A stretch of 64,000 bases of DNA from Opitutaceae bacterium. Lineage in GTDB: Bacteria; Verrucomicrobiota; Verrucomicrobiia; Opitutales; Opitutaceae. A program made the position numbers and the translations under genes. The notes under the pieces are model-generated. The model had not been told where the DNA came from. It saw nothing but the letters and a program-made list of their open reading frames with translations, and did not search any database. Below, piece after piece: positions 1 to 64,000 of the stretch. The stretch is from assembly GCA_028281165.1 (NCBI GenBank), contig JANQKI010000015.1, forward strand, positions 1 to 64,000, read 5' to 3'. Each line of letters opens with the position of its first letter. Within the stretch, counting starts at the first letter, position 1.

Positions 1-1561
1 AGTCGGGTTGACATTTTTCGGCGACGGAGCCTCTAGCACGGGAGAAATTCACGAGACTCTGAATTTCGCGGGAGTGCTTAAATTGCCCATCGTTTTCGTC
101 ATCGAGAACAACAAGTATGCCTATTCGACTCCGCTTGAAGAGCAGTACGTCGGGAGACTTGTGGACCGAGCCAAAGGCTACGATATGAAGGGAATCGAAC
201 TGGACTCCACCAATCTGGAAGAAAATCAAGCCGTCTTTTGGGAAGCTATCGAAGAGACTCGCGAGACTTGTCGGCCCATCCTGATCGAGACGCATTCCTT
301 TCGACTGCGAGGCCACGCAGGATACGATACATGCGACTATATAGATCCTGCGTTATCCGAAAAATGGCGACAAGAAGATTGCTTGCCCAATTTTCGCCAA
401 AGGCTCGTCGACAAAGGCTACGGAGACCTTCTCGATAAAGAGGATTCAATTCTTAAGGAATTTGTGGATACAACGCTGGCTCAATGTGTGAAACAGCCTC
501 CCGTAAATCCTGCAGGGATGACGGAAGACGTCTTCGCCCAGTCGCAAGCCAACGTCCCTTGGGAACCAGCGGACAGTGAAGAAACCCCTACCCTCACTTT
601 TTCAAAAGCGATTAACGAGGCTCAGCGAAAAATATTGGCGGAATCCCCTGAATCCATAATTATGGGACAGGATATAGCCAAATATGGTGGAGCCTTTAAG
701 CTAACGGAAAACCTATTTAGCGAGTTCGGCCGCGAGCGCGTGATTAACACCCCCATTTGCGAGTCCTCAATGGTTGGATACGCCACTGGCTTGGCGATAG
801 TGGGACACCGCCCCATTGTGGAATTCCAATTCGCCGATTTCGCTACCGACGCTACAACCCAAATCACGCTCAACGCAGCCACCTATCATTTCCGCTCAGG
901 AGCTAAAGTCCCGATGGTACTCCGCCTGCCCTGCGGTGGCGGCATCAACTTTGGACCTTTCCATTCTGAGGATCTTGAAGCTTTCTATCTCCACCAACCC
1001 GGCTTGAAACTGCTCTACCCAAGCACGCCACAAGACGCCTACAATGCAGTACTAGCTGCCTACGAAGACGACAATCCAGTATTGGTCTTTGAGCATAAAA
1101 AGCTCTTTCATCTCCTAAAAGCCCCCGTCAAATTCGACCAAAACTACATGGATATCTGGCAGCCGGCCCTTAGGAGAAACGGAGACTTTGCCACCGTGGT
1201 TACTTATGGCGAAATGACGCTTCAGGCTAACGATGCTCTTGAGTATCTGGAACTCGAATACGATATTTCCTGCGATATGTTTGATCTAAGAGCATTGGCC
1301 CCCCTGAAGTTCGATTCCATAAAAGAATCCGTTTCACGCACGGGACGCTTGATCGTTATCACCGAAAGTCGTCGCAATTCAGGCTTCGGAGCGGAGCTAG
1401 TCGCTCAAATCACGGAAAACCGCTTTTTCGACCTGGAGGCGCCGCCGCTCCGCATCGCCTCGAAAAACATGCCTGTACCATTCGCTCCTGAACTGGAGAA
1501 TGCGTATCGACCTAGCAAGGACAGTATCTTAGAATCGATAATAGACTGGATGGAGACCTAG
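1..1561 (+). CDS. 2-oxoacid dehydrogenase E1, alpha/beta fused (5' truncated by window edge)
   Basis: Thiamine-diphosphate-dependent E1 that decarboxylates a 2-oxoacid and acylates the lipoyl arm of an E2. The frame is open from base 2, so the gene begins outside the window. Visible residues 1-175 are the C-terminal part of an E1-alpha chain with the TPP motif GDGASSTG followed by an ENN about 25 residues on. After a short linker, residues from about 190 to the end are a full E1-beta chain (GQDIAKYGGAF, ESSMVGYATGLA, VLRLPCGGG). Both subunits are therefore one polypeptide, an arrangement known in some branched-chain-type E1 enzymes. Substrate (branched-chain 2-oxoacids or pyruvate) cannot be decided here. 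The kdsC start lies 3 bp after its stop, so it is probably cotranscribed with the LPS genes. No E2 or E3 gene is visible nearby, but a lipoyl/E3BD protein lies at 16910-18511. Confidence 0.9.
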   Translation, partial: VGLTFFGDGASSTGEIHETLNFAGVLKLPIVFVIENNKYAYSTPLEEQYVGRLVDRAKGYDMKGIELDSTNLEENQAVFWEAIEETRETCRPILIETHSFRLRGHAGYDTCDYIDPALSEKWRQEDCLPNFRQRLVDKGYGDLLDKEDSILKEFVDTTLAQCVKQPPVNPAGMTEDVFAQSQANVPWEPADSEETPTLTFSKAINEAQRKILAESPESIIMGQDIAKYGGAFKLTENLFSEFGRERVINTPICESSMVGYATGLAIVGHRPIVEFQFADFATDATTQITLNAATYHFRSGAKVPMVLRLPCGGGINFGPFHSEDLEAFYLHQPGLKLLYPSTPQDAYNAVLAAYEDDNPVLVFEHKKLFHLLKAPVKFDQNYMDIWQPALRRNGDFATVVTYGEMTLQANDALEYLELEYDISCDMFDLRALAPLKFDSIKESVSRTGRLIVITESRRNSGFGAELVAQITENRFFDLEAPPLRIASKNMPVPFAPELENAYRPSKDSILESIIDWMET

Positions 1562-1564
1562 GAA

Positions 1565-2065
1565 ATGGAAAATTCAGGTGATTCCGAAGAAATAAGTTGG
1601 GGACGTATCCAACTTTTCGCTATGGATGTGGATGGCATTCTAACAGATGCCAGCGTTTACATTTCATCAGACGGATCGGAATCGAAACGCTTCTCGATCA
1701 TCGATGGCCTTGGTCTGGTTCGCCTGAGAGAAGCTGGAATGGAAATCGCCTGGATTTCGGGAAGGGCCTCCGGCGCCACAGACTATCGAGCTAAGGAGTT
1801 GAAAATCCCTCATGTTATTCAAGGCCGTCATGACAAAGCGGAAGCGCTGAAGGAACTTATTAGCGATCTGGATATCCCAATTGAGCGGGTAGCCTACATG
1901 GGGGATGATGATATAGATGCCGGTGCAATCGGGATAGCTGGAATAGGCATAGCCGTTCCGGAAGCTCACAGAAAAGCTTTGGAAAACGCAAACTACGTCA
2001 CGAAAAGGGCCGGTGGGTATGGAGCCGTTCGCGAGGTTTGCGATCTTATCTTAGAAACTCGCTAG
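1565..2065 (+). CDS. kdsC: 3-deoxy-D-manno-octulosonate 8-phosphate phosphatase, KdsC-type HAD
   Basis: Cytoplasmic HAD-superfamily phosphatase that converts Kdo-8-phosphate to Kdo for the LPS inner core. The 166-residue length is typical for KdsC, which has no cap domain. Motif I is DVDGILTD (nucleophile Asp21, acid/base Asp23). Motif II is the Ser in AWISGRAS, and motif III/IV is GDDDIDAGAIG, where the family often has GNDxxD. It starts 3 bp after the E1 gene and 17 bp before lptC, so it belongs to the same operon as the lipopolysaccharide transport genes, which supports the Kdo role. Related YrbI-like phosphatases of other sugar acids (e.g. CMP-sialate or KDN pathways) share this fold, but the lpt context favours KdsC. 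Confidence 0.88.
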   Translation: MENSGDSEEISWGRIQLFAMDVDGILTDASVYISSDGSESKRFSIIDGLGLVRLREAGMEIAWISGRASGATDYRAKELKIPHVIQGRHDKAEALKELISDLDIPIERVAYMGDDDIDAGAIGIAGIGIAVPEAHRKALENANYVTKRAGGYGAVREVCDLILETR

Positions 2066-2082
2066 ACAACGGATTAGTCTGA

Positions 2083-2538
2083 ATGAAAGCAAGAAACACG
2101 AGTCGTAGTACTGTCGTTCTATCGATCCTTCTTTTTTCCGTAGCAGGATTGGCTACCCTCGTCTTCGGCCAGGCTCTTAACGCTCCAGTCGAGAATTTCA
2201 AATTGCCGCTTTTCAACGAGCAAGGCTTCAGAGCCTGGTACCTGAGAGGAGAACAAGGTATCTACACAGCGGAAAAGGAGGTCCGCATTTTGGGAATGGA
2301 GCTCCAGCAGTACTCAGGCAACGAGGCCGACCAAGTGATCGCTTTGATGACTAGTCCAGAAGCGAATATGCGGCTTAATCCTCTCGTAGCCTCTGGTCCT
2401 GGCAGCATAAATATAGAATCCGAATTGTTCAAAGCCGAGGGAGAGGATTGGATTTGGCAGGGCTCGGAAAAACGCTTAATTATCAACAAAAACGTAAAAG
2501 TCGTCATCAACGCGGAGATCGGCGACATCATTCGATGA
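2083..2538 (+). CDS. lptC: LPS export protein LptC
   Basis: Bitopic inner-membrane component of the Lpt machine that hands LPS from LptB2FG to LptA. The 151-residue protein has one N-terminal hydrophobic segment (about residues 10-28, VVLSILLFSVAGLATLVFG) followed by a periplasmic beta-jellyroll-type domain of DUF1239/LptC character. Sequence identity to proteobacterial LptC is low, so the call rests on the topology, the size and the position directly before lptA and lptB. Its stop overlaps the lptA start (ATGA), which indicates translational coupling. Confidence 0.75.
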   Translation: MKARNTSRSTVVLSILLFSVAGLATLVFGQALNAPVENFKLPLFNEQGFRAWYLRGEQGIYTAEKEVRILGMELQQYSGNEADQVIALMTSPEANMRLNPLVASGPGSINIESELFKAEGEDWIWQGSEKRLIINKNVKVVINAEIGDIIR

Positions 2539-3179
2539 AAACTGTACCACTCTTACTTCTATCGCTGGCGGTCATCGCTTCAAATATTCCTTCGTATTCG
2601 CAGGATAATTACAAAAAAATGCGCCCAACTGAGATTACCTGCGAAAGCGCTCAGGTAGAAAATGATGGCACCAACGCTTCGTTTGTCTTCATGAACAACG
2701 TCCAACTTTTGGCTACCAATCTCGAACTGCGTTGCGACAGATTGGAAGTCTACACGTTGAGGCGAGGACCAGAAGATGCAGCCATAGGAGACGATTTTAG
2801 CCCCGTCCAACGAATCGTGGCCATAGGCGATGTAAGCATTGCTCAAGCGGAGCGGACGGCAACCGCTGGCAGGTTGGAGATGAAGCCAAACGAGGACAGC
2901 ATAACGCTTTATGAGAATCCTGTAGTGGTTCAGGCGGGCGTTACCTTTACCGGGCCTGAGTTGATTATCGAGCGAGGCAAAGGCCGCATTTTTATTCCAG
3001 GGAACGAAAGGGATATGGTTCGCTTTGTCGGGCCGGCTATCAGGGATTTCGGGTTTGACGAAGACGATCCAGAGCAAATGGAAGAGGCGGTAAAGATACC
3101 TACCGAAGTTGAAGATCCCAGCGCGTTGGGAGAACCGATTGACGAGGACACATCCCAGGATCAAGACTCTCAGAACTAA
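2535..3179 (+). CDS. lptA: LPS transport periplasmic protein LptA (OstA-like)
   Basis: Periplasmic bridge protein that carries LPS to the outer membrane. The start chosen is the ATG at 2535, overlapping the lptC stop by 4 bp; a longer upstream reading of the frame lies inside lptC and lacks a signal peptide at its start. From this ATG the protein is 214 residues and begins with a signal peptide (MKTVPLLLLSLAVIAS, cleavage probably after SYS). The body carries OstA-type features: PTEITCESAQVE, then repeated short beta segments such as IVAIGDVSIAQ and ERTATAGRLEM. An acidic tail of about 40 residues follows (EDDPEQMEEAV onward). The stop overlaps the next start in the form TAATG. Confidence 0.8.
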   Translation: MKTVPLLLLSLAVIASNIPSYSQDNYKKMRPTEITCESAQVENDGTNASFVFMNNVQLLATNLELRCDRLEVYTLRRGPEDAAIGDDFSPVQRIVAIGDVSIAQAERTATAGRLEMKPNEDSITLYENPVVVQAGVTFTGPELIIERGKGRIFIPGNERDMVRFVGPAIRDFGFDEDDPEQMEEAVKIPTEVEDPSALGEPIDEDTSQDQDSQN

Positions 3180-3961
3180 TGGCAGAAGTCACCGAGAGCG
3201 CGACAGAAGAGGAGATTCCCGAGGTCGAGGAGCAAGAGCCAAAGCTGATCGAGGCTAGAGGCTTAGTAAAGCAGTACGGCAATAAGGCAGTGGTTAATGG
3301 CGCCAACCTAGACATCGGTATGGGAGAGGTCGTAGGTTTGCTAGGACCAAACGGCGCTGGAAAAACAACTACGTTTTATATGATCGCAGGACTGATCGAA
3401 GCGACACGCGGATTTGTCCTGCTCGACCGTAAACCCATTACTCATTTGAAAGTCCATCGTCGCGCCAGGCTAGGTATCGGCTATTTGGCTCAGGAGCCAA
3501 GCGTTTTCCGGAAGCTCACCGTTTGGCAAAACATCCAAGCGGTCGCAGAGACGCTACCCTTGAATCGTCGCCAGCGAAACAATGTAATTGAAAAACAACT
3601 CGCCGACTTGGGCCTAACCTCTCTTGCCAAGCAAAAGGCCTACACCCTTAGCGGTGGCGAGCGAAGGCGTTTGGAAATCGCTCGATGCCTGATCACTCAG
3701 CCCGACTTTCTCCTTATGGACGAACCATTCGCGGGAGTCGATCCAATCAATGTAGCCGAAGTGCAGAAAATCGTTCTCGCTCTAAAGGATAGAGGTATCG
3801 GGATACTGATTACGGATCACAATGTGCGCGACACCCTGGCCATAACGGATAGGGCCTACCTAATCCACGAAGGGAAGGTCCTAGCCAGCGGAGATCGTGA
3901 ATTTCTAATCAACGATCCGCAGAGCCGCCAAATCTACCTGGGCGAAAATTTCAATATGTAG
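3179..3961 (+). CDS. lptB: LPS export ABC transporter ATP-binding protein LptB
   Basis: Cytoplasmic ATPase that powers LPS extraction by LptB2FG. Walker A is GPNGAGKTTT (residues 56-65), the signature is LSGGERRRLEIAR, Walker B is FLLMDEPFAGVDPI and the switch His lies in ITDHNVRDTL. The closing RQIYLGENF is typical of LptB. At 260 residues it is longer than the usual ~240 because of an acidic N-terminal extension of about 22 residues (MAEVTESATEEEIPEVEEQE). The start overlaps the lptA stop by one base, so the long form is the natural one. LptF and LptG are not in the window. Confidence 0.95.
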   Translation: MAEVTESATEEEIPEVEEQEPKLIEARGLVKQYGNKAVVNGANLDIGMGEVVGLLGPNGAGKTTTFYMIAGLIEATRGFVLLDRKPITHLKVHRRARLGIGYLAQEPSVFRKLTVWQNIQAVAETLPLNRRQRNNVIEKQLADLGLTSLAKQKAYTLSGGERRRLEIARCLITQPDFLLMDEPFAGVDPINVAEVQKIVLALKDRGIGILITDHNVRDTLAITDRAYLIHEGKVLASGDREFLINDPQSRQIYLGENFNM

Positions 3962-4097
3962 AGGTCGCTTCGCTTCTGGGATTTAGGTTGTTAGGCCGAA
4001 GGTATTTAGATTGGAATTCGCTTAGCCTCTTTCAGATTTGAATATGGCAATTCCCTATCTCTTCCTTATTAATTCCAACTTCTTCTTTTAGCGCCCC

Positions 4098-5063
4098 ATG
4101 CAGTACACCAAGCCAATCAAAAAAATAGACGGGCTCACCGTAAGGCAATTCTTCGATTCCCACGCCGATCACCTGAAGATGGAACTGTGCTGCGGCGAGC
4201 GCGGCATGCGAAGAGTGATAAGAGAAGGCAGTGTCAATCGACCCTCTCTGGCGCTGACCGGTTTCTTCAAGTACTTTGCCAACAAGCGTCTCCAAGTTTT
4301 GGGCGCGGCGGAGATGACCTACTTGAGAAGCCTTTCAAACGAGATACAAACCGAGCGTCTTAATGCCTTAATCGACCGTTCGGTGCCCTGTTTCGTCATC
4401 GCTCGCCATTACAATCCTTTGCCCACGATGCGACGTATCGCCGACGCTCGTAGCATCCCGATCATTCGCACGTCGATGATCACCATGAACTACATTAACG
4501 CGGCAACCCTGGCGCTTGATAGCGAGTTCGCCCCAAGCACCACAGAGCACGGTACCATGATGGACATCAAAGGCATCGGCGTACTCATTCGCGGCGACAG
4601 CGGCATCGGAAAAAGCGAATGCGCTCTAGCTTTGATCGAGCGCGGCCACAGTATCGTGGCTGATGATCTGACGAGCATTAAGCTGATTGATGAGCGCGAG
4701 TTACTGGCCTCAAGCTTGGAATTAAATCGTGGCCACATGGAATGTCGCGGGATTGGCATCATCAATGTTGGGGAGATGTTTGGAGTAAGAAGCGTACGAC
4801 TCGACAAGCGTATTGATCTTGTCATTTCACTAAAGAACGTGACGCCAGACGCTGAAGAAGACAGAACCGGACTTGAGCAAAACTATTATCAAATACTAGG
4901 AATGGATGTTCCTCATGTTGAGCTCTACGTTCGACCAGGTCGCGACATGGCTCGCTTGATAGAAGTAGCTTCGATGGTTCAGGCCTTGAAACGATTGGGG
5001 CATGATCCAGCTAAGGAATTCAATGATCGCCTCATTGCCGTAATGGCGAAACAGTCGAAGTAG
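4098..5063 (+). CDS. hprK: HPr(Ser) kinase/phosphorylase
   Basis: Bifunctional enzyme that phosphorylates and dephosphorylates HPr on Ser46 (carbon or nitrogen regulation, depending on the bacterium). The 321 residues show both domains. The N-terminal HprK_N region spans residues 1-130. The C-terminal P-loop kinase has His151 in TEHGT, Walker A GDSGIGKS (166-173), Asp189/190 in VADDLTSIK and the family signature MECRGIGIINV (214-224). In Gram-negatives hprK often follows lptB and rpoN-type genes; here it follows lptB after 136 bp and no rpoN or ptsN gene is present between them. HPr itself is not in the window. Confidence 0.93.
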   Translation: MQYTKPIKKIDGLTVRQFFDSHADHLKMELCCGERGMRRVIREGSVNRPSLALTGFFKYFANKRLQVLGAAEMTYLRSLSNEIQTERLNALIDRSVPCFVIARHYNPLPTMRRIADARSIPIIRTSMITMNYINAATLALDSEFAPSTTEHGTMMDIKGIGVLIRGDSGIGKSECALALIERGHSIVADDLTSIKLIDERELLASSLELNRGHMECRGIGIINVGEMFGVRSVRLDKRIDLVISLKNVTPDAEEDRTGLEQNYYQILGMDVPHVELYVRPGRDMARLIEVASMVQALKRLGHDPAKEFNDRLIAVMAKQSK

Positions 5064-5569
5064 CACCGACTCGAAAAAAAAGTTTCGCGCCAATTGCGCT
5101 AGAAATTTAACTACAAAGTTTGCCGACCCTAAAACGGAACGAATCGCAACGTCGAAAAGCCTCCATAAAAACCTTATTTCAAGCGGGTTCCGGCAGTGAT
5201 TTGGCTAGCTGGATTTAACGGAGAACGAAGGAAAAAAGTTATCAGCAAATCGATGTTAACAACTTGTCTAAAACTATGGCTTGAGAAAAGCGCATCACTT
5301 TACGTTACTGTTACACGATTTCGACCTCCTGTCGCTCTCCCACTAATCGACTAGTTTTTCGCTCATTAGAAATTTGCCTAATTCCTTTTGCTGTAGCCTA
5401 ACCTATTCATAGTCAATTGCTTCTATTTTTGACCTCTTAAAGTTGCTTTATCATGCAGAATTTCTCTTCCCACCTTTGGCATCTTTCCTCAAAGTCGTTT
5501 TCGGAACCGACGGTAGGCCTCCTCCGCTAATCGCTATGTGAATAAATTTCCAAGATCCGACCAAACGAC
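5064..5569 (+). other. 506-bp intergenic region upstream of dnaA
   Basis: No credible gene is present. The stretch is AT-rich, with long T runs between about 5340 and 5470. I find only one good DnaA box (5537-5545) and no cluster of boxes or 13-mers, so the sequence does not show an origin. It most likely holds the dnaA promoter and leader. Confidence 0.6.
5537..5545 (-). promoter_or_regulatory. DnaA box in the dnaA leader
   Basis: On the minus strand this reads TTATTCACA, a full match to the TTWTNCACA consensus. It lies 24 bp upstream of the dnaA ATG. A box at this place fits autoregulation of dnaA, as known in other bacteria. Weaker look-alikes (TTATCAGCA near 5239) differ at two positions. 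Confidence 0.6.
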
Positions 5570-6952
5570 ATGCCACAGGTCACCGAGCCCTCAAAAATCT
5601 GGGAGAAAGTCCAAACCGAACTATCCGAACTCCTGCCGAAAGACATTTTCGATAGCTGGTTCGCATCCGTATCATGCCTAAAAGCCGAAGAAAACACGGT
5701 TGTTCTCGGCGTGGAAAACGACTTTTCCGCTATCTGGATAAGCGACAATTACAATGATCTATTGTCCAAGGCGTTTCAACGCTTCCTTGGTTTTCCCGTT
5801 TCCATTTCTTTGCAAAACGTGACTGCGGAAATCGAGACTGTCGCTGATCAAAGCCAGGATCAGGACACCGACGTAGCAACACGGAGAGAGCGCGTCCCCG
5901 CTCGCATGCGCATCGGGCAAAAACCGCAAGAGGCTAATCTTAATCGGCGCAACACTTTCGAGAATTTCGTCATCGGTTCCAACAGCCAACTCGCGCATGC
6001 CGCTGCCATTGCGGTGGCCCATTCGCCAGCCGGAGCTTACAATCCGCTTTTTCTCTACGGCGACACCGGTCTAGGCAAGACTCACCTCATGCATGCCGTC
6101 GGTCACCATATTTTGGAGACAAAGGAGGATGCTCGCGTCGTTTATCTCTCGTCCGAGAAGTTCACCAATGAATTCATAAGCGCAATACAGGAAAACACCC
6201 TCACCCGTTTTCGCCAGCGCTATCGTAGTGTGGATGTGTTGCTTCTCGACGACGTGCAGTTTCTGAGCGGCAAGGAACGGATCCAGGAAGAGTTTTTCCA
6301 TACCTTCAACGATCTGTTCGAACAGCAAAAGCAGATTTTCCTTTCCAGCGATCGTCCCGCCAACGAAATCGCCAAGCTCGAGAGCCGCCTCGTGTCGCGC
6401 TTCCAATGGGGGCTGGTTACCGATATTCAGGCACCTGATCTCGAAACGCGTGTCGCAATCCTACGAAAGAAAGCCGAACAGCACAATTTCAAGGTGAGCG
6501 ACGAGGTCATCAATTTCATCGCTCAGCATATCGTTAAAAACATCCGCCGCCTTGAAGGCGCGCTTATCAAAGTATGCAGCTACTCCTCCCTCACAGGAAA
6601 GCCGCTTCAAATCTCAACCTGCGAAATGCTTCTAAGCGACGTACTTATGGAAGCTGCTAAACAGCAGCTTACTATCGAGGCCATCCAGAAAAAGGTGGCC
6701 GAATACTTTGAACTCCGCCACTCGGATATGCTGAGTCGGCGTCGCCCCAACCACATCGCTGTGCCCAGGCAAATCGCGATGCATTTGAGTCGAGAGTTGA
6801 CCAAACATTCCCTACAGGAAATTGGCGAGGCCTTCGGTGGGCGCGACCACGGGACCGTCATCCACGCTTGTCGCCAAGTCGAGAATCTCATCGATCAGGA
6901 TGAAACGGTTCGACATAGCTTAGAATACCTCAAGAATCAGCTTTCAAAGTAA
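5570..6952 (+). CDS. dnaA: chromosomal replication initiator DnaA
   Basis: AAA+ initiator that binds DnaA boxes and opens the origin. All four domains are visible in 460 residues. Domain I is at 5-85 (IWEKVQTELSELLPK), with a variable linker at 85-125. Domain III has Walker A GDTGLGKTH (164-172), Walker B VLLLDDVQFL (Asp227/228) and the sensor/arginine-finger stretch SRLVSRFQWG. Domain IV has the DNA-binding signature GGRDHGTVIHAC near residue 430. dnaN, recF and gyrB do not follow it, so the classic dnaA-dnaN order is not kept here. A strong rho-independent terminator follows 37 bp after the stop. Confidence 0.97.
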   Translation: MPQVTEPSKIWEKVQTELSELLPKDIFDSWFASVSCLKAEENTVVLGVENDFSAIWISDNYNDLLSKAFQRFLGFPVSISLQNVTAEIETVADQSQDQDTDVATRRERVPARMRIGQKPQEANLNRRNTFENFVIGSNSQLAHAAAIAVAHSPAGAYNPLFLYGDTGLGKTHLMHAVGHHILETKEDARVVYLSSEKFTNEFISAIQENTLTRFRQRYRSVDVLLLDDVQFLSGKERIQEEFFHTFNDLFEQQKQIFLSSDRPANEIAKLESRLVSRFQWGLVTDIQAPDLETRVAILRKKAEQHNFKVSDEVINFIAQHIVKNIRRLEGALIKVCSYSSLTGKPLQISTCEMLLSDVLMEAAKQQLTIEAIQKKVAEYFELRHSDMLSRRRPNHIAVPRQIAMHLSRELTKHSLQEIGEAFGGRDHGTVIHACRQVENLIDQDETVRHSLEYLKNQLSK

Positions 6953-6989
6953 GTCTTTCAAAACCCCGAATCACATGCTTCTTGCATAG

Positions 6990-7017
6990 CCCTCCGCGCA
7001 AAGCTCGGAGGGTTTTT
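6990..7017 (+). terminator. rho-independent terminator of dnaA
   Basis: A 7-bp GC-rich stem (CCCTCCG 6990-6996 with CGGAGGG 7006-7012) is followed directly by TTTTTATTTT. Confidence 0.85.
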
Positions 7018-7125
7018 ATTTTCTGCCTTGAAAAAAAAGAATTGATGGAGCGCTTGCTAAAGAATGTCCCGCGCTAGACAAAGACAGTTGCGCCCCAACC
7101 TGATTTTCATTCTAAAAATGCACTC

Positions 7126-7602
7126 ATGAATCTTACCGAAGAGCAAAAGCAAACCGTAGCTCAACGACTCGCGGAGGGTGACTCCATTGCTGACATACAA
7201 AAGCTGATCAACGAAGACTTCGGCATCTCCATGACTTACATGGAAGCTCGCTTTCTGCTCGACGATTTGAATCTCGATCTGAAACCAGAGGAAAAGCCGG
7301 CCCAGCAGGATAATGCAGAAACGGTAAATTCCTCAACTTCTGACAGTCCAGCAGACCTAGTTGACGAAGCAGGTCTTGTTAGCGATGGCTCGGTATCCGT
7401 CGAAGTCGACCGCATTAAACGCCCAGGAGCAGCCATGAGCGGAAGCGTTGTTTTCAGCGACGGCATGAAAGCGACTTGGATGCTGGACCCTTATGGCCGT
7501 CTTGCTCTCGAGCCAACTCAGGAAGGATATCAGCCCTCAGAGGACGATCTACAAGACTTTCAAGTTGAATTGCAAAAGCAACTACAAGGCCCAGGAATGT
7601 AA
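7126..7602 (+). CDS. conserved-type hypothetical protein, 158 aa
   Basis: I do not recognise the family. Residues 1-50 are helical and look like a small helix-turn-helix or CUE-like region (LTEEQKQTVAQRLAEGDSIA, then ISMTYMEARFLLDDL). Residues 52-90 are a low-complexity Asp/Ser/Ala linker. Residues 95-145 form a compact beta-like domain (PGAAMSGSVVFSDGMKATWM). There is no signal peptide or membrane segment. It starts 109 bp after the dnaA terminator and converges on ligA 79 bp away, so it is monocistronic. Codon use resembles its neighbours, which supports a real gene. Confidence 0.7.
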   Translation: MNLTEEQKQTVAQRLAEGDSIADIQKLINEDFGISMTYMEARFLLDDLNLDLKPEEKPAQQDNAETVNSSTSDSPADLVDEAGLVSDGSVSVEVDRIKRPGAAMSGSVVFSDGMKATWMLDPYGRLALEPTQEGYQPSEDDLQDFQVELQKQLQGPGM

Positions 7603-7681
7603 TCAGTGGACAGAAGACAGGAGTCAGTCGTCAGCTCGAGCGATATACCTCTGTCTCCTGAAACCGGTCCCCTGTTTCCTC

Positions 7682-9691
<2,010 letters not shown>

Positions 9692-9737
9692 TTAAGGCCG
9701 ATCATTCCAGACGAATCAACTCCCATAAGAGGTCGCT

Positions 9738-9775
9738 GAAAAAGAAAGGCGATCGGTTCTCGAGGACCGACCGCC
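9738..9775 (-). terminator. terminator of the blaI-M56 operon
   Basis: Reading the minus strand, an imperfect 10-bp stem (9775-9766 with 9757-9748, one mismatch, 8-nt loop) is followed by TTTCTTTTTC. It lies 57 bp after the stop of the M56 gene and also insulates ligA. Confidence 0.7.
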
Positions 9776-9832
9776 TGTTATCGTAAAGTCATACGGTCTC
9801 CCGTATCCCTCTACTTTTTAGACCTAGAAATC

Positions 9833-11119
9833 CTAAGGTTTGAAATCCATTCTTTGACGAACACGTACCGAAACTGCCTTGCCTTTAATCGTTCCCGGTT
9901 GCCATTTGGATTTGAGAATAGCTTCGACAGCAGGTTGCTCAAAGGCGCGAAGGGAAGATTCTACAGCTCTTGGACGGAGAACATTGCCATTGGAATCGAT
10001 GATCCATTCCAACTTCACCCATCCGGAAATTCCGTTCTCTTTAAGGTTCTCGGGATATTCAGGCCTAACCTGATGGACAGGCTTTGGATGTGTATCCAAA
10101 TCCTTCAGGTCGTATACCTCAGGTTGGCTCGCTTCTTCCAAAGCGTAAAGTTGAGTAGAAGCGGCGGCAAAGAAGCCAACTACGCAAATAGCAATCAAAT
10201 GCATGGCCCATATTTTCATTTTCGATTCTTTTCCATTTTTGAAGTTCACGATTTTGCGTACGCGATTCTTGAGTGATTTGGCAGTAAAGGCCGTTACCCA
10301 AGCGCTTTTGTATTGAACTTGGTATGACGCAGCTTTGAGCAGACAAGTGGCATAGCTTTCCGGGGATTCGCCCTGCATCAGAGCTACTTCATCACAGGCT
10401 AGCTCGCTCTCCTGACGCAATCCATGGCGCACAAACCACACTAGTGGATGGAACCAGAATATGGCTACGCTCAAAGAATGCAATACACGCCAAAAGTTGT
10501 CACGTCGCTCGATGTGAGCCAGTTCATGCTTAAAGGCCGCAAGCAACTCTTCGTCTGACAAGGCCTCAAGAAACGTCGCATTAATGATCAATCTAGGTCT
10601 AAAAAATCCGGCCACGCCTATGGACGTGAAGGTCTTGCTGATGAGAACCGATAGTCGACTAGCGGAAGCAACCCCTGTTTGAGAAAGAATATTCTCGATT
10701 CGTTTGGCTAAATCAGGATGCGGCACAGCCGAATCCGCTATCAGTTTTCTAACGCGCAACAAACCTATCGTATGGGAAATGCCCATACACAATATTCCAC
10801 CTATCCAGCCTCCCAAAAGAAAGAACCACCATCCTCCCGAAGCTTGACTCGCGACATAATCGGAAGGTGTGGATACCGTAAGCGCGATCAATTCATTTAA
10901 GCCATTGGAAGCGGTGCTTGCAGAGCTAAGCGTCAAAGCGACAAACGCCCCCACTGGTACAAGAAATTTTAGCATAGCCAATTGGAGGAAGAGATAGCGG
11001 CTTTTTGCCTTTCTCGGCCGCAATGCTGAAATGAGAGCAACAGCTACAAGAGCGAAGACCGTCGACTCGCCAAGATGCAAAAGGAACAGTTCGAAGAACT
11101 TAGTCTCGATTGGGCTCAT
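9833..11119 (-). CDS. BlaR1/MecR1-type M56 metallopeptidase with C-terminal TonB domain
   Basis: Membrane zinc peptidase likely to act as the signal-responsive partner of the BlaI-type repressor encoded just upstream. N-terminal membrane helices lie at about 18-33, 45-65 and 95-120. The gluzincin motif is HELAH (198-202), with the second motif ESELACDEVAL (237-247). A further membrane helix at about 304-322 is followed by a TonB C-terminal domain (residues 344-428; VRPEYPENLK, AVEAILKSKWQPG). There is no penicillin-binding sensor domain as in BlaR1, so a beta-lactam signal is not implied. The ATG overlaps the blaI stop (ATGA), so the two are translationally coupled. Confidence 0.85.
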   Translation of the reverse strand: MSPIETKFFELFLLHLGESTVFALVAVALISALRPRKAKSRYLFLQLAMLKFLVPVGAFVALTLSSASTASNGLNELIALTVSTPSDYVASQASGGWWFFLLGGWIGGILCMGISHTIGLLRVRKLIADSAVPHPDLAKRIENILSQTGVASASRLSVLISKTFTSIGVAGFFRPRLIINATFLEALSDEELLAAFKHELAHIERRDNFWRVLHSLSVAIFWFHPLVWFVRHGLRQESELACDEVALMQGESPESYATCLLKAASYQVQYKSAWVTAFTAKSLKNRVRKIVNFKNGKESKMKIWAMHLIAICVVGFFAAASTQLYALEEASQPEVYDLKDLDTHPKPVHQVRPEYPENLKENGISGWVKLEWIIDSNGNVLRPRAVESSLRAFEQPAVEAILKSKWQPGTIKGKAVSVRVRQRMDFKP

Positions 11120-11502
11120 TTTCGCTTTTCCGATTTCGTAATAATTTGCTCGATTTCCTTAATGTCTTCTTCCGAGAGCTTTCCGCTCTCGGCGAGATGC
11201 GAGACGATAGGACTCGTCGCTCCATCCAAGACACCAACCAAATCATCGATAAGTCTCCCAACGACAGATTTCCGCGATACGAGCGGTTGGTAAACCCAAG
11301 CATTCCCGATTTTCTTAAGCCGATGAATTGCTCCTTTCGCCTCGAGACGACTGATAACCGTTTGAGCCGTCGTATACTCCGGCTTTTCAGGACCATCAGG
11401 AATCGCTTCATGAGCTTCACGCACCGTCGCCCGCTTCAACTTCCAGAACGAACGCATGACCTGCATCTCCAACTTCGAAAGTTTTACTTCGTCACTTGCC
11501 AT
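11116..11502 (-). CDS. BlaI/MecI/CopY-family transcriptional repressor
   Basis: Winged-helix repressor of about 128 residues that binds DNA as a dimer and is normally inactivated by its M56 partner. Family features are LSKLEMQVMRSFWKLKRATV (helices 1-2), YTTAQTVISRLEAKGAI (recognition helix) and the C-terminal dimerisation region (LVGVLDGATSPIVSHLAES). The start used is the ATG at 11502; a TTG at 11514 would add four residues but sits next to the operator palindrome. The gene overlaps the M56 gene by 4 bp and has a strong palindrome just upstream, which fits autoregulation. Confidence 0.88.
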   Translation of the reverse strand: MASDEVKLSKLEMQVMRSFWKLKRATVREAHEAIPDGPEKPEYTTAQTVISRLEAKGAIHRLKKIGNAWVYQPLVSRKSVVGRLIDDLVGVLDGATSPIVSHLAESGKLSEEDIKEIEQIITKSEKRK

Positions 11503-11515
11503 AGATTCAAACAAT

Positions 11516-11541
11516 TGTGGTTATAATTACCACATTTGTGG
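11516..11541. promoter_or_regulatory. palindromic operator overlapping the blaI promoter
   Basis: Two overlapping palindromes are seen: 11516-11534 (TGTGGT and ACCACA arms around an AT core, 8 of 9 pairs) and 11530-11541 (CCACA/TGTGG). They begin 14 bp upstream of the blaI ATG. The core holds TATAAT-like sequence on both strands, so a bound repressor would cover the -10 region. Known BlaI operators have TACA/TGTA arms; this one has TGTGGT arms. Confidence 0.65.
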
Positions 11542-11582
11542 TTTTTAACAAGGGAAATTTTCGTCTAGGAAGAGAAACGGCT

Positions 11583-12044
11583 TTATGCCGCGATCTTAAA
11601 GCGAAGCAAAAGAGCTACGGGCGTCTCCAAAATACGTCGATACAACGCCCATCCACGATAGACGAAAATACTGACAAAAGCTCCACTCGCATCTGCAATC
11701 CAATCATAGGGATCGAAGGAGCGATTGGGATTAAAATACTGCAGAATCTCGTCTAGGACACCAAACGCCATAACCAGTAGAAACGCAATCACCCAACGCT
11801 TCGTATCCAGAAAGGGGATGCGTAACACGCGAAACCAAAGTGTTCCCATCAGTCCGAAAACGAAAAAGTGGGCAATCTTATCAAACTGAAACAGCTCCGG
11901 CCCCGCTGGCTTAGCCCTAGCTAGTGAAGAAGCGTAAACCAGAGCAGCCATCATTCCAACCAAAGGAATCAATCCGCGAAAAAGACTCAATTTTTGTATC
12001 TTAGGCTCACCTTCTCCGAACATTGATAACCCATAAGAAATCAA
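11583..12044 (-). CDS. VanZ-like membrane protein
   Basis: Small integral membrane protein of the VanZ/DUF2809-like family, 153 residues with about four hydrophobic segments. The conserved signature is DKIAHFFVFGLMGTL (residues 55-69) and then DEILQYFNPNRSFDPYDWIA. Such proteins are tied to teicoplanin resistance in one enterococcal case, but most members have no known role. It lies upstream of blaI in the same direction with 80 bp between, which include the operator, so it is probably not part of the repressor operon. An internal ATG at residue 8 is an alternative start. Confidence 0.75.
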   Translation of the reverse strand: MISYGLSMFGEGEPKIQKLSLFRGLIPLVGMMAALVYASSLARAKPAGPELFQFDKIAHFFVFGLMGTLWFRVLRIPFLDTKRWVIAFLLVMAFGVLDEILQYFNPNRSFDPYDWIADASGAFVSIFVYRGWALYRRILETPVALLLRFKIAA

Positions 12045-12159
12045 AAATGAGGAAGTGAATACAACAGCGAATTAGATGCATATTGTATTAGGACCAGTTG
12101 GGAACTGATTGCTGATAGCCTCATTCAGAGGGGATCACTAGCTGGCCGCGCCAGTCGTT
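12045..12159. other. intergenic, no feature seen
   Basis: This is spacer between the VanZ gene start and the repeat at 12160. A short stretch near 12067 (GCGAATTAGATG) resembles the beginning of the 49-bp repeat, but the match stops after about 12 bases. Confidence 0.4.
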
Positions 12160-12208
12160 GCCGACTTAGATGCCCATTCGCCCATCCGTCGCTCTTCGAG
12201 CTATGAAG
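12160..12208. repeat. 49-bp dispersed repeat, copy A
   Basis: Matches 14590-14638 at 43 of 49 positions. The shared core contains ATTCGCCCATCCGTCGCTCT. Neither copy lies in a convincing reading frame. Copy A sits directly before a Lys-rich gene fragment, and copy B sits at the break point of a truncated recombinase. Confidence 0.75.
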
Positions 12209-12227
12209 GGCAACCTTCGATCTGGTA

Positions 12228-12359
12228 ATGGATGCCGTCTACGAATCGGTAAAAGAAGGCGATCTCCCAGGAGGCGACAAGCTCGAGGATTGGGAAGCGA
12301 AAAACCCTCCCAAAAAGAAACGAGCGGCAAAGAAGAAAACAGCCAAAAAGAAGGTCTAG
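12228..12359 (+). pseudogene. Lys-rich 43-codon ORF, probable 3' gene fragment
   Basis: An open frame runs from the ATG at 12228 (open back to 12204) to TAG at 12357-12359. It encodes about 28 ordinary residues (MDAVYESVKEGDLPGGDKL) and then a basic tail (PPKKKRAAKKKTAKKKV). Such Lys/Ala-rich tails are typical of the C-terminus of DNA-binding proteins. It begins only 20 bp after repeat copy A, so it may be the end of a gene whose front was lost. It could instead be an intact small basic protein. I do not recognise the parent family. Confidence 0.4.
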
Positions 12360-12363
12360 CAGC

Positions 12364-13380
12364 CTACTCCACCGCATCCGATTCCTCATCCTCGATCGAA
12401 GCTTCCTCACCATCACCCTTTTCCTTGGCCGGTACCAGTTTAGAATCCATTTCATCAGCCAAAAAGCTCGAAGATTCTTCGCTCCCGCCCGGCCCGGAAC
12501 CTCCGCCACCCGAGGGGCTTCCATAAGTAATGACATAATCAGGCAGATAGGTGATTTTGGAGATTCGCTCTCGCGGTATCTCGGCTCGGCTCCCATACTC
12601 GTCCCGCAGGAAAACGCCTTCATTCGTCGAAACGAAAAGATGCCCTGAGAGACTTTCCTTGGAATTGTCCCCGCTTCGATATTCCACTTCCACTGGCAGA
12701 CCCCCGCCAAATTTGATCTCGCGCAAGAACGCAGAATAAAAACCTGGCTGAAATAGAGCGACAACAATCCCCAAAATTCCAATACCAACAGTACAGCCGA
12801 CTGCTACTAGCCTTAGATTGACATTGTTCTTTGATAGCCTACCAGCTTGTGAAAGACTTAGGCTCGCCAATATTGCTTCCACTGATAAGACAATTAAGGC
12901 GACTGTGTGGACCGAAAAATAAAGAATTGACCTAATTGCGATTGGACCATCTTCGCGAGGCCAATCTATAAAAAGCGAATACACAATAGCAATCGCCGCC
13001 GCTACAGTGAGAATAATCTTAATCCATCTTACATGAACAGGAGCATTGTCGGTAATCACCCTGATCGAATTCGCAAAATAAATCCACACTCCATGTACGA
13101 CAAAGGTGCTTATCAGAGCTAGAGCAATAAATGCAAAAGACAATAGTGACACGGCAAGATCGAGATACGGTACTCCTTCAACCGGTATTCTGATTTCCTG
13201 TGTATAACAGTAGTAGAAAAGCGCATACCGATTGATAAAACCAAGGATTGTAGATCCGGCAAAGGCTCCCAGAAAGGAAGAGATCAGAGCACGCTTCCAG
13301 AACGACAGGGCCAGAAACCACTGCCAGAGCCGCCTGCCATAGTCCTTAGCCGATCCGATCGCCTGATCAATCCAGGCCAT
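12364..13380 (-). CDS. hypothetical multi-pass membrane protein, 338 aa
   Basis: No family recognised. Five hydrophobic segments lie in the first ~215 residues (around 27-48, 72-105, 121-141, 150-172 and 190-210). A soluble C-terminal part follows, with a short beta-like domain (LPVEVEYRSGDNSKESLSGH, then REYG/ISKITYLPDYV-like strands), a Gly-rich linker (SPSGGGGSGPGG) and a strongly acidic tail (EKGDGEEASIEDEESDAVE). The strand-rich part resembles regions that read a localised surface charge or ligand, but this is only an impression. It is flanked by repeat and fragment sequences. Confidence 0.7.
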   Translation of the reverse strand: MAWIDQAIGSAKDYGRRLWQWFLALSFWKRALISSFLGAFAGSTILGFINRYALFYYCYTQEIRIPVEGVPYLDLAVSLLSFAFIALALISTFVVHGVWIYFANSIRVITDNAPVHVRWIKIILTVAAAIAIVYSLFIDWPREDGPIAIRSILYFSVHTVALIVLSVEAILASLSLSQAGRLSKNNVNLRLVAVGCTVGIGILGIVVALFQPGFYSAFLREIKFGGGLPVEVEYRSGDNSKESLSGHLFVSTNEGVFLRDEYGSRAEIPRERISKITYLPDYVITYGSPSGGGGSGPGGSEESSSFLADEMDSKLVPAKEKGDGEEASIEDEESDAVE

Positions 13381-13655
13381 AGCTAGACCATCAGGGATCG
13401 ACCCCTTCGTTCGCAGCTCTCCGGTTTCATGGAAACCATCTAGGGGAAAATCAGAACCGCTTTCAAATTATTTTACCTCCATCGCGTCAACATCAGCAAA
13501 ACCCCGATTAAGGCCCAATAGCGGACGCTCTTTATAGATTTCATAGACTGAGCACTTTTCGCATTCTATTGGAAACAAGATGGCCCCGACGAACTCTTAC
13601 AAATTTATAAACTTGATTTTAGAGGTTTTTAGACGATCTTTTTGTAAAATGTACC
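13381..13655. other. intergenic, AT-rich towards the right end, no gene seen
   Basis: No credible ORF, RNA or promoter was found. From about 13590 the sequence becomes AT-rich up to the tRNA-like fragment at 13656. Confidence 0.4.
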
Positions 13656-13683
13656 GGGGGTTTGAATCCCTCCGCGTCCGCCA
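13656..13683 (+). repeat. tRNA-Ser 3'-end remnant (possible attachment-site scar)
   Basis: The 28 bases form a T-stem/loop (GGGGG, TTTGAAT, CCCTC), a 7-nt acceptor 3' strand (CGCGTCC), discriminator G and CCA. G at the discriminator and the GGACGCG-type acceptor fit serine tRNAs. No anticodon arm or 5' half precedes it, so it is not a functional tRNA. The T-loop has T in place of the invariant C56. Fragments of this kind arise when an integrative element duplicates the tRNA end. Confidence 0.6.
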
Positions 13684-13694
13684 AGTTTTCCGTC

Positions 13695-14156
13695 ATGTCC
13701 GCTGAAGAAACGCAACCATTGGAGCTGGAATATTCTAGCACCTCCACGAGTACTGACTTGGAGCACATGTACTACGCTCAATGCTTGATTGATGAGGTCT
13801 ACCAGGACTTCATACAGGAAGAAGAGCGGAGCCGAAACGCCCCAAGCGTCCTTCGCACGCTATCCGTATTTCTCCTTTTCGCGAGAAGAACGCACACATA
13901 TGCCTTAAGGGTGAACAATAACGATCCAAGAGAAACAATAGCTCTCTTGCTCTCATGCATTAATAGCCTCAAAGCGTTTGGCCAAAGGCTGGAAAGCATC
14001 ATCATAGAGCATAAGATCGATATGAGTCCGGTTGGCATCACTCTTGAGGATCTTAGCGCCACGATCGAGTTGCTAACTCTCGAGGAACGTTCCTACGAAG
14101 ACGATTTCACTCAAGAGGAAGAGAAAACGCTAAATAAGCTTTTCGGCGCTGCATAA
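13695..14156 (+). CDS. hypothetical protein, 153 aa
   Basis: No family recognised. The start used is the ATG at 13695; the frame is open into the tRNA remnant upstream but an ATG-less start there is unlikely. The protein is acidic, soluble and predicted helical (CLIDEVYQDFIQEEERSR, TIALLLSCINSLKAFGQRLE, EDLSATIELLTLEERS). It has no signal peptide or membrane segment. It begins 11 bp after the tRNA-Ser remnant and is followed after one base by another small ORF, so the two look like a cassette attached to the scar. Confidence 0.55.
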   Translation: MSAEETQPLELEYSSTSTSTDLEHMYYAQCLIDEVYQDFIQEEERSRNAPSVLRTLSVFLLFARRTHTYALRVNNNDPRETIALLLSCINSLKAFGQRLESIIIEHKIDMSPVGITLEDLSATIELLTLEERSYEDDFTQEEEKTLNKLFGAA

Positions 14157-14157
14157 A

Positions 14158-14397
14158 TTGAATGAGCTTTCAGAGAAACTTATAAAGCTTCTAGATGCGG
14201 CAATCGAATGCCCCGACTCGGAAAAGAAGCAACGCAAACAGATATTCGACGATGCATGCAAGAAGGCGGCAAGCGAGAACCCGCCTCTAAGGTGGGACGT
14301 AATTGCCAGGAAAATACAAATATTGAGAAAAGAGCGCATCCGCGAGGAGGGAAGCAAAAAGGGTAGGTCAGACAGCCGCAGACAGCCGCAAAGATAG
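14158..14397 (+). CDS. hypothetical small basic protein, 79 aa
   Basis: No family recognised. The only usable start is TTG at 14158, one base after the stop of the preceding ORF, which suggests translational coupling. The protein is helical and Lys/Arg-rich (KLIKLLDAAIECPDSEKKQR, RWDVIARKIQILRKERIREE). The tail is encoded by a short tandem duplication (GACAGCCGCA twice), giving DSRRQPQR. The acidic upstream protein and this basic partner could form a complex. Confidence 0.45.
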   Translation: MNELSEKLIKLLDAAIECPDSEKKQRKQIFDDACKKAASENPPLRWDVIARKIQILRKERIREEGSKKGRSDSRRQPQR

Positions 14398-14408
14398 CTA
14401 GTAGTCAG

Positions 14409-14589
14409 TCAATCTAATCTCTCGATAAAAGCAGGAGTAATCGCGAACAGCCGCTCTCCCTCGCTTTTCGGAATCACCCCAAGATAGTTCTCCCTCAATG
14501 TTTCCACCCCCACGAGATGGCTCATCAAGGTAGAGGTCCGAACCAAGTTGCCATAAGCCGCAACATAGCATGTCGGAAAAGTGTGCCTA
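14409..14589 (-). pseudogene. C-terminal fragment of a tyrosine recombinase (integrase)
   Basis: About 60 residues read like the end of a tyrosine-recombinase catalytic domain: ARHTFPTCYVAAYGN (the Arg and His of the R-x-x-H type box with its following helix), TSTLMSH (second His region) and ENYLGV (nucleophile Tyr), then a short tail ending IERLD. The homologous part starts directly at the border of repeat copy B, and an in-frame stop lies just upstream. At least 250 N-terminal residues are missing, so this is a dead remnant. Confidence 0.6.
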
Positions 14590-14638
14590 GCCGAATTAGA
14601 TGTCGATTCGCCCATCCGTCGCTCTTAGAGTTGTGAAG
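14590..14638. repeat. 49-bp dispersed repeat, copy B
   Basis: Partner of 12160-12208 (43 of 49 identical, same orientation, 2.43 kb apart). It abuts the truncated recombinase on one side and the tRNA-Pro downstream hairpin on the other. Confidence 0.75.
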
Positions 14639-14668
14639 ACAGCCGTTCGGCTGAGCTCACAGTTGAAG

Positions 14669-14697
14669 CCTTCGCCTCCACTCCGTTCCGGCGAAGG
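14669..14697 (-). terminator. hairpin directly after tRNA-Pro
   Basis: A perfect 8-bp stem (CCTTCGCC 14669-14676 with GGCGAAGG 14690-14697) begins one base after the CCA of tRNA-Pro on the minus strand. There is no T tract, so it may be a processing or repeat element rather than a classical terminator. Confidence 0.5.
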
Positions 14698-14698
14698 A

Positions 14699-14776
14699 TG
14701 GTCGGGCCACCGAGATTCGAACTCGGGACCTCTTGTCCCCCAGACAAGCGCGCTAACCAGGCTGCGCCATGGCCCG
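14699..14776 (-). tRNA. tRNA-Pro (anticodon GGG), CCA encoded
   Basis: The full cloverleaf reads on the minus strand: acceptor CGGGCCA/TGGCCCG, D-arm with GGTTAGCGC, anticodon stem CTTGT/ACAAG with loop CTGGGGG (anticodon GGG), T-arm GAGTTCGAATCTC and discriminator A. The genome encodes the 3' CCA (14701-14699). Confidence 0.95.
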
Positions 14777-15291
14777 ATACCAAAAAAGAGCCGCTACGTT
14801 GGCGAGGGCTTTTCCAGATTTCAAATGAAAAGTTGGAATGGTACGAGATGTTGGAGGAAGTTGAGATGGAAAGTGAAGAGGCAAATATTTGGAGAGGGAT
14901 TGGGTTCGAGCTATAGCGCTCGAAGTCCTGCGGACTAGCGCTTCGCACTACCCCATCTCCGCTCGTTTCGACTCGCTCCGTCTGCCGAGCGATTGCAATC
15001 GCGACATGACCACGAGAGCCCAACCCTCTGTCGGGTTCCAATCCCTCAGGAGATGCCTCCTTCAACTATGAACCGTTGGCTGGCATGCCAGCCGTAGCCT
15101 TGGCGAAGGCTGGTGCCCAGGGAGGGATTGATTCGCTACGCTCAGGGCTACGCCCCAAACCTCCGATTTGCCCATCTCCAGTCGCTACGCTCCTTCCGTC
15201 AAACCCTCTTGTCGGATTCGAGACCCTCATCGGATCGTTATCAGAACGAATCTCGTAAAACGATACTCGCCTCGCTGTCCGTATCTAAGAT
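14777..15291. other. 515-bp spacer with tRNA-tail debris and palindromes
   Basis: No gene is visible. The stretch holds a perfect 16-bp palindrome (GGCTGGCATGCCAGCC, 15078-15093), a hairpin AGCCTT-GGCG-AAGGCT (15096-15111) and, directly after it, a copy of the tRNA-Leu 3' end (15111-15127). The rest carries further loose echoes of tRNA T-arm sequence, for example around 15032-15050 and 15210-15230. Confidence 0.55.
15111..15127 (-). repeat. tRNA-Leu 3'-tail fragment with CCA
   Basis: On the minus strand it reads TCCCTCCCTGGGCACCA, the end of the T-arm, acceptor strand, discriminator and CCA. It matches the intact tRNA-Leu(CAA) 180 bp away through the discriminator, but that gene lacks an encoded CCA whereas this fragment has one. 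It is followed by the hairpin at 15096-15111. Confidence 0.55.
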
Positions 15292-15374
15292 TGCCCAGGG
15301 AGGGACTCGAACCCTCACTTCCGAAGGAAACCTGATTTTGAGTCAGGCGCGTCTACCAATTCCGCCACCTGGGC
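15292..15374 (-). tRNA. tRNA-Leu (anticodon CAA)
   Basis: Read on the minus strand: acceptor GCCCAGG/CCTGGGC, D-arm with GGTAGAC, anticodon stem CCTGA/TCAGG with loop CTCAAAA (anticodon CAA), a long class II variable arm (TTTCCTTCGGAAG region), T-arm GAGGGTTCGAGTCCCTC and discriminator A. The 83-nt length fits leucine tRNAs. CCA is not encoded. Confidence 0.95.
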
Positions 15375-15460
15375 TTGTTGCAAAATTTGGAGAGAGGTGT
15401 ATGCAGCATGGGACTGACGACTGGCAAGCCAATTTCAAGCTGCAAAAAACCTTTGTCTGG

Positions 15461-15545
15461 AAACAACGAAACACACGGAATTCACGAAAGCGGTTCCCGC
15501 TATTTACCATTCATTCTTTCGTGTTTTTAGCGTGTTTCGTTGTTT
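15461..15545. repeat. long imperfect inverted repeat
   Basis: Arms 15461-15490 and 15516-15545 are about 30 bp long and roughly 80 % complementary (AAACAACGAAACAC and CACGAAAG blocks), with a 25-bp loop. It lies downstream of tRNA-Leu(CAA), whose transcript runs the other way, so it is not that gene's terminator. Confidence 0.65.
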
Positions 15546-15710
15546 AGCAAAAATCCTTTTTCGATAAAACGAGAGGACCGGAACTACTCCTATATCTTTT
15601 TAATCTACTTATAATGAACAGCTTACGTTGCTAAGGAAAATTCTAGTCTTAAAAAATCGAATTCTTTGAACGCCCATGGGGCTGCCACGTCTATCTCAGT
15701 ACAGGAATTT

Positions 15711-15788
15711 AAAAGGGTTTTGTTCATTTTTCGTATCTAGTTTGTAGTTTGATAAGTCGAAAAAGCGCCGCCAAGCGGCGCTTTTTTC
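15711..15788 (+). ncRNA. tandem unit 1: conserved 18-mer plus terminator hairpin
   Basis: The unit has AAAAGGG, a T-rich stretch, the exact 18-mer GTTTGTAGTTTGATAAGT (15740-15757) and a terminator: 10-bp stem 15762-15771/15775-15784 with a 3-nt loop and run of T. It has no upstream gene on this strand. It may be the 3' end of a small RNA or an attenuator. Confidence 0.45.
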
Positions 15789-15886
15789 GTTTCCAAGCAA
15801 AGCGATTTTCAGGAATTCCCTGGCGGGCAGATGGATTGCTGATCTTTTTTTGAACGTTTTCCGGCACCCTGCGCCTATCAACAATG

Positions 15887-15964
15887 AAAAGGGAGTTAGA
15901 GTTTTTCTTAATTCTGGTTTGTAGTTTGATAAGTAAGAAAGGGCGCCGCTTAGCGGCGCCTTTT
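15887..15964 (+). ncRNA. tandem unit 2: same 18-mer plus terminator hairpin
   Basis: It repeats unit 1 after 177 bp with the 18-mer at 15917-15934 identical, then a perfect 8-bp GC stem (15942-15949/15953-15960) and TTTT. The stem sequence is related to unit 1 (GCGCCGC/GCGGCGC). It ends 38 bp before the rsmE start. Confidence 0.45.
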
Positions 15965-16002
15965 CATTTGCTCAATTAAGAGAACTCCTCATAGCAACAG
16001 GC

Positions 16003-16746
16003 ATGTCGGATTTTCGATGCTACTGCGAGAACACGGTCCTGAGGACAGACCGAATCGAACTATCAGCAGAGGAATCGCATCATCTCGTAGCCACCAATAG
16101 AGCTCGCGAGGGCGACGAAGTAATCGCCTTCAATGGAGAAGGGGTGGAATGGACCTGTGAACTCGAAGTAGCGGACAAAAAGCAAGCCCTCTTAAAATCG
16201 AAGTCCTATAAGGTACATCAAACGCCGGAAAAGCGCGTCACCCTCATTCAGGCAGCTCCCAAAGGCAAAGGCCTTGAAAGCATCGTACGTAGAGCGACCG
16301 AACTAGGAATTTGGCAGGTTTTGCCGGTCATGACTTCTCGCACTGAGCTGAAAATCATCACAGACCGCCAAGCCAATAAATTGGCCAAATTGAAAGCGGC
16401 TGCGATTGAGGGGGCGAAGCAAAGCGGCAACCCCTTTCTTCCGAAAATCGGAGCTCTGCAACCCTTGTTCTACGCGCTGGAAGGGTTCTTCGATTTGCAT
16501 ATCGTAGCGAGTCTGCAGCCAGAAACACGCATGGTGAAAGACATCTTCTCCGAGTTCAGGGGAAAGCACCAATTTCAACCCAAAACGGTGGCCTGTCTGA
16601 TCGGTCCGGAAGGCGATTTTACCGAAGAGGAGTACAAGGCCATTGCAAAATGCGGCTTTAAACCCGTAACCATTGGTCCTTTTGTACAGCGCTGCGAAAC
16701 AGCGGCTGTATCCATTTTATCGATCGTGCGGCAAGAGCTTTGCTAG
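16003..16746 (+). CDS. rsmE: 16S rRNA (uracil1498-N3)-methyltransferase RsmE
   Basis: SPOUT-class methyltransferase that modifies U1498 of 16S rRNA with SAM. The 247-residue length is typical. The N-terminal PUA-like domain has HHLVATNRAREGDEV. The knotted C-terminal domain has QAAPKGKGLESIVRRATELG, then IGPEGDFTEEE and the final cofactor loop IGPFVQRCETAAVSIL. In that loop the usual LGxRILRxETA is changed to GPFVQRCETA, so the Arg-Ile-Leu part is altered while ETA is kept. It is preceded by two tandem terminator units. Confidence 0.92.
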   Translation: MSDFRCYCENTVLRTDRIELSAEESHHLVATNRAREGDEVIAFNGEGVEWTCELEVADKKQALLKSKSYKVHQTPEKRVTLIQAAPKGKGLESIVRRATELGIWQVLPVMTSRTELKIITDRQANKLAKLKAAAIEGAKQSGNPFLPKIGALQPLFYALEGFFDLHIVASLQPETRMVKDIFSEFRGKHQFQPKTVACLIGPEGDFTEEEYKAIAKCGFKPVTIGPFVQRCETAAVSILSIVRQELC

Positions 16747-16789
16747 CGTTCTGTTAGCTAAGTTCTTCTCAGAACTGCAACCGAGCAAA

Positions 16790-16856
16790 CGCGTCCAGAG
16801 GCCGCGTTCCACCTTTCAATTATCAAGAAAATGGTGGCCCGCGGCCTCTGGACGCG
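16790..16856. repeat. 17-bp perfect inverted repeat between convergent genes
   Basis: Arms CGCGTCCAGAGGCCGCG (16790-16806) and their exact complement (16840-16856) are separated by 33 bp, which contain an inner CCACC/GGTGG pair. There is no T tract on either side. It lies between convergent rsmE and the KASIII fusion gene and may serve as a two-way transcription stop or be a REP-like element. Confidence 0.75.
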
Positions 16857-16909
16857 CGTTTTCGCAAAACTGAGTATTGATATGAACTAACCTAACAGGA
16901 CACTAGAAC

Positions 16910-18511
16910 CTACCAAGTGAGCAAACCGCCTGCATAGGTAAAGCCAGCCCCCACGGAACAGAAGATAATCTTATCGCCTTCTTCGAAAATGCCTTCCTCG
17001 GCAGCCCACCCCAAAGCCATGGATACAGAGGCGGCAGAGGTGTTGCCGTATTTACTAATCGTTACGACAAACTTTTCGTAAGGGATCCCCACTCGCTTGC
17101 TAACCGCTTTCAAAATGCGAGCGTTCGCCTGATGAGGAACAATCCATGAGACATCGTCAGCGCTCAGACCGTGAAACTCCATTTGCTGCTCGATTATGTT
17201 GGCAAAGGCGATAACGCCTCGCTTAAAGACTACCGAGCCATCCAGCTTAAGGTAAAAGGGATCCAGATCTTCACCCGGCTTCGGAATGGGATTCATCGCT
17301 CCACCCCCCGCTCGAGAAATGGCTTCGCTGTACTGAGCGTCTCCGCTCAAATGGTGGCGATAGAGTCGATGACCGCCTTCTTGTGGCGTTAGTATTGCCG
17401 CGCCCGCTCCGTCTCCAAAAAGAAAGGCAGTGGAGTGATCCTTCGGGTTGGTAATGCTGGAAAGTATCTCCGCCGTGACCACCAAAACGTTTTTCGCGGT
17501 GCCACCACAGATGAAGGACCGCCCTACTTCTAAGGCGTAGAGCCAACCTGAGCAAGCTGCATTCAAATCGAAAGCCAAGGCCTTTTCGACACCCAGAACT
17601 TTGGCCAAAGCGCTCGCCGCTCCTGGTACTGGTTGGTCGGGCAATAAAGTGGCGACAATGACGGCATCGATATCCGTCGCTTTCAAACCGGCCATGTTGA
17701 GCGCGCCGCGAGTGGCATCAGTCGCCAGGCTGGTGGCCGATTCGCCTTCGCTGATCACGTAACGCTGCTCGATACCGGTCACTTTGAGGATCTCCTCCTC
17801 AGTCTTTCCCGGAAACTCCTTTAGGATTTCGGTGTTCGATCGAACGCTTTGGGGAACCGCATAGCCAACACCAGCGAGTCGAACGGTTTGGGCCTTCAGA
17901 GGATCTTCAGTGAAAGAAGCTTGGCCGACCTGGACATCCTTATTGAAAGACGGCACATTGCCGAGGTAGGTATCCAAATCGTCCCCTGTCACGCGGCCGC
18001 CAGGACCTGTACCGATAATGTCGGATATCGCATCGGGATCTAGTCCTCGTTCAAGAGCGATCTTCTTCGCTCGAGGCGTCCAACGAGCGCCCTTTGGTTT
18101 AGCTTCTGGCTGAGATGCCGCAGAATCACGTTGCAGCGCTTGGGGAGCCTTTATTTCAGCAAGCGGAGCGACTGTTTTGGGCTCAGGAGGAGCTACGGCA
18201 GGTACAGCGACAACATTCGACTCATCCGCCAAATCAGAAATCTCAAGGTGACTCATGGAAGCGTCTTCCGTCTCAATTCTCAAGAAGGGAGACCCTACTT
18301 GGAGAATATCTCCTGCCCGACAGAAGATGCGTCGGATGATGCCATCGCAAGGAGCTTCGAAATCGAAGATCGATTTATCACTTTCCATTTCGGCTAGCTT
18401 CTCACCCTTGGTGATCCGCTTGCCGGCTTCGCAAAGCAGGTCGATCAAGGTCATTTCGTTAACCGTCGCTCCCATGGAGGGGATGGGCACTTCAATCAAG
18501 AGCTTAGCCAT
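16910..18511 (-). CDS. lipoyl domain / E3-binding domain / ketoacyl-ACP synthase III (FabH) fusion
   Basis: A 533-residue protein with three parts. Residues 3-82 are a lipoyl domain with the modified Lys46 in ESDKSIFD. Residues 141-184 are a peripheral-subunit (E3)-binding domain (TPRAKKIALERGLD, then GTGPGGRVTGDDLD). Residues 208-533 are a complete KASIII. The KASIII triad is intact: Cys320 in LNAACSGWLYA, His460 in PHQANARI and Asn490 in KYGNTSAAS. Linkers rich in Ala/Pro/Glu join the parts, as in true E2 proteins. The acyltransferase core of an E2 is absent; FabH stands in its place. By family knowledge FabH condenses an acyl group with malonyl-ACP to start fatty acids; by inference this one may take the acyl group from its own lipoyl arm. 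It lies 45 bp downstream of pyrG in the same direction. Confidence 0.92.
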   Translation of the reverse strand: MAKLLIEVPIPSMGATVNEMTLIDLLCEAGKRITKGEKLAEMESDKSIFDFEAPCDGIIRRIFCRAGDILQVGSPFLRIETEDASMSHLEISDLADESNVVAVPAVAPPEPKTVAPLAEIKAPQALQRDSAASQPEAKPKGARWTPRAKKIALERGLDPDAISDIIGTGPGGRVTGDDLDTYLGNVPSFNKDVQVGQASFTEDPLKAQTVRLAGVGYAVPQSVRSNTEILKEFPGKTEEEILKVTGIEQRYVISEGESATSLATDATRGALNMAGLKATDIDAVIVATLLPDQPVPGAASALAKVLGVEKALAFDLNAACSGWLYALEVGRSFICGGTAKNVLVVTAEILSSITNPKDHSTAFLFGDGAGAAILTPQEGGHRLYRHHLSGDAQYSEAISRAGGGAMNPIPKPGEDLDPFYLKLDGSVVFKRGVIAFANIIEQQMEFHGLSADDVSWIVPHQANARILKAVSKRVGIPYEKFVVTISKYGNTSAASVSMALGWAAEEGIFEEGDKIIFCSVGAGFTYAGGLLTW

Positions 18512-18556
18512 GGCTTTGAAAAAAGAAGAAGAGTTTGAGAGATTAAGGCAATGTTG

Positions 18557-20203
<1,647 letters not shown>

Positions 20204-20252
20204 TCAAGGACGTCAACCTATCAGACGCCAAATTTAAAATTATCCAGCCATA

Positions 20253-20450
20253 TCAGCCTGCGAACACCAGCCATCCAGCGACTCCCACCAAAGCGATGAG
20301 TAACAACGTGATAACCAGGATCATACCGAATTTGAGGAGCCTCCAGAGAACGTAAAGCAACCCGGCTCCGACAATCGCCAAGCAAGTCGTAACAAGCCAA
20401 GGAGGATAAACCTCATAAAGTCCCTTTATCTCGTCGACGATTTCATTCAT
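20253..20450 (-). CDS. small two-helix membrane protein, 65 aa
   Basis: The ATG at 20450 gives a 65-residue protein with two hydrophobic helices (WLVTTCLAIVGAGLLYVLW and FGMILVITLLLIALVGVAGW) separated by a short basic turn. The frame stays open further upstream to 20639, but that part overlaps the start of the divergent kinase gene and looks non-coding. No family recognised; it may be a small inner-membrane protein. Confidence 0.55.
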   Translation of the reverse strand: MNEIVDEIKGLYEVYPPWLVTTCLAIVGAGLLYVLWRLLKFGMILVITLLLIALVGVAGWLVFAG

Positions 20451-20552
20451 CGGACGACAAACTAGAGAACCTGGGCCGGAATCATCAATGATCAATTTAT
20501 GTTGTGGATCTCGACGACGCCACTTTGTTAACACCCGAACCTCGCAAAACGT

Positions 20553-21557
20553 ATGGCAAAGAAATACAACGTATACGGAATGGGCAACGCTCTCGTCGAT
20601 ATCGTCACCGAAGTCGACGAAGCCTTCATAAATACCCACTCAATAGAAAAGGGTTTTATGACTCTGGTTGACGAAGAGCGTCAAACCCAGCTAATGGAAG
20701 CGATCGACTTTTCGAAAAGCTCGATGAAATGTGGAGGCTCTGCAGCCAACACCGTTATTGGCGCAAGCCAATTTGGAGCTTCTTGCTTTTATTCCTGCAA
20801 GGTCGCGAATGATGAATGGGGGGCATTCTACCTGAAGGATCTCACGGCAAATGGTATTGATACGGTCCTTACAAATGAAAAACTTTCCGATGGCATAACA
20901 GGTAAGTGCTTAGTCATGACAACAGCCGATGCGGAAAGAACCATGAACACGTTTCTGGGAATTACGGCAGACTACTCGTCTAACGAGATCGACGAAGCAG
21001 CGTTAAGAGATTCTGAATACCTGTATATCGAAGGCTACTTGGTGACAAGCGACTCGGCTCGACAAGCCATGATTGAAGCCAAACAAATAGCCGAGACAAA
21101 CGGGACGCAAACGGCCCTCACCTTCTCGGATCCAAGTATGGTTAAGTATTTTAAGGAACAGATGTCGGAAGTCATTGGATCGGGCATGGACCTTCTCTTC
21201 TGCAACGAAGAGGAAGCCATGCTTTATACTGGCAAGGACTCCATTGAATCGGCAAAAGAATCTCTGAAAAACGCAGCCAAACGCTACGCCATCACTCTTG
21301 GCGATAAAGGAGCGGTTTTATTTGATGGCCAGGAGTTTATCGAGATAGAAGCCTTTCCCACCGAAGCGGTTGATACGAATGGGGCTGGCGATTTGTTTGC
21401 TGGAGCTTTTCTGTATGGAATAACTAACGACATGTCTTACGCTCATGCTGGAAAACTGGCGAGCAAGGCATCGTCATCAGTGGTTTCTCAATTTGGCCCG
21501 CGTCTGGAAAAATCTCAAAGCCAAGCCATTTTCTCTGAACTTTTTGAAAAGTCTTGA
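20553..21557 (+). CDS. PfkB-family sugar/nucleoside kinase, adenosine-kinase-like
   Basis: Cytoplasmic carbohydrate kinase of 334 residues. The N-terminal motif is GMGNALVDIV and the substrate-binding GG is in KCGGSAANTVIG. The C-terminal PfkB signature DTNGAGDLFAGAFLYG holds the catalytic Asp. The pattern MTLVDEERQTQLM and the overall length match the adenosine-kinase-like branch, common in bacteria, where the true substrate may be adenosine or a sugar. The next gene starts 15 bp downstream, so they may be cotranscribed. Confidence 0.85.
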   Translation: MAKKYNVYGMGNALVDIVTEVDEAFINTHSIEKGFMTLVDEERQTQLMEAIDFSKSSMKCGGSAANTVIGASQFGASCFYSCKVANDEWGAFYLKDLTANGIDTVLTNEKLSDGITGKCLVMTTADAERTMNTFLGITADYSSNEIDEAALRDSEYLYIEGYLVTSDSARQAMIEAKQIAETNGTQTALTFSDPSMVKYFKEQMSEVIGSGMDLLFCNEEEAMLYTGKDSIESAKESLKNAAKRYAITLGDKGAVLFDGQEFIEIEAFPTEAVDTNGAGDLFAGAFLYGITNDMSYAHAGKLASKASSSVVSQFGPRLEKSQSQAIFSELFEKS

Positions 21558-21572
21558 GGGCTTAGAATCAGG

Positions 21573-22802
21573 ATGAAGGAGAAACGCATCGGCATCGTCG
21601 GAGCCGGGGCGGCTGGCTATTTCGCCTCCATAAATTGCGCGGAAAAGGACCCTCACGCAAAAATCTTCCTCTTCGAGAAATCGCGAAAATCGCTAACGAA
21701 AGTCGCCATTTCCGGAGGCGGTCGATGTAATGTAACGCATGCTTGCTACGAGCCAAAGGAACTAGTGGCCAACTACCCAAGAGGCTCCAGAGAACTGCTT
21801 GGCCCATTTTATGTGTGGCAACCTAATGACACTATCAATTGGTTCGAAGAAAGAGGAGTCCCTTTAAAAACAGAAGAAGACGGACGCGTGTTTCCAATAT
21901 CGGATACATCCTCGTCAATCGTGAATTGCCTGAGGGAATCGGCTGAAAAGTCAGGCGTTATTCTGAAACTGCAGGAAGGCGTAGACCAAGTCGAGAAGGA
22001 TGCTTCGGGAAAATTCAATGTTAAGACGTCACAGAATAATAACTACGAATTAACCCATCTTTTGCTGGCCACTGGCGGTGGAAAGAATGCGGAGGGCTAC
22101 CAAATCGCGCAGCGCCTCAACCACACCATCAAGCCACCGCAGCCCTCTCTCTTCTCCTTCCACATCGATGATCCGATTCTAATAGGCTTGCAAGGGTTGT
22201 CTGTAGCAAAGGTGAACGTTAAACACGAGCCCTCAGGACTCGAGCAGTCAGGCCCTGTGGTGGTCACGCGCAATGGACTAAGCGGTCCAGCTATCCTGAA
22301 GCTCTCGGCTTGGGGAGCGCGTGTATTCGCAGACTGCAACTACACTTTCGACATGCGAATCAACTGGCTGGGATCCACAAAAAAAGAAGCTGCCCAAAGC
22401 CAATTGAGCGAAGCAAGAAATACATGGAGCAAGCGACTGATGGTTAGTGACAATCCCCTTTCCTTGCCACGTCGGCTCTGGAAACGCCTTTTGACGTCCA
22501 GCAACATCGACCTGAAAACTCAATGGGCTCATGTCACGAACAAGCAACTACAAAGCCTGAGTCAAACGCTCACGGAACGCTCGCTATCCGTTAAGGGGAA
22601 GAGCATGAACAAAGAAGAATTCGTTACTTGCGGCGGGATCTCATTGAAGGAAGTTGATTTCAAAACAATGGAGAGCAAACTGACGCCCAAGCTTTATTTC
22701 TCGGGCGAAATCCTCGACATTGATGGAGTAACAGGTGGCTTTAATTTTCAAGCCGCCTGGACAACCGCCATGATAGCCAGCATGGCTGTAACAAATAGCT
22801 GA
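21573..22802 (+). CDS. HI0933/BaiN-family FAD-dependent oxidoreductase
   Basis: Flavoprotein of 409 residues with an N-terminal dinucleotide-binding motif GIVGAGAAGYFASI and the family hallmark KVAISGGGRCNVTHA. Near the end ILDIDGVTGGFNFQAAWTTA is the conserved FAD-binding closing motif of the group. Family members are poorly defined: some act on bile acids (BaiN), most have unknown substrates. It lies 15 bp after the PfkB kinase gene. Confidence 0.88.
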   Translation: MKEKRIGIVGAGAAGYFASINCAEKDPHAKIFLFEKSRKSLTKVAISGGGRCNVTHACYEPKELVANYPRGSRELLGPFYVWQPNDTINWFEERGVPLKTEEDGRVFPISDTSSSIVNCLRESAEKSGVILKLQEGVDQVEKDASGKFNVKTSQNNNYELTHLLLATGGGKNAEGYQIAQRLNHTIKPPQPSLFSFHIDDPILIGLQGLSVAKVNVKHEPSGLEQSGPVVVTRNGLSGPAILKLSAWGARVFADCNYTFDMRINWLGSTKKEAAQSQLSEARNTWSKRLMVSDNPLSLPRRLWKRLLTSSNIDLKTQWAHVTNKQLQSLSQTLTERSLSVKGKSMNKEEFVTCGGISLKEVDFKTMESKLTPKLYFSGEILDIDGVTGGFNFQAAWTTAMIASMAVTNS

Positions 22803-23001
22803 ATACTATCGGCCAGCTTTTGCGCCATTTCCTTAACGAAATAAGCGTTGCAATGCGCTCCTCTCGCTACCACAACTTTTTACGCAAAATGTCTGGCTTT
22901 TCTCCATTCGAGTGATCTTTTGCGAAGGTTTGAGGTCCAACCTTCTTTCTTCGATTGCAAATCGTCGGACTCTATTTCCACAACCAAAGAAACCACCACC
23001 T

Positions 23002-23526
23002 ATGAAATCACTATTCGCTCAAATTGTAAGCTTAGCTATGGTCATGCTTCTAGCAGCTGGCTGTTCGTCAAGCAATGAACCAACAGCTGAAGAAACTGCT
23101 AAAGAAACGCAGGACGCTTTGAATAAAGGCCTGGCCGACGTGAAAAGCTCGGTTGATGACGCTACTTCAAAGATGAAGGAAGAGCTTAGCGCCCAGCTAC
23201 AGGAGCAAACTAAAGCCCTCGTGGCTCAGTTCACTTCGAGCAACGACGACCTGAAAACCCAGTATGCCTCCATCGAATCGAAGATTAGCGATCTTAAAGA
23301 CAAACTGCCCGGAGAAATCTCCAAAGTCATCGATGAGAAGCTGCCAAAACTTGAAGCCAGCATAGCTCAGCTGGAAAAGCTGGTCGCCCAGTTCAGCCCT
23401 AAGACTTTAGAACAAGTAGAGTCCTTCAAAACGCAGTACAGTGAAGAGCTGAAAATGGCCCAGAACCTCGTTAAAGAGCTAATGAGTCTCGTTCAAAAAG
23501 CGGATATCAAGCTTCCCAGCCTCTAA
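23002..23526 (+). CDS. coiled-coil lipoprotein
   Basis: The start at ATG 23002 opens a lipoprotein signal peptide with lipobox LLAAGC (Cys about residue 20). The mature ~150 residues are almost entirely amphipathic helix with heptad patterns (LAQLQEQTKALVAQF-like, LKTQYASIESKISDLKDKL, LEASIAQLEKLVAQF), so a periplasmic or outer-membrane-anchored coiled coil is expected. An in-frame extension upstream lacks a signal sequence. No exact family is recognised. A hairpin terminator follows. Confidence 0.75.
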   Translation: MKSLFAQIVSLAMVMLLAAGCSSSNEPTAEETAKETQDALNKGLADVKSSVDDATSKMKEELSAQLQEQTKALVAQFTSSNDDLKTQYASIESKISDLKDKLPGEISKVIDEKLPKLEASIAQLEKLVAQFSPKTLEQVESFKTQYSEELKMAQNLVKELMSLVQKADIKLPSL

Positions 23527-23557
23527 AAGGCTTCTACTGTTTTACATTTTAATACGA

Positions 23558-23596
23558 GCCAGGGTGTTTAATATAACATCCTGGCCGTTGCTTTTT
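23558..23596 (+). terminator. probable terminator of the coiled-coil lipoprotein gene
   Basis: The stem GCCAGG..TGTT / AACA..CCTGGC (23558-23568 with 23575-23585, one mismatch, 6-nt AT loop) is followed a few bases later by TTTTT (23592-23596). Confidence 0.55.
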
Positions 23597-23624
23597 AAGA
23601 ACAACCCATCAGTAAATCTCAGTC

Positions 23625-25118
23625 ATGCCAGCTAGCGCCCTAACCATTCTCGATGAAAAGCTGAAAAGAATCCACACCCTCGGATCGATTGACGGTCTGC
23701 TAGGTTGGGATGAGCAGGTAAATCTGCCCAAGGAAAGCAAGGATCAGCGCCAAAACCAGAAGGCTCTGATGGCGCTACTTGTCCATGAAGCGAATACAGA
23801 CCCAGAGATAGCGAAACTTTTGGCGGAACTTGAAGATTCGCGGGACGAGCTAGCGGAAAGCGAACAAGTCATCGTTAGAGAAAAGCGCAGAAACTACGAC
23901 CGCACGGTAAAACTTCCGGCGGAATTCGTCGAACGTTGTACGCGGACAAGCAGTGAAGCCTACCATGCGTGGGCCAAGGCGCGAGCCAACAATGACTTCA
24001 AGGCCTTCGCTCCCTATATTCAAAAGCACATAGAGCTCTGCCTTGAATCTGCGGGATACCTAGGTTGGGACGACAGGCCCTACGATCTCATGATCGACAA
24101 TCACGATCCAGGGATGGATGCCTCGACTATCGCAGCTCTATTTTCCGAACTGAAGACCGACCTGCTCCCGATTCTAAAACAGATTCTTGATTCGCCGGTA
24201 AAACCGGACGTTTCCATCTTCAAAGGCTTTCCCGTAAAAAAACAGGAGGCTTTTCTAAAGGACGTAACCAAGTCATTAGGATTCAACTACGAGCGAGGCC
24301 GCATCGATATTTCGCTTCATCCCTTCTGTAGCGGCAATGGAGCGGATATACGCATGACAACGCGTTTCCACGAGGATAATCCTCTCGACTCACTTTTCAG
24401 TTCTATTCACGAAACCGGTCATGGCATGTATGAACAGGGGTTGCCCATCGAATATCTGCACAACGCGCTGGGTCAAGCGGCCGGCATGGGAGTGCATGAG
24501 TCGCAAAGCCGCCTTTGGGAAAATCAAGTATCGCGCAGCAAGGCCTTCTGGAAATTCTACGAACCGAAATTCCGAGAAACTTTCAAGGAACAGCTTCAAG
24601 GCATTTCCTCAGAAGACTTATATCTGGCCATTAATGCCGTCAGCAGAAATCCAATACGTGTAGATTCCGACGAAGTCACCTATAATCTCCACATTATTAT
24701 ACGCTTTGAAATCGAGAAAAAGCTTTTCGCCGGAGAGCTAAAGGTAGCAGACCTGCCTGAGTACTGGAATGCTCAATACCGCGAGCTTCTTGGAATCCCG
24801 CCGAAAAACGACGCGGAAGGCGTCTTGCAAGACATTCACTGGTCCTACGGGTCCTTTGGCTATTTCCCCAGCTACTGTTTAGGCAACATGTTAGCCGCTC
24901 AGCTTTGGTATGCTGCCCTAGAACAATTGCCTGGACTGGAATCCGATTTTGAAAAGGGCGACTTTTCCCGACTGCTGACCTGGCTCCGCGAAAATGTCCA
25001 TCAGCACGGCAAGACCTACTACCTGAAGGAACTCTCCGAAAAAGCCACAGGCCAACCGCTTTCGCCAAAATCGTTAATACGCTATCTCAAAGACCGATAT
25101 CTGCCGCTGTATCAATAA
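23625..25118 (+). CDS. M32-family metallocarboxypeptidase (Taq-type)
   Basis: Zinc carboxypeptidase that removes C-terminal residues with broad specificity. The 497-residue length matches the family. The zinc motif is HETGH in SIHETGHGMYEQGLP, followed by the conserved ESQSRLWEN block (third ligand Glu) and RVDSDEVTYNLHIIIRFEIE. No signal peptide is seen, so it is cytoplasmic. It stands alone between a terminator and a divergent-style spacer. Confidence 0.95.
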   Translation: MPASALTILDEKLKRIHTLGSIDGLLGWDEQVNLPKESKDQRQNQKALMALLVHEANTDPEIAKLLAELEDSRDELAESEQVIVREKRRNYDRTVKLPAEFVERCTRTSSEAYHAWAKARANNDFKAFAPYIQKHIELCLESAGYLGWDDRPYDLMIDNHDPGMDASTIAALFSELKTDLLPILKQILDSPVKPDVSIFKGFPVKKQEAFLKDVTKSLGFNYERGRIDISLHPFCSGNGADIRMTTRFHEDNPLDSLFSSIHETGHGMYEQGLPIEYLHNALGQAAGMGVHESQSRLWENQVSRSKAFWKFYEPKFRETFKEQLQGISSEDLYLAINAVSRNPIRVDSDEVTYNLHIIIRFEIEKKLFAGELKVADLPEYWNAQYRELLGIPPKNDAEGVLQDIHWSYGSFGYFPSYCLGNMLAAQLWYAALEQLPGLESDFEKGDFSRLLTWLRENVHQHGKTYYLKELSEKATGQPLSPKSLIRYLKDRYLPLYQ

Positions 25119-25207
25119 AATCCCTGCTTGTATTTTTGATTGCCAATTCCTGGAATTAGTCCTCACGATTACCTTCTGTAGTTGCTCAACGATTTCGCTG
25201 GGAGGGG

Positions 25208-26293
25208 ATGTCGAATCTTAAATGCCACATAGCTAATCAATTGATGGCCACTGGCTCTACAAAGAGCCGTTGCTTAACGGGCATCATCGTTTGGCTGCTC
25301 TTGGCAGCTCACTGTTTAGGAGATGAGAGTCTAAGCTTTTTGACGCTGGAGGATACACCCGAGGGGCCTACCATTACCTACGAGCAGCGTTTAGAGCCAC
25401 TGGCCAGGAAAGCGAAGGCATTGTATCCGGAGTTTTTTGATCGAGTTTCGAAAACACTAGAATGGAGAAGCGCTACAGATGCCATAGGCGAGCCAGAGCT
25501 CGTAGAGGAGGTGGTCCATCGCATAGCTGAGGAACTCGGCATGAATTCCGAAATACGGTCCCATCTAGTCACAAAAATGGCAGAAGAATTCCCAGAATAC
25601 CATAGAGGCATCAGTCTCTCTGGAATATACGTAGTCCAAGATGCTGACAGCCTGATACAATCCAATTTCAAAGACGAGCAGCAGCTTTTGACCGTTACAA
25701 GCGACACCTGTCTTGTGGCGCTGAGCATAGAAATCAAACCCAATGTCGTTACAGCAAACTTCGAAAAACTAGCCTTATTCCAAGGCGCCGAATCGGAGAA
25801 GATCACAGAGGAACAGCTCGTCGGAGCTCGATTGGAACATGCTTACGATCTTTGCAACCGAGCGCATTCCACCATCGAATCAGGAATACTATACATCCAA
25901 ATTTTGGATACTATATTTTTAGAATATGAGCCTTTCGGAAAAGCGAATCCCAACGCTCGAAAATTCATATTCGCCGCCATGGATTCTATTGTCCTGAGCC
26001 TGCTAAGCGAATTTATGGGACGCATAGCAGCCCTAGAAGGTCGTAATATTTGCCTGCAAATATTCTCAGGAGCATCCTCCTACTTTGAAATCGACCACTC
26101 GAGCTTGCTCGAGTCCTTCTCAGCTTTAGAGAGAGTGCGCGAAGACGACGGGGCGAACCTACTGAAAGATCTATTCGTTAAGCTGAACGCAAACTCCTCT
26201 TCATCGATTAGCATAGCAAGCATCGATGCGGCCTACCACGAAATCAAAGGGAAATCGCTGCTCTCAACGTATCCAATATTTGGAGGGGAATGA
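25208..26293 (+). CDS. hypothetical secreted protein, 361 aa
   Basis: No family recognised. A hydrophobic stretch at about residues 23-37 (GIIVWLLLAAHCLG) after a basic start looks like a late signal peptide. The remainder is soluble and largely helical, without obvious motifs. A G-rich stretch (GGGAGGGG) precedes the ATG directly. The stop overlaps the start of the lipoprotein gene that follows (ATGA), so the two products are translated together and probably work together in the envelope. Confidence 0.65.
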   Translation: MSNLKCHIANQLMATGSTKSRCLTGIIVWLLLAAHCLGDESLSFLTLEDTPEGPTITYEQRLEPLARKAKALYPEFFDRVSKTLEWRSATDAIGEPELVEEVVHRIAEELGMNSEIRSHLVTKMAEEFPEYHRGISLSGIYVVQDADSLIQSNFKDEQQLLTVTSDTCLVALSIEIKPNVVTANFEKLALFQGAESEKITEEQLVGARLEHAYDLCNRAHSTIESGILYIQILDTIFLEYEPFGKANPNARKFIFAAMDSIVLSLLSEFMGRIAALEGRNICLQIFSGASSYFEIDHSSLLESFSALERVREDDGANLLKDLFVKLNANSSSSISIASIDAAYHEIKGKSLLSTYPIFGGE

Positions 26294-27033
26294 AAACGAA
26301 AACTGCATTTCGCAATTGCATCTTGATCCTAGTGATCTCGACTTGTCTGGCATCTACTGGATGCATGCGGTACTATCGTCTTTTAGAATTCAAGAAACAG
26401 CTCAAAGAAATTGATACTTACTTCACTTACGTAGATTACAATGGCTTGTATTGCGATATTCACGAAGCCGTATTAACCATCGATGATATCAAGTGGTTAG
26501 GCTTGTTTCCCACTGAAAATAGTCAAATCAAAGACAAAACAGTATGGCTTCTGAATTTTGTGAATCAACATCCTGAATACGATTCGTCATCGAGCGGATA
26601 TCATTTAGTTGTGAAGCTGACCTTCCAAAACGGTCTATTGAGTCGCGTCGAACTTCCTCATTCGTTTATGCGCCTGGTTCCAACTGATCTATTGAAGTTC
26701 TATCTATCTTCCTTCGGCAACGCGAATATCAATTTAGCGAAGCAAAATCTCGCGATCGATTTCGATAAGGTTCCCGGCGGGGCTCCAATGTTATTCTATC
26801 CTCGCTACGAGGACTTTATTGAAACGCTGGGGCAACCGTTGGAAATCAAGGAGATGGAAAACAACAAATTCCAATGCAAATTCTCCTACAAGCTCGACAG
26901 CAACGAAACGAACTTGCCGGTAGTCGCAAACGTTTCGTTCAAGAAGCACCTGAACACTTTTCAGCACGCGAATTTTTATTTCGGTCCCTACAGGTTTAGC
27001 TTCAACGACCGCGTCTTAGGCCTGAAGTATTAG
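26290..27033 (+). CDS. hypothetical lipoprotein, 247 aa
   Basis: A lipoprotein signal peptide ends in lipobox LASTGC (Cys about residue 25). The mature part has aromatic-rich segments (YFTYVDYNGLYCDIHE) and a beta-rich C-terminus. No family recognised. It is translationally coupled to the upstream secreted-protein gene, with GGAGGGG just before its ATG serving as a ribosome-binding site. Confidence 0.65.
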   Translation: MKTKTAFRNCILILVISTCLASTGCMRYYRLLEFKKQLKEIDTYFTYVDYNGLYCDIHEAVLTIDDIKWLGLFPTENSQIKDKTVWLLNFVNQHPEYDSSSSGYHLVVKLTFQNGLLSRVELPHSFMRLVPTDLLKFYLSSFGNANINLAKQNLAIDFDKVPGGAPMLFYPRYEDFIETLGQPLEIKEMENNKFQCKFSYKLDSNETNLPVVANVSFKKHLNTFQHANFYFGPYRFSFNDRVLGLKY

Positions 27034-27141
27034 TGCAAGATTCCCGAAAAAAAGATTCACGCCTTAAGATTCATTCCCCTAGATGTTTAAGATTGCTAGA
27101 TATTGCCCTCAATTACATTGATAAGGGACCGGAAACCAATC

Positions 27142-28425
27142 ATGAGCACGCAAACGCTTGATATTCAATCACTGGTAACGGACATCGCTCGTGAAGCTCG
27201 TCAGGCTTCGCTTGTCTTGGCGAACGTTTCTACCGAACAGAAGAACCGAGCGATTCTTCGCCTGGCGGAACTTATTGAGGAAAATATCGATTCTCTCCGT
27301 GAAGAAAACGCTAAGGACCTTGAAGCAGCCAAAGAAAGCGGTCTGAGTTTCGCTTTATCGAAACGGCTTGAGCTTACTGACAGACGTGTTGCCGACATGG
27401 TTGAAGGAGCCAGGCAAGTAGCGGCCTTACCTGATCCTACAGGGGAAGTCATGGAGAACTATCAACACCCTCAGGGATTTGTAATCGAGAAAGTTCGAGT
27501 ACCCATTGGCGTCATTGGCATCATCTACGAATCGCGTCCTAACGTCACTGTAGACTGCGCCATACTTTGCTTGAAATCAGGAAACGCGAGCATCCTTCGT
27601 GGCGGGAAAGAAGCGTTTCATACAAACACGGCCTTGGCAAAATTCGTTACCCAAGCGCTGGAGGAAACCGGCCTCCCTAATAAAGCTTCGCAATTTATTC
27701 CCACTAAAGATAGGGCAGCCCTAAATACGCTTTTAAAGCTGGATCAGTATATTCAATGTATCATCCCTCGCGGCGGAGAAGGACTTATACGATTTGTGGC
27801 CGAAAACAGCACTATTCCCGTCATCAAGCATTTCGATGGGATTTGCACAGTCTATGTCGATCAATACGCCGATGCGGAAATGGCGGAAACTATCGTCGTT
27901 AATGCCAAGTGCCAGTATCCGGCGGTTTGCAACGCGGCAGAAAATTTTCTGATACATACATCCGTAGCGGAAACGCAACTACCCAAAATCAGCCAAGCGT
28001 TGGTGGACAATGGAGTGGAGCTAAGAGCGGATGCAAAAGCAAAATCGACTCTGGACGCAAACGGGGTCGCTTGCATTGACGCGACCGAAGAAGATTGGGG
28101 CACAGAATACCTCGACCTCATAATTTCGATACGCGTCGTCGATTCACTCGAAGAAGCGGTAGCCTTTATAAACACCTATGGCAGCGCCCATAGCGATGCT
28201 ATTGTGACTTCAAGCAAGGAGCAAGCGGAACACTTTCTGAACGGAGTAGACGCGGCTACCGTTTACTGGAATGTGAGCACCCGCTTCACCGATGGTTTCG
28301 AATTCGGGCTAGGCGCCGAAATCGGTATATCCACAGATAAACTACATGCACGTGGACCCATGGGCTTAAGAGAGCTTTGCTCCTACAAGTTCCAAATTTC
28401 AGGGGACGGACAGATTAAGGAATAG
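27142..28425 (+). CDS. proA: glutamate-5-semialdehyde dehydrogenase ProA
   Basis: Second step of proline synthesis: gamma-glutamyl phosphate to glutamate-5-semialdehyde with NADPH. The ATG at 27142 gives 427 residues, the usual size; an upstream in-frame start adds 13 residues with no similarity. Landmarks are [40 protein letters not shown] and the catalytic Cys in YPAVCNAAE. The C-terminal [13 protein letters not shown] is diagnostic. proB is not adjacent. Confidence 0.96.
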
Positions 28426-28515
28426 TGAACGGTGAATTTGGAAATGTGAATTAAAGACTATCCTATCACAGTCCCTGTTTCATCATTCGCTCTTCACCAT
28501 CCAATATTAAATCCT

Positions 28516-30267
28516 CTACTTCGCTTCATCGCCTCGGGTTTCCTGAAGAAATTGCTGGCGAGTGATATCGTGCAGCGTCACGACGCCGAGAATTCGACCT
28601 GTATCCAAACGGCTGATAACGGGCAATGTCATCCAGTCGGTCTTAACAAACTGACTCGCCACATCTCTGATCTTCATGTCTGGGTGTACTTTTGGAAATG
28701 TGGACGTCACAAAAATCTCGCTCACCAATCGATCAGGGTTCTTCTGGCTCACTACAGTAACCCCTTTTCTGTGAACGAGCCCCGCGTACTTTTCGTTTTT
28801 ATCAACGACGGGATAGATCTTATGTGAATCGTCCTTTATTTGATCGTACGCCTGCCAAAGCGGCTGGTTCGTTCTTAGTATGCGAACATCGCTCGTCATG
28901 ATGGAGCTAATGGGGAGGTTCTGCCAGCCCATGCTGGGACGGAGAATCGGGAATTTTCGCAAATTGACTCCATCCTGCAACAGAAGCGCTTCATAGATAG
29001 GAACCTGACGTAGTTTTCCAGCAATTACATAGGCTGTTAAATTCGCCAACATGATGGGGAGGATAAGACTGTAGCTCCTAGTCAGCTCGAAAATGATGAG
29101 AATGGAAGTAACGGGCGCGCGAATAATTCCCGCGAACATCGCTCCCATGCCTACCAAGGCCAGGACACTGGTCAGATGAGCATCTGTCCCGCCTATTGCT
29201 TCCGCAGCTGCTCCCACCGAACCGCCTAACATCGCTCCAATAAAAAGAGTGGGGGCAAAGATACCACCACAACCTCCTGTCGAGTAAGATAGAATGGTAG
29301 CGATAAATTTTCCGGCAAAGAGTAGCAGAAGAATGGTAACGCCGAGATTTCCAAAGAGAGCCTCGGATAAATCGGAGTAGCCAATGCCAAAGATGCCGAT
29401 CCTGCCCGAGGTTAAATAGACAAATGCTCCTACACATCCCGTTCCCAAACCTCCTGCAGCCGGAAGCATCCATGTGTAATTGCCACGAATGGTTTTTATC
29501 CGCTCACGAAAAATCAGTAGCGTCTCGACAAAAACATGGGAGAGCAAGCCAGCTACGATTCCAAGAATTCCAGCCCACAACAGTGTCGAAAGGGAAAGCA
29601 TTTCCGGATGTTGGGGCACCTGAAACATGGAACTGGATCCCAATAGCGACTGTTCGATGACCGCCGCTATGACAGCCACGACGACAATTCCTGCAAAGGC
29701 GCTTCGCTTAAGATCGCCCATGATTTCCTCGATGGCAAAAACGATGGCCGCGAGAGGCGTGTTGAACGCGGCGGCGATCCCGCCAGCGCAACCCAACGGG
29801 ATAAGGCTCATAATTTGGCGAGAGGACAACCCGAACCAACGGCCCACCCATGAGGCAATAGCAGCGGAAATCTGAACCGTTGGCCCCTCACGTCCAAGAC
29901 TCGCTCCACTTCCAATGGAAATCGTTCCCAAGACGAATTTACTAATGGCAGTACGCAAACGGATACGCCCGAATTTCAAAAAATAAGCCGCCTTAGTCTG
30001 AGGAATTCCACTACCAGCCGCTTCGGGAGCCCAATGTTTTAGGAGAAAGCCGACAATCAATCCACCTATAGCTGGCATCAAAATTAAAGCAGCAATGCCC
30101 CACCAACCGGGTATCTTTGCCACCCGATGAATTCCATTATGCTCTGCCCAGTGAATCGATTGGTGGAAGGCCACCGCGCTGAGACCGCTGAGCATGCCGA
30201 TTAATATCGCAAGCACGTGAAAACGTCGCTGCCGACTTAGAGCAACCTTCTCCATTAGCGACGTCAT
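28516..30267 (-). CDS. ClC-family chloride channel/antiporter with CBS pair
   Basis: Multi-pass membrane protein of about 583 residues from the ATG at 30267 (a TTG at 30333 would add 22). The ClC selectivity motifs are all present: GSGIPQ, GREGPTVQ with the gating Glu, and GGIFAP. The inner proton-path Glu region is FAIEEIMG, so an H+/Cl- antiporter is more likely than a channel. Two CBS domains follow at about residue 450-575 (ISSIMTSDVRIL, VSEIFVTSTFPK) and could bind adenine nucleotides. Confidence 0.92.
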   Translation of the reverse strand: MTSLMEKVALSRQRRFHVLAILIGMLSGLSAVAFHQSIHWAEHNGIHRVAKIPGWWGIAALILMPAIGGLIVGFLLKHWAPEAAGSGIPQTKAAYFLKFGRIRLRTAISKFVLGTISIGSGASLGREGPTVQISAAIASWVGRWFGLSSRQIMSLIPLGCAGGIAAAFNTPLAAIVFAIEEIMGDLKRSAFAGIVVVAVIAAVIEQSLLGSSSMFQVPQHPEMLSLSTLLWAGILGIVAGLLSHVFVETLLIFRERIKTIRGNYTWMLPAAGGLGTGCVGAFVYLTSGRIGIFGIGYSDLSEALFGNLGVTILLLLFAGKFIATILSYSTGGCGGIFAPTLFIGAMLGGSVGAAAEAIGGTDAHLTSVLALVGMGAMFAGIIRAPVTSILIIFELTRSYSLILPIMLANLTAYVIAGKLRQVPIYEALLLQDGVNLRKFPILRPSMGWQNLPISSIMTSDVRILRTNQPLWQAYDQIKDDSHKIYPVVDKNEKYAGLVHRKGVTVVSQKNPDRLVSEIFVTSTFPKVHPDMKIRDVASQFVKTDWMTLPVISRLDTGRILGVVTLHDITRQQFLQETRGDEAK

Positions 30268-30508
30268 GCGACGTCTCAGATTTTTGTATAACGCTATACG
30301 GGATCGGAGCACTGATGCCAGGTTCAAAGACAAAGCGGAATCAAATCAACGATCTTTTTCACTCCACTACAAGGGCTTAGCGACCGATACCTTTCGTCAT
30401 AGAATCGCGCTCTTCTGTTGCAAAATCGAGATACACTCGCCAATAATTCCGCTTTTCCGATTGAAATTAACCAGGGAACTTACTCTCAGCTCATTTATCA
30501 ATAGCACT

Positions 30509-31204
30509 ATGAATCGCGCCATCAGGTTTTCCTTTCTCGCTCTCGCCCTGCTCTTCACCTTCACACTGGAGGCCAGACCAAAGCGTGAGAAACTGGCTCT
30601 CCGCATAGTCCACGGAGAATACGCTCTCGAGGAAATCATGGCGAAAGCGGATACCGCCATTCCTGCATCAGTCTTGCGAGACGCGAAGGGAATTATCCTG
30701 ACCGTCAGCTATCGAGGCAGCTTTTTCGTCGGGGGTCACGGCGGCAATGGAGTGCTGATAGCCAAGAATCCGCTTACTGGAGCCTGGAGCGTTCCGGCCT
30801 TCGTGAAAACGGGAGGAGCTAATTTCGGACTTCAGTTAGGTGTTAAGGAATTGGATACAATTTACGTAATCATGGACGACAGCACCCTGCGCAAAGCTTA
30901 TACTGGCAGATTTGACCTCGGAGCCGATGCTTCGGCAGTAGCGGGTCCCGTCGGCGTCGTTTCGGAAGCGAGCGGCAGCGATTACAACAAAGCGAACATC
31001 CTTGTCTACACGACCGCCAAAGGCCTTTACGCTGGTGTAGCCGTCAAGGCGGGATGGATCTCGCCAGACAGCAAAGCTACCAAATTTTTCTATTCCACAG
31101 AGTACAGCACTCCAGAGATTATCTTGAGCGATTGGTTCGAAATGCCAAGGGAAGCCAACGCCCTCATTGCCCGTCTGAATTTTTATATGAACGGCGGCAG
31201 GTAA
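30509..31204 (+). CDS. SYLF/YSC84-domain lipid-binding protein, secreted
   Basis: The ATG at 30509 gives 231 residues with an N-terminal signal peptide (FSFLALALLFTFTLEA). The SYLF domain follows: ASVLRDAKGIILTVSYRGSF, FVKTGGANFGLQLGVKELD, and TGRFDLGADASAVAGPVG. The family binds phosphoinositide-type or other lipids in eukaryotes; the bacterial periplasmic members have no settled role. A longer in-frame upstream extension has no signal peptide. It converges with the UbiB gene. Confidence 0.85.
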   Translation: MNRAIRFSFLALALLFTFTLEARPKREKLALRIVHGEYALEEIMAKADTAIPASVLRDAKGIILTVSYRGSFFVGGHGGNGVLIAKNPLTGAWSVPAFVKTGGANFGLQLGVKELDTIYVIMDDSTLRKAYTGRFDLGADASAVAGPVGVVSEASGSDYNKANILVYTTAKGLYAGVAVKAGWISPDSKATKFFYSTEYSTPEIILSDWFEMPREANALIARLNFYMNGGR

Positions 31205-31249
31205 GCCGCTTAAAATTCCCTACAGGGAGCTTCCCAATAACAGGAAAAA

Positions 31250-32911
31250 CTATTTCTTCCTCCCGCCGCGTAAAATATCGACGGCTACCCATACGCCAAG
31301 AGCCATAGAAAGCACGAAGCCGATCAGACCAATGATCGGGTAGCCGAAAAGCAGGGGCGGGATTTTGGTTGTGATAATAAGCGACGAACCCATGATTAGA
31401 CAGCCAAGGATGATGCCGAGCGTTATCTTGTTACTGGCATCGCTAATCGTATTGTCCAATTCCTCAAGACCACGATGCTGTAGGTTTAGCTTGAGATTGT
31501 CTTTCTCGATTTTCTTGAGGATCCGGTAAACTTCATCCGGCAGACTTTGAATATAGTCCAACCCCTGCATGATGCTTTCTCGAGCATCGCGCAGCATACG
31601 CCATGGGCTGCGCCGCTCCCGTATCAAATCCAACAAGACGGGCTCGAATTCGGTCTTGAGATTGTATTCGGAATCCAGTGCTTTTCCCGTCTCCTCGACA
31701 GACAGAATCGCTTTGGCCATCAAAGAGTAGTCGCGAGATAGATCGATCCCGTTGCGACCGAAAATATAGAGCAATTGAAGTACGGCCCTTCCTATATCCC
31801 CCTGCCCTGTTGCCGGATCATAGTGTTCTCGCATGGAAAACATGATCTGTCGCTCCAAGGCTCTTCGATCAACGGGGTCCCCTGAATCGGCTAGTCCCAT
31901 AGCCGTTCGAGCCACTTGCTCGGCGTCTCCACGGATAAATGACAGAAACAAGTCCACCATTCCAAATCGCATACGTCGCGTAAGCTGCCCAGTAAGGCCC
32001 CAGTCCAGAAGGCACAACCGCTTCTCATCAAGCAGGCGAAGGTTACCCGCGTGAGGATCGGCATGAAAAAAACCGTTGATAAGAATCTGATGGAAGAGCG
32101 AGCGCGAACCGATACGAGCTACCCGTTTGGCTAGATCGCTTCCCTGTTCAATTTCAGAAAGACGCTGGCCATCGATTCGCTCCATAACCAGAACGCGTCG
32201 CGAACAAAGATCCTCGAATACCTTGGGGGCGCAGATTTCTTCGGGAAAGGAATTCTGCAAAGTGAAAAACTGTATGTTTCGAGCTTCACGCCGAAAATCC
32301 AGCTCTTGCTCCAGACCTTCACGCAACGTTTGTACCACGCCTGGCAGATCATAAGGCCTCAAATCATCAAGTCGCTCATGAGCCTGCCGCGCAAACCAAA
32401 GAAGGATATCGAAATCGGCGTCGATGATCTTGTCCAAACCAGGTCGCTGTACCTTGACCGCTACGCGTTCCCCCGTGTCTGCCAGCGTGGCAAAATGAAC
32501 TTGAGCCATTGAGGCGCCGGCAGCGGCTTCCTCTTCAAAGGAATCAAACACTTCTGAGAGAGGCTGGCCTAGACCTTCTTCGATAATGGGCTCAATCTCC
32601 GAGAAGGGAGAAGGCGGAACACTTTCCTGCAATTTCCTTAACTCCCCAATGAGAGCTTCGGGAATGACATCAGGGCGCGTGCTTAACAATTGCCCAATTT
32701 TGATGAAAGTCGGACCTAGCTGCTCGAGAGCGAGACGTACGCGTTCCCACAGGCTGCGCTTCACCATGGCGCTCGTACCAAAGGCGCTAAGAATACGCGG
32801 GGGAAGATCGAGCTTCTGCAAGAGATCGGCAAAGCCGTTTCGAGCCAAGACCGCTACGATCTCTTTAGCCCGAACCGCATTGGAAATAAACTCTATGGGC
32901 TTTATCGCCAT
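31250..32911 (-). CDS. UbiB/ABC1-family atypical kinase
   Basis: Membrane-tied atypical kinase/ATPase of the ADCK/UbiB family, linked to quinone or lipid metabolism. Motifs are KIGQLLSTRPDVIP (KxGQ), the Ala-rich loop AAGASMAQVHFA, the Lys in VAVKVQRPG, HADPHAGNL and LLDWGLTG. Two C-terminal membrane helices (ITLGIILGCLIMGSSLIITT and GYPIIGLIGFVLSMALGVWV) are typical. A phasin-like gene lies 97 bp upstream in the same direction, a pairing that could point to lipid or granule surface work. Confidence 0.9.
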   Translation of the reverse strand: MAIKPIEFISNAVRAKEIVAVLARNGFADLLQKLDLPPRILSAFGTSAMVKRSLWERVRLALEQLGPTFIKIGQLLSTRPDVIPEALIGELRKLQESVPPSPFSEIEPIIEEGLGQPLSEVFDSFEEEAAAGASMAQVHFATLADTGERVAVKVQRPGLDKIIDADFDILLWFARQAHERLDDLRPYDLPGVVQTLREGLEQELDFRREARNIQFFTLQNSFPEEICAPKVFEDLCSRRVLVMERIDGQRLSEIEQGSDLAKRVARIGSRSLFHQILINGFFHADPHAGNLRLLDEKRLCLLDWGLTGQLTRRMRFGMVDLFLSFIRGDAEQVARTAMGLADSGDPVDRRALERQIMFSMREHYDPATGQGDIGRAVLQLLYIFGRNGIDLSRDYSLMAKAILSVEETGKALDSEYNLKTEFEPVLLDLIRERRSPWRMLRDARESIMQGLDYIQSLPDEVYRILKKIEKDNLKLNLQHRGLEELDNTISDASNKITLGIILGCLIMGSSLIITTKIPPLLFGYPIIGLIGFVLSMALGVWVAVDILRGGRKK

Positions 32912-33008
32912 GCTAGAAATCGTAACTCAAAATGGAATACGAAAAAGTCTCGGATTCCCAGTCGTATCCGTTTTTCAACCTCTTCCAGCTAATTGCTGGA
33001 AGGCCCAT

Positions 33009-33341
33009 CTACTCGGCTACGCTTGTTTCGGCGTTTGCCTCTTCCAGTTTGGCTAGCCTGGCTTGGAGTTCGGCGACTTGCGTCTCCAATTCATCGATAC
33101 GCTCCTTTTGGCCCTTGCCAACCTTTGCTAGCACTTCATCGAACTTGGCCTGCAGCTTAGAAGAGGCAGCTTCGAACTCCTCCTTGCCCTCGTCCGCTAT
33201 TTTCTTGGCAGCGTCTTTGGCCTCGTTCGCCGATAGCTTGCCTTTTTCAACCAGCTCGTTAAGCGCTTTTTCAGCCTTTTCCGTGGTGACAGCTGCCGCT
33301 CCCACACCGGCGAGTATAGCTTTTTTAATAGTGTCTATCAT
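33009..33341 (-). CDS. phasin-like coiled-coil protein
   Basis: A 110-residue helical protein of the PhaF/phasin-related type: MIDTIKKAILAGVGAAAVT at the front, then AKDAAKKIADEGKEEFEAAS and a leucine-zipper-like C-terminus (RIDELETQVAELQARLAKLE). Family members coat storage granules or bind membranes in bacteria. No PHA synthase gene is in the window. It is directly upstream of the UbiB gene. Confidence 0.7.
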   Translation of the reverse strand: MIDTIKKAILAGVGAAAVTTEKAEKALNELVEKGKLSANEAKDAAKKIADEGKEEFEAASSKLQAKFDEVLAKVGKGQKERIDELETQVAELQARLAKLEEANAETSVAE

Positions 33342-33474
33342 TATAGGTAAAAACTAGTACGAATTTCTTTAAACGGCAATGGTTAAACGCGGTTCGCTAA
33401 CGGTTTCTTATTGCCAAGCTGTTCCCCACAAGCGCTTTACTTTCAGAACTCAATTGCTTCATCGTTAAGGACCT

Positions 33475-33942
33475 ATGACCAAATCCATCCTCTTCGTCTG
33501 CATGGGAAACATATGCCGCTCTCCAGCCGCGGAAAACGTGATGCGGGAGAAGCTTAAAGAGGCAGGTCTGGATAAAGAAGTAAAAATCGATTCGGCCGGA
33601 ACGTTGGGTCTGCATCACGGCCAATCGCCAGACCCTCGAATGACAGATGCCGGACGTCGTAGGGGTCTTCCCATGACAGGCAGCGCCAGGAAAGTAACGC
33701 AAAACGATTTCGAGGCGTTCGATCTCATCCTAGCTATGGACAAAGATAATCTACAAGAGCTGCAGTGGATGAGCGCAAATGGGAAAGCGGAACTGTTTTG
33801 CTCTTTCTGCGCGCAACACGACGCAGAGGAAGTTCCTGATCCCTATTACGGAGGCTCCAAGGGATTCGAATACGTCCTCGATCTTCTAGAAGACGGTTGC
33901 TCCGAGATTCTATCAAAACTCAAAAAGGAGAGAGGAATGTGA
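33475..33942 (+). CDS. low-molecular-weight protein-tyrosine phosphatase
   Basis: Cytoplasmic phosphatase of 155 residues. The active-site loop is VCMGNICRSP (C-x5-R-S) near the N-terminus and the general-acid loop is PDPYYGG (Asp in DPYY). The PDPRMTDAGRRRG segment is typical. In bacteria such enzymes often control exopolysaccharide kinases or act on small phosphoesters. The fructosamine-kinase gene starts 7 bp after its stop, so they form an operon. Confidence 0.93.
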   Translation: MTKSILFVCMGNICRSPAAENVMREKLKEAGLDKEVKIDSAGTLGLHHGQSPDPRMTDAGRRRGLPMTGSARKVTQNDFEAFDLILAMDKDNLQELQWMSANGKAELFCSFCAQHDAEEVPDPYYGGSKGFEYVLDLLEDGCSEILSKLKKERGM

Positions 33943-33949
33943 ATCCGGC

Positions 33950-34822
33950 ATGTCAACAGAGGAGCAAATCGAACATCTTATTTCCAAGAAGACGGGGCAG
34001 CCATTTAATATTGCCGAATCTCGCCTGCTTGGGGGAGGTTGCATAAATAATGCTCAACGCATTTCTGATGGTAATCGTAGTTATTTTCTAAAGACAAACA
34101 GTCGTTCATTCCTTGAGCAATTCCGACAGGAAAAACTAGCCTTAGAAGAGATCGTCGAGACACATTCGATACGAGTTCCGCAACCAATCGGGATTGGCTC
34201 AACCGATACGGAAGCATTCCTCATTCTAGAATTCATAGAAATAGGCAGACCTTCAACAGGGAGTTGGGAACTGCTTGGTCGCGGACTGGCTGAATTGCAC
34301 AAAGAGACAAAAGCCTTTTTCGGCTGGCAGAGCGACAACACCATCGGCTCAACCCCTCAACCGAACAGGCCCAACGAAAACTGGGTCGATTTCTTCAGGG
34401 AACAGAGACTCGAACATCAATTCAGACTATGCCGATCCAAGGGCTTGTCCATTCTTGGATACGATCGACTTCTCGACAATCTGGATACGTTCTTCGAAAA
34501 CTACCAACCCCATTCCTCGCTTTTGCATGGCGATCTCTGGTCAGGGAATGCCGCCTTCGACAAAAACGGTGAGCCTTTTATTTTCGATCCGTGTAGCTAT
34601 TACGGTGATCGAGAGACGGATCTGGCATTCTCGGAGTTTTTTGGAGGCTTCGACCGAAGATTCTATGACAGTTACCAAGAATGCTTGCCCCTGGATTCTG
34701 GATACGCTGTTCGCAAGGACTTGTATAATCTTTATCACTGCCTGAACCATTACTACATCTTTGGTGGAGGTTATGGACAGCAAGCGCAGGGCATAGTGAA
34801 CCGGCTTTTGGCGGTTATATAA
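33950..34822 (+). CDS. fructosamine/ketosamine-3-kinase family protein
   Basis: Aminoglycoside-phosphotransferase-fold kinase of 290 residues that repairs glycated amines in known members. Motifs are LGGGCINNAQRI, the phosphate-binding Lys in YFLKTNSRS, the catalytic loop LLHGDLWSGN and the metal Asp in FIFDPCSYYGDRETDLA. It is coupled to the upstream LMW phosphatase gene (7-bp gap); the same pairing occurs in several bacteria and suggests a joint protein-deglycation or sugar-phosphate role. Confidence 0.92.
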   Translation: MSTEEQIEHLISKKTGQPFNIAESRLLGGGCINNAQRISDGNRSYFLKTNSRSFLEQFRQEKLALEEIVETHSIRVPQPIGIGSTDTEAFLILEFIEIGRPSTGSWELLGRGLAELHKETKAFFGWQSDNTIGSTPQPNRPNENWVDFFREQRLEHQFRLCRSKGLSILGYDRLLDNLDTFFENYQPHSSLLHGDLWSGNAAFDKNGEPFIFDPCSYYGDRETDLAFSEFFGGFDRRFYDSYQECLPLDSGYAVRKDLYNLYHCLNHYYIFGGGYGQQAQGIVNRLLAVI

Positions 34823-34923
34823 TGAAACCGAAACGCATACCTGCCTTTGGAAAATAGAGATCAACACTTCATCCTCGCTATCCAGCGCCGAAACCATCTA
34901 ATCCAGCCCAAAATAATTTCGGC

Positions 34924-35715
34924 ATGTCCATTCTTGAAGCGATCATCCTAGGCATCATCCAAGGCTTAACGGAATTCCTCCCGGTAAGCAGCAGCGGGCA
35001 CCTCGAGCTTGGGAAAGTTCTTCTGGGAATCGAAGCTGGCGAGAATGTTACTTTCACGGTCGTTGTACATGGCGCAACCGTCCTAAGCACCATCGTCGTT
35101 TTTTACTCCGAGATCCTCAGTCTTATTAAAGGAGCCTTCCAGTTTCGCTGGAATAGTTCAACCGACTACATTGCAAAGCTAATCGTCTCAGCCTTGCCGG
35201 TGGTAGTAGTTGGTCTGTTTTTCAAAGAACAGGTGGAAGGATTATTCAACAGTAACGTTCTATTGGTTGGAGGAATGCTGTTAGTGACGGGGACACTGCT
35301 CTGCTTCACTTACTACTCGCCGAAGAAGGGAGGCGACGTCACTTACGGAAAAGCCTTTCTTATCGGCATTTCACAAGCCGTGGCGGTCTTACCAGGAATT
35401 TCGCGTTCTGGAGCGACCATTGCGACAGGGTTGCTAGCCGGTGTGGACAAGAAAAACGCCGCTCGATTTTCCTTTCTGATGGTCCTCATTCCCATCATCG
35501 GAGCCAACGCTAAAGATGTGCTGGATGGAGGCATGGCTAACAGCTCCGTTGCCGCTCTCCCCCTGGTAATTGGTTTCCTAGCTGCCTTCATTTCAGGTGT
35601 ACTGGCCTGCAAATGGATGATCAACATCGTCGTTCGAGGAAAGCTGATCTACTTCGCCTACTACTGCTTCACAGTGGGGATAGTCGCTATCGTTTGGAAA
35701 CTCGTTATTTACTGA
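34924..35715 (+). CDS. uppP: undecaprenyl-diphosphate phosphatase UppP (BacA)
   Basis: Integral membrane enzyme that dephosphorylates undecaprenyl diphosphate to recycle the lipid carrier of cell-wall synthesis. The 263-residue length is typical. The two catalytic blocks are QGLTEFLPVSSSGHLEL (with Glu and Ser/His) and PGISRSGATIATGL (with the essential Arg). About seven membrane helices are predicted. Confidence 0.95.
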   Translation: MSILEAIILGIIQGLTEFLPVSSSGHLELGKVLLGIEAGENVTFTVVVHGATVLSTIVVFYSEILSLIKGAFQFRWNSSTDYIAKLIVSALPVVVVGLFFKEQVEGLFNSNVLLVGGMLLVTGTLLCFTYYSPKKGGDVTYGKAFLIGISQAVAVLPGISRSGATIATGLLAGVDKKNAARFSFLMVLIPIIGANAKDVLDGGMANSSVAALPLVIGFLAAFISGVLACKWMINIVVRGKLIYFAYYCFTVGIVAIVWKLVIY

Positions 35716-35792
35716 CCAGATCGTCTCTGCGTATTTTCGGTAACTGACATCGCGCTTGCGCAGCGATTGAGTTTCGCCTAGAGGCTGCTTGA

Positions 35793-37142
35793 ATGAAGAT
35801 TGTAATTGTCGGCGCTGGGGAGGTCGGCGCTCATTTGAGCGAGACTCTTAGCCTGGAAGGTCACGACGTGACGATCATTGATCGCGACGATGAGAGAGTT
35901 CAATCTTTGAACGAACGTATCGACGCTCGGGTAATAAAAGACAATGGCAGTTCAGCCTCGGTTCTACAAAGGGCAGGCACAGCTAAATGCGACTTTTTTC
36001 TGGCAGTAACCAGTAGTGACGAAACAAACCTAGTTTCCGCTTCGCTTGCTAAAGCTATTGGAGCCAGCGTCACCTTTGCAAGGGCGCATGACTCGACCTA
36101 TCGCGACAGCTCGATTATCAATCACCAAAGCTTGTTCGGAATCGATCACCTTGTAAATCCTGAGGCCCTGGCCGCCGTTGAAATGGCAGCTCGTATTCGA
36201 AATCCAGGTCGCGTCGCCGTAGAAGACTTTGGTCGTGGCAAGATCGAAGTACTATCTCTTAAAGTACAACCTAAAGCCAAGGTGATCGGGCAGCCCTTAA
36301 GCACACTGAAACTCTCAAGCCAAGTTCGTATAGGACTGATCAACCGAGGGGAAGAAGCTTTCGTGGCCAACGCGAACTCAGTGCTGCAGCCAGGAGACAA
36401 TGTGACGCTTTTCGGGGACCCTCAAGCATTGTTCGAGTCCTATTCGATGTTTGATCCCAAATCGAAAGGAGGAGCTAAAACATGTGTGACGATTCTTAGC
36501 GGAAGTGAGATCGCCATCGCACTTTCGCGCCTGCTGAGCCACTCGCACTTCCGCATCCGCATTATCGAGAAGGATCTCGAACGGTGCCACGCATTGGCGG
36601 AACGGCTTCCCAATGTGAATATTATCCACGGGGACGGGACCTCCCTTCGCGTTTTGGAGGAAGAGGAAGTGGGCACTTCGGATTTCTTCGTGGCTTGCTC
36701 GAAAGATGACGAGGAAAACATCATGACTTGTTTGCAGGCCAGCAAACTGGGAGCGAAAAAGACCATGCTAGCCATAAATAGGGCGGACTATATCGATGTG
36801 CTGGAAAAGGTTCGGGATTCGCTCGGAGTCCACTTCGCAGTTTCTCCGCGCGTGACTGCTGCTAAAGAAGTACTACGCTATCTAGGCGAGAAGCCTTTTG
36901 TGGAATTCGAAAGTGGCAATGACTCAAGTAGCATTATCGAGCTAAAGGTTAAAAAGAACTCAAAAGTAGTCGGAAATCGAATACGAGAAATAGAGCTTCC
37001 GAACGAGTGCGTTTTAGTAGGTCTTGAACGCAACTACGAGCCTAAGATGCCTACAGGCGAAGACACCCTGGAGACCGATGACCTAGTTTTGGCCATCATC
37101 AGCAAGTCGCAAATCAAAGAATTGCTCAAGCTCCTCAAGTAA
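35793..37142 (+). CDS. trkA: Trk potassium uptake regulator TrkA
   Basis: Peripheral NAD(H)-binding subunit of the Trk K+ system. The 449 residues contain two tandem RCK units: the first Rossmann motif GAGEVGAHLSETLSLEG at residue 7, the second at about 230 (LSGSEIAIALSRLLSHS), each followed by a TrkA-C domain (KVIGQPLSTLKLSSQ; KVVGNRIREIELPNE). trkH follows after 20 bp, so they are cotranscribed. Confidence 0.95.
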   Translation: MKIVIVGAGEVGAHLSETLSLEGHDVTIIDRDDERVQSLNERIDARVIKDNGSSASVLQRAGTAKCDFFLAVTSSDETNLVSASLAKAIGASVTFARAHDSTYRDSSIINHQSLFGIDHLVNPEALAAVEMAARIRNPGRVAVEDFGRGKIEVLSLKVQPKAKVIGQPLSTLKLSSQVRIGLINRGEEAFVANANSVLQPGDNVTLFGDPQALFESYSMFDPKSKGGAKTCVTILSGSEIAIALSRLLSHSHFRIRIIEKDLERCHALAERLPNVNIIHGDGTSLRVLEEEEVGTSDFFVACSKDDEENIMTCLQASKLGAKKTMLAINRADYIDVLEKVRDSLGVHFAVSPRVTAAKEVLRYLGEKPFVEFESGNDSSSIIELKVKKNSKVVGNRIREIELPNECVLVGLERNYEPKMPTGEDTLETDDLVLAIISKSQIKELLKLLK

Positions 37143-37162
37143 TCGTTCGATCCCAAGGCGCA

Positions 37163-38638
37163 ATGAATTTCGCTCTCGTATCCAGACTATTGAGCACGGT
37201 AATGCTAATATTGGCATTGGCCTTTGCTGTTTGCCTTGGATTATCGGGACTACTAGATAAGTCTTCTGAATTCGAACGGTCGCGCAATGCGTTCCTTCTT
37301 TCTATTGGAGTGGCACTAACGCTGTCTTGGATATTCTACTACGTCGGTAGAGGCGCTCCTAAAAAGTTTTTTCAAAAAGAGGCGCTTTGCGTGATCGGCC
37401 TTGGATGGATTCTATCAAGCGTGGTAGGCAGCATTCCCTATTTGGTCATAACGCCTCAAATCGGATTCGCTAACGCTATTTTCGAGAGCACTTCGGGACT
37501 GACAACGACAGGAGCTAGCGTATTGAGCAACTTGGAAGAGCTACCTCACAGTTTACTGTTCTGGCGAGCTATGAGCCAGTGGATCGGAGGCATGGGAGTA
37601 GTTGTATTCTTCGTTGCCATACTGAACTTTCTAGGAGCTAGTGCTAAAATGCTTTACGCCAATGAAGCTTCTGGATCCTTATCGGACATCGAGGAAGGAC
37701 GCGTTCAAAGAGCAGTGTTGCGAATCGTCTACGTGTACGCTGGCCTGTCATTGCTTTGCGCCCTAGCTTATCATATCGGGGGAATGAACTGGTTTGATGC
37801 GGTCTGCCATATGTTCACTACGGTCTCTACGGGGGGATTCAGTACGCGCACTGCCAGTTTCGCGGCTTTCGAAAGCCCTCTCATTGAATGGATCGCCATC
37901 GTGTTCATGATTCTGGGTTCGATCAGCTTTTTTCTTCTCCTTCAAATTCTAAAGTGTCGTTTCAGTAACATAAAAAAGAATACAGAATTTAAAGCCTATT
38001 TGATCATTCTCTCTTGCAGTATAATAGCTGTCTTCGGAGCTATTTATTCCACGGAGACGATTTCCGGTTTCCATGATGCACTGCGCGGCGCAACGTTTCA
38101 GGTAGTATCCATAGTCACAACCAGCGGATTTGCTACTGAGGATTTCGCGAGCTGGCCAGGTCTGCCACAGGCCTTTTTGCTTATTTTAATGACGATCGGA
38201 GGCTGCTCCGGTTCGACATCCGGAGGCATCAAGGTGGTCCGTTTCGTAGTTTGCGTAAGAATGTGTCTTATCAGCGTCGAGCGGTCTATTAGAACTCGAG
38301 TTATTCGACAGGTGAAAATAAACAATAGAGGGCTGAATGAGCAGGCGGCCCAGGATATTATTATTTACTCCGTCCTCACATTTACACTCTTGCTCGCCTC
38401 CATTTTGATCATCTCGATTTTCGAAAATAAGCATCAATTGGATACGATAATTAGCGCGGCCCATGCCTGCTTTTTCAACATAGGGCCGGGGTTCAAGGAG
38501 GTAGGTCCAACCCAAACCTACGATTTTCTGCACGATTACACGAAAATATTCCTTTCGCTTACCATGATCATGGGTCGTCTTGAGCTTTACGCTATTCTCG
38601 CCCTTTTCTCCCCATCCCTGTGGAAGCGCTTCAAGTAG
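37163..38638 (+). CDS. trkH: Trk potassium uptake channel TrkH
   Basis: Membrane K+ channel-like transporter of 491 residues. The four P-loops with filter Gly residues can be traced: TTTGASVLSNL, TVSTGGFSTR, VTTSGFATEDF and FFNIGPGFKEVG. About ten hydrophobic helices surround them. It forms an operon with trkA. Confidence 0.95.
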   Translation: MNFALVSRLLSTVMLILALAFAVCLGLSGLLDKSSEFERSRNAFLLSIGVALTLSWIFYYVGRGAPKKFFQKEALCVIGLGWILSSVVGSIPYLVITPQIGFANAIFESTSGLTTTGASVLSNLEELPHSLLFWRAMSQWIGGMGVVVFFVAILNFLGASAKMLYANEASGSLSDIEEGRVQRAVLRIVYVYAGLSLLCALAYHIGGMNWFDAVCHMFTTVSTGGFSTRTASFAAFESPLIEWIAIVFMILGSISFFLLLQILKCRFSNIKKNTEFKAYLIILSCSIIAVFGAIYSTETISGFHDALRGATFQVVSIVTTSGFATEDFASWPGLPQAFLLILMTIGGCSGSTSGGIKVVRFVVCVRMCLISVERSIRTRVIRQVKINNRGLNEQAAQDIIIYSVLTFTLLLASILIISIFENKHQLDTIISAAHACFFNIGPGFKEVGPTQTYDFLHDYTKIFLSLTMIMGRLELYAILALFSPSLWKRFK

Positions 38639-38655
38639 GCCGGCCATTCCGGAAA

Positions 38656-38686
38656 ACAAAAAACGCGACCTCAAGAAAGGTCGCGT
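38656..38686 (-). terminator. terminator of the ferredoxin gene
   Basis: A perfect 9-bp stem (ACGCGACCT 38663-38671 with AGGTCGCGT 38678-38686, 6-nt loop) is followed on the minus strand by TTTTTTGTTTT. It stands between the convergent trkH and ferredoxin genes. Confidence 0.88.
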
Positions 38687-38710
38687 CAAAATTGGTTGAT
38701 TTGGTTTGTG

Positions 38711-38947
38711 TTATTCGTCGCCGTCGTCGCCGATCGCCTCAACGGGGCAGCCTTCAAGAGCTTCCATGCAGAGATCTATGTCTTCTTGAGATTCTGGCTG
38801 GTTGTAAACAAACGAGAAGGCTTCATCGTCATTACGTTTAAAAAAGTCTGGCGCGGTTTCACGGCAGAGATCGCAATCGATGCACTGCTCATCCACGTAA
38901 AACTTTCCAGCCACGTTGTCCGGCCACTTGTCGTCTTTTTCTGCCAT
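38711..38947 (-). CDS. ferredoxin, single 4Fe-4S
   Basis: A 78-residue acidic electron carrier. Cluster ligands are in CIDCDLC (C-x2-C-x2-C) and the distal GCPVEAIG (C-P). The second cluster set of 2[4Fe-4S] ferredoxins is missing; a Cys in DLCMEALEGC may form a disulfide as in Thermotoga/Pyrococcus-type ferredoxins. Partner enzymes are not in the immediate neighbourhood. Confidence 0.92.
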   Translation of the reverse strand: MAEKDDKWPDNVAGKFYVDEQCIDCDLCRETAPDFFKRNDDEAFSFVYNQPESQEDIDLCMEALEGCPVEAIGDDGDE

Positions 38948-39017
38948 AATGCGCGTATATCGACATTTGATTAAATTCTGTCAAGCGGTACCGACTAAAT
39001 GCGAAAGAAAAAGCTTT

Positions 39018-40313
39018 CTAAATTCGGTCCAGATATGGCTGAAGGCGATCAAGCGTTTTTTGGACTGCTCCTCGACTCTCTTGATGCCACTTGAGACCTG
39101 CGGCGCTCATGGAAGATCGGAGTTTAGAATCATTACTAAGATGAATGATTTCCGTAATAGCTGCTTGTTCATCAACAACTTGCATTGCGGCTCCATAATC
39201 CAGAATCTGCTCAAGGATCCCCGGAAAATTTCTCATTCCAGGGCCAAACAGCGTGGGGACGCCAAGAGCGCAGGCTTCAACAGGTGTTTGCCCTTCGTTC
39301 TCGGGAGGCAGACTTTTTCCAATAAAGGCGAGGTCGGCAAGCTGGGTGAGGACCTTCAGTTCGCCGTGGGTATCGGCCACCAGGATGTCCACTCGGCCGC
39401 TGGGTTCTCCTGAAGTTTTAAAATGAGTCACAAAATCCGAGGCATGACTAACGAGAAGCTTTGCGATCTCATCACGACGCTCGGCATGACGCGGCACCAT
39501 CAGTAGTCGAGCACAAGGATTGCTGGCGCGAAGCTGCCGGAAAGCTTTCACGAGCATTGTCTCCTCAGCTGGCCAGGTTCCCGAGCCCAGCAAGACAAAT
39601 CCATCTCCCAGTCCCCATACGTTTTTCAAGGCCCTACGATCATCTGCTTCAAGAACCGGCTCGATGTCTCGATCAACCTTAAGATTCCCGGTTACCGAAA
39701 TGCGATTTTTGTCGAGGCCGATCGATTCGAAACGGCTTTTATCTCTTTTCGATCCCGCAAGAATCTCAGTGAGATGTCCTATTTCTTTTCGGGCAAAAGG
39801 AGCAAATTTGGATACGTATTTGTAGGAGCGATCCGAGAGGCGGGCGTTCACCAGGAATACTGGCGTGCGTCTCTTTCCGGCTTGGTGAAAGTGTTCAGGC
39901 CACATTTCCGTTTCCATGCAAATCGCCATGTCAGGCCGAACCGTATTCCAGACATTTCGGCAAAAAGGCCAGAAATCTAGCGGGAAATAAGCGAGTTCGA
40001 TCAGTTCATGACTAAATTTCTCTTTAGCCGCCGCGTATCCAGTGCTTGTCGTCGTTGTAAGGAAAATCTCATTACGAGAATCATTGGAGAGTTTCTTTAA
40101 TAGAGGTTCGAGAGCGAGTATTTCTCCTAGGCTCACAGCCTGTATCCAAATTCTACGGTTGTTTTTTTTCTTTTCCGGAACCTTCAGGCCCATTCCAAAA
40201 CGCGTTGCGAATTTCTCTTTGTATCCACCGCGACGACGCATCTTGAGAAGATAGAAGGGCGAGGAAAGCAAAGCTATAGGAGCGAAGATTATCCTGTAAA
40301 TCCAGATAAACAC
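39018..40313 (-). CDS. waaA: Kdo transferase WaaA (KdtA)
   Basis: Membrane-anchored GT30 glycosyltransferase that adds Kdo to lipid A precursor. The 431 residues start with a hydrophobic anchor (IIFAPIALLSSPFYLL). Family blocks are WIQAVSLGEILALEPL, TTTSTGYAAAKEKF, AICMETEMWPEH and VNARLSDRSYKY (the Glu in the second is catalytic in the family), with GSGTWPAEE and the terminal nucleotide-sugar region PVEACALGVPTLFGP. It complements kdsC and lptABC at the left end of the window. Confidence 0.95.
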   Translation of the reverse strand: MFIWIYRIIFAPIALLSSPFYLLKMRRRGGYKEKFATRFGMGLKVPEKKKNNRRIWIQAVSLGEILALEPLLKKLSNDSRNEIFLTTTTSTGYAAAKEKFSHELIELAYFPLDFWPFCRNVWNTVRPDMAICMETEMWPEHFHQAGKRRTPVFLVNARLSDRSYKYVSKFAPFARKEIGHLTEILAGSKRDKSRFESIGLDKNRISVTGNLKVDRDIEPVLEADDRRALKNVWGLGDGFVLLGSGTWPAEETMLVKAFRQLRASNPCARLLMVPRHAERRDEIAKLLVSHASDFVTHFKTSGEPSGRVDILVADTHGELKVLTQLADLAFIGKSLPPENEGQTPVEACALGVPTLFGPGMRNFPGILEQILDYGAAMQVVDEQAAITEIIHLSNDSKLRSSMSAAGLKWHQESRGAVQKTLDRLQPYLDRI

Positions 40314-40457
40314 CGGAAAGCTTAGAAGCTAGTTTCGAAAGAGAAGGCAAGACCTCCCATGATTTGCGAATGATTTTAAGAAGAATCAGAAGGCAGACTT
40401 CCAACACAGGAGTTTTGACAGAGAGAAACGAGCCTTTATCCTAGCCGCCTCAAACCT

Positions 40458-40949
40458 ATGGATCATCTGCATGCCTATTGGAGAATGGAATACGTTACCC
40501 AGGAGAAACCTCCTGAAGCCAGGCATCCATTTGTAGATCTGCCAAATCTGGGGGATGACAAAGCCGCGCTTATCGTCAGCCGAGAACAACACAGCTTCAT
40601 CTTGATGAACCGCTACCCCTATAATCCAGGTCACCTCTTAATCTTGCCCTATCGTGAAGTTCCTGAACTAGAAGATCTTACAGGCGAAGAGCGAAGCTGC
40701 TTTCTAGAGGCAACCATTAAGGCTAAGAAACTGCTTTCCCAGGCTCTCAAGCCCTCGGGCTTTAATGTCGGCCTAAACCTCGGCAGTGCGGCCGGAGCTG
40801 GCGTCCCCAAGCATCTGCATATGCATGTGGTTCCTCGTTGGACAGGAGACACCAATTTCATGCCAGTGCTTGGATCGACCCGAGTGCTATCCCAGTCGCT
40901 TGAGGAGATGTGGGAGCATCTGAAATCGCTATGCGAAAAGCTGGACTAA
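40458..40949 (+). CDS. HIT-family nucleotide hydrolase
   Basis: A 163-residue HIT protein with the triad HLHMHVVPRW and the upstream NRYPYNPGHLLILPY. The GLNLGSAAGAG stretch resembles the diadenosine-tetraphosphate phosphorylase-like branch found in actinobacteria and others. Substrate not known. Starts 37 bp before phoH, likely cotranscribed. Confidence 0.92.
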   Translation: MDHLHAYWRMEYVTQEKPPEARHPFVDLPNLGDDKAALIVSREQHSFILMNRYPYNPGHLLILPYREVPELEDLTGEERSCFLEATIKAKKLLSQALKPSGFNVGLNLGSAAGAGVPKHLHMHVVPRWTGDTNFMPVLGSTRVLSQSLEEMWEHLKSLCEKLD

Positions 40950-40986
40950 TAGCGATCGAACGTCCTTTATAGCCCGCTTTTTCTAT

Positions 40987-41946
40987 ATGGCGTCGCGAAA
41001 GCTCTATTTCGACAATCCCAGACAACTTAGCCTCCTTTACTGCGACAAGGAGGAGAATCTTCAGTACGTAGAGGAGTGTTTCAACGTCACCCTCGTAACC
41101 AGAGACGGTTGGATCCAAATAGACGGGGACGAAGCGGACATAAATAAAGGGGCTCTCGTTTTCGAGCTGCTGAAGGAAGCTCGCGAGCAAGGCCTGGCGA
41201 TTAAAAATTCCGATTTCAAGGGAGTTGTCGATGGCGTAGCCCGTGGTTTGGAAGAAGAACTACGTTCCCTTTACGACGAGGCAACCGTAATCAAAACACG
41301 CCGTAAAAGCATTGTACCCAAGACGATAGGTCAAAAGCAGTACCTGCAATCGATTCAAAATAACGACATCGTTTTCGGCATAGGACCGGCAGGTACGGGT
41401 AAAACCTACCTTGCAGTCGCTGCGGCTGTTTCACATCTCATCGAAGGCCGTATAAAAAGATTGATATTAAGCCGACCCGCCGTGGAAGCTGGGGAAACTC
41501 TCGGCTTTCTGCCCGGCGATCTGCAGGAAAAGATCCTTCCTTACCTAAGGCCCTTGTATGACGCGCTTTACGACATGCTTGATCGCGAGGATGTCGCGAA
41601 ACTAATCGATAAAGGAGTCATCGAAATCGCTCCTCTCGCCTACATGCGTGGGCGAACTTTGAGTGAATCTTTCGTCATTTTGGACGAAGCTCAAAATACA
41701 ACGTCGGAACAGATGATGATGTTTTTGACAAGACTAGGCAACGACAGCAAAATGGTGATTACTGGGGATTTGACTCAAATTGACATTCCCCGATCACGCC
41801 AGTCCGGTCTTCTAGAAGTCAAAGAAATACTCAAGTCATTGAAAGGCATAAATTTCCACTATTTCCAATCAACGGATGTGGTTCGGCATCACCTCGTGCA
41901 GAGAATCATCGAGGCCTACGATGCGTTTCGCTCCTCCGAGAAATAG
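40987..41946 (+). CDS. PhoH-family ATPase (PhoH-like, YbeZ type)
   Basis: Cytoplasmic P-loop ATPase/helicase of 319 residues linked to rRNA maturation together with YbeY. Walker A is GPAGTGKTYLA and Walker B is FVILDEAQNTT; SRPAVEAGETLGFLPGD and GDLTQIDIPR are family blocks. An N-terminal KH-like segment precedes. It lies in the order phoH-pgpH-ybeY, a common arrangement. Confidence 0.94.
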   Translation: MASRKLYFDNPRQLSLLYCDKEENLQYVEECFNVTLVTRDGWIQIDGDEADINKGALVFELLKEAREQGLAIKNSDFKGVVDGVARGLEEELRSLYDEATVIKTRRKSIVPKTIGQKQYLQSIQNNDIVFGIGPAGTGKTYLAVAAAVSHLIEGRIKRLILSRPAVEAGETLGFLPGDLQEKILPYLRPLYDALYDMLDREDVAKLIDKGVIEIAPLAYMRGRTLSESFVILDEAQNTTSEQMMMFLTRLGNDSKMVITGDLTQIDIPRSRQSGLLEVKEILKSLKGINFHYFQSTDVVRHHLVQRIIEAYDAFRSSEK

Positions 41947-42012
41947 GTCTCGCGGTTGACTTGCCAAGAGACCGATATTTGAATCTTTTCTCCTAAATAA
42001 CGTCCAACCCGC

Positions 42013-44376
42013 ATGCCTCTTTCCGAGCAATTCAAGGCGTTGATCGCTCGCTTCTTTTCTAAGAAGCGGATGCGCAAGACCGAGACTTCGTCCTCGTTCC
42101 TGACGTTCTTGGAAAACAGCAAGCTGGTGTCTTTGCTGATCTTCGTGCTGAGCGTGGCTCTGATTGTGGTCATCAGCTTTGTAGGCGTTCGCTCTTCAAA
42201 CTACCAGCTGCTGGAAAATCAATATTCTACAATTCGCATCGTAGCAGCTGAAACGTTCTCCTACCCTAGCGATATTCTGACAGAGAGAGAGCGGGAAAGG
42301 CTGCTAAACGAAGTTCCTCAAGTCTTCGATATCGACATGCAGCCCTACGAGGCCTTCGACGATCATATAAGGCAGCTGCTCGTAGACATGGAACGCTTTT
42401 CAACCGTGGAAGAGGATCTTTCGGCAGCGGCGGCGGAAAACATGATACGGGAGATCGCGGAGAATTTTAACGCCAAAGGCAACTACCGTCTATCGGAGGC
42501 GGACCTGACTAACATTCTGGAATTCGCCGATCTGGAAACGCGTAATGAATTGATCGATACAGGTTTGATCAGCTTGCGCGAAAGCTATAAACTGGGGATT
42601 TACGACCGGAATGACAACAGCTTCATGTTTGGCAACGATTCGGTGGCATTGATCAATCGAGAAGGCAGTATCAGCCAAAGACGTCTGGAGTCTACCGAAG
42701 ACGCCCTTACTTCGCTTCGCATTGCTTTAAATGCGGCAAATGTGCCGCCGAACGTAGCCGCCGCTTACAACCGACTGTTTCGCGATGGGGTTCAACCCAA
42801 CCTGAAACGAAACGAAGGCGAGATGGAACAGATCCGTCGTCAGCTTCAGGATTCACTCGAGCCAGTCATTGTTCGCGTTGAAAAAGGCGCCAGTATCATC
42901 GAACCGAATACAGAAGTAAGTGCAGAGCAATTCGAACAGCTCACCGCCTACCGTCAACATTCAGCTAGCCAGAACTCGGCCCAATTCGACCTGCAGTTAG
43001 TCGGGCGCATGCTTCTCGTGCTCGCTATGCTAACGGCAGCTACTTTCTATATTCGCCTCGAAGACAAGGAAACGCTGCAAAGCAATGGTCGCCTCGGACT
43101 GCTAGCATCAGTTGTCATCATTAACTTGCTGCTGATTCGTACCTGTTTCCAACTCGGCAGCTTTGAACTCTTCCTCTACGATAGCCGCCTTTCCGCCATA
43201 CTGCCATACATAACGCCCACAGCTTTGGCTCCCATCATCGTGGCTATTCTTATGGGCAGTCGACCTGGACTCCTGACAGCCTTGATGATCAGCCTCTTTA
43301 CGGCAGTCATGTTTGGCGAGCGCCACGACCTTTTCGTCATGTCGTTTCTGGCCTCGACCGTAGCGATTTTCGTGTGTCGCAATGTTCGTAAACGTGGCCG
43401 CGTGGTGATGGGCGGGGTCGCCGCAGGGGTCTGTATCGCAGCCTTCACGCTACTCTACAATACTGTCGATAGACTGCCCTCGGAAACGATTTTTAAACAG
43501 CTATCGGCTGGCTTGTTAACCGGAATGCTCCAAGGCGTTTTGATTGTAGGTATCCTCCCAATACTTGAAGGCATCTTCAAACGCACGACGGATATCACTT
43601 TGCTCGAGCTAAGCGACTACAATCACCCGATTCTGCGCCGCATGCAGCTTGAAGCTCCTGGCACTTGGCACCACAGCCTTATGGTAGCGAACCTTGCTGA
43701 GAACGCCTGTAACGTGGTCGGCGGCAACGCCCTCCTCGCCCGCGTAAGCTGCATGTTCCATGATATTGGCAAGCTGGTTAAACCAGAATACTTCACAGAA
43801 AACCAACTCGATGGGCATAATCCTCACGACGAAAAAACCCCGTCGTTCAGCGCCCTGATTATCAAGAGCCACGTTAAGGAAGGCGTGGACCTCGGACTGA
43901 CCTACAAGCTCCCAAGACCCATCATCGACATCATCCGCCAACACCATGGCACCAACCTCATCCGCTTCTTTTACCACAAAGCTGTAAAGCAAGCAGAGGG
44001 TGGCGAACAAGACGGCGCCACCGTGCAGGAATCGACTTATCGCTACGATGGGCCCAAACCACAATTTAAGGAAAGCGCTATCATTCTTCTGGCAGACTCG
44101 CTCGAAGCGGCCAGTCGTTCGCTGTCCAAGGTGACTTCCCAAAATGTGGAAGAACTCGTAGAGCGTATTTTCAATCTGAATATCGAAGACGGCCAGCTCG
44201 ACGACAGCCCCTTAACCATGGCAGAACTGGCTAAGATCAAAGAGAGCTTCATATTCACCTTGCTCAATTCACTCCATTCGCGCATCGCATACCCAGCCCC
44301 TCAACAGGATCTGGCGCCGAGCAAGAAATCGAATGAGAGAAAATCCGAGCGAGTCGAAGCGAGCGTTCGTCACTAG
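42013..44376 (+). CDS. pgpH: 7TMR-HD family phosphohydrolase (PgpH-type, c-di-AMP phosphodiesterase)
   Basis: A 787-residue membrane protein. It has an N-terminal membrane helix (about residues 36-57), an extracytoplasmic 7TMR-HDED region (about 60-320), a block of seven membrane helices (about 330-510) and a cytoplasmic HD domain from about 540: NHPILRRMQLEAPGTWHHSL, then CMFHDIGK and IIRQHHGTNL. In Listeria the homolog degrades c-di-AMP; that function here is inferred from the family. The ybeY frame overlaps its last 44 bp. Confidence 0.9.
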   Translation: MPLSEQFKALIARFFSKKRMRKTETSSSFLTFLENSKLVSLLIFVLSVALIVVISFVGVRSSNYQLLENQYSTIRIVAAETFSYPSDILTERERERLLNEVPQVFDIDMQPYEAFDDHIRQLLVDMERFSTVEEDLSAAAAENMIREIAENFNAKGNYRLSEADLTNILEFADLETRNELIDTGLISLRESYKLGIYDRNDNSFMFGNDSVALINREGSISQRRLESTEDALTSLRIALNAANVPPNVAAAYNRLFRDGVQPNLKRNEGEMEQIRRQLQDSLEPVIVRVEKGASIIEPNTEVSAEQFEQLTAYRQHSASQNSAQFDLQLVGRMLLVLAMLTAATFYIRLEDKETLQSNGRLGLLASVVIINLLLIRTCFQLGSFELFLYDSRLSAILPYITPTALAPIIVAILMGSRPGLLTALMISLFTAVMFGERHDLFVMSFLASTVAIFVCRNVRKRGRVVMGGVAAGVCIAAFTLLYNTVDRLPSETIFKQLSAGLLTGMLQGVLIVGILPILEGIFKRTTDITLLELSDYNHPILRRMQLEAPGTWHHSLMVANLAENACNVVGGNALLARVSCMFHDIGKLVKPEYFTENQLDGHNPHDEKTPSFSALIIKSHVKEGVDLGLTYKLPRPIIDIIRQHHGTNLIRFFYHKAVKQAEGGEQDGATVQESTYRYDGPKPQFKESAIILLADSLEAASRSLSKVTSQNVEELVERIFNLNIEDGQLDDSPLTMAELAKIKESFIFTLLNSLHSRIAYPAPQQDLAPSKKSNERKSERVEASVRH

Positions 44377-44815
44377 TCACTGCCCCCAGCTTGACTATAG
44401 CGAACAGGAAATTCTCGATCTCATAAACTTGCTTGATCAACAAGGAGCCTTTGACGCTCCTACTGGCGAACTCTCCATCGCTTTTGTAGAAAAGGACAGG
44501 ATAAGCCAACTCCATAAGCAATTCATGGATGATCCCACTCCGACAGATGTCATCACGTTTCAGGGGGACATCGAGGATGCCGTGGCAGGGGAGATCTGCG
44601 TTTGCCCTGAAGTGGCGCAGGACTACACCGCAGCCAACAACAAGAACTTCAGCGAAGAACTTACTCTGTACCTGATTCATGGATACCTACATCTTTGTGG
44701 ATTCGATGACCTCGAAACAGAAGACCGCTCCGAAATGAGAAATGCGGAAACGCAAGCGATGGAGCTGGTCAAACAATCCAACGCTATACCGACGTTTACT
44801 ATCAGAGACGTCTAA
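44333..44815 (+). CDS. ybeY: rRNA maturation endonuclease YbeY
   Basis: Metal-dependent endoribonuclease in 16S rRNA 3'-end maturation. It is 160 residues, with the metal motif in HGYLHLCGFDD. The first two His of H-x3-H-x5-H are kept and the third is Asp; some Bacteroidetes-type members show the same change. The FVEKDRISQLHKQFMDDPTPTDVITF block is typical. The start overlaps pgpH by 44 bp; the next gene begins 6 bp after the stop. Confidence 0.9.
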   Translation: MRENPSESKRAFVTSHCPQLDYSEQEILDLINLLDQQGAFDAPTGELSIAFVEKDRISQLHKQFMDDPTPTDVITFQGDIEDAVAGEICVCPEVAQDYTAANNKNFSEELTLYLIHGYLHLCGFDDLETEDRSEMRNAETQAMELVKQSNAIPTFTIRDV

Positions 44816-44821
44816 ATCGAC

Positions 44822-46414
44822 ATGGATCTGGACCCGCTTAGCTCCTTTGCTTCGAGACACGCCCGCAAACTCTACGTTGGCGTTTACGCTGCAGCTGTCA
44901 TTTACTTTATCGCTAGTGTGGCGAGTTATTACGACTCTCGCTTCGGGTTCACCAGTCTAGCTCATTTCGGCTACTCCAAAATCGAGACCCAGAACCAAGC
45001 CCTGCTGAGAACCAGTCATTATATTCATCCCAACAATTCCGGATTCGAGGGCCAGTTTTACGCGGCCAATGCTCTTCAGCCATTTGGGGAAGCGGAATCG
45101 GTATCTAATTTTCATCTAAGACGTATCCTTTTTTCTTGGACGGCTTTTGTATTAGGCACAGGAAATCCAGATTGGATTCTTCAAGCCTACTGTATCCAAA
45201 ATTTTATCTTCTGGCTCGGATCAGCCTGGTTGTTGCTTTATTGGTTCCCGCCAACACATTGGCAAAATCTTATCCGCTACTTGGGCACACTGTTCTCTCT
45301 CGGCATGGTGAGCAGCTTGCAATTCGCTTTGCTCGATGGTCCTAGTTTGTTTCTCATTTTGCTGGCCATGCGTTGGCTCGAGAGGGGTCTGCCATGGCTG
45401 GGAACGATCGCTCTGGGAATCGCCGGACTGGGGAAAGAAACCAATCTGCTAGCTGCCGCCAGTCTGGCAGAATCCGGCAGTGAAACGAAAAGCGTTTCGA
45501 GAATCATCATCACCGCAGTCCCTCTGACCGTCTGGATCGCATGGATAGTCATTTCCCTAGGTTCGCCTTCGAGTCATTTGCCTGATCGGCAATATATTGA
45601 TTTTCCGCTCTTGGGCTTTGCGAAAGCCATACTGGGAAATCTTAAGGATGCCGGAGAAACGTCCTTTCCCGCATCGTTTTATTTAAAACTCGCGCTGATG
45701 ATAGCGATCGTCATCCAGGGCTTCTACCTACTGGCAATTGTTAAACAAGACAGCCTCTGGCGAAGATTGGGGATCGCCTACTGCGTGATTCTCGCCCTAA
45801 CAGGGAAAGATCTTTGGCTAGATGAGCAAGCGACCATTCATAGAATCGGTCTTCCACTACTCCTATGCTTCAATGTACTGTTCACGAGGGACAACCGATT
45901 TTTCTTGGTTCTAGTTTTAGCGAACATCTCGTCTCTTATAGGAGTAAGCCAACTAGATCTTCCAAAAATCGAAAATCAAACAAGGATGTCCGGCGATGTA
46001 GGGATTGTTTACGATTTCGATCAACGAGCGTATCGAGACATCAAATTCGAAGAGGGCTGGTATATAGAAGAGAGATCGAAGAAGCGCTATTGGCGCTGGT
46101 CGAGTGGAACTGGATCGATCACCGCGCTTAATTCAACGGATGAAAATATAGCCGGGTCGCTCAATTTCATCCTGAAAACGCTCAATAGCCGTGAGCTAAT
46201 CGTTTCTGTTAATAACAACGAGGTATGGCGCTATCTGACCGAAAGTGGTTACTCGGAAAAACTGAGAGTTCCTATTACTCTACTGCCGGGAGAGAATGTA
46301 ATTAAAATCGCCTCGCCACAATTAGCCAGTCGCATCAGTCCCGATCCTAGAGCTCTCAGCTTCGCTCTATACGATTTCGATTTGGAAGTTCGCTACGAAT
46401 CCCAAACCCATTAA
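44822..46414 (+). CDS. hypothetical multi-pass membrane protein, glycosyltransferase-like
   Basis: A 530-residue protein with about nine or ten hydrophobic helices in the first ~380 residues and a soluble C-terminal domain of about 140 residues. NNSGFEGQFYAANALQPF near residue 70 resembles the GYDGQFY block of a family of bacterial membrane proteins with a GT-C-like layout, and GLGKETNLL in the middle is also seen there. A transferase role is therefore possible but unproven. It begins 6 bp after ybeY. Confidence 0.7.
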   Translation: MDLDPLSSFASRHARKLYVGVYAAAVIYFIASVASYYDSRFGFTSLAHFGYSKIETQNQALLRTSHYIHPNNSGFEGQFYAANALQPFGEAESVSNFHLRRILFSWTAFVLGTGNPDWILQAYCIQNFIFWLGSAWLLLYWFPPTHWQNLIRYLGTLFSLGMVSSLQFALLDGPSLFLILLAMRWLERGLPWLGTIALGIAGLGKETNLLAAASLAESGSETKSVSRIIITAVPLTVWIAWIVISLGSPSSHLPDRQYIDFPLLGFAKAILGNLKDAGETSFPASFYLKLALMIAIVIQGFYLLAIVKQDSLWRRLGIAYCVILALTGKDLWLDEQATIHRIGLPLLLCFNVLFTRDNRFFLVLVLANISSLIGVSQLDLPKIENQTRMSGDVGIVYDFDQRAYRDIKFEEGWYIEERSKKRYWRWSSGTGSITALNSTDENIAGSLNFILKTLNSRELIVSVNNNEVWRYLTESGYSEKLRVPITLLPGENVIKIASPQLASRISPDPRALSFALYDFDLEVRYESQTH

Positions 46415-46427
46415 TTTCTCCTGATCG

Positions 46428-46501
46428 CTATAGAGGCTGACCTTGGTCAGTCCCGCGTCTATAGAGCTCTGGGGATGCGGGGGACGGCGACAAGCGTCGC
46501 C
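46428..46501. repeat. two adjacent hairpins between convergent genes
   Basis: Hairpin one has outer arms CTATAGA/TCTATAG (46428-46434, 46458-46464) and inner arms CTGACC/GGTCAG (46437-46442, 46445-46450). Hairpin two has GGCGAC/GTCGCC (46486-46491, 46496-46501, loop AAGC). No T tract follows. The pair sits between convergent genes and may act as a transcription barrier or be a repeat element. Confidence 0.6.
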
Positions 46502-46534
46502 CCTACTCTGGTAATGCGAACTTTTGGAAAGTCT

Positions 46535-47404
46535 CTAAGCAATCAAATCCATAAATTTTTCAGATCTTAAGATGGCCGGGTCGACGCCTCTTTGACGCAT
46601 CTCTCTCAAGCTAAGATCCTTGTCTCGCTTGGCCAACCTACGGCCAGATGAGTCACGGACAAGGGGACAGTGATAGAAGTCGGGAATATCGAAATCCAGA
46701 GCCTGGTACAAAAGAATCTGACGCGCAGTAGACATAAGTAAATCCTCGCCTCGCACCACTTCGGTTATGGCCATGGCGGCATCGTCAACCACCACAGCCA
46801 ACTCGTAAGATGGAATCCCATCCTTTCGCCAAACCAAAAAGTCTCCGAATTCTTTTCCAGCTACAAAAGTTCGAGGTCCCAAGTTTTTATCATGAAACGC
46901 GATCGGCGTTCCATCGGGAACCCGGAAACGCCAATTGACGCCAAGAATGTCTTCTTCACCAGAAAATGAGTCCGCCTTCGAGCGGCAGGTTCCAGGATAT
47001 AAAGGTTCGCCACCCTCCTCATGAGGGGCAACAGCGGCCAGTTGAACGTCTTTGCGCGAACAATCGCAGGGAAAAATCAGATTCCTACGCCTCAAAACCT
47101 GCAGCGCCTCAATGTATTGAGGTAATCGTTCGCTCTGCGAATAAGGCCCGAACGAACCACTCACGTCGGGCCCCTCGCTCCAGCGAAGCCCCGCCCAATT
47201 CAAATCTTCGGCTAAAGAAGCAATAAATTCTGGCTTACAACGATCACGATCCAGATCTTCGACACGTAAAATCAAGATCCCTTGAGCTGCTTCCGCCCTA
47301 CTTTGAGCTGTTAGAAAAGTCCGAGCATGTCCGAGATGCATGCAGCCAGTAGGCGTCGGAGCAAGACGGCCTCTGTAACGACGGCCAGCTATTTCTTCAG
47401 GCAT
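46535..47404 (-). CDS. gluQ: glutamyl-Q tRNA(Asp) synthetase GluQ
   Basis: GluRS paralog lacking the anticodon-binding domain; it glutamylates queuosine at position 34 of tRNA-Asp. The start used is the ATG at 47404 (about 289 residues); an upstream in-frame ATG adds 15 residues. The HIGH-type motif is HLGHARTFLTA, the Zn ligands lie in FPCDCSRKDV and YPGTCRSK, and the KMSKS-type loop is RLAKRDKDLSL. PTPTGCMHLGH matches the GluQ branch. Confidence 0.93.
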   Translation of the reverse strand: MPEEIAGRRYRGRLAPTPTGCMHLGHARTFLTAQSRAEAAQGILILRVEDLDRDRCKPEFIASLAEDLNWAGLRWSEGPDVSGSFGPYSQSERLPQYIEALQVLRRRNLIFPCDCSRKDVQLAAVAPHEEGGEPLYPGTCRSKADSFSGEEDILGVNWRFRVPDGTPIAFHDKNLGPRTFVAGKEFGDFLVWRKDGIPSYELAVVVDDAAMAITEVVRGEDLLMSTARQILLYQALDFDIPDFYHCPLVRDSSGRRLAKRDKDLSLREMRQRGVDPAILRSEKFMDLIA

Positions 47405-47608
47405 AGAACCCTTTAAAATTAGCGAAAGCTTACAAGTAAAGGCTCTCATAAGGTGAAATTGAACAAGGTTAGACTAATCTTTCTGAAAGTTTTGCTTGCG
47501 CGAAGTCTAATTCGCGTCATTAATCAGTAATAACACTGGACTGAAACAGCATCTAAATGATGAATACACCGCGCTCCCATAAGAAAATGATCTGCCTCAA
47601 TGTGGCGA

Positions 47609-47747
47609 ATGTAGGGCGTGCCTATAGACACTGATTAACTTTCAGCCAAACAGCGCCCGCGTCACAAAAGAAGCAACAGCGGGTCGCTAAAGACTTTCCC
47701 TCCCATCCCTATGTGGCCCGCTTTCTCGAAAAGCGGGCCGTTTTTTT
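47609..47747 (+). ncRNA. candidate structured small RNA ending in a strong terminator
   Basis: The region has no ORF but ends in a strong plus-strand terminator: stem 47715-47724/47730-47739 (10 bp) and TTTTTTT (47741-47747). Upstream lie a hairpin with AGCGCCCGC pairing to GCGGG-CGCT with one bulge (47652-47660, 47679-47688) and an 8-bp closing pair (47609-47616 with 47707-47714, two wobbles). The only genes on this strand before it end 1.2 kb earlier, past the minus-strand gluQ, so the terminator probably belongs to an unlabelled transcript. The family is not recognised. Confidence 0.5.
47715..47747 (+). terminator. strong rho-independent terminator
   Basis: A 10-bp stem (GGCCCGCTTT with AAAGCGGGCC, 5-nt loop) is followed by G and seven T. 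It lies 76 bp before the ABC transporter gene. Confidence 0.88.
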
Positions 47748-47822
47748 GCCCAAATTCCATAGGAAACACTTTCACTCTTCTTCTCACCAACTAGCTAATC
47801 CACACAATTCTGATTCGAGGGA

Positions 47823-49679
47823 ATGAACACCCAGCTGCATAATAGCCAGGGCGGAGCTACACCCGCCTATCGCCTTATTTGGAATCTAATCGGCAACGAA
47901 CGCCTAACCTACGGAATCGCTGCTTTAGCTCTTTTTCTCGCCACCGCCTTCCAATTTTTCGTACCGTTGATCGGTAGCGCGACGATTGACTTTGTCCTAA
48001 CCGAGCAGAAAGCGGATGCCAATCCGCTGCTGAAGTATGTCATTGCAATAATAGGAGGACCAGGGCTGGTGAAAAACCACCTGTGGCTGCCTGCGCTTGG
48101 AATGCTGGGATTCGCCATCATCGGAGGCGCCTTCAGCTTTATACAAAAACGAAGAGCCTCCATAGCATCCGATGGAATCTGCAAACGGCTTAAGGATCAG
48201 CTCTACAACCACATCCAAAGGATGACCAATCGGTATCTGGACCAATCCCAGACGGGAGACCTTTTACAACGCTGTACTTCCGACATCGAAACCATTCGCC
48301 TCTTTCTCGCGGCTCATGTAGTAGAAATCGGCAGAGCCTTGATCCTGCTGGTAACGGTTCTGCCCATCATGCTCATCATGAATGCGTGGCTGACTCTGGC
48401 ATCCACTTTTATGATACCGTTCATCGTGCTCTTCGGGTACTTCTACTTCAAACGGGTAAAGAAGATATTCAAGGAAGTCGACGAATCGGAGGGTCGTCTC
48501 ACCGCCGTGGTACAGGAAAACATCACGGGAATCCGCGTCGTTCGAGCGTTTGGCAGACACGATTTCGAGATCCGAAAATTCGCCACACCTAATCAGGAGT
48601 ATCGCGACACCAGCCTCAGACTCACGCGTCTTATGTCCATGTTTTGGGCTCCCTCTGACATGATGAATCTGACCCAGATCGGTATCGCTCTAGTAGCGGG
48701 CACTTACATGGCATTGCAGGGAATGACCACCATCGGAACTTTGTTCGGCTTTCTAGCATTGCTAAACATGGTCCTTTGGCCCGTTCGCATGATGGGTCGC
48801 ATTTTAACAGACCTAGGCAAGACCATCGTGGCTCTCAATCGTATCAACGAAATCCTGACAGAACCCATTGAAACCGAAAAGGATTCCGTCAAAATCAGAC
48901 CAGAACGCCCAACTTCCGGTCGCATCGCAATGCGGAATGTCACGTTCTCGCATTCTGAGAGCGATACGACGGTTGAAAACATAAATTTCGCCGTCGAACC
49001 AGGCGAAACGCTCGCCATTCTCGGTCCATCCGGAGCGGGCAAATCCACCTTAATGCATCTTTTGCTTCGCTTCTATGACTGCGATAGCGGTGAAATCCTG
49101 CTGGACGGTTTCGATATTCGCGAGTTGGAGCGCCAATACGTGAGAGAACAGTTTGGCGTGGTCCTGCAGGAACCGTTTCTCTATTCGCGATCAATCAAGG
49201 AAAACATCCGTTTCGGCAACCAGGTAGCAAAGGAGAGCGAGATCTATGAAGTCGCTCGACTCGCTAGTATCCACGATACAATCGCGCGATTTTCCGATGG
49301 CTATGATACGGAGATAGGAGAAAGGGGGATCACCCTTTCAGGAGGACAACGTCAGCGGGTGGCCATTTCTCGGGCCTTGCTCTCCAATCCTCCCATCCTC
49401 CTTCTCGACGACGCCCTAAGCGCCGTTGATAACGAAACGGAATCAGCTATCATCGACGCATTGAAAAATCGCCATGGAAAGCAAACTACAGTGGTTATCG
49501 CGCATCGCCTTTCCACCCTAGCCCATGCCGACAAAATAATCGTAATGGACAAAGGTCGTATCATACAAACGGGTACGCACGATATCTTGACCAGAGAGGA
49601 GGGTCTCTACAAACGCCTCTGGGACATTCAGACAAGTTTAGAAGAATCATTTCAAGAGGAGGCCATGAAGGCTTCCTGA
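47823..49679 (+). CDS. ABC exporter half-transporter 1 (degenerate catalytic Glu)
   Basis: A 618-residue MsbA-like exporter: six N-terminal membrane helices (residues 30-330) and one nucleotide-binding domain. Walker A is GPSGAGKST, the Q-loop is LQEPFLYS, the signature is LSGGQRQRVA, Walker B is ILLLDDALSAVD and the H-loop is VIAHRLST. The residue after the Walker B Asp is Asp instead of the catalytic Glu. The partner at 49810 has a normal Glu but a changed signature, so the pair looks like a heterodimer with one degenerate ATP site. Substrate unknown. Confidence 0.92.
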   Translation: MNTQLHNSQGGATPAYRLIWNLIGNERLTYGIAALALFLATAFQFFVPLIGSATIDFVLTEQKADANPLLKYVIAIIGGPGLVKNHLWLPALGMLGFAIIGGAFSFIQKRRASIASDGICKRLKDQLYNHIQRMTNRYLDQSQTGDLLQRCTSDIETIRLFLAAHVVEIGRALILLVTVLPIMLIMNAWLTLASTFMIPFIVLFGYFYFKRVKKIFKEVDESEGRLTAVVQENITGIRVVRAFGRHDFEIRKFATPNQEYRDTSLRLTRLMSMFWAPSDMMNLTQIGIALVAGTYMALQGMTTIGTLFGFLALLNMVLWPVRMMGRILTDLGKTIVALNRINEILTEPIETEKDSVKIRPERPTSGRIAMRNVTFSHSESDTTVENINFAVEPGETLAILGPSGAGKSTLMHLLLRFYDCDSGEILLDGFDIRELERQYVREQFGVVLQEPFLYSRSIKENIRFGNQVAKESEIYEVARLASIHDTIARFSDGYDTEIGERGITLSGGQRQRVAISRALLSNPPILLLDDALSAVDNETESAIIDALKNRHGKQTTVVIAHRLSTLAHADKIIVMDKGRIIQTGTHDILTREEGLYKRLWDIQTSLEESFQEEAMKAS

Positions 49680-49695
49680 ACCAAAAGCAATTTCA

Positions 49696-49794
49696 GCCAC
49701 GGAGACGCGGAAGGATGATGGAGGGGAAAAACAAATCAGATGGGAACGCTCGGGATTCGAATCAAGAGCGGGCCAACTCCGCGTTCTCCGTGGC
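49696..49794. repeat. 16/17-bp inverted repeat between the two ABC genes
   Basis: Arms GCCACGGAGACGCGGA (49696-49711) and TCCGCGTTCTCCGTGGC (49778-49794) pair fully except for one extra base; the loop is 66 bp. It fills nearly the whole gap between the two half-transporter genes and could attenuate or process the shared mRNA. Confidence 0.7.
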
Positions 49795-49809
49795 CTATTT
49801 TTTCGACCA

Positions 49810-51663
49810 ATGAGTCAACCATACATAGAAGACGAATTTCGCAACAAACTGGACCTGGATCTCTGGAAACGGATTTTCAGATTCGCCTTAAAACATAAGC
49901 GACTGCTTATCCCGCTAACGTCCTCGGCCCTTTTGCTGAGCGTCGTGGAAGCATTTTTTCCATTCGCAACCAAAGTAGCCATAGAAATCGTAGAACAGGG
50001 GCGTCCCGTAGTGGAAGTTTGGAAACCAGGAGCAATCTATCTAATGCTCGCTACGATGCTAAGCGTCCTGGTCTTGATTTTTATCAGATGCGCCGGCGGG
50101 ATTTCTCACCACATCAGTCACGATATTAAACGCGATTGTTTCAAGCGACTGCAAGAGCTGGAATTCGCTTTCTACGACGCTCAACCGACCGGTTGGCTCA
50201 TCTCTCGCTTAACAGCTGATTGCGACAGGCTCTCGCGTATCTTGGCCTGGGGTTTCTTGGACCTGGTTTGGGGCGTCTTTTACGTTTTGGCCATGTCCGC
50301 AGTGATGCTCGCGATCCATTGGAAATTAGCGCTTGTAGTGCTATCAACCATTCCGCCCCTTATTATCATCAGTCGTTTTTTTCAAAAGCGAATGCTCCTG
50401 ACTTCGAGACAGATCAGGAAGCACAACGCCCGTATCACCGCGTCGTACAATGAAGGCATTGCAGGTGTGAAAACAACAAAGACCCTAGGGAGGGAAACAC
50501 GCGCCCTTGACGAGTTCAAGGGTATGTCTAGCGACATGTATGGCGCCTCGGTTCGAAGAGCCATGCTCGGGGCCATATACTTGCCACTGGTAATGACCAT
50601 AGGCAGCATCGGCTCCGGCTTGGCCTTGTGGTACGGCGGTCAGGGAGCCTTGAATGGCGCGATCACGCTCGGAACGTTGGTAATGTTTATCAGCTTTGCC
50701 GGGAATTTCTTCTTTCCAATCAACCAAATAGCCATGGTTCTGGCGGAAATGCAAGGAGCTCAAGCGGCAGGTGAACGGGTAATGGGGCTATTGGCTACGT
50801 ATCCGAAAATCAAGGATTCGGATAACGTAAAAGAACGTCTAGTGACCTATGAAAAACAAGCCCGTGAAGATCCAAACCTAGCTCCCGACGGGTATCCTCA
50901 CATCATCAACGAAATCGAATTCCGAAATATCGGTTTTTCCTACAATGAAAAGGAAACCGTGCTACATGATTTCAACCTGACAGCCAAACGAGGTCAGACC
51001 ATAGCCTTGGTGGGGCCAAGCGGTGGGGGCAAGTCCACCATTGTCAGCTTAGTGTCCCGCTTCTACGAACCGACCAAGGGGCAGCTGTTAATAAACGGAG
51101 TCGACTACCGCAATCGAAGCTTGGATTGGCTACAAGGACAGCTAGGCATCGTCTTGCAGACGCCACATCTATTCAACGGATCCATCACGGAAAACATTCG
51201 CTATGGGAGATTAGAAGCAACGGACGAGGAGATTGTCGAAGCGGCCAAGCTCGTGAATGCCCACGAGTTCATCATGAAGTTGGATGACGGATACGAAACA
51301 AAAATTGGCGAGGGCGGAGCTCTTCTCTCGACTGGAGAAAAGCAGCTTGTCTCCTTCGCAAGAGCATTAATCGCCAATCCGCAAATCTTCATCATGGACG
51401 AGGCTACTTCATCTATCGATACTGAAACGGAGAAACTCATCCAGGACGGCATGCGAAACGTCTTTGAAGGCCGTATCAGCTTTGTCATTGCTCACCGGCT
51501 TTCAACCATACGTTCAGCGGACCAGATTCTCGTCGTCCAAAAAGGAGTGATCGAAGAGCAGGGAACCCATGAGGAACTCTTAGCCAATCGAGGTCATTAT
51601 TACGAGCTCTACGTTAACCAGTTTCGCCGTGAGAGAGTTAGAGCCGAGCTGGAAGCAAGCTAG
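49810..51663 (+). CDS. ABC exporter half-transporter 2
   Basis: A 617-residue exporter with six membrane helices and one ATPase domain. Walker A is GPSGGGKST, the Q-loop is LQTPHLFN, Walker B is FIMDEATSSID with the catalytic Glu, and the H-loop is VIAHRLST. The signature is LSTGEKQLVS rather than LSGGQ. In heterodimeric exporters such as TM287/288 the altered signature faces the site whose Walker B Glu is lost in the partner, as seen in the gene at 47823. A HEAT-repeat gene follows after 27 bp. Confidence 0.92.
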   Translation: MSQPYIEDEFRNKLDLDLWKRIFRFALKHKRLLIPLTSSALLLSVVEAFFPFATKVAIEIVEQGRPVVEVWKPGAIYLMLATMLSVLVLIFIRCAGGISHHISHDIKRDCFKRLQELEFAFYDAQPTGWLISRLTADCDRLSRILAWGFLDLVWGVFYVLAMSAVMLAIHWKLALVVLSTIPPLIIISRFFQKRMLLTSRQIRKHNARITASYNEGIAGVKTTKTLGRETRALDEFKGMSSDMYGASVRRAMLGAIYLPLVMTIGSIGSGLALWYGGQGALNGAITLGTLVMFISFAGNFFFPINQIAMVLAEMQGAQAAGERVMGLLATYPKIKDSDNVKERLVTYEKQAREDPNLAPDGYPHIINEIEFRNIGFSYNEKETVLHDFNLTAKRGQTIALVGPSGGGKSTIVSLVSRFYEPTKGQLLINGVDYRNRSLDWLQGQLGIVLQTPHLFNGSITENIRYGRLEATDEEIVEAAKLVNAHEFIMKLDDGYETKIGEGGALLSTGEKQLVSFARALIANPQIFIMDEATSSIDTETEKLIQDGMRNVFEGRISFVIAHRLSTIRSADQILVVQKGVIEEQGTHEELLANRGHYYELYVNQFRRERVRAELEAS

Positions 51664-51690
51664 TCGAGCGTCCGATTTCGCATCGCGACT

Positions 51691-52029
51691 ATGAAAGCTG
51701 TTAAGATAGAAGAACTCATCGAAGCCACCTACAATCCCGATAGCAAAGAACGCAAAGCGGCCGCCAGAGAACTATGTCCGTGCGAGATAAAGGCTTATAT
51801 TCCAGAAATATGGGATCGACTCATCGAGCTAGCCGATGACCCGGATGACGATGTACGTAAAATTGTACTACATACTCTGATTGATGGTTCACCGAGACAA
51901 CGCGAACAAGATATAGTAGCTTCGATTGAGAAATTCCAACGAGACCAGAACGTGAAAATATCACGCCAAGCAAAAACGATTTACGCCCGGTATCAGCGAA
52001 CGAGGCGTATCAACCAAAAGACTACCTAG
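51691..52029 (+). CDS. small HEAT-repeat protein
   Basis: A 112-residue helical protein with two HEAT-like repeats (KAYIPEIWDRLIELADDPDD, then DVRKIVLHTLIDGSPRQRE) and a basic tail (RYQRTRRINQKTT). It is likely an adaptor. It lies 27 bp after the ABC gene and 13 bp before the methyltransferase gene, so the genes form one operon. Confidence 0.7.
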   Translation: MKAVKIEELIEATYNPDSKERKAAARELCPCEIKAYIPEIWDRLIELADDPDDDVRKIVLHTLIDGSPRQREQDIVASIEKFQRDQNVKISRQAKTIYARYQRTRRINQKTT

Positions 52030-52042
52030 ACTTGGAGCATTC

Positions 52043-52711
52043 ATGAGAAGCCTGCACGTAGACGAGTTCAACCACGACGACTGTGCCAACGAGTACGACG
52101 AAGACGTCAAAAACGAAAAGAAAGACCCTATAAGAGCTGGTTATGAAGCTACGCTTCAGTGGGTCGTGGATAATGCGAACTTAAGCAAGGAGTCACGCGT
52201 TCTTGAATTAGGATCCGGCACTGGAAATCTAACTAGAAAGATAGAAGCATGTGGGGAGATTGTCTGTGTTGATATTTCGACAGAGATGGAGCAAGTCGGC
52301 AGACCCAAGCTAAGTCATCTCGAAAATCGCTCATTCATCGTGGATGATATTCTGGAAGTTTTGATAAAGGATATTGGATTTTTCGATACAGTTATCAGTA
52401 CCTATACAGCTCATCATTTGGTCGAAGGAGAAAAGAAACTGTTCTTCAAGCGAATTTGGAATCGATTGCGGCCTGGGGGACTTGCCGTCTTTGGGGACTT
52501 GATGCTGGATACCGAGGCATCCAAAAAAATTAAAATCGATTACTATCGGAATAACGGGGACGAGAAAACCGCTATTGCCATCGAGGAAGAGTTTTTCTGG
52601 ATAGTGGATAAATCGGTGCTGGAAATGGAGAAAGCGGGTTTCGATCCGGTTGATGTAAAACGATTCTCAGACCTTTCATACGGAATCAAAGCGAAGAAGC
52701 CAGCGAGCTAG
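52043..52711 (+). CDS. class I SAM-dependent methyltransferase
   Basis: A 222-residue methyltransferase with SAM motif I VLELGSGTGNLTRKI, the acidic ribose-binding CVDISTEM, and motif IV DTVISTYTAHHL. It resembles the YrrT-like group of small-molecule methyltransferases. The substrate is unknown; the HEAT and ABC neighbours offer no firm clue. Confidence 0.85.
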   Translation: MRSLHVDEFNHDDCANEYDEDVKNEKKDPIRAGYEATLQWVVDNANLSKESRVLELGSGTGNLTRKIEACGEIVCVDISTEMEQVGRPKLSHLENRSFIVDDILEVLIKDIGFFDTVISTYTAHHLVEGEKKLFFKRIWNRLRPGGLAVFGDLMLDTEASKKIKIDYYRNNGDEKTAIAIEEEFFWIVDKSVLEMEKAGFDPVDVKRFSDLSYGIKAKKPAS

Positions 52712-53075
52712 TCCAATGAGTCGCAAATAGCGGGATTGAGGCTTACGGCAGCAAGCCATAGCCTTGGGCGAATGATGGTCCTCAAACCTCCGAAAGGAGC
52801 GAAAATATTCACGAGCTCACAATAAAAATCCATGGTCTCACAACCATGGCTACAAAGTAGCAATGCTCGTAAGAGCCTTGATTCTCTAAGCTTTGCAAAT
52901 TATGCCAGCCGCTATCACAAATTGAACCATTGTAGACGCGATCGCTGATCGCGTTACGCGGTCAACGACTGAGTCTACAGCTCATCCGACTGAATGAGAA
53001 GTGTACAATTTATGACCGCTTCTCGTGTATTAGAAACGTCTCAGACGTTCTGAAATGAAAGGTACAAACAGGCTT
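52712..53075. repeat. 364-bp spacer with several hairpins, no gene
   Basis: Between convergent genes lie a nested hairpin TGTAGAC/GTCTACA (52931-52937, 52973-52979) with inner CGCGATC-GCT-GATCGCG (52937-52953), and a near-perfect palindrome AACGTCT-C-AGACGTT (53035-53049). Part of the left half (about 52740-52800) looks like decayed tRNA-tail sequence. The hairpins resemble REP-like elements; I see no terminator with a T tract. Confidence 0.55.
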
Positions 53076-53840
53076 TTACTCTATACGCAGCTGTCGAGTC
53101 AGCCAAAGTATCCCACTGAGAACTACGCCAGGCCAGATGACCAAGGCTGGCTGTGTCATGACGTGCTTTTGATGAGCATGAAGCAGCGAACCAAGTTCGG
53201 CCCAGTTTGGATCTCCCGCCATGCCAAGAAAGGTTAGCGCGCTCATTTCAAGTATGGCAATTGCCAATACGATTTTCCAAAGCTCGAAAAGTTGAAGCTT
53301 TAGATTGGGCAAAATCGAGAAGAAGAACACATGCCAGACGTCTCCTCCAATGGCTCGGCTCGCTTCAACATGGGTTGCAGCTTTTTGCTCCAGCCAGAGA
53401 ACGCGCAGTTGCCGGAAAGCGAAAGGAGCGCCGGCCACACAAATAGCCAAGGTCAAAGTGTAGGGCGATCGATTGAGAAAAATAAGAAACAGTAGCCCCA
53501 TAAAAATGACTGGCATAGCAATTCCAAGGGAAACCATTGATCGTAGAATACGACTGCCCAGTCGTCCGGAATTCTGCTCCAGGACAAGCAGAATGGCTGA
53601 TAAAAGAAGTACCCCTACACTGGCAACTAATCCAAACCAAACCGAATTGGCTGCTCCTCGCCAAACGCGGCTAAAGGCGTCTTGACCTAGTTGATCGACT
53701 CCGAGCAAGTGAGGCCAAGCCAAAGCCTTCCCCCAATACTCGAGGTACCCTTGGTGATAGGGATCGAACGGCGTGTAGAAAAATCCAACCAGTATGAAGA
53801 TAAAAAACGTAATGATAAGATGATTACGATACTGAGCCAT
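53076..53840 (-). CDS. peptide-type ABC transporter permease, OppC-like
   Basis: Inner-membrane permease of 254 residues with about five or six helices and the EAA-like loop (EASRAIGGDVWHVFFFSIL). The N-terminal HLLGVDQLGQDAFSRVWRG is typical of OppC/DppC. Its start overlaps the OppB stop by one base (TGATG), so it is translationally coupled. It is somewhat shorter than usual DppC proteins. Confidence 0.88.
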   Translation of the reverse strand: MAQYRNHLIITFFIFILVGFFYTPFDPYHQGYLEYWGKALAWPHLLGVDQLGQDAFSRVWRGAANSVWFGLVASVGVLLLSAILLVLEQNSGRLGSRILRSMVSLGIAMPVIFMGLLFLIFLNRSPYTLTLAICVAGAPFAFRQLRVLWLEQKAATHVEASRAIGGDVWHVFFFSILPNLKLQLFELWKIVLAIAILEMSALTFLGMAGDPNWAELGSLLHAHQKHVMTQPALVIWPGVVLSGILWLTRQLRIE

Positions 53841-54859
53841 CAGGTTTCTTCCTCCTTTTCCGATTCAAACGGATCCATCCACTGAGCCAGAATGTCCGAA
53901 AGGAAAGCGACAACGAAAACGAGCAGTATCAGCATCATCAGTACGTTTCTGGCGATAAACACATCACGCTCGATGATAGCGGAAACAAGATAGCGGCCAA
54001 TCCCCGGCCAGGAGAATACCGTCTCGGTCAGAAAAGCCCCTCCTAACAACGCCCCGAAAGTAGTACCAATCACCGTGATGACAGGCGCGCTCGCTACACG
54101 AAGAAGATGGGAAAAGACAATTCGCGCATTTCCATAGCCACGGGCCTTCAAGGAAACATAAAGAGCCTCGATAGAAGGTTCACCCAGGCGAGCGTAAAGG
54201 ACACTGGAAACACTAGCAGCCGGGAAAACCGCGAGACAACAGGAGGGCAAGACCAAATGCCTCAAAGCGGCAGAGAAGCTAGCCGCATCTCCAGCAATGA
54301 GACTGTCAAGGAGCAGCAATCCCGTAATCGCTTTGGGGGGCACTAGCATGAGATCGAATCTTCCGCCCGCAGGAAACCATCCAAGCCAAAGAGCGCCCAA
54401 AACCAGAAGCAGCAGTCCTATCCAAAAAATGGGGACAGTCAGACCAACATTGCCTAGCGAGAGGGCTATGGTCTTGCTGACTCGGGTTTCACTGATACGC
54501 GCATAGAGAGCAATGGAAGCTCCAGCAAAACAGCCAACGGCCAAAGCGAGCAAGCCGAGTTCAATCGTCGCAGGAAAAAAAAGGCCCACATCCTCCAAGG
54601 AGGCTCTCCCGGTGAGCAAACTCTCGCCCCAATCGCCAGAAACGAACTGCTTGTTGAATGAAAGGTATTGAGAAAGCCAAGGACGATCTAGGCCCAGTCT
54701 TTCTCGTTCCTGCACGATCAGCTGCGGATCCGGATGTTTGCCAAATTTTAGAGCAATCGGATCTTCAGGCATCGCCTTGATCGCAACGAAAAGAGCCAAG
54801 CTCGCCATGAAATACACGGCAAACAATAAGAGGAGCTTCTTTAGAACGTATCTAGCCAA
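53840..54859 (-). CDS. peptide-type ABC transporter permease, OppB-like
   Basis: A 339-residue inner-membrane permease. It starts with YVLKKLLLLFAVYFMASLALF, has the QYLSFNKQFVSGDWGESLLT block typical of OppB/DppB, and the EAA loop near ALYVSLKARGYGNARIVFSH. The closing TETVFSWPGIGRYLVSAI is diagnostic. It lies 82 bp after oppA in one operon. Confidence 0.93.
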   Translation of the reverse strand: MARYVLKKLLLLFAVYFMASLALFVAIKAMPEDPIALKFGKHPDPQLIVQERERLGLDRPWLSQYLSFNKQFVSGDWGESLLTGRASLEDVGLFFPATIELGLLALAVGCFAGASIALYARISETRVSKTIALSLGNVGLTVPIFWIGLLLLVLGALWLGWFPAGGRFDLMLVPPKAITGLLLLDSLIAGDAASFSAALRHLVLPSCCLAVFPAASVSSVLYARLGEPSIEALYVSLKARGYGNARIVFSHLLRVASAPVITVIGTTFGALLGGAFLTETVFSWPGIGRYLVSAIIERDVFIARNVLMMLILLVFVVAFLSDILAQWMDPFESEKEEET

Positions 54860-54941
54860 AACAAAACTATCGCAGCATTAGAGGCTCTCCATCGCTGTCA
54901 AGCAAGCCACACTACGCGAGGACGTAGCGATGATCGTAAGA

Positions 54942-56558
54942 TCATTGATCAACGCTCTCACGAGCGTTGTCACTTTTAAGTCTTATCCCAGCCAGCCTAA
55001 GTTCTCCAATTTTCTGAATCTCAAAACCCTCATAGTCGCTATTCATGGCAAAAAGATCATCACTATGCACAAGAGGCAGAATAGGAAGGTCCTGTCTCCA
55101 TTTTTCAAGGACTTGACTATAGACATTTGCTCTCTGATCGAGCGAGGTAGCAGCTCTGCCCGCTAAAAGCAATCGATCCATCTCCTCGTTGCGATAGAAA
55201 CTATAGTTCGTAGCCGAACCCTTCTCAGCAGCCCAACTTGCGAAAAACACGCTGAGAAAATTATCCGCATCGCCATTGTCCCCCACCCAGCCAATCAATC
55301 CAGCCTCGAACTCTCCGTTCCGCAAAGCATGCAACTGGGCCTTAAAATCGCTCGAAACAACTCTGACTGGCAGTCCAATCTCTTTGAGCTGACCTTGAAT
55401 AAAGGTAGCTATGGTGAGCGGCTCAGGAAAATAAATACGCGGAGCATTCATAACCAGAATCTCCAGCGGCGTATCAAATAAATGGAGATGAGGCTCGATG
55501 AGCTGGCGAGCTTTGGCGAGATCCAAAGGAATGGGCTGCTCGACTTCCGGATAGCCTGGAAATCCCTTCGGAACCGGATAGTGAGCCGCTCGACCCGCTC
55601 CACTCAAAGCGACTTCGGCTAGTTTATCCCTATCGATAGCCAAAGCAATGGCTTCACGGATATCGCGATTCTCCATGCGTGGGCTATCCAGGTTAAACGC
55701 CAAATAGCCTACGTTCAGGCCGGCTTCCTGGTAAACGTCAATGGCATCATCGCTCAGCAAAGAAGGTAGTTCCGCCGGAGGAAGCCCGTCCATAGCATGA
55801 ATATCTCCCGATTTAAGCTGCAAGACGCGAACAGTGTTATCCGGCACAACTTTTATGATGAGGCGTTGCATGGCTGGTTTCACGCCCCAGTAGTCGTCGT
55901 TCCGTTCAAGGACGATCGCTTCATTTGGCCGCCAGTCTACGAAACGAAAAGGGCCCGTTCCAACTGGATTTCGTTGCATGGCGTCACCATAAGTATCCAA
56001 AGCTTGAGGACTTACTAGAAAAGCTGGAAACACAGCGAGCGAGCTGAGGAGAGAGGCGTTCGGTTTGGCTAGCTTGAATTCCAACTCCATCGGACCAATG
56101 GCTTCAACAGAGACAATATCCTGGTATAAGTATTTCCAATACGAAAAGGATGCTACTTTCAAATGACCCGGGTGACTTTCATCCATCTGTCGCTGAAAGC
56201 TGAATAGCGCCGTCTCTCCGTTGAGAGGCATTCCATCGTGAAATGCAACGCCGTCACGCAGTTTGAAGCGATAGGTCAGTCCGTCCTCGGAAATGGAATA
56301 AGACTCAGCCAGGGCTGGTTCGATCTCCAGCGTACCACTTTTGAATCGAACTAATCCTTCGAAGATTTGCGCGACAGCATTAACGGATTCTCCGTCGTCG
56401 ACATCAGCTGGATCCAGTTTTTGCGAGTCGCTGCCTCGAGCGAAGATGAAAACGTCGCTTGAGGTTTGCTCGTCCGTCGAGGACGAACAGCCGCCAAGCG
56501 CCATCGCGAGAATCGCAAGCGAAATCCATGGAAAAGTAAAAAAACGCCTCCAGACCAT
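54942..56558 (-). CDS. peptide-type ABC transporter substrate-binding lipoprotein, OppA-like
   Basis: A solute-binding protein of family 5, 538 residues, with a lipoprotein signal peptide and lipobox ALGGC (near residue 24). Typical blocks are DPADVDDGESVNAVAQIFEG, YRFKLRDGVAFHDGMPLNGE and NPVGTGPFRFVDWRPNEAIV. The substrate (oligopeptides or other) is not clear. The last ~9 codons overlap a hairpin (54950-54969), which may also mark the end of the transcript part. Confidence 0.92.
   Translation of the reverse strand: MVWRRFFTFPWISLAILAMALGGCSSSTDEQTSSDVFIFARGSDSQKLDPADVDDGESVNAVAQIFEGLVRFKSGTLEIEPALAESYSISEDGLTYRFKLRDGVAFHDGMPLNGETALFSFQRQMDESHPGHLKVASFSYWKYLYQDIVSVEAIGPMELEFKLAKPNASLLSSLAVFPAFLVSPQALDTYGDAMQRNPVGTGPFRFVDWRPNEAIVLERNDDYWGVKPAMQRLIIKVVPDNTVRVLQLKSGDIHAMDGLPPAELPSLLSDDAIDVYQEAGLNVGYLAFNLDSPRMENRDIREAIALAIDRDKLAEVALSGAGRAAHYPVPKGFPGYPEVEQPIPLDLAKARQLIEPHLHLFDTPLEILVMNAPRIYFPEPLTIATFIQGQLKEIGLPVRVVSSDFKAQLHALRNGEFEAGLIGWVGDNGDADNFLSVFFASWAAEKGSATNYSFYRNEEMDRLLLAGRAATSLDQRANVYSQVLEKWRQDLPILPLVHSDDLFAMNSDYEGFEIQKIGELRLAGIRLKSDNARESVDQ
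54950..54969. repeat. hairpin at the 3' end of the oppA-like gene
   Basis: A perfect 8-bp stem CAACGCTC/GAGCGTTG with loop TCAC lies within the last codons. It could protect the oppA mRNA end and give the usual excess of binding protein over permease. Confidence 0.55.
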
Positions 56559-56636
56559 TTCAGGAAAGATGTAAAATCGTTCAAACAGCGCAATACCGGA
56601 TATAAGTCGCGCGTTTGACCAGCGGAATCTTTAAAT

Positions 56637-57065
56637 ATGAAAACACTATCATCTTCATTAAAACTCGCGGCCTTGGTTGCGATGATCTTCAGCTTTAGCC
56701 AAGCCTTCGCGGGCAGTGGCTCGAAACAGGCTAAAGCCGATGTGGTTGGCATGCTTTTCTACGCGGATTGGTGCGGGTCCTGTCAAATCCTTGATCCGAA
56801 AATCGAAACAGCCGAAAAGGCCTTTTCTGGAAAACCGATAACGTTCACGAAACTCGATCTAACCGATAGCAAGACCAGAGCGAAAGCGGAAAAAAATTCC
56901 AAAAAGCTTGGGATGGAATCCGTCTTTGCAGAGCACGGAAAGAAGACGGGATTTTTCCTTCTGGTTGATGCAGAGAGCAAAGAAGTGATCAGTAAGATCA
57001 CGAGGGAATACACTGAAGATCAGATTAAATCCGAAATTAAATCTGCTCTAAAAGCGAAGGCCTAG
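56637..57065 (+). CDS. secreted thioredoxin-fold protein
   Basis: A 142-residue protein with a signal peptide (LAALVAMIFSFSQAFA) and the redox motif WCGSC in LFYADWCGSCQILD. The CGSC pair replaces CGPC of thioredoxin. The cis-Pro segment is not clearly visible (KKTGFFLLVDAES). A periplasmic thiol-disulfide role is likely. It is divergent from oppA and ends at a strong terminator. Confidence 0.85.
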   Translation: MKTLSSSLKLAALVAMIFSFSQAFAGSGSKQAKADVVGMLFYADWCGSCQILDPKIETAEKAFSGKPITFTKLDLTDSKTRAKAEKNSKKLGMESVFAEHGKKTGFFLLVDAESKEVISKITREYTEDQIKSEIKSALKAKA

Positions 57066-57097
57066 AGAAAGCGGATTTCGGACTAAACCGTTTTACC

Positions 57098-57128
57098 AAG
57101 GTCGAACGCAAAAGCGTTCGACCTTTTT
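57098..57128 (+). terminator. terminator between the thioredoxin and PEPCK genes
   Basis: A perfect 12-bp stem (AAGGTCGAACGC 57098-57109, loop AAAA, complement 57114-57125) is followed by TTTTT. It ends 7 bp before the stop of the convergent PEPCK gene and probably stops both transcripts. Confidence 0.9.
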
Positions 57129-57134
57129 GCTTAG

Positions 57135-60100
57135 CTAGCGAGAAGCCATAGCCAATTCAGGCTTATCAAGCTTTCTAAACAGACTTGGGTCAACGCCCAG
57201 GCTACCATTCATCCGATCGCGAAAAGCCTGAGACTTTACGAACTCAAGCTTCGAATCGAGTTCTTCATGAAGAGCTTCAACATTTAGACGACCCTTCAGG
57301 TCGCTATTGCGAGGATCTGCCATGTACTTCTCAAGATACGCCTTATGCTTGTCCCAAAGCGCGATGTCGTTTGCCACTTTCTGATCGAGACGTTCGCGAT
57401 ACCAATCGCTTTCCTCTAGCGAAGCTCGCGTGAACAACGCCCGTATTTCGGGATCTTTGTAGTCTTTTCCTTCATACTCGCCGTGAGCCATGATATGCAA
57501 CAAAGCGCGTAGAGGAGGACACGCCATATCTACCGAACCATCCTCGAAATAATTCAAAGCAACGCGTTGCTGCGTTTCCACGATATTGGCAACGCCGTCA
57601 ACGAAGGTATCAAGGTCTTGCAGCTCGGGGCGAAGCATGAAATCGGGAAAAACGCTTTGCGGATTACCGAAGATGCGTCCGCCAAAAGCCTGCACGAATT
57701 CGCGCGTAATGCGATAGCCAAGACGACTTGCCTGAACGAGTTTCCCTTCGTGATTGAAATCCAAGCACGGCTCGAGAAATCCATTTTCGATTAGGTGTTC
57801 CGAACGTCTCTCGAACGGACTCATGCGACACCAGATTTCGGGGATAAGCAAACTGATGTCGTGATCGACGCGACATTTCGGCCCTACGCAGCCAGCTGAA
57901 GAAGTATAGGCCTCGTAACCGGTAACCAGATACGACACCAAGGCATTGTTCAAATCGATGATCGGCGGGAGCATGTTGAAAGGACCCTTGGTGAGAGCCC
58001 CCTCCGAACCAGCTCCAGTGGTAGAAGGCGATTTGCCAGTAAGACTGGCAATGAAATCCATGAAAAGCTCGGGAAGCTCCTGGAAGTGAATCGGATTGTA
58101 GACCGCCAGAGAGCGTATCTTCTCTTGCGGAGGATTATTGCGTCTGCCCGGAAGCACTGCGCTAACAGGAAACGGCGCTTGAGCCGTGTCAGGCAATCTT
58201 CGATACAATTTGGCTCCAACTTCCGAAAGGTAGGTCGTTCTCTCATCCTCCAAATCCAATCTCGTTTGCAAGTACCGAGGATTTGCCGACGGCTTGCCAT
58301 CGACAAGACGCGGATTCGAAGATGAAACGACATACTCGGGAGTCGATTCGCGATTGAACGCTACAAGCGTGTCTCGCATAAGCGGAGTAAAGTTGTTAAA
58401 ACGAATGGCATCGCGTTCCATTTCTTTCGTCTCTTCGCGTTCAAGAGGCTGGTAATTTGAAAAGAACAAACCGGTCTTGGAGAAATCCTTCTCGGTGGTC
58501 TTGTCATAGCCGCGATGAATCGCTTCGTCTGGACGCTGAAAGAGGCGGTATTCGCAATTCTTAATAAACTTCAGGGAGGGATGCGCATCGGAGCTTTGAT
58601 CCAATCCCTTTACGAGCGACGCAGCCACAATCACAGACGAGGAAATATCATCCTCCGTCTGAATCTTGACCGCAGGATGAAAGTCCTTCCTCAGGCTGAA
58701 GATTCGCCATGAGCCGTCTTCCGCGAAACCGACTCGTAGATAAGTGCTGGTCAGCATTTGATCGCGATACTTCAGTTCGTTGCCCGGACGGCCATTGACG
58801 ATATCGACACTGAAACGCTCGCGCCAACCGCTACCCCAATCCGGCTTGTAGAAACGCTTGACTACCAAAGCCAGGTCAATGATGTAACCGGGAATAGACT
58901 CTAGCCAATGATTGTAATCTTCACTGTATTCATCGGATGGCGACAATAGTTTTATAACCGAGCCAAGAGAACGATCTTCATGGAGCAATGGTCGCCCGTC
59001 TTTTTTCCATAGGCTTTGGTCTTTGAAACGTTGACCGTAATTCCTGTTGATGATTTCCTCGACCAGATCGAAGTCCTTCTTGAAATCCGCGGTGAAAATA
59101 GGGCCAACCACAATAGCATCGGCCAAAGGCTTGGATATTTCCGACTTGCCGCCGCCCGATACCGTGCATGGCTTGTGGCAGAACGTTCCCGTAGCTCCTG
59201 TTCCAACCAGACGCCAGCGACGCCCTTCCATCGGACGAAACATTTCAACTTTATAGCCGGACGGCAACACATAGGTCACATTGGGACGTAGTTGGAGTTT
59301 CTGGACAGCGCCACCCTTTTCCCAAGTGACAGAGGTCTCGTGAAGCGAGATGTGTGCGTCTTGAGGAACGTAGTAAATATTGGGATACTTTTTATCGATA
59401 GCGTAACCCTCTTCCTTTTCCTCAACGCTGTCTCCATGCAGCTCGAGCATCTCTTCATAGGTGTGATCGACTTCCTTTATGTATTCGCTGAGCCTGAAAT
59501 CCTCACCCAAATCATAGCTAGCGAAGGTAAGCGCCCCGCCTGCATGTTCTTCCTCAACGTTGCCAAGCAGATTGGCCGCGTAGGAAATCTGCGTCTTCAC
59601 CTCCTTCTTGCAATAACCGTAATAGTTATCGGCAATAAGCGTCACGACAACGCCCTGTTGATCACGAGAGGTTACTTTAAACGCAGTCCCATCATTGTAT
59701 AGCTCGTCCTCGTCCTCCCAGCACATGCCGTCACGCTTTTGTCGCTCCGTGGCGTCCGAAACATGGGGCAAACCAACATCCTTCTTTTTCAAATTGATCA
59801 AGTGAGGAGCCAAAACCACACAGCCCGTATGGCCTGACCAATGGCTAATATCCAAGCGAGCGTCGTTCTCTACCAAATACGGATCACCCGCATTGCCGAA
59901 GATCGATTCCACAAAATCGAGGTTGCTCACTAGATTTCCGGGAGCGAAAAAACGGACTTCCGTGCGCTTCTCCTTGGTAACGCCAGGAACCATGGGGCAA
60001 ACAATCGGGCGAAGCAAAAGAGACACGAAGAGACGAGCCTTATTTTCCTGGCAGGCAGTAAAAGGCAACTCTAGCACCGAGTCCGGAGGATTCAAGGCTG

Positions 60101-60641
60101 CTTCCAGCAGCTTGGCAAACGTCGGAACCGGAACCATTTTCTTGTCTGCCGGAACCGGTAGTCCTTCATCAACTACATGGAAAACGCCCTTAGTAGTGCG
60201 CCGATCCTTGGCCGGGTTGTTGATGATACCCTGCTTAACGCGAAAAGAGCTGATGATATCGGATTCAAACTTGTCAGAGTTGGGCGGAAGGGAGAGCGCC
60301 CTTGCCATGCCATATCGCTCAAGCACCAAAGCGTTATTGGGAACCCAAGTGCGTTGCGGGATATCGTGGGGCTCAAAGAGTTTCTCAAGGTAGCTCTGGA
60401 CGGATTGATCGACAGGACAAAGATGATCTTTGAGCAAACGATTTTTCTCCCGCACGTTTTGCAGCAAGGAGTCGCTCATTTCCAGGAGCGGATAATCTTC
60501 TTTCTTGCCGAAAATCGGCCAGCCACGAGAACGCAGCTTAATGTTTATATATTCGATGAGACGCTTCTCGTCGTAAACGCTTTGACAGGTTTCCCTATCA
60601 AAACCAATTCGCGCTTTTAGATCATTCCAGTCAGTATGCAT
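57135..60641 (-). CDS. PPi-type phosphoenolpyruvate carboxykinase (EC 4.1.1.38)
   Basis: A 1168-residue cytoplasmic enzyme that would interconvert oxaloacetate plus PPi with PEP, CO2 and Pi. The protein matches my memory of the Propionibacterium/Entamoeba PPi-PEPCK family, whose members are about 1100-1200 residues and were long labelled hypothetical. Conserved blocks are IFGNAGDPYLVENDA (247-261), KKEVKTQISYAANLLG (345-360), SGGGKSEIS (495-503), VKIQTEDDI (658-666) and SPSTTGAGSEGALTKGPFN (871-889). It has no ordinary Walker A like the ATP/GTP-type enzymes. It lies between oppD-oppF and the oppABC block, on the same strand, with its own 112-bp leader. Not verified by alignment here. Confidence 0.85.
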   Translation of the reverse strand: MHTDWNDLKARIGFDRETCQSVYDEKRLIEYINIKLRSRGWPIFGKKEDYPLLEMSDSLLQNVREKNRLLKDHLCPVDQSVQSYLEKLFEPHDIPQRTWVPNNALVLERYGMARALSLPPNSDKFESDIISSFRVKQGIINNPAKDRRTTKGVFHVVDEGLPVPADKKMVPVPTFAKLLEAALNPPDSVLELPFTACQENKARLFVSLLLRPIVCPMVPGVTKEKRTEVRFFAPGNLVSNLDFVESIFGNAGDPYLVENDARLDISHWSGHTGCVVLAPHLINLKKKDVGLPHVSDATERQKRDGMCWEDEDELYNDGTAFKVTSRDQQGVVVTLIADNYYGYCKKEVKTQISYAANLLGNVEEEHAGGALTFASYDLGEDFRLSEYIKEVDHTYEEMLELHGDSVEEKEEGYAIDKKYPNIYYVPQDAHISLHETSVTWEKGGAVQKLQLRPNVTYVLPSGYKVEMFRPMEGRRWRLVGTGATGTFCHKPCTVSGGGKSEISKPLADAIVVGPIFTADFKKDFDLVEEIINRNYGQRFKDQSLWKKDGRPLLHEDRSLGSVIKLLSPSDEYSEDYNHWLESIPGYIIDLALVVKRFYKPDWGSGWRERFSVDIVNGRPGNELKYRDQMLTSTYLRVGFAEDGSWRIFSLRKDFHPAVKIQTEDDISSSVIVAASLVKGLDQSSDAHPSLKFIKNCEYRLFQRPDEAIHRGYDKTTEKDFSKTGLFFSNYQPLEREETKEMERDAIRFNNFTPLMRDTLVAFNRESTPEYVVSSSNPRLVDGKPSANPRYLQTRLDLEDERTTYLSEVGAKLYRRLPDTAQAPFPVSAVLPGRRNNPPQEKIRSLAVYNPIHFQELPELFMDFIASLTGKSPSTTGAGSEGALTKGPFNMLPPIIDLNNALVSYLVTGYEAYTSSAGCVGPKCRVDHDISLLIPEIWCRMSPFERRSEHLIENGFLEPCLDFNHEGKLVQASRLGYRITREFVQAFGGRIFGNPQSVFPDFMLRPELQDLDTFVDGVANIVETQQRVALNYFEDGSVDMACPPLRALLHIMAHGEYEGKDYKDPEIRALFTRASLEESDWYRERLDQKVANDIALWDKHKAYLEKYMADPRNSDLKGRLNVEALHEELDSKLEFVKSQAFRDRMNGSLGVDPSLFRKLDKPELAMASR

Positions 60642-60753
60642 TGTTTTAAAAAATGAGAGAAGATTAACTCAGGAAATCGAGTGAAAAGCCAGCAGCAATC
60701 AAGCCAATAAGAACGCATCACCAATTCGTCACCAAATCCGCCCCTTTTCGATC

Positions 60754-61572
60754 CTATCGACCCAGAATCGTAGACATCCTCGGTACAGCATCTAGCAGCT
60801 TTTGCGTATAGGGATGCTGCGGATTACGATAGATACTCTCCGCATCAGCCTTTTCCACAAGCAGTCCATTCTCCATTACCAGGACATCGTGGCAGATATG
60901 CTCGATTACCGCCAGGTCGTGAGCGATGAAAAGGTAAGTGATGCCAAATTCTTCCTGCAAGTCCTGCAGCAAATTCACAATTTGGGCCTGAACGCTTACG
61001 TCTAGCGCGCTGACGCACTCGTCGCAAATGATGAATTCGGGTTGCGAGCTCAACGCTCGAGCAATGCAAATACGCTGGCGTTGGCCACCGCTAAATTGAT
61101 GCGGGTAGCGATTAATCGCGTCTCGCGGCAATCCAACTTTGTCCAGTAACTCAGCGACGCGACCCAAGCGATCGGATTTGCTCATCTCTTTGGCATGGAC
61201 GATTAGTGGCTCAGCGACAATCGAGCCAATCGTTAAGCGTGGATTCATGGAGGCATAAGGGTCCTGGAAAATAGTCTGGATCTTCTTGCGATAGGGCATG
61301 AACACCTTTTCGTCCAAATTCGAGATCTGCTCGCCCTCGTAATGAATCGTTCCACCCGCAAGGGGAGCCAAGCGGAGGATAGCTTTACCAATAGTACTCT
61401 TGCCGCTCCCGCTCTCGCCAACTAGCCCAAGCGTCTTGCCTCGCTTCGCCTCGAAGCTGACTCCGCGAACCGCATGAATCAACTCCGTTCGCTTGATAAA
61501 GGCCCCTCTCCGAGCTTTGTAGGTCACGGATAGGTCTTTGACTTCAAGGAGTGGTGTCTCAAATTTTTCCAT
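60754..61572 (-). CDS. peptide-type ABC transporter ATPase, OppF-like
   Basis: A 272-residue ATPase. Walker A is [11 protein letters not shown], the signature is FSGGQRQRICIARAL, Walker B is FIICDECVSALDVS, and the H-loop is FIAHDLAVI. The C-terminal YRNPQHPYTQKLLDAVP is typical of OppF/DppF. It starts 6 bp after oppD. Confidence 0.94.
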   Translation of the reverse strand: MEKFETPLLEVKDLSVTYKARRGAFIKRTELIHAVRGVSFEAKRGKTLGLVGESGSGKSTIGKAILRLAPLAGGTIHYEGEQISNLDEKVFMPYRKKIQTIFQDPYASMNPRLTIGSIVAEPLIVHAKEMSKSDRLGRVAELLDKVGLPRDAINRYPHQFSGGQRQRICIARALSSQPEFIICDECVSALDVSVQAQIVNLLQDLQEEFGITYLFIAHDLAVIEHICHDVLVMENGLLVEKADAESIYRNPQHPYTQKLLDAVPRMSTILGR

Positions 61573-61578
61573 ACAAAA

Positions 61579-62406
61579 TCAAGTAAAAGAGCTGTAGTCG
61601 ACGACAGGAAGCCTATCCCGGTTTTCTCCCAGCTTGGGAATACAGCGAATCAAAGCTTGTGTGTAGGGATGTTTTGGATGCGCGAGAATCTCAGAGGCAG
61701 GACCAGCCTCGACAATCTCTCCTCGAAACATAACAGCAATGTCGTCGGCAAAACCATCGACGATTCCGAAATTATGGGTAATAAGAATGATCGACATGTC
61801 GTGTCGCTCTCGAAGCTCGCGAAGCAGCTCGATGATTTGAGCTTCGATCGTGACATCCAAAGCAGTCGTGGGTTCATCCGCCACCAAAATCCGTGGCTGG
61901 CAAGCCAAAGCCATAGCGATCATCACTCGCTGCTTCATCCCGCCACTCATTTGATGCGGATAATCCCGACTACGATTCTCGGCATCACGGATGCCTACCT
62001 GATCAAGCAGTTTTACCACTTCACTCCAAATATCGCTGACGTCATTCCGGTGATAACGAATGGCTTCCGCGATTTGGCTGCCTACTGTGTAGTAGGGATT
62101 CAATGACGTAGAAGGTTCCTGAAAAATATAGGCGATCTGCTTCCCTCGGATATGACGCAACTGTTTTGACTTTAAGGAAAGCATATCCTCGCCATCCAAC
62201 AGCGCTCGCCCTTCGATATGACATTGCGGAACCGGAGGCAAAAGACGCGTTAAACCCATACACGTAACGCTTTTTCCACTACCGCTCTCGCCCACAATAG
62301 CCAGCGTTTTACCCTTCTCCAATGAAAAGGAGATCCCTTTGACCGCTTCATTAACGCCTTCACGCGAATGAAAAGAAACTTTCAGATTTTCAACCTCGAG
62401 AAGCAT
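61579..62406 (-). CDS. peptide-type ABC transporter ATPase, OppD-like
   Basis: A 275-residue ATPase from the ATG at 62406 ([12 protein letters not shown]). A TTG start at 62508 would add 34 residues that look non-coding. Walker A is [11 protein letters not shown], the signature is [15 protein letters not shown], Walker B is [14 protein letters not shown], and the C-terminal [17 protein letters not shown] is typical. It forms a pair with oppF. Confidence 0.94.
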
Positions 62407-62640
62407 GAATCGCCTTCGCATCCTGCACAGCAACTCATCCACGCCAAGCGATTTCTCCCAAAGAACCCCCTCCCCCACTATCCTCTTCTTCTCCTTCTTC
62501 CTCTTCAATCAAATCATGCTAATTAGCGGAAGCAGATGAAGAACCCCGACTAGAACCCATAACCCAGTATCCAACCCAACCATTTTTCTTGCCCAGAATT
62601 CCCAATTCACTTTGCTGACACATCCCATCCAAAAGAACAT

Positions 62641-62725
62641 GCTCAGGTGGTGGAATTGGTAGACACGCATGATTCAGGTTCATGTGCCGCGAGGCGTGGA
62701 GGTTCGAGTCCTCTTCTGAGCACCA
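62641..62725 (+). tRNA. tRNA-Leu (anticodon CAG), CCA encoded
   Basis: Acceptor GCTCAGG with TCTGAGC (one G-T pair), D-arm with GGTAGAC, anticodon stem CATGA/TCATG with loop TTCAGGT (anticodon CAG), class II variable arm, T-arm with GGTTCGAGTCC and discriminator A at 62722. CCA (62723-62725) is encoded. A hairpin with CTACGC/GCGTAG arms follows within 50 bp. Confidence 0.94.
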
Positions 62726-62942
62726 CGCTACGCCAGAACGCAGTGTATGCGTACAGCGCCCTGCGTAGCTTAGGAGCGAAGCACGGGCTAATAGTATCTA
62801 AGTAGGCTACGCGCGGCTAACGCCAGCCTTACCCCAAATAAAAGAAAAGACCATCGACCAAGGAAATGAATCCATCGACCTTTTGCCGAATAACGGGGTC
62901 AAGCTGGGCTTAACAACAAGATGCCACTGTTATAATAAGAGC
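62726..62942. other. spacer after tRNA-Leu(CAG) with tail hairpin
   Basis: It holds an imperfect hairpin (CTACGC near 62728 with GCGTAG near 62763) just after the tRNA CCA and further GC-rich debris to about 62830. The rest is AT-richer and probably carries the promoter of the next gene. No ORF. Confidence 0.5.
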
Positions 62943-64000
62943 GTGTCAGTGAAACCAAAGAAAGTCGTCATCATCGGCGGTGGTATCATCGGGCTTTGTT
63001 CCGCCTACTACACAGCCAAGAAAGGTTTTGAGGTCATTGTCCTCGAACGATCCACCGAAGAAGAAGAGGGATGCTCTTTTGGAAACGCCGGTCTCGTTGT
63101 ACCCAGCCACATTATACCCCTCGCCGCTCCAGGAATGATTTCAAAAGGTCTACGCTGGCTGATGAATTCTGAAAGCCCTTTCTATATAAAACCGACACTA
63201 AGCTGGGAGCTTCTCCGTTGGGGCATGCTTTTTTGGAAGCACGCCAAACAGTCGCACACCGACGCAAACAAGGATCTCCTTGCCACCCTGAATCTGGAGA
63301 GTCGCGAACTATTCACTGATCTGGCTCGGGAGGAAAACTTCGGTCTCGAAACCAAAGGGCTTCTCATGCTTTGCAAAACACAAGAGGCGCTACACGAGGA
63401 AGCTACCGTCGCCGAGATGGCCCAAAAACTGGGCATGGACATCGAGATCTGCTCTCCCGATCGGCTGAAGGAATTGGATCCAAATATCGATATGGACGTC
63501 TATGGTGGCGTTCATTTCCAACAGGACTGCCACCTGGATCCGAAGCGTCTCATGAAAGCTTTGCGATCCCGCATTCTAGCTTTGGGAGGACGGATCCAAT
63601 ACAAAGCTGCCGTCAAAGATTTCGAATTCCGAAACGGATCAATCAACAGCGCGACACTGGAAAACAAAGCCAAGATCGAAGGCGATGAGTTCGTTCTCGC
63701 GTCAGGATCATGGTCACCGGACCTAGGAAAAACAGCTCAACTTAATTTCCCGTTGCAGGCCGGGAAAGGCTACTCGTTGACGCTGGAAAACCCGACACAA
63801 TTGCCTCGATTGAGTTCTATACTAGTTGAAGCCAAAGTTGCCGTCACGCCAATTGGCGAATCACTTCGCGTATCGGGAACAATGGAGGTGGGAACCAGAG
63901 AAACGGATATCAACCCGAGCCGAGTCCGTGGCATTGTTAAGTCGGTCGTTAGCTACTTCCCAAAATACAAGGCGGAAGACTTCGAGAGTGTGGAACCGTG
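62943..64000 (+). CDS. DadA-like FAD-dependent D-amino-acid dehydrogenase (3' truncated by window edge)
   Basis: The frame is open to the window end and codes for at least 352 residues. The start is GTG at 62943 or 62949, with no ATG nearby upstream of the nucleotide motif. The N-terminal Rossmann motif is VVIIGGGIIGLCSAYYTAKK, followed by VIVLER and the FGNAGLVVPSHIIPLAAPGM block typical of the DadA branch of DAO-fold enzymes. VLASGSWSPDL marks the second FAD contact. It would oxidatively deaminate D-amino acids or a related imino compound; the exact substrate is not clear. The C-terminus lies outside. Confidence 0.88.
   Translation, partial: MSVKPKKVVIIGGGIIGLCSAYYTAKKGFEVIVLERSTEEEEGCSFGNAGLVVPSHIIPLAAPGMISKGLRWLMNSESPFYIKPTLSWELLRWGMLFWKHAKQSHTDANKDLLATLNLESRELFTDLAREENFGLETKGLLMLCKTQEALHEEATVAEMAQKLGMDIEICSPDRLKELDPNIDMDVYGGVHFQQDCHLDPKRLMKALRSRILALGGRIQYKAAVKDFEFRNGSINSATLENKAKIEGDEFVLASGSWSPDLGKTAQLNFPLQAGKGYSLTLENPTQLPRLSSILVEAKVAVTPIGESLRVSGTMEVGTRETDINPSRVRGIVKSVVSYFPKYKAEDFESVEP

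Follow-up and report, generated by a model that had tools for sequence, protein, structure and literature searches.

The 64,000-nucleotide stretch of Opitutaceae DNA analyzed here (the window) carries, at 16910..18511 on the minus strand, a gene for a 533-amino-acid protein made up of a lipoyl domain, a linker, an E3-binding domain, a second linker, and a ketoacyl-ACP synthase III (KASIII). Its open reading frame starts with ATG and has no internal stop codons. The lipoyl domain spans residues 6-78 (18278..18496, minus strand; Biotin_lipoyl PF00364, 4.5e-12), with Lys46 (codon 18374-18376, minus strand) in the motif E-S-D-K-S, and is followed by an Ala/Pro-rich flexible linker at residues 79-143 (18083..18277, minus strand). 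The E3-binding, or peripheral subunit-binding, domain (E3BD) occupies residues 144-178 (17978..18082, minus strand; E3_binding PF02817, 1.2e-8). The KASIII (FabH) domain, residues 208-533 (16913..17890, minus strand), has the catalytic residues Cys320, His460, and Asn490, and its two halves match ACP_syn_III at 313-388 (8.9e-26) and ACP_syn_III_C at 444-532 (8.7e-30). All four Pfam matches exceed the curated cut-offs. A 2-oxoacid dehydrogenase acyltransferase core (PF00198) was found by Pfam neither in the protein nor at the locus. An earlier, sequence-only reading of this DNA had given the same domain order, had named Lys46 and the three catalytic residues, and had put FabH in the place of the E2 catalytic core; Pfam confirms the order and the substitution, and the four residues are correctly positioned and conserved in relatives.

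Among the NCBIfam models, the protein meets the cut-off of the beta-ketoacyl-ACP synthase 3 subfamily PRK09352.1 (318 bits; cut-off 249) and falls slightly short of that of fabH TIGR00747 (282 bits; cut-off 292.1). An AlphaFold model built from 26 fused sequences has a mean pLDDT of 72, with the lipoyl domain, the E3BD, and most of the KASIII well modelled and the linkers disordered at 93-139 (pLDDT <50) and 186-202. Foldseek with the whole model returned FabH structures (E 5e-28); the global TM was poor, probably because the linkers are flexible and the model is modest, and we take the result as fold identity only. The KASIII is 32-34% identical to the FabH structures of E. coli, Yersinia, and Neisseria.

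The adjoining genes provide context only. CTP synthase (pyrG; 18557..20176, minus strand) lies just upstream, and a gene for an RsmE-type RNA methyltransferase (16003..16746, plus strand), conserved in relatives, converges on the fusion gene. The gene order in relatives is pyrG-kdsA-lipoyl/E3BD-(KASIII). We noted no dedicated ACP at the fusion locus, where open reading frames shorter than 90 amino acids were not covered.

Judging by its conserved residues, the lipoyl/E3BD arm looks functional. All 88 relatives compared have Lys46, within a nearly unchanged E-S-D-K-S motif, and in the E3BD residues W144, T145, P146, P170, and D178 are invariant and the W-T-P, G-P-G, and D-D signatures are kept. 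Lipoylation and E3 docking are inferred; the presence of E3 and of the lipoylation enzymes, which were not searched for individually, is implied by the PDH and OGDH E2s of the genome.

How should such a protein be classified? Like the fusion, the E2 of PDH, OGDH, and BCKDH (dihydrolipoyl acyltransferase) has an N-terminal lipoyl domain, a flexible linker, an E3BD, and a thiamine-type E1 partner. However, E2 has its own PF00198 core, which makes acyl-CoA and builds a 24- or 60-mer, and in the fusion this place is taken by the KASIII. Protein X (E3BP) of eukaryotic PDH also combines lipoyl and E3-binding domains without acyltransferase activity, but it has a core-like domain inside the PDH core, whereas the arm described here has no core-like domain at all. 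The best explanation is that in the fusion a KASIII has taken the place of the acyl-CoA-forming core, behind what is otherwise the E2-type arm of a 2-oxoacid dehydrogenase. Because it is unlike E2 in having no core and unlike FabH in having no CoA grip (see below), we treat it as a variant that combines two known families, and there is a fair chance that a separate class is warranted.

Recurrence of the fused and split forms

The same architecture occurs at 60-87% identity in Pelagicoccus species, including Pelagicoccus mobilis, in Verrucomicrobiae bacterium DG1235, in Puniceicoccaceae K14, and in several metagenome-assembled genomes (MAGs). The scan of named genomes recovers close relatives only, and our figures on spread are limited to the phylum. 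All full-length matches among 388 Verrucomicrobiota genomes fall within one family, in which 85 of 120 genomes carry a KASIII of the fusion type. The fused form is present in about 52 of the 120 (50 full-length fusion matches, plus 2 read from open reading frames), and the remaining KASIII carriers have split genes or are interrupted by contig ends. We read 44 distinct fused sequences, from many genera and all from this one family. With the same architecture in independent isolate genomes as well as MAGs, in so large a part of the family, the fusion is neither chance nor an assembly artifact. An assembly error joining two genes, which would have refuted the sequence-only reading, is excluded, as is an annotation error. 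The range is narrower than the spread across Verrucomicrobiota that it suggested, a single GTDB-type family in the 388 genomes sampled.

A scan of viral contigs gave no relative of the fusion that would suggest phage cargo, and a search of plasmids gave only one unrelated FabH match (40%). One further candidate, in genome G107 (query residues 104-533), proved to be an ordinary FabH whose upstream extension is unrelated. Another genome has, in addition to a 73% copy, a second, more divergent fusion (G290:C66:12452-13978; 60% identity).

In the split form, a core-less lipoyl/E3BD gene (155-216 amino acids) lies directly upstream of the KASIII gene in all 29 readable loci, mostly with a gap of 15-63 bases. 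Among the 29 is one broken fusion from a MAG (L013), and a further locus (L170) ends at a contig end. In the KASIII tree, the fused and split forms make up one clade, separate from all FabHs, with support of 100/100. With L170 set aside, the tree shows essentially one transition between fused and split forms, the direction of which is unresolved. We propose that the separate, adjacent arm and KASIII genes found in a large minority of carriers do the same job as the fusion.

The proposed E1 partner and genomes without the KASIII

The proposed loader of the lipoyl arm is a fused alpha-beta E1 (2-oxoacid decarboxylase) at 2..1561 on the plus strand, not adjacent to the arm gene. The window starts within this gene, whose 5' end is on another contig. 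Contig C263 of the same genome overlaps the window by 99 exact bases (window 1-99), which joins the two and makes the E1 gene intact. The best solved relatives of the E1 are PDH E1beta and then BCKDH E1s, and the sequence does not settle the substrate. Downstream of the fused E1, relatives have kdsC and lptC/lptA/lptB-like genes (window 1-3961; L056-L058, L197, and L199). The E1 and arm genes thus both stand beside Kdo/LPS genes, the arm after kdsA.

Does any other E2 serve this E1? The window's genome encodes three E3-binding proteins, namely a PDH-type E2 on contig C254 that adjoins its E1, SucB on contig C154 that adjoins SucA, and the fusion. Only two E2 cores (PDH and OGDH) are present, which leaves the fused alpha-beta E1 without another E2. 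An extra E1alpha/E1beta pair on contig C100 of the same genome (L021 417-2436, minus strand) also has no E2 nearby, so an orphan E1 alone is not decisive, and it is the phylogenetic profile that decides. Orthologs of the E1 (at least 53% identity, E <1e-130) are present in 35 of 388 genomes, all of one family, and the lipoyl/E3BD protein, core-less or fused (threshold >170 bits; matches at 176-276 bits, the next at 75 bits), in precisely those 35. An E2 should have a cognate E1, and this criterion is met by co-occurrence within genomes, in the absence of interaction data. Two sampled family members, G018 and G275, have neither E1 nor arm, and it is informative that both are missing together within the clade. 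The match nevertheless represents one clade, not many independent events, and its statistical weight is below the face numbers. In family genomes that are at least 90% complete, the KASIII was never found without the E1 (0 of 70).

The converse does occur. In 28 of 120 family genomes, about a quarter, the E1 is present and the fusion-type KASIII is absent. We read 16 such loci, and in 14 of them the arm gene stands alone beside or after kdsA. At L121 (G155) the start-codon rule merges the arm in frame with kdsA, and at L124 the arm is present, masked by an overlapping open reading frame. In the arm tree, the sequences from KASIII-less genomes form two clades nested in the split group, plus L122 at a contig end. 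This nesting makes secondary loss of the KASIII likelier than an ancient state without it. An arm and an E1 without the KASIII also mean that a different acceptor, whether original or acquired later, serves the arm in those genomes, our simplest guess being an ordinary FabH that works in trans.

A third PF00198 match is more frequent in well-completed genomes without the KASIII (14 of 20) than in those with it (9 of 70), a comparison that is not corrected for ancestry. In the genomes that we read, this third protein is an E1alpha-E1beta-lipoyl-E2core megafusion of 1045-1129 amino acids without an E3BD (L163 1272-4406, L164, and L165 3465-6851, with full open reading frames in L163 and L165), and in two others it is a lipoyl-E2core protein of 332-536 amino acids. 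These are separate enzymes, and on the genomes read we reject a free-standing E2 core as the substitute in KASIII-less genomes.

CoA contacts and acyl pocket of the KASIII

In FabH, the adenine of CoA sits between Trp32 and Arg151 and is bonded to Thr28, and the pantetheine arm is bonded to Arg36 (PMC4606726). The corresponding residues T28/W32/R36/R151 are K236/E240/V244/H359 in the window's fusion. We compared 44 fused and 30 split forms in FabH numbering. W32 and R36 are lost in all 73 KASIIIs that cover the site, and R151 in 74 of 74. W32 is replaced by Glu in 70 of the 73, R36 by a hydrophobic residue or Thr, R151 in most by His, and T28 by Lys, Arg, or Met. In contrast, ordinary standalone FabHs, some from the same genomes, keep all four contacts (21/21). 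The catalytic triad Cys112, His244, and Asn274 is kept in 74 of 74 fused and split forms, and R249 is also retained, along with basic residues at positions 214, 256, and 257. In FabH, these four basic positions face ACP, and F87 and F304 line the acyl pocket. Both phenylalanines are Val in the fused and split forms (V295 and V520 in the window's fusion), and the two changes together would give a roomier pocket, suited to a bulkier acyl group. In all, the KASIII has the fold, triad, and ACP-side residues of FabH but differs in its link to the arm by fusion or operon, in its CoA contacts and pocket, and in its separate clade. The Foldseek search also returned M. tuberculosis FabH mutant structures, W42A/R161A and R46A/R161A, which we take to target residues equivalent to the lost CoA contacts.

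From these substitutions we predict that the KASIII of the fused and split forms no longer grips CoA, and that its use of CoA is unlikely. Condensation of its acyl donor with malonyl-ACP is likewise inferred, the ACP-side basic residues being retained. Could the arm be a mere accessory? In that case, acyl groups from the E1 would reach CoA via the PDH or OGDH E2 core in trans, and the KASIII, fused by chance or through co-localization, would use acyl-CoA. Both E2 cores are present in the genome, and about a quarter of the family has a core-less arm and the E1 without the KASIII. However, a KASIII that has lost all four CoA contacts is a poor candidate for such a role, the core-less arm has no core-binding part, and the split arm gene adjoins the KASIII in every locus that could be read. 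We therefore regard an accessory arm as unlikely, and favor the arm as the donor to its own KASIII.

The residues alone do not identify that donor. Two distant KASIII paralogs in the window's genome, L003 and L004, also lack the CoA-grip residues in large part, so the loss signals "not CoA" rather than "lipoyl." That the acyl donor is the lipoyl group we infer from the fusion and from the E1. These paralogs leave some room for a KASIII supplied by acyl-ACP or another carrier, with the lipoyl domain in a structural, redox, or regulatory role. Against this, the invariant lysine in E-S-D-K-S and the conserved E3BD fit a catalytic arm, as does the exact co-occurrence with the E1, and we find a noncatalytic lipoyl domain very hard to credit. 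A lipoyl donor remains our preferred reading.

A proposed relay and its nearest relatives

We propose that the fused alpha-beta E1 would decarboxylate 2-oxoacids, most probably those with branched chains that derive from Val, Leu, and Ile, and would reductively acylate lipoyl-Lys46. The arm would then swing over to the attached KASIII, enter its tunnel, and hand the acyl group to Cys320, and the KASIII would join it with malonyl-ACP to form 3-ketoacyl-ACP, the start of an iso or anteiso fatty acid. E3, recruited via the E3BD, would reoxidize the dihydrolipoyl arm, and free acyl-CoA would be bypassed. There is no biochemistry behind this relay, in which we nonetheless place reasonable confidence. 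The sequence-only reading had already suggested a CoA-free relay, which gains support, at the level of sequence, from the lack of a rival E2, the E1 and arm profiles, the loss of the CoA grip, and Lys46; transfer from the lipoyl group to the cysteine is, like lipoylation, an inference. In carriers of the system, keto acids probably prime fatty acids without an acyl-CoA intermediate.

The substrate is also inferred. If the relay operates, its main substrates are probably branched 2-oxoacids. Among species of Lacunisphaera (Opitutaceae), two have 33-49% iso-C15:0 and two have 11-12% anteiso-C15:0, and iso-C14:0 is present as well (PMC5303756). These are the products expected of isovaleryl, 2-methylbutyryl, and isobutyryl primers, though the gene form in these strains is undetermined. 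The relay would explain how the family could make iso and anteiso lipids with a BCKDH-type E1 and no BCKDH E2. It is possible that the same relay instead handles a special acyl group, for instance a hydroxy-acyl chain of lipid A, a group for some other envelope lipid, or a starter unit (acetyl or propionyl), and not bulk branched membrane fatty acids. Both genes have LPS-related neighbors, the E1 gene being part of a kdsC-lpt operon and the arm gene coming after kdsA in most relatives, but this proximity may be syntenic only. Iso-C13:0 3-OH is notable in Lacunisphaera (PMC5303756), the E1 specificity is unresolved, and a standard FabH is also present; on the other side, isolates of the family contain mainly branched acids, and the wider pocket predicted from F87V and F304V does not favor acetyl. 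A special acyl group thus appears doubtful to us, and branched primers for bulk fatty acids remain the preferred assignment.

Branched-chain fatty acid synthesis is taught as two uncoupled steps linked by free acyl-CoA. In Bacillus, Listeria, and Staphylococcus, free acyl-CoA passes between a complete BCKDH (the Bkd complex) and a CoA-using FabH. The outcome proposed for the relay is the same, a branched 2-oxoacid turned into an iso or anteiso primer, but only the Bkd route has free acyl-CoA. If the relay is real, keto acids would enter lipid synthesis at its first committed step without CoA, and oxidative decarboxylation would be wired directly to carbon-carbon bond formation. The fusion offers a test of substrate channelling between pathways and a module for engineering branched or unusual primers.

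The nearest published systems are QncN/QncL/QncM, NapB/NapD/NapC, and SclQ1-4, which load glycolyl units in natural-product pathways (PMC6335953, PMC7570522). In these, too, an E1- or transketolase-like enzyme and a lipoyl domain pass an acyl group toward ACP and not to free CoA, and some of the clusters include a KASIII-like protein (NapE/DinQ) (PMC6335953, PMC7570522). However, they keep an E2-type acyltransferase domain and use an ACP thiol as acceptor, and they have no fusion of lipoyl/E3BD with a condensing enzyme and no fatty acid priming. The fusion does not meet the criterion for a QncL/NapD-type protein, as Pfam finds no acyltransferase or transketolase domain in it. The open-access literature that we searched, with partial coverage, holds no description of a lipoyl/E3BD-KASIII protein, in keeping with the earlier reading, which knew of no described enzyme of this kind. 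On balance, we lean toward a new class of 2-oxoacid dehydrogenase complex, one whose product would be 3-ketoacyl-ACP rather than acyl-CoA and whose condensing enzyme would no longer bind CoA.

A different core-less lipoyl/E3BD protein occurs in an unrelated operon of genome G059 (L209 3962-4441, minus strand, with its neighbors, and L211 13521-18286, minus strand), in a run with FabG, two FabF-type synthases, E1alpha, E1beta, an ACP, and two exosortase-associated hydrolases. It looks like a second kind of acyl-priming operon. If it is what it seems, an E1 and a core-less arm that feed condensing enzymes may have evolved more than once. Short lipoyl/E3BD-like proteins are also found in other Verrucomicrobiota families (L201 4751-5212, L202 4007-4573, L203 1105-1560, L204 4179-4661, L205 4087-4551, and L207 362-889). 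The giant open frames that we tested (L201 and L209) have no Pfam match. All six of the short proteins adjoin such a frame (>1300 amino acids), and FabG-like genes follow in some.
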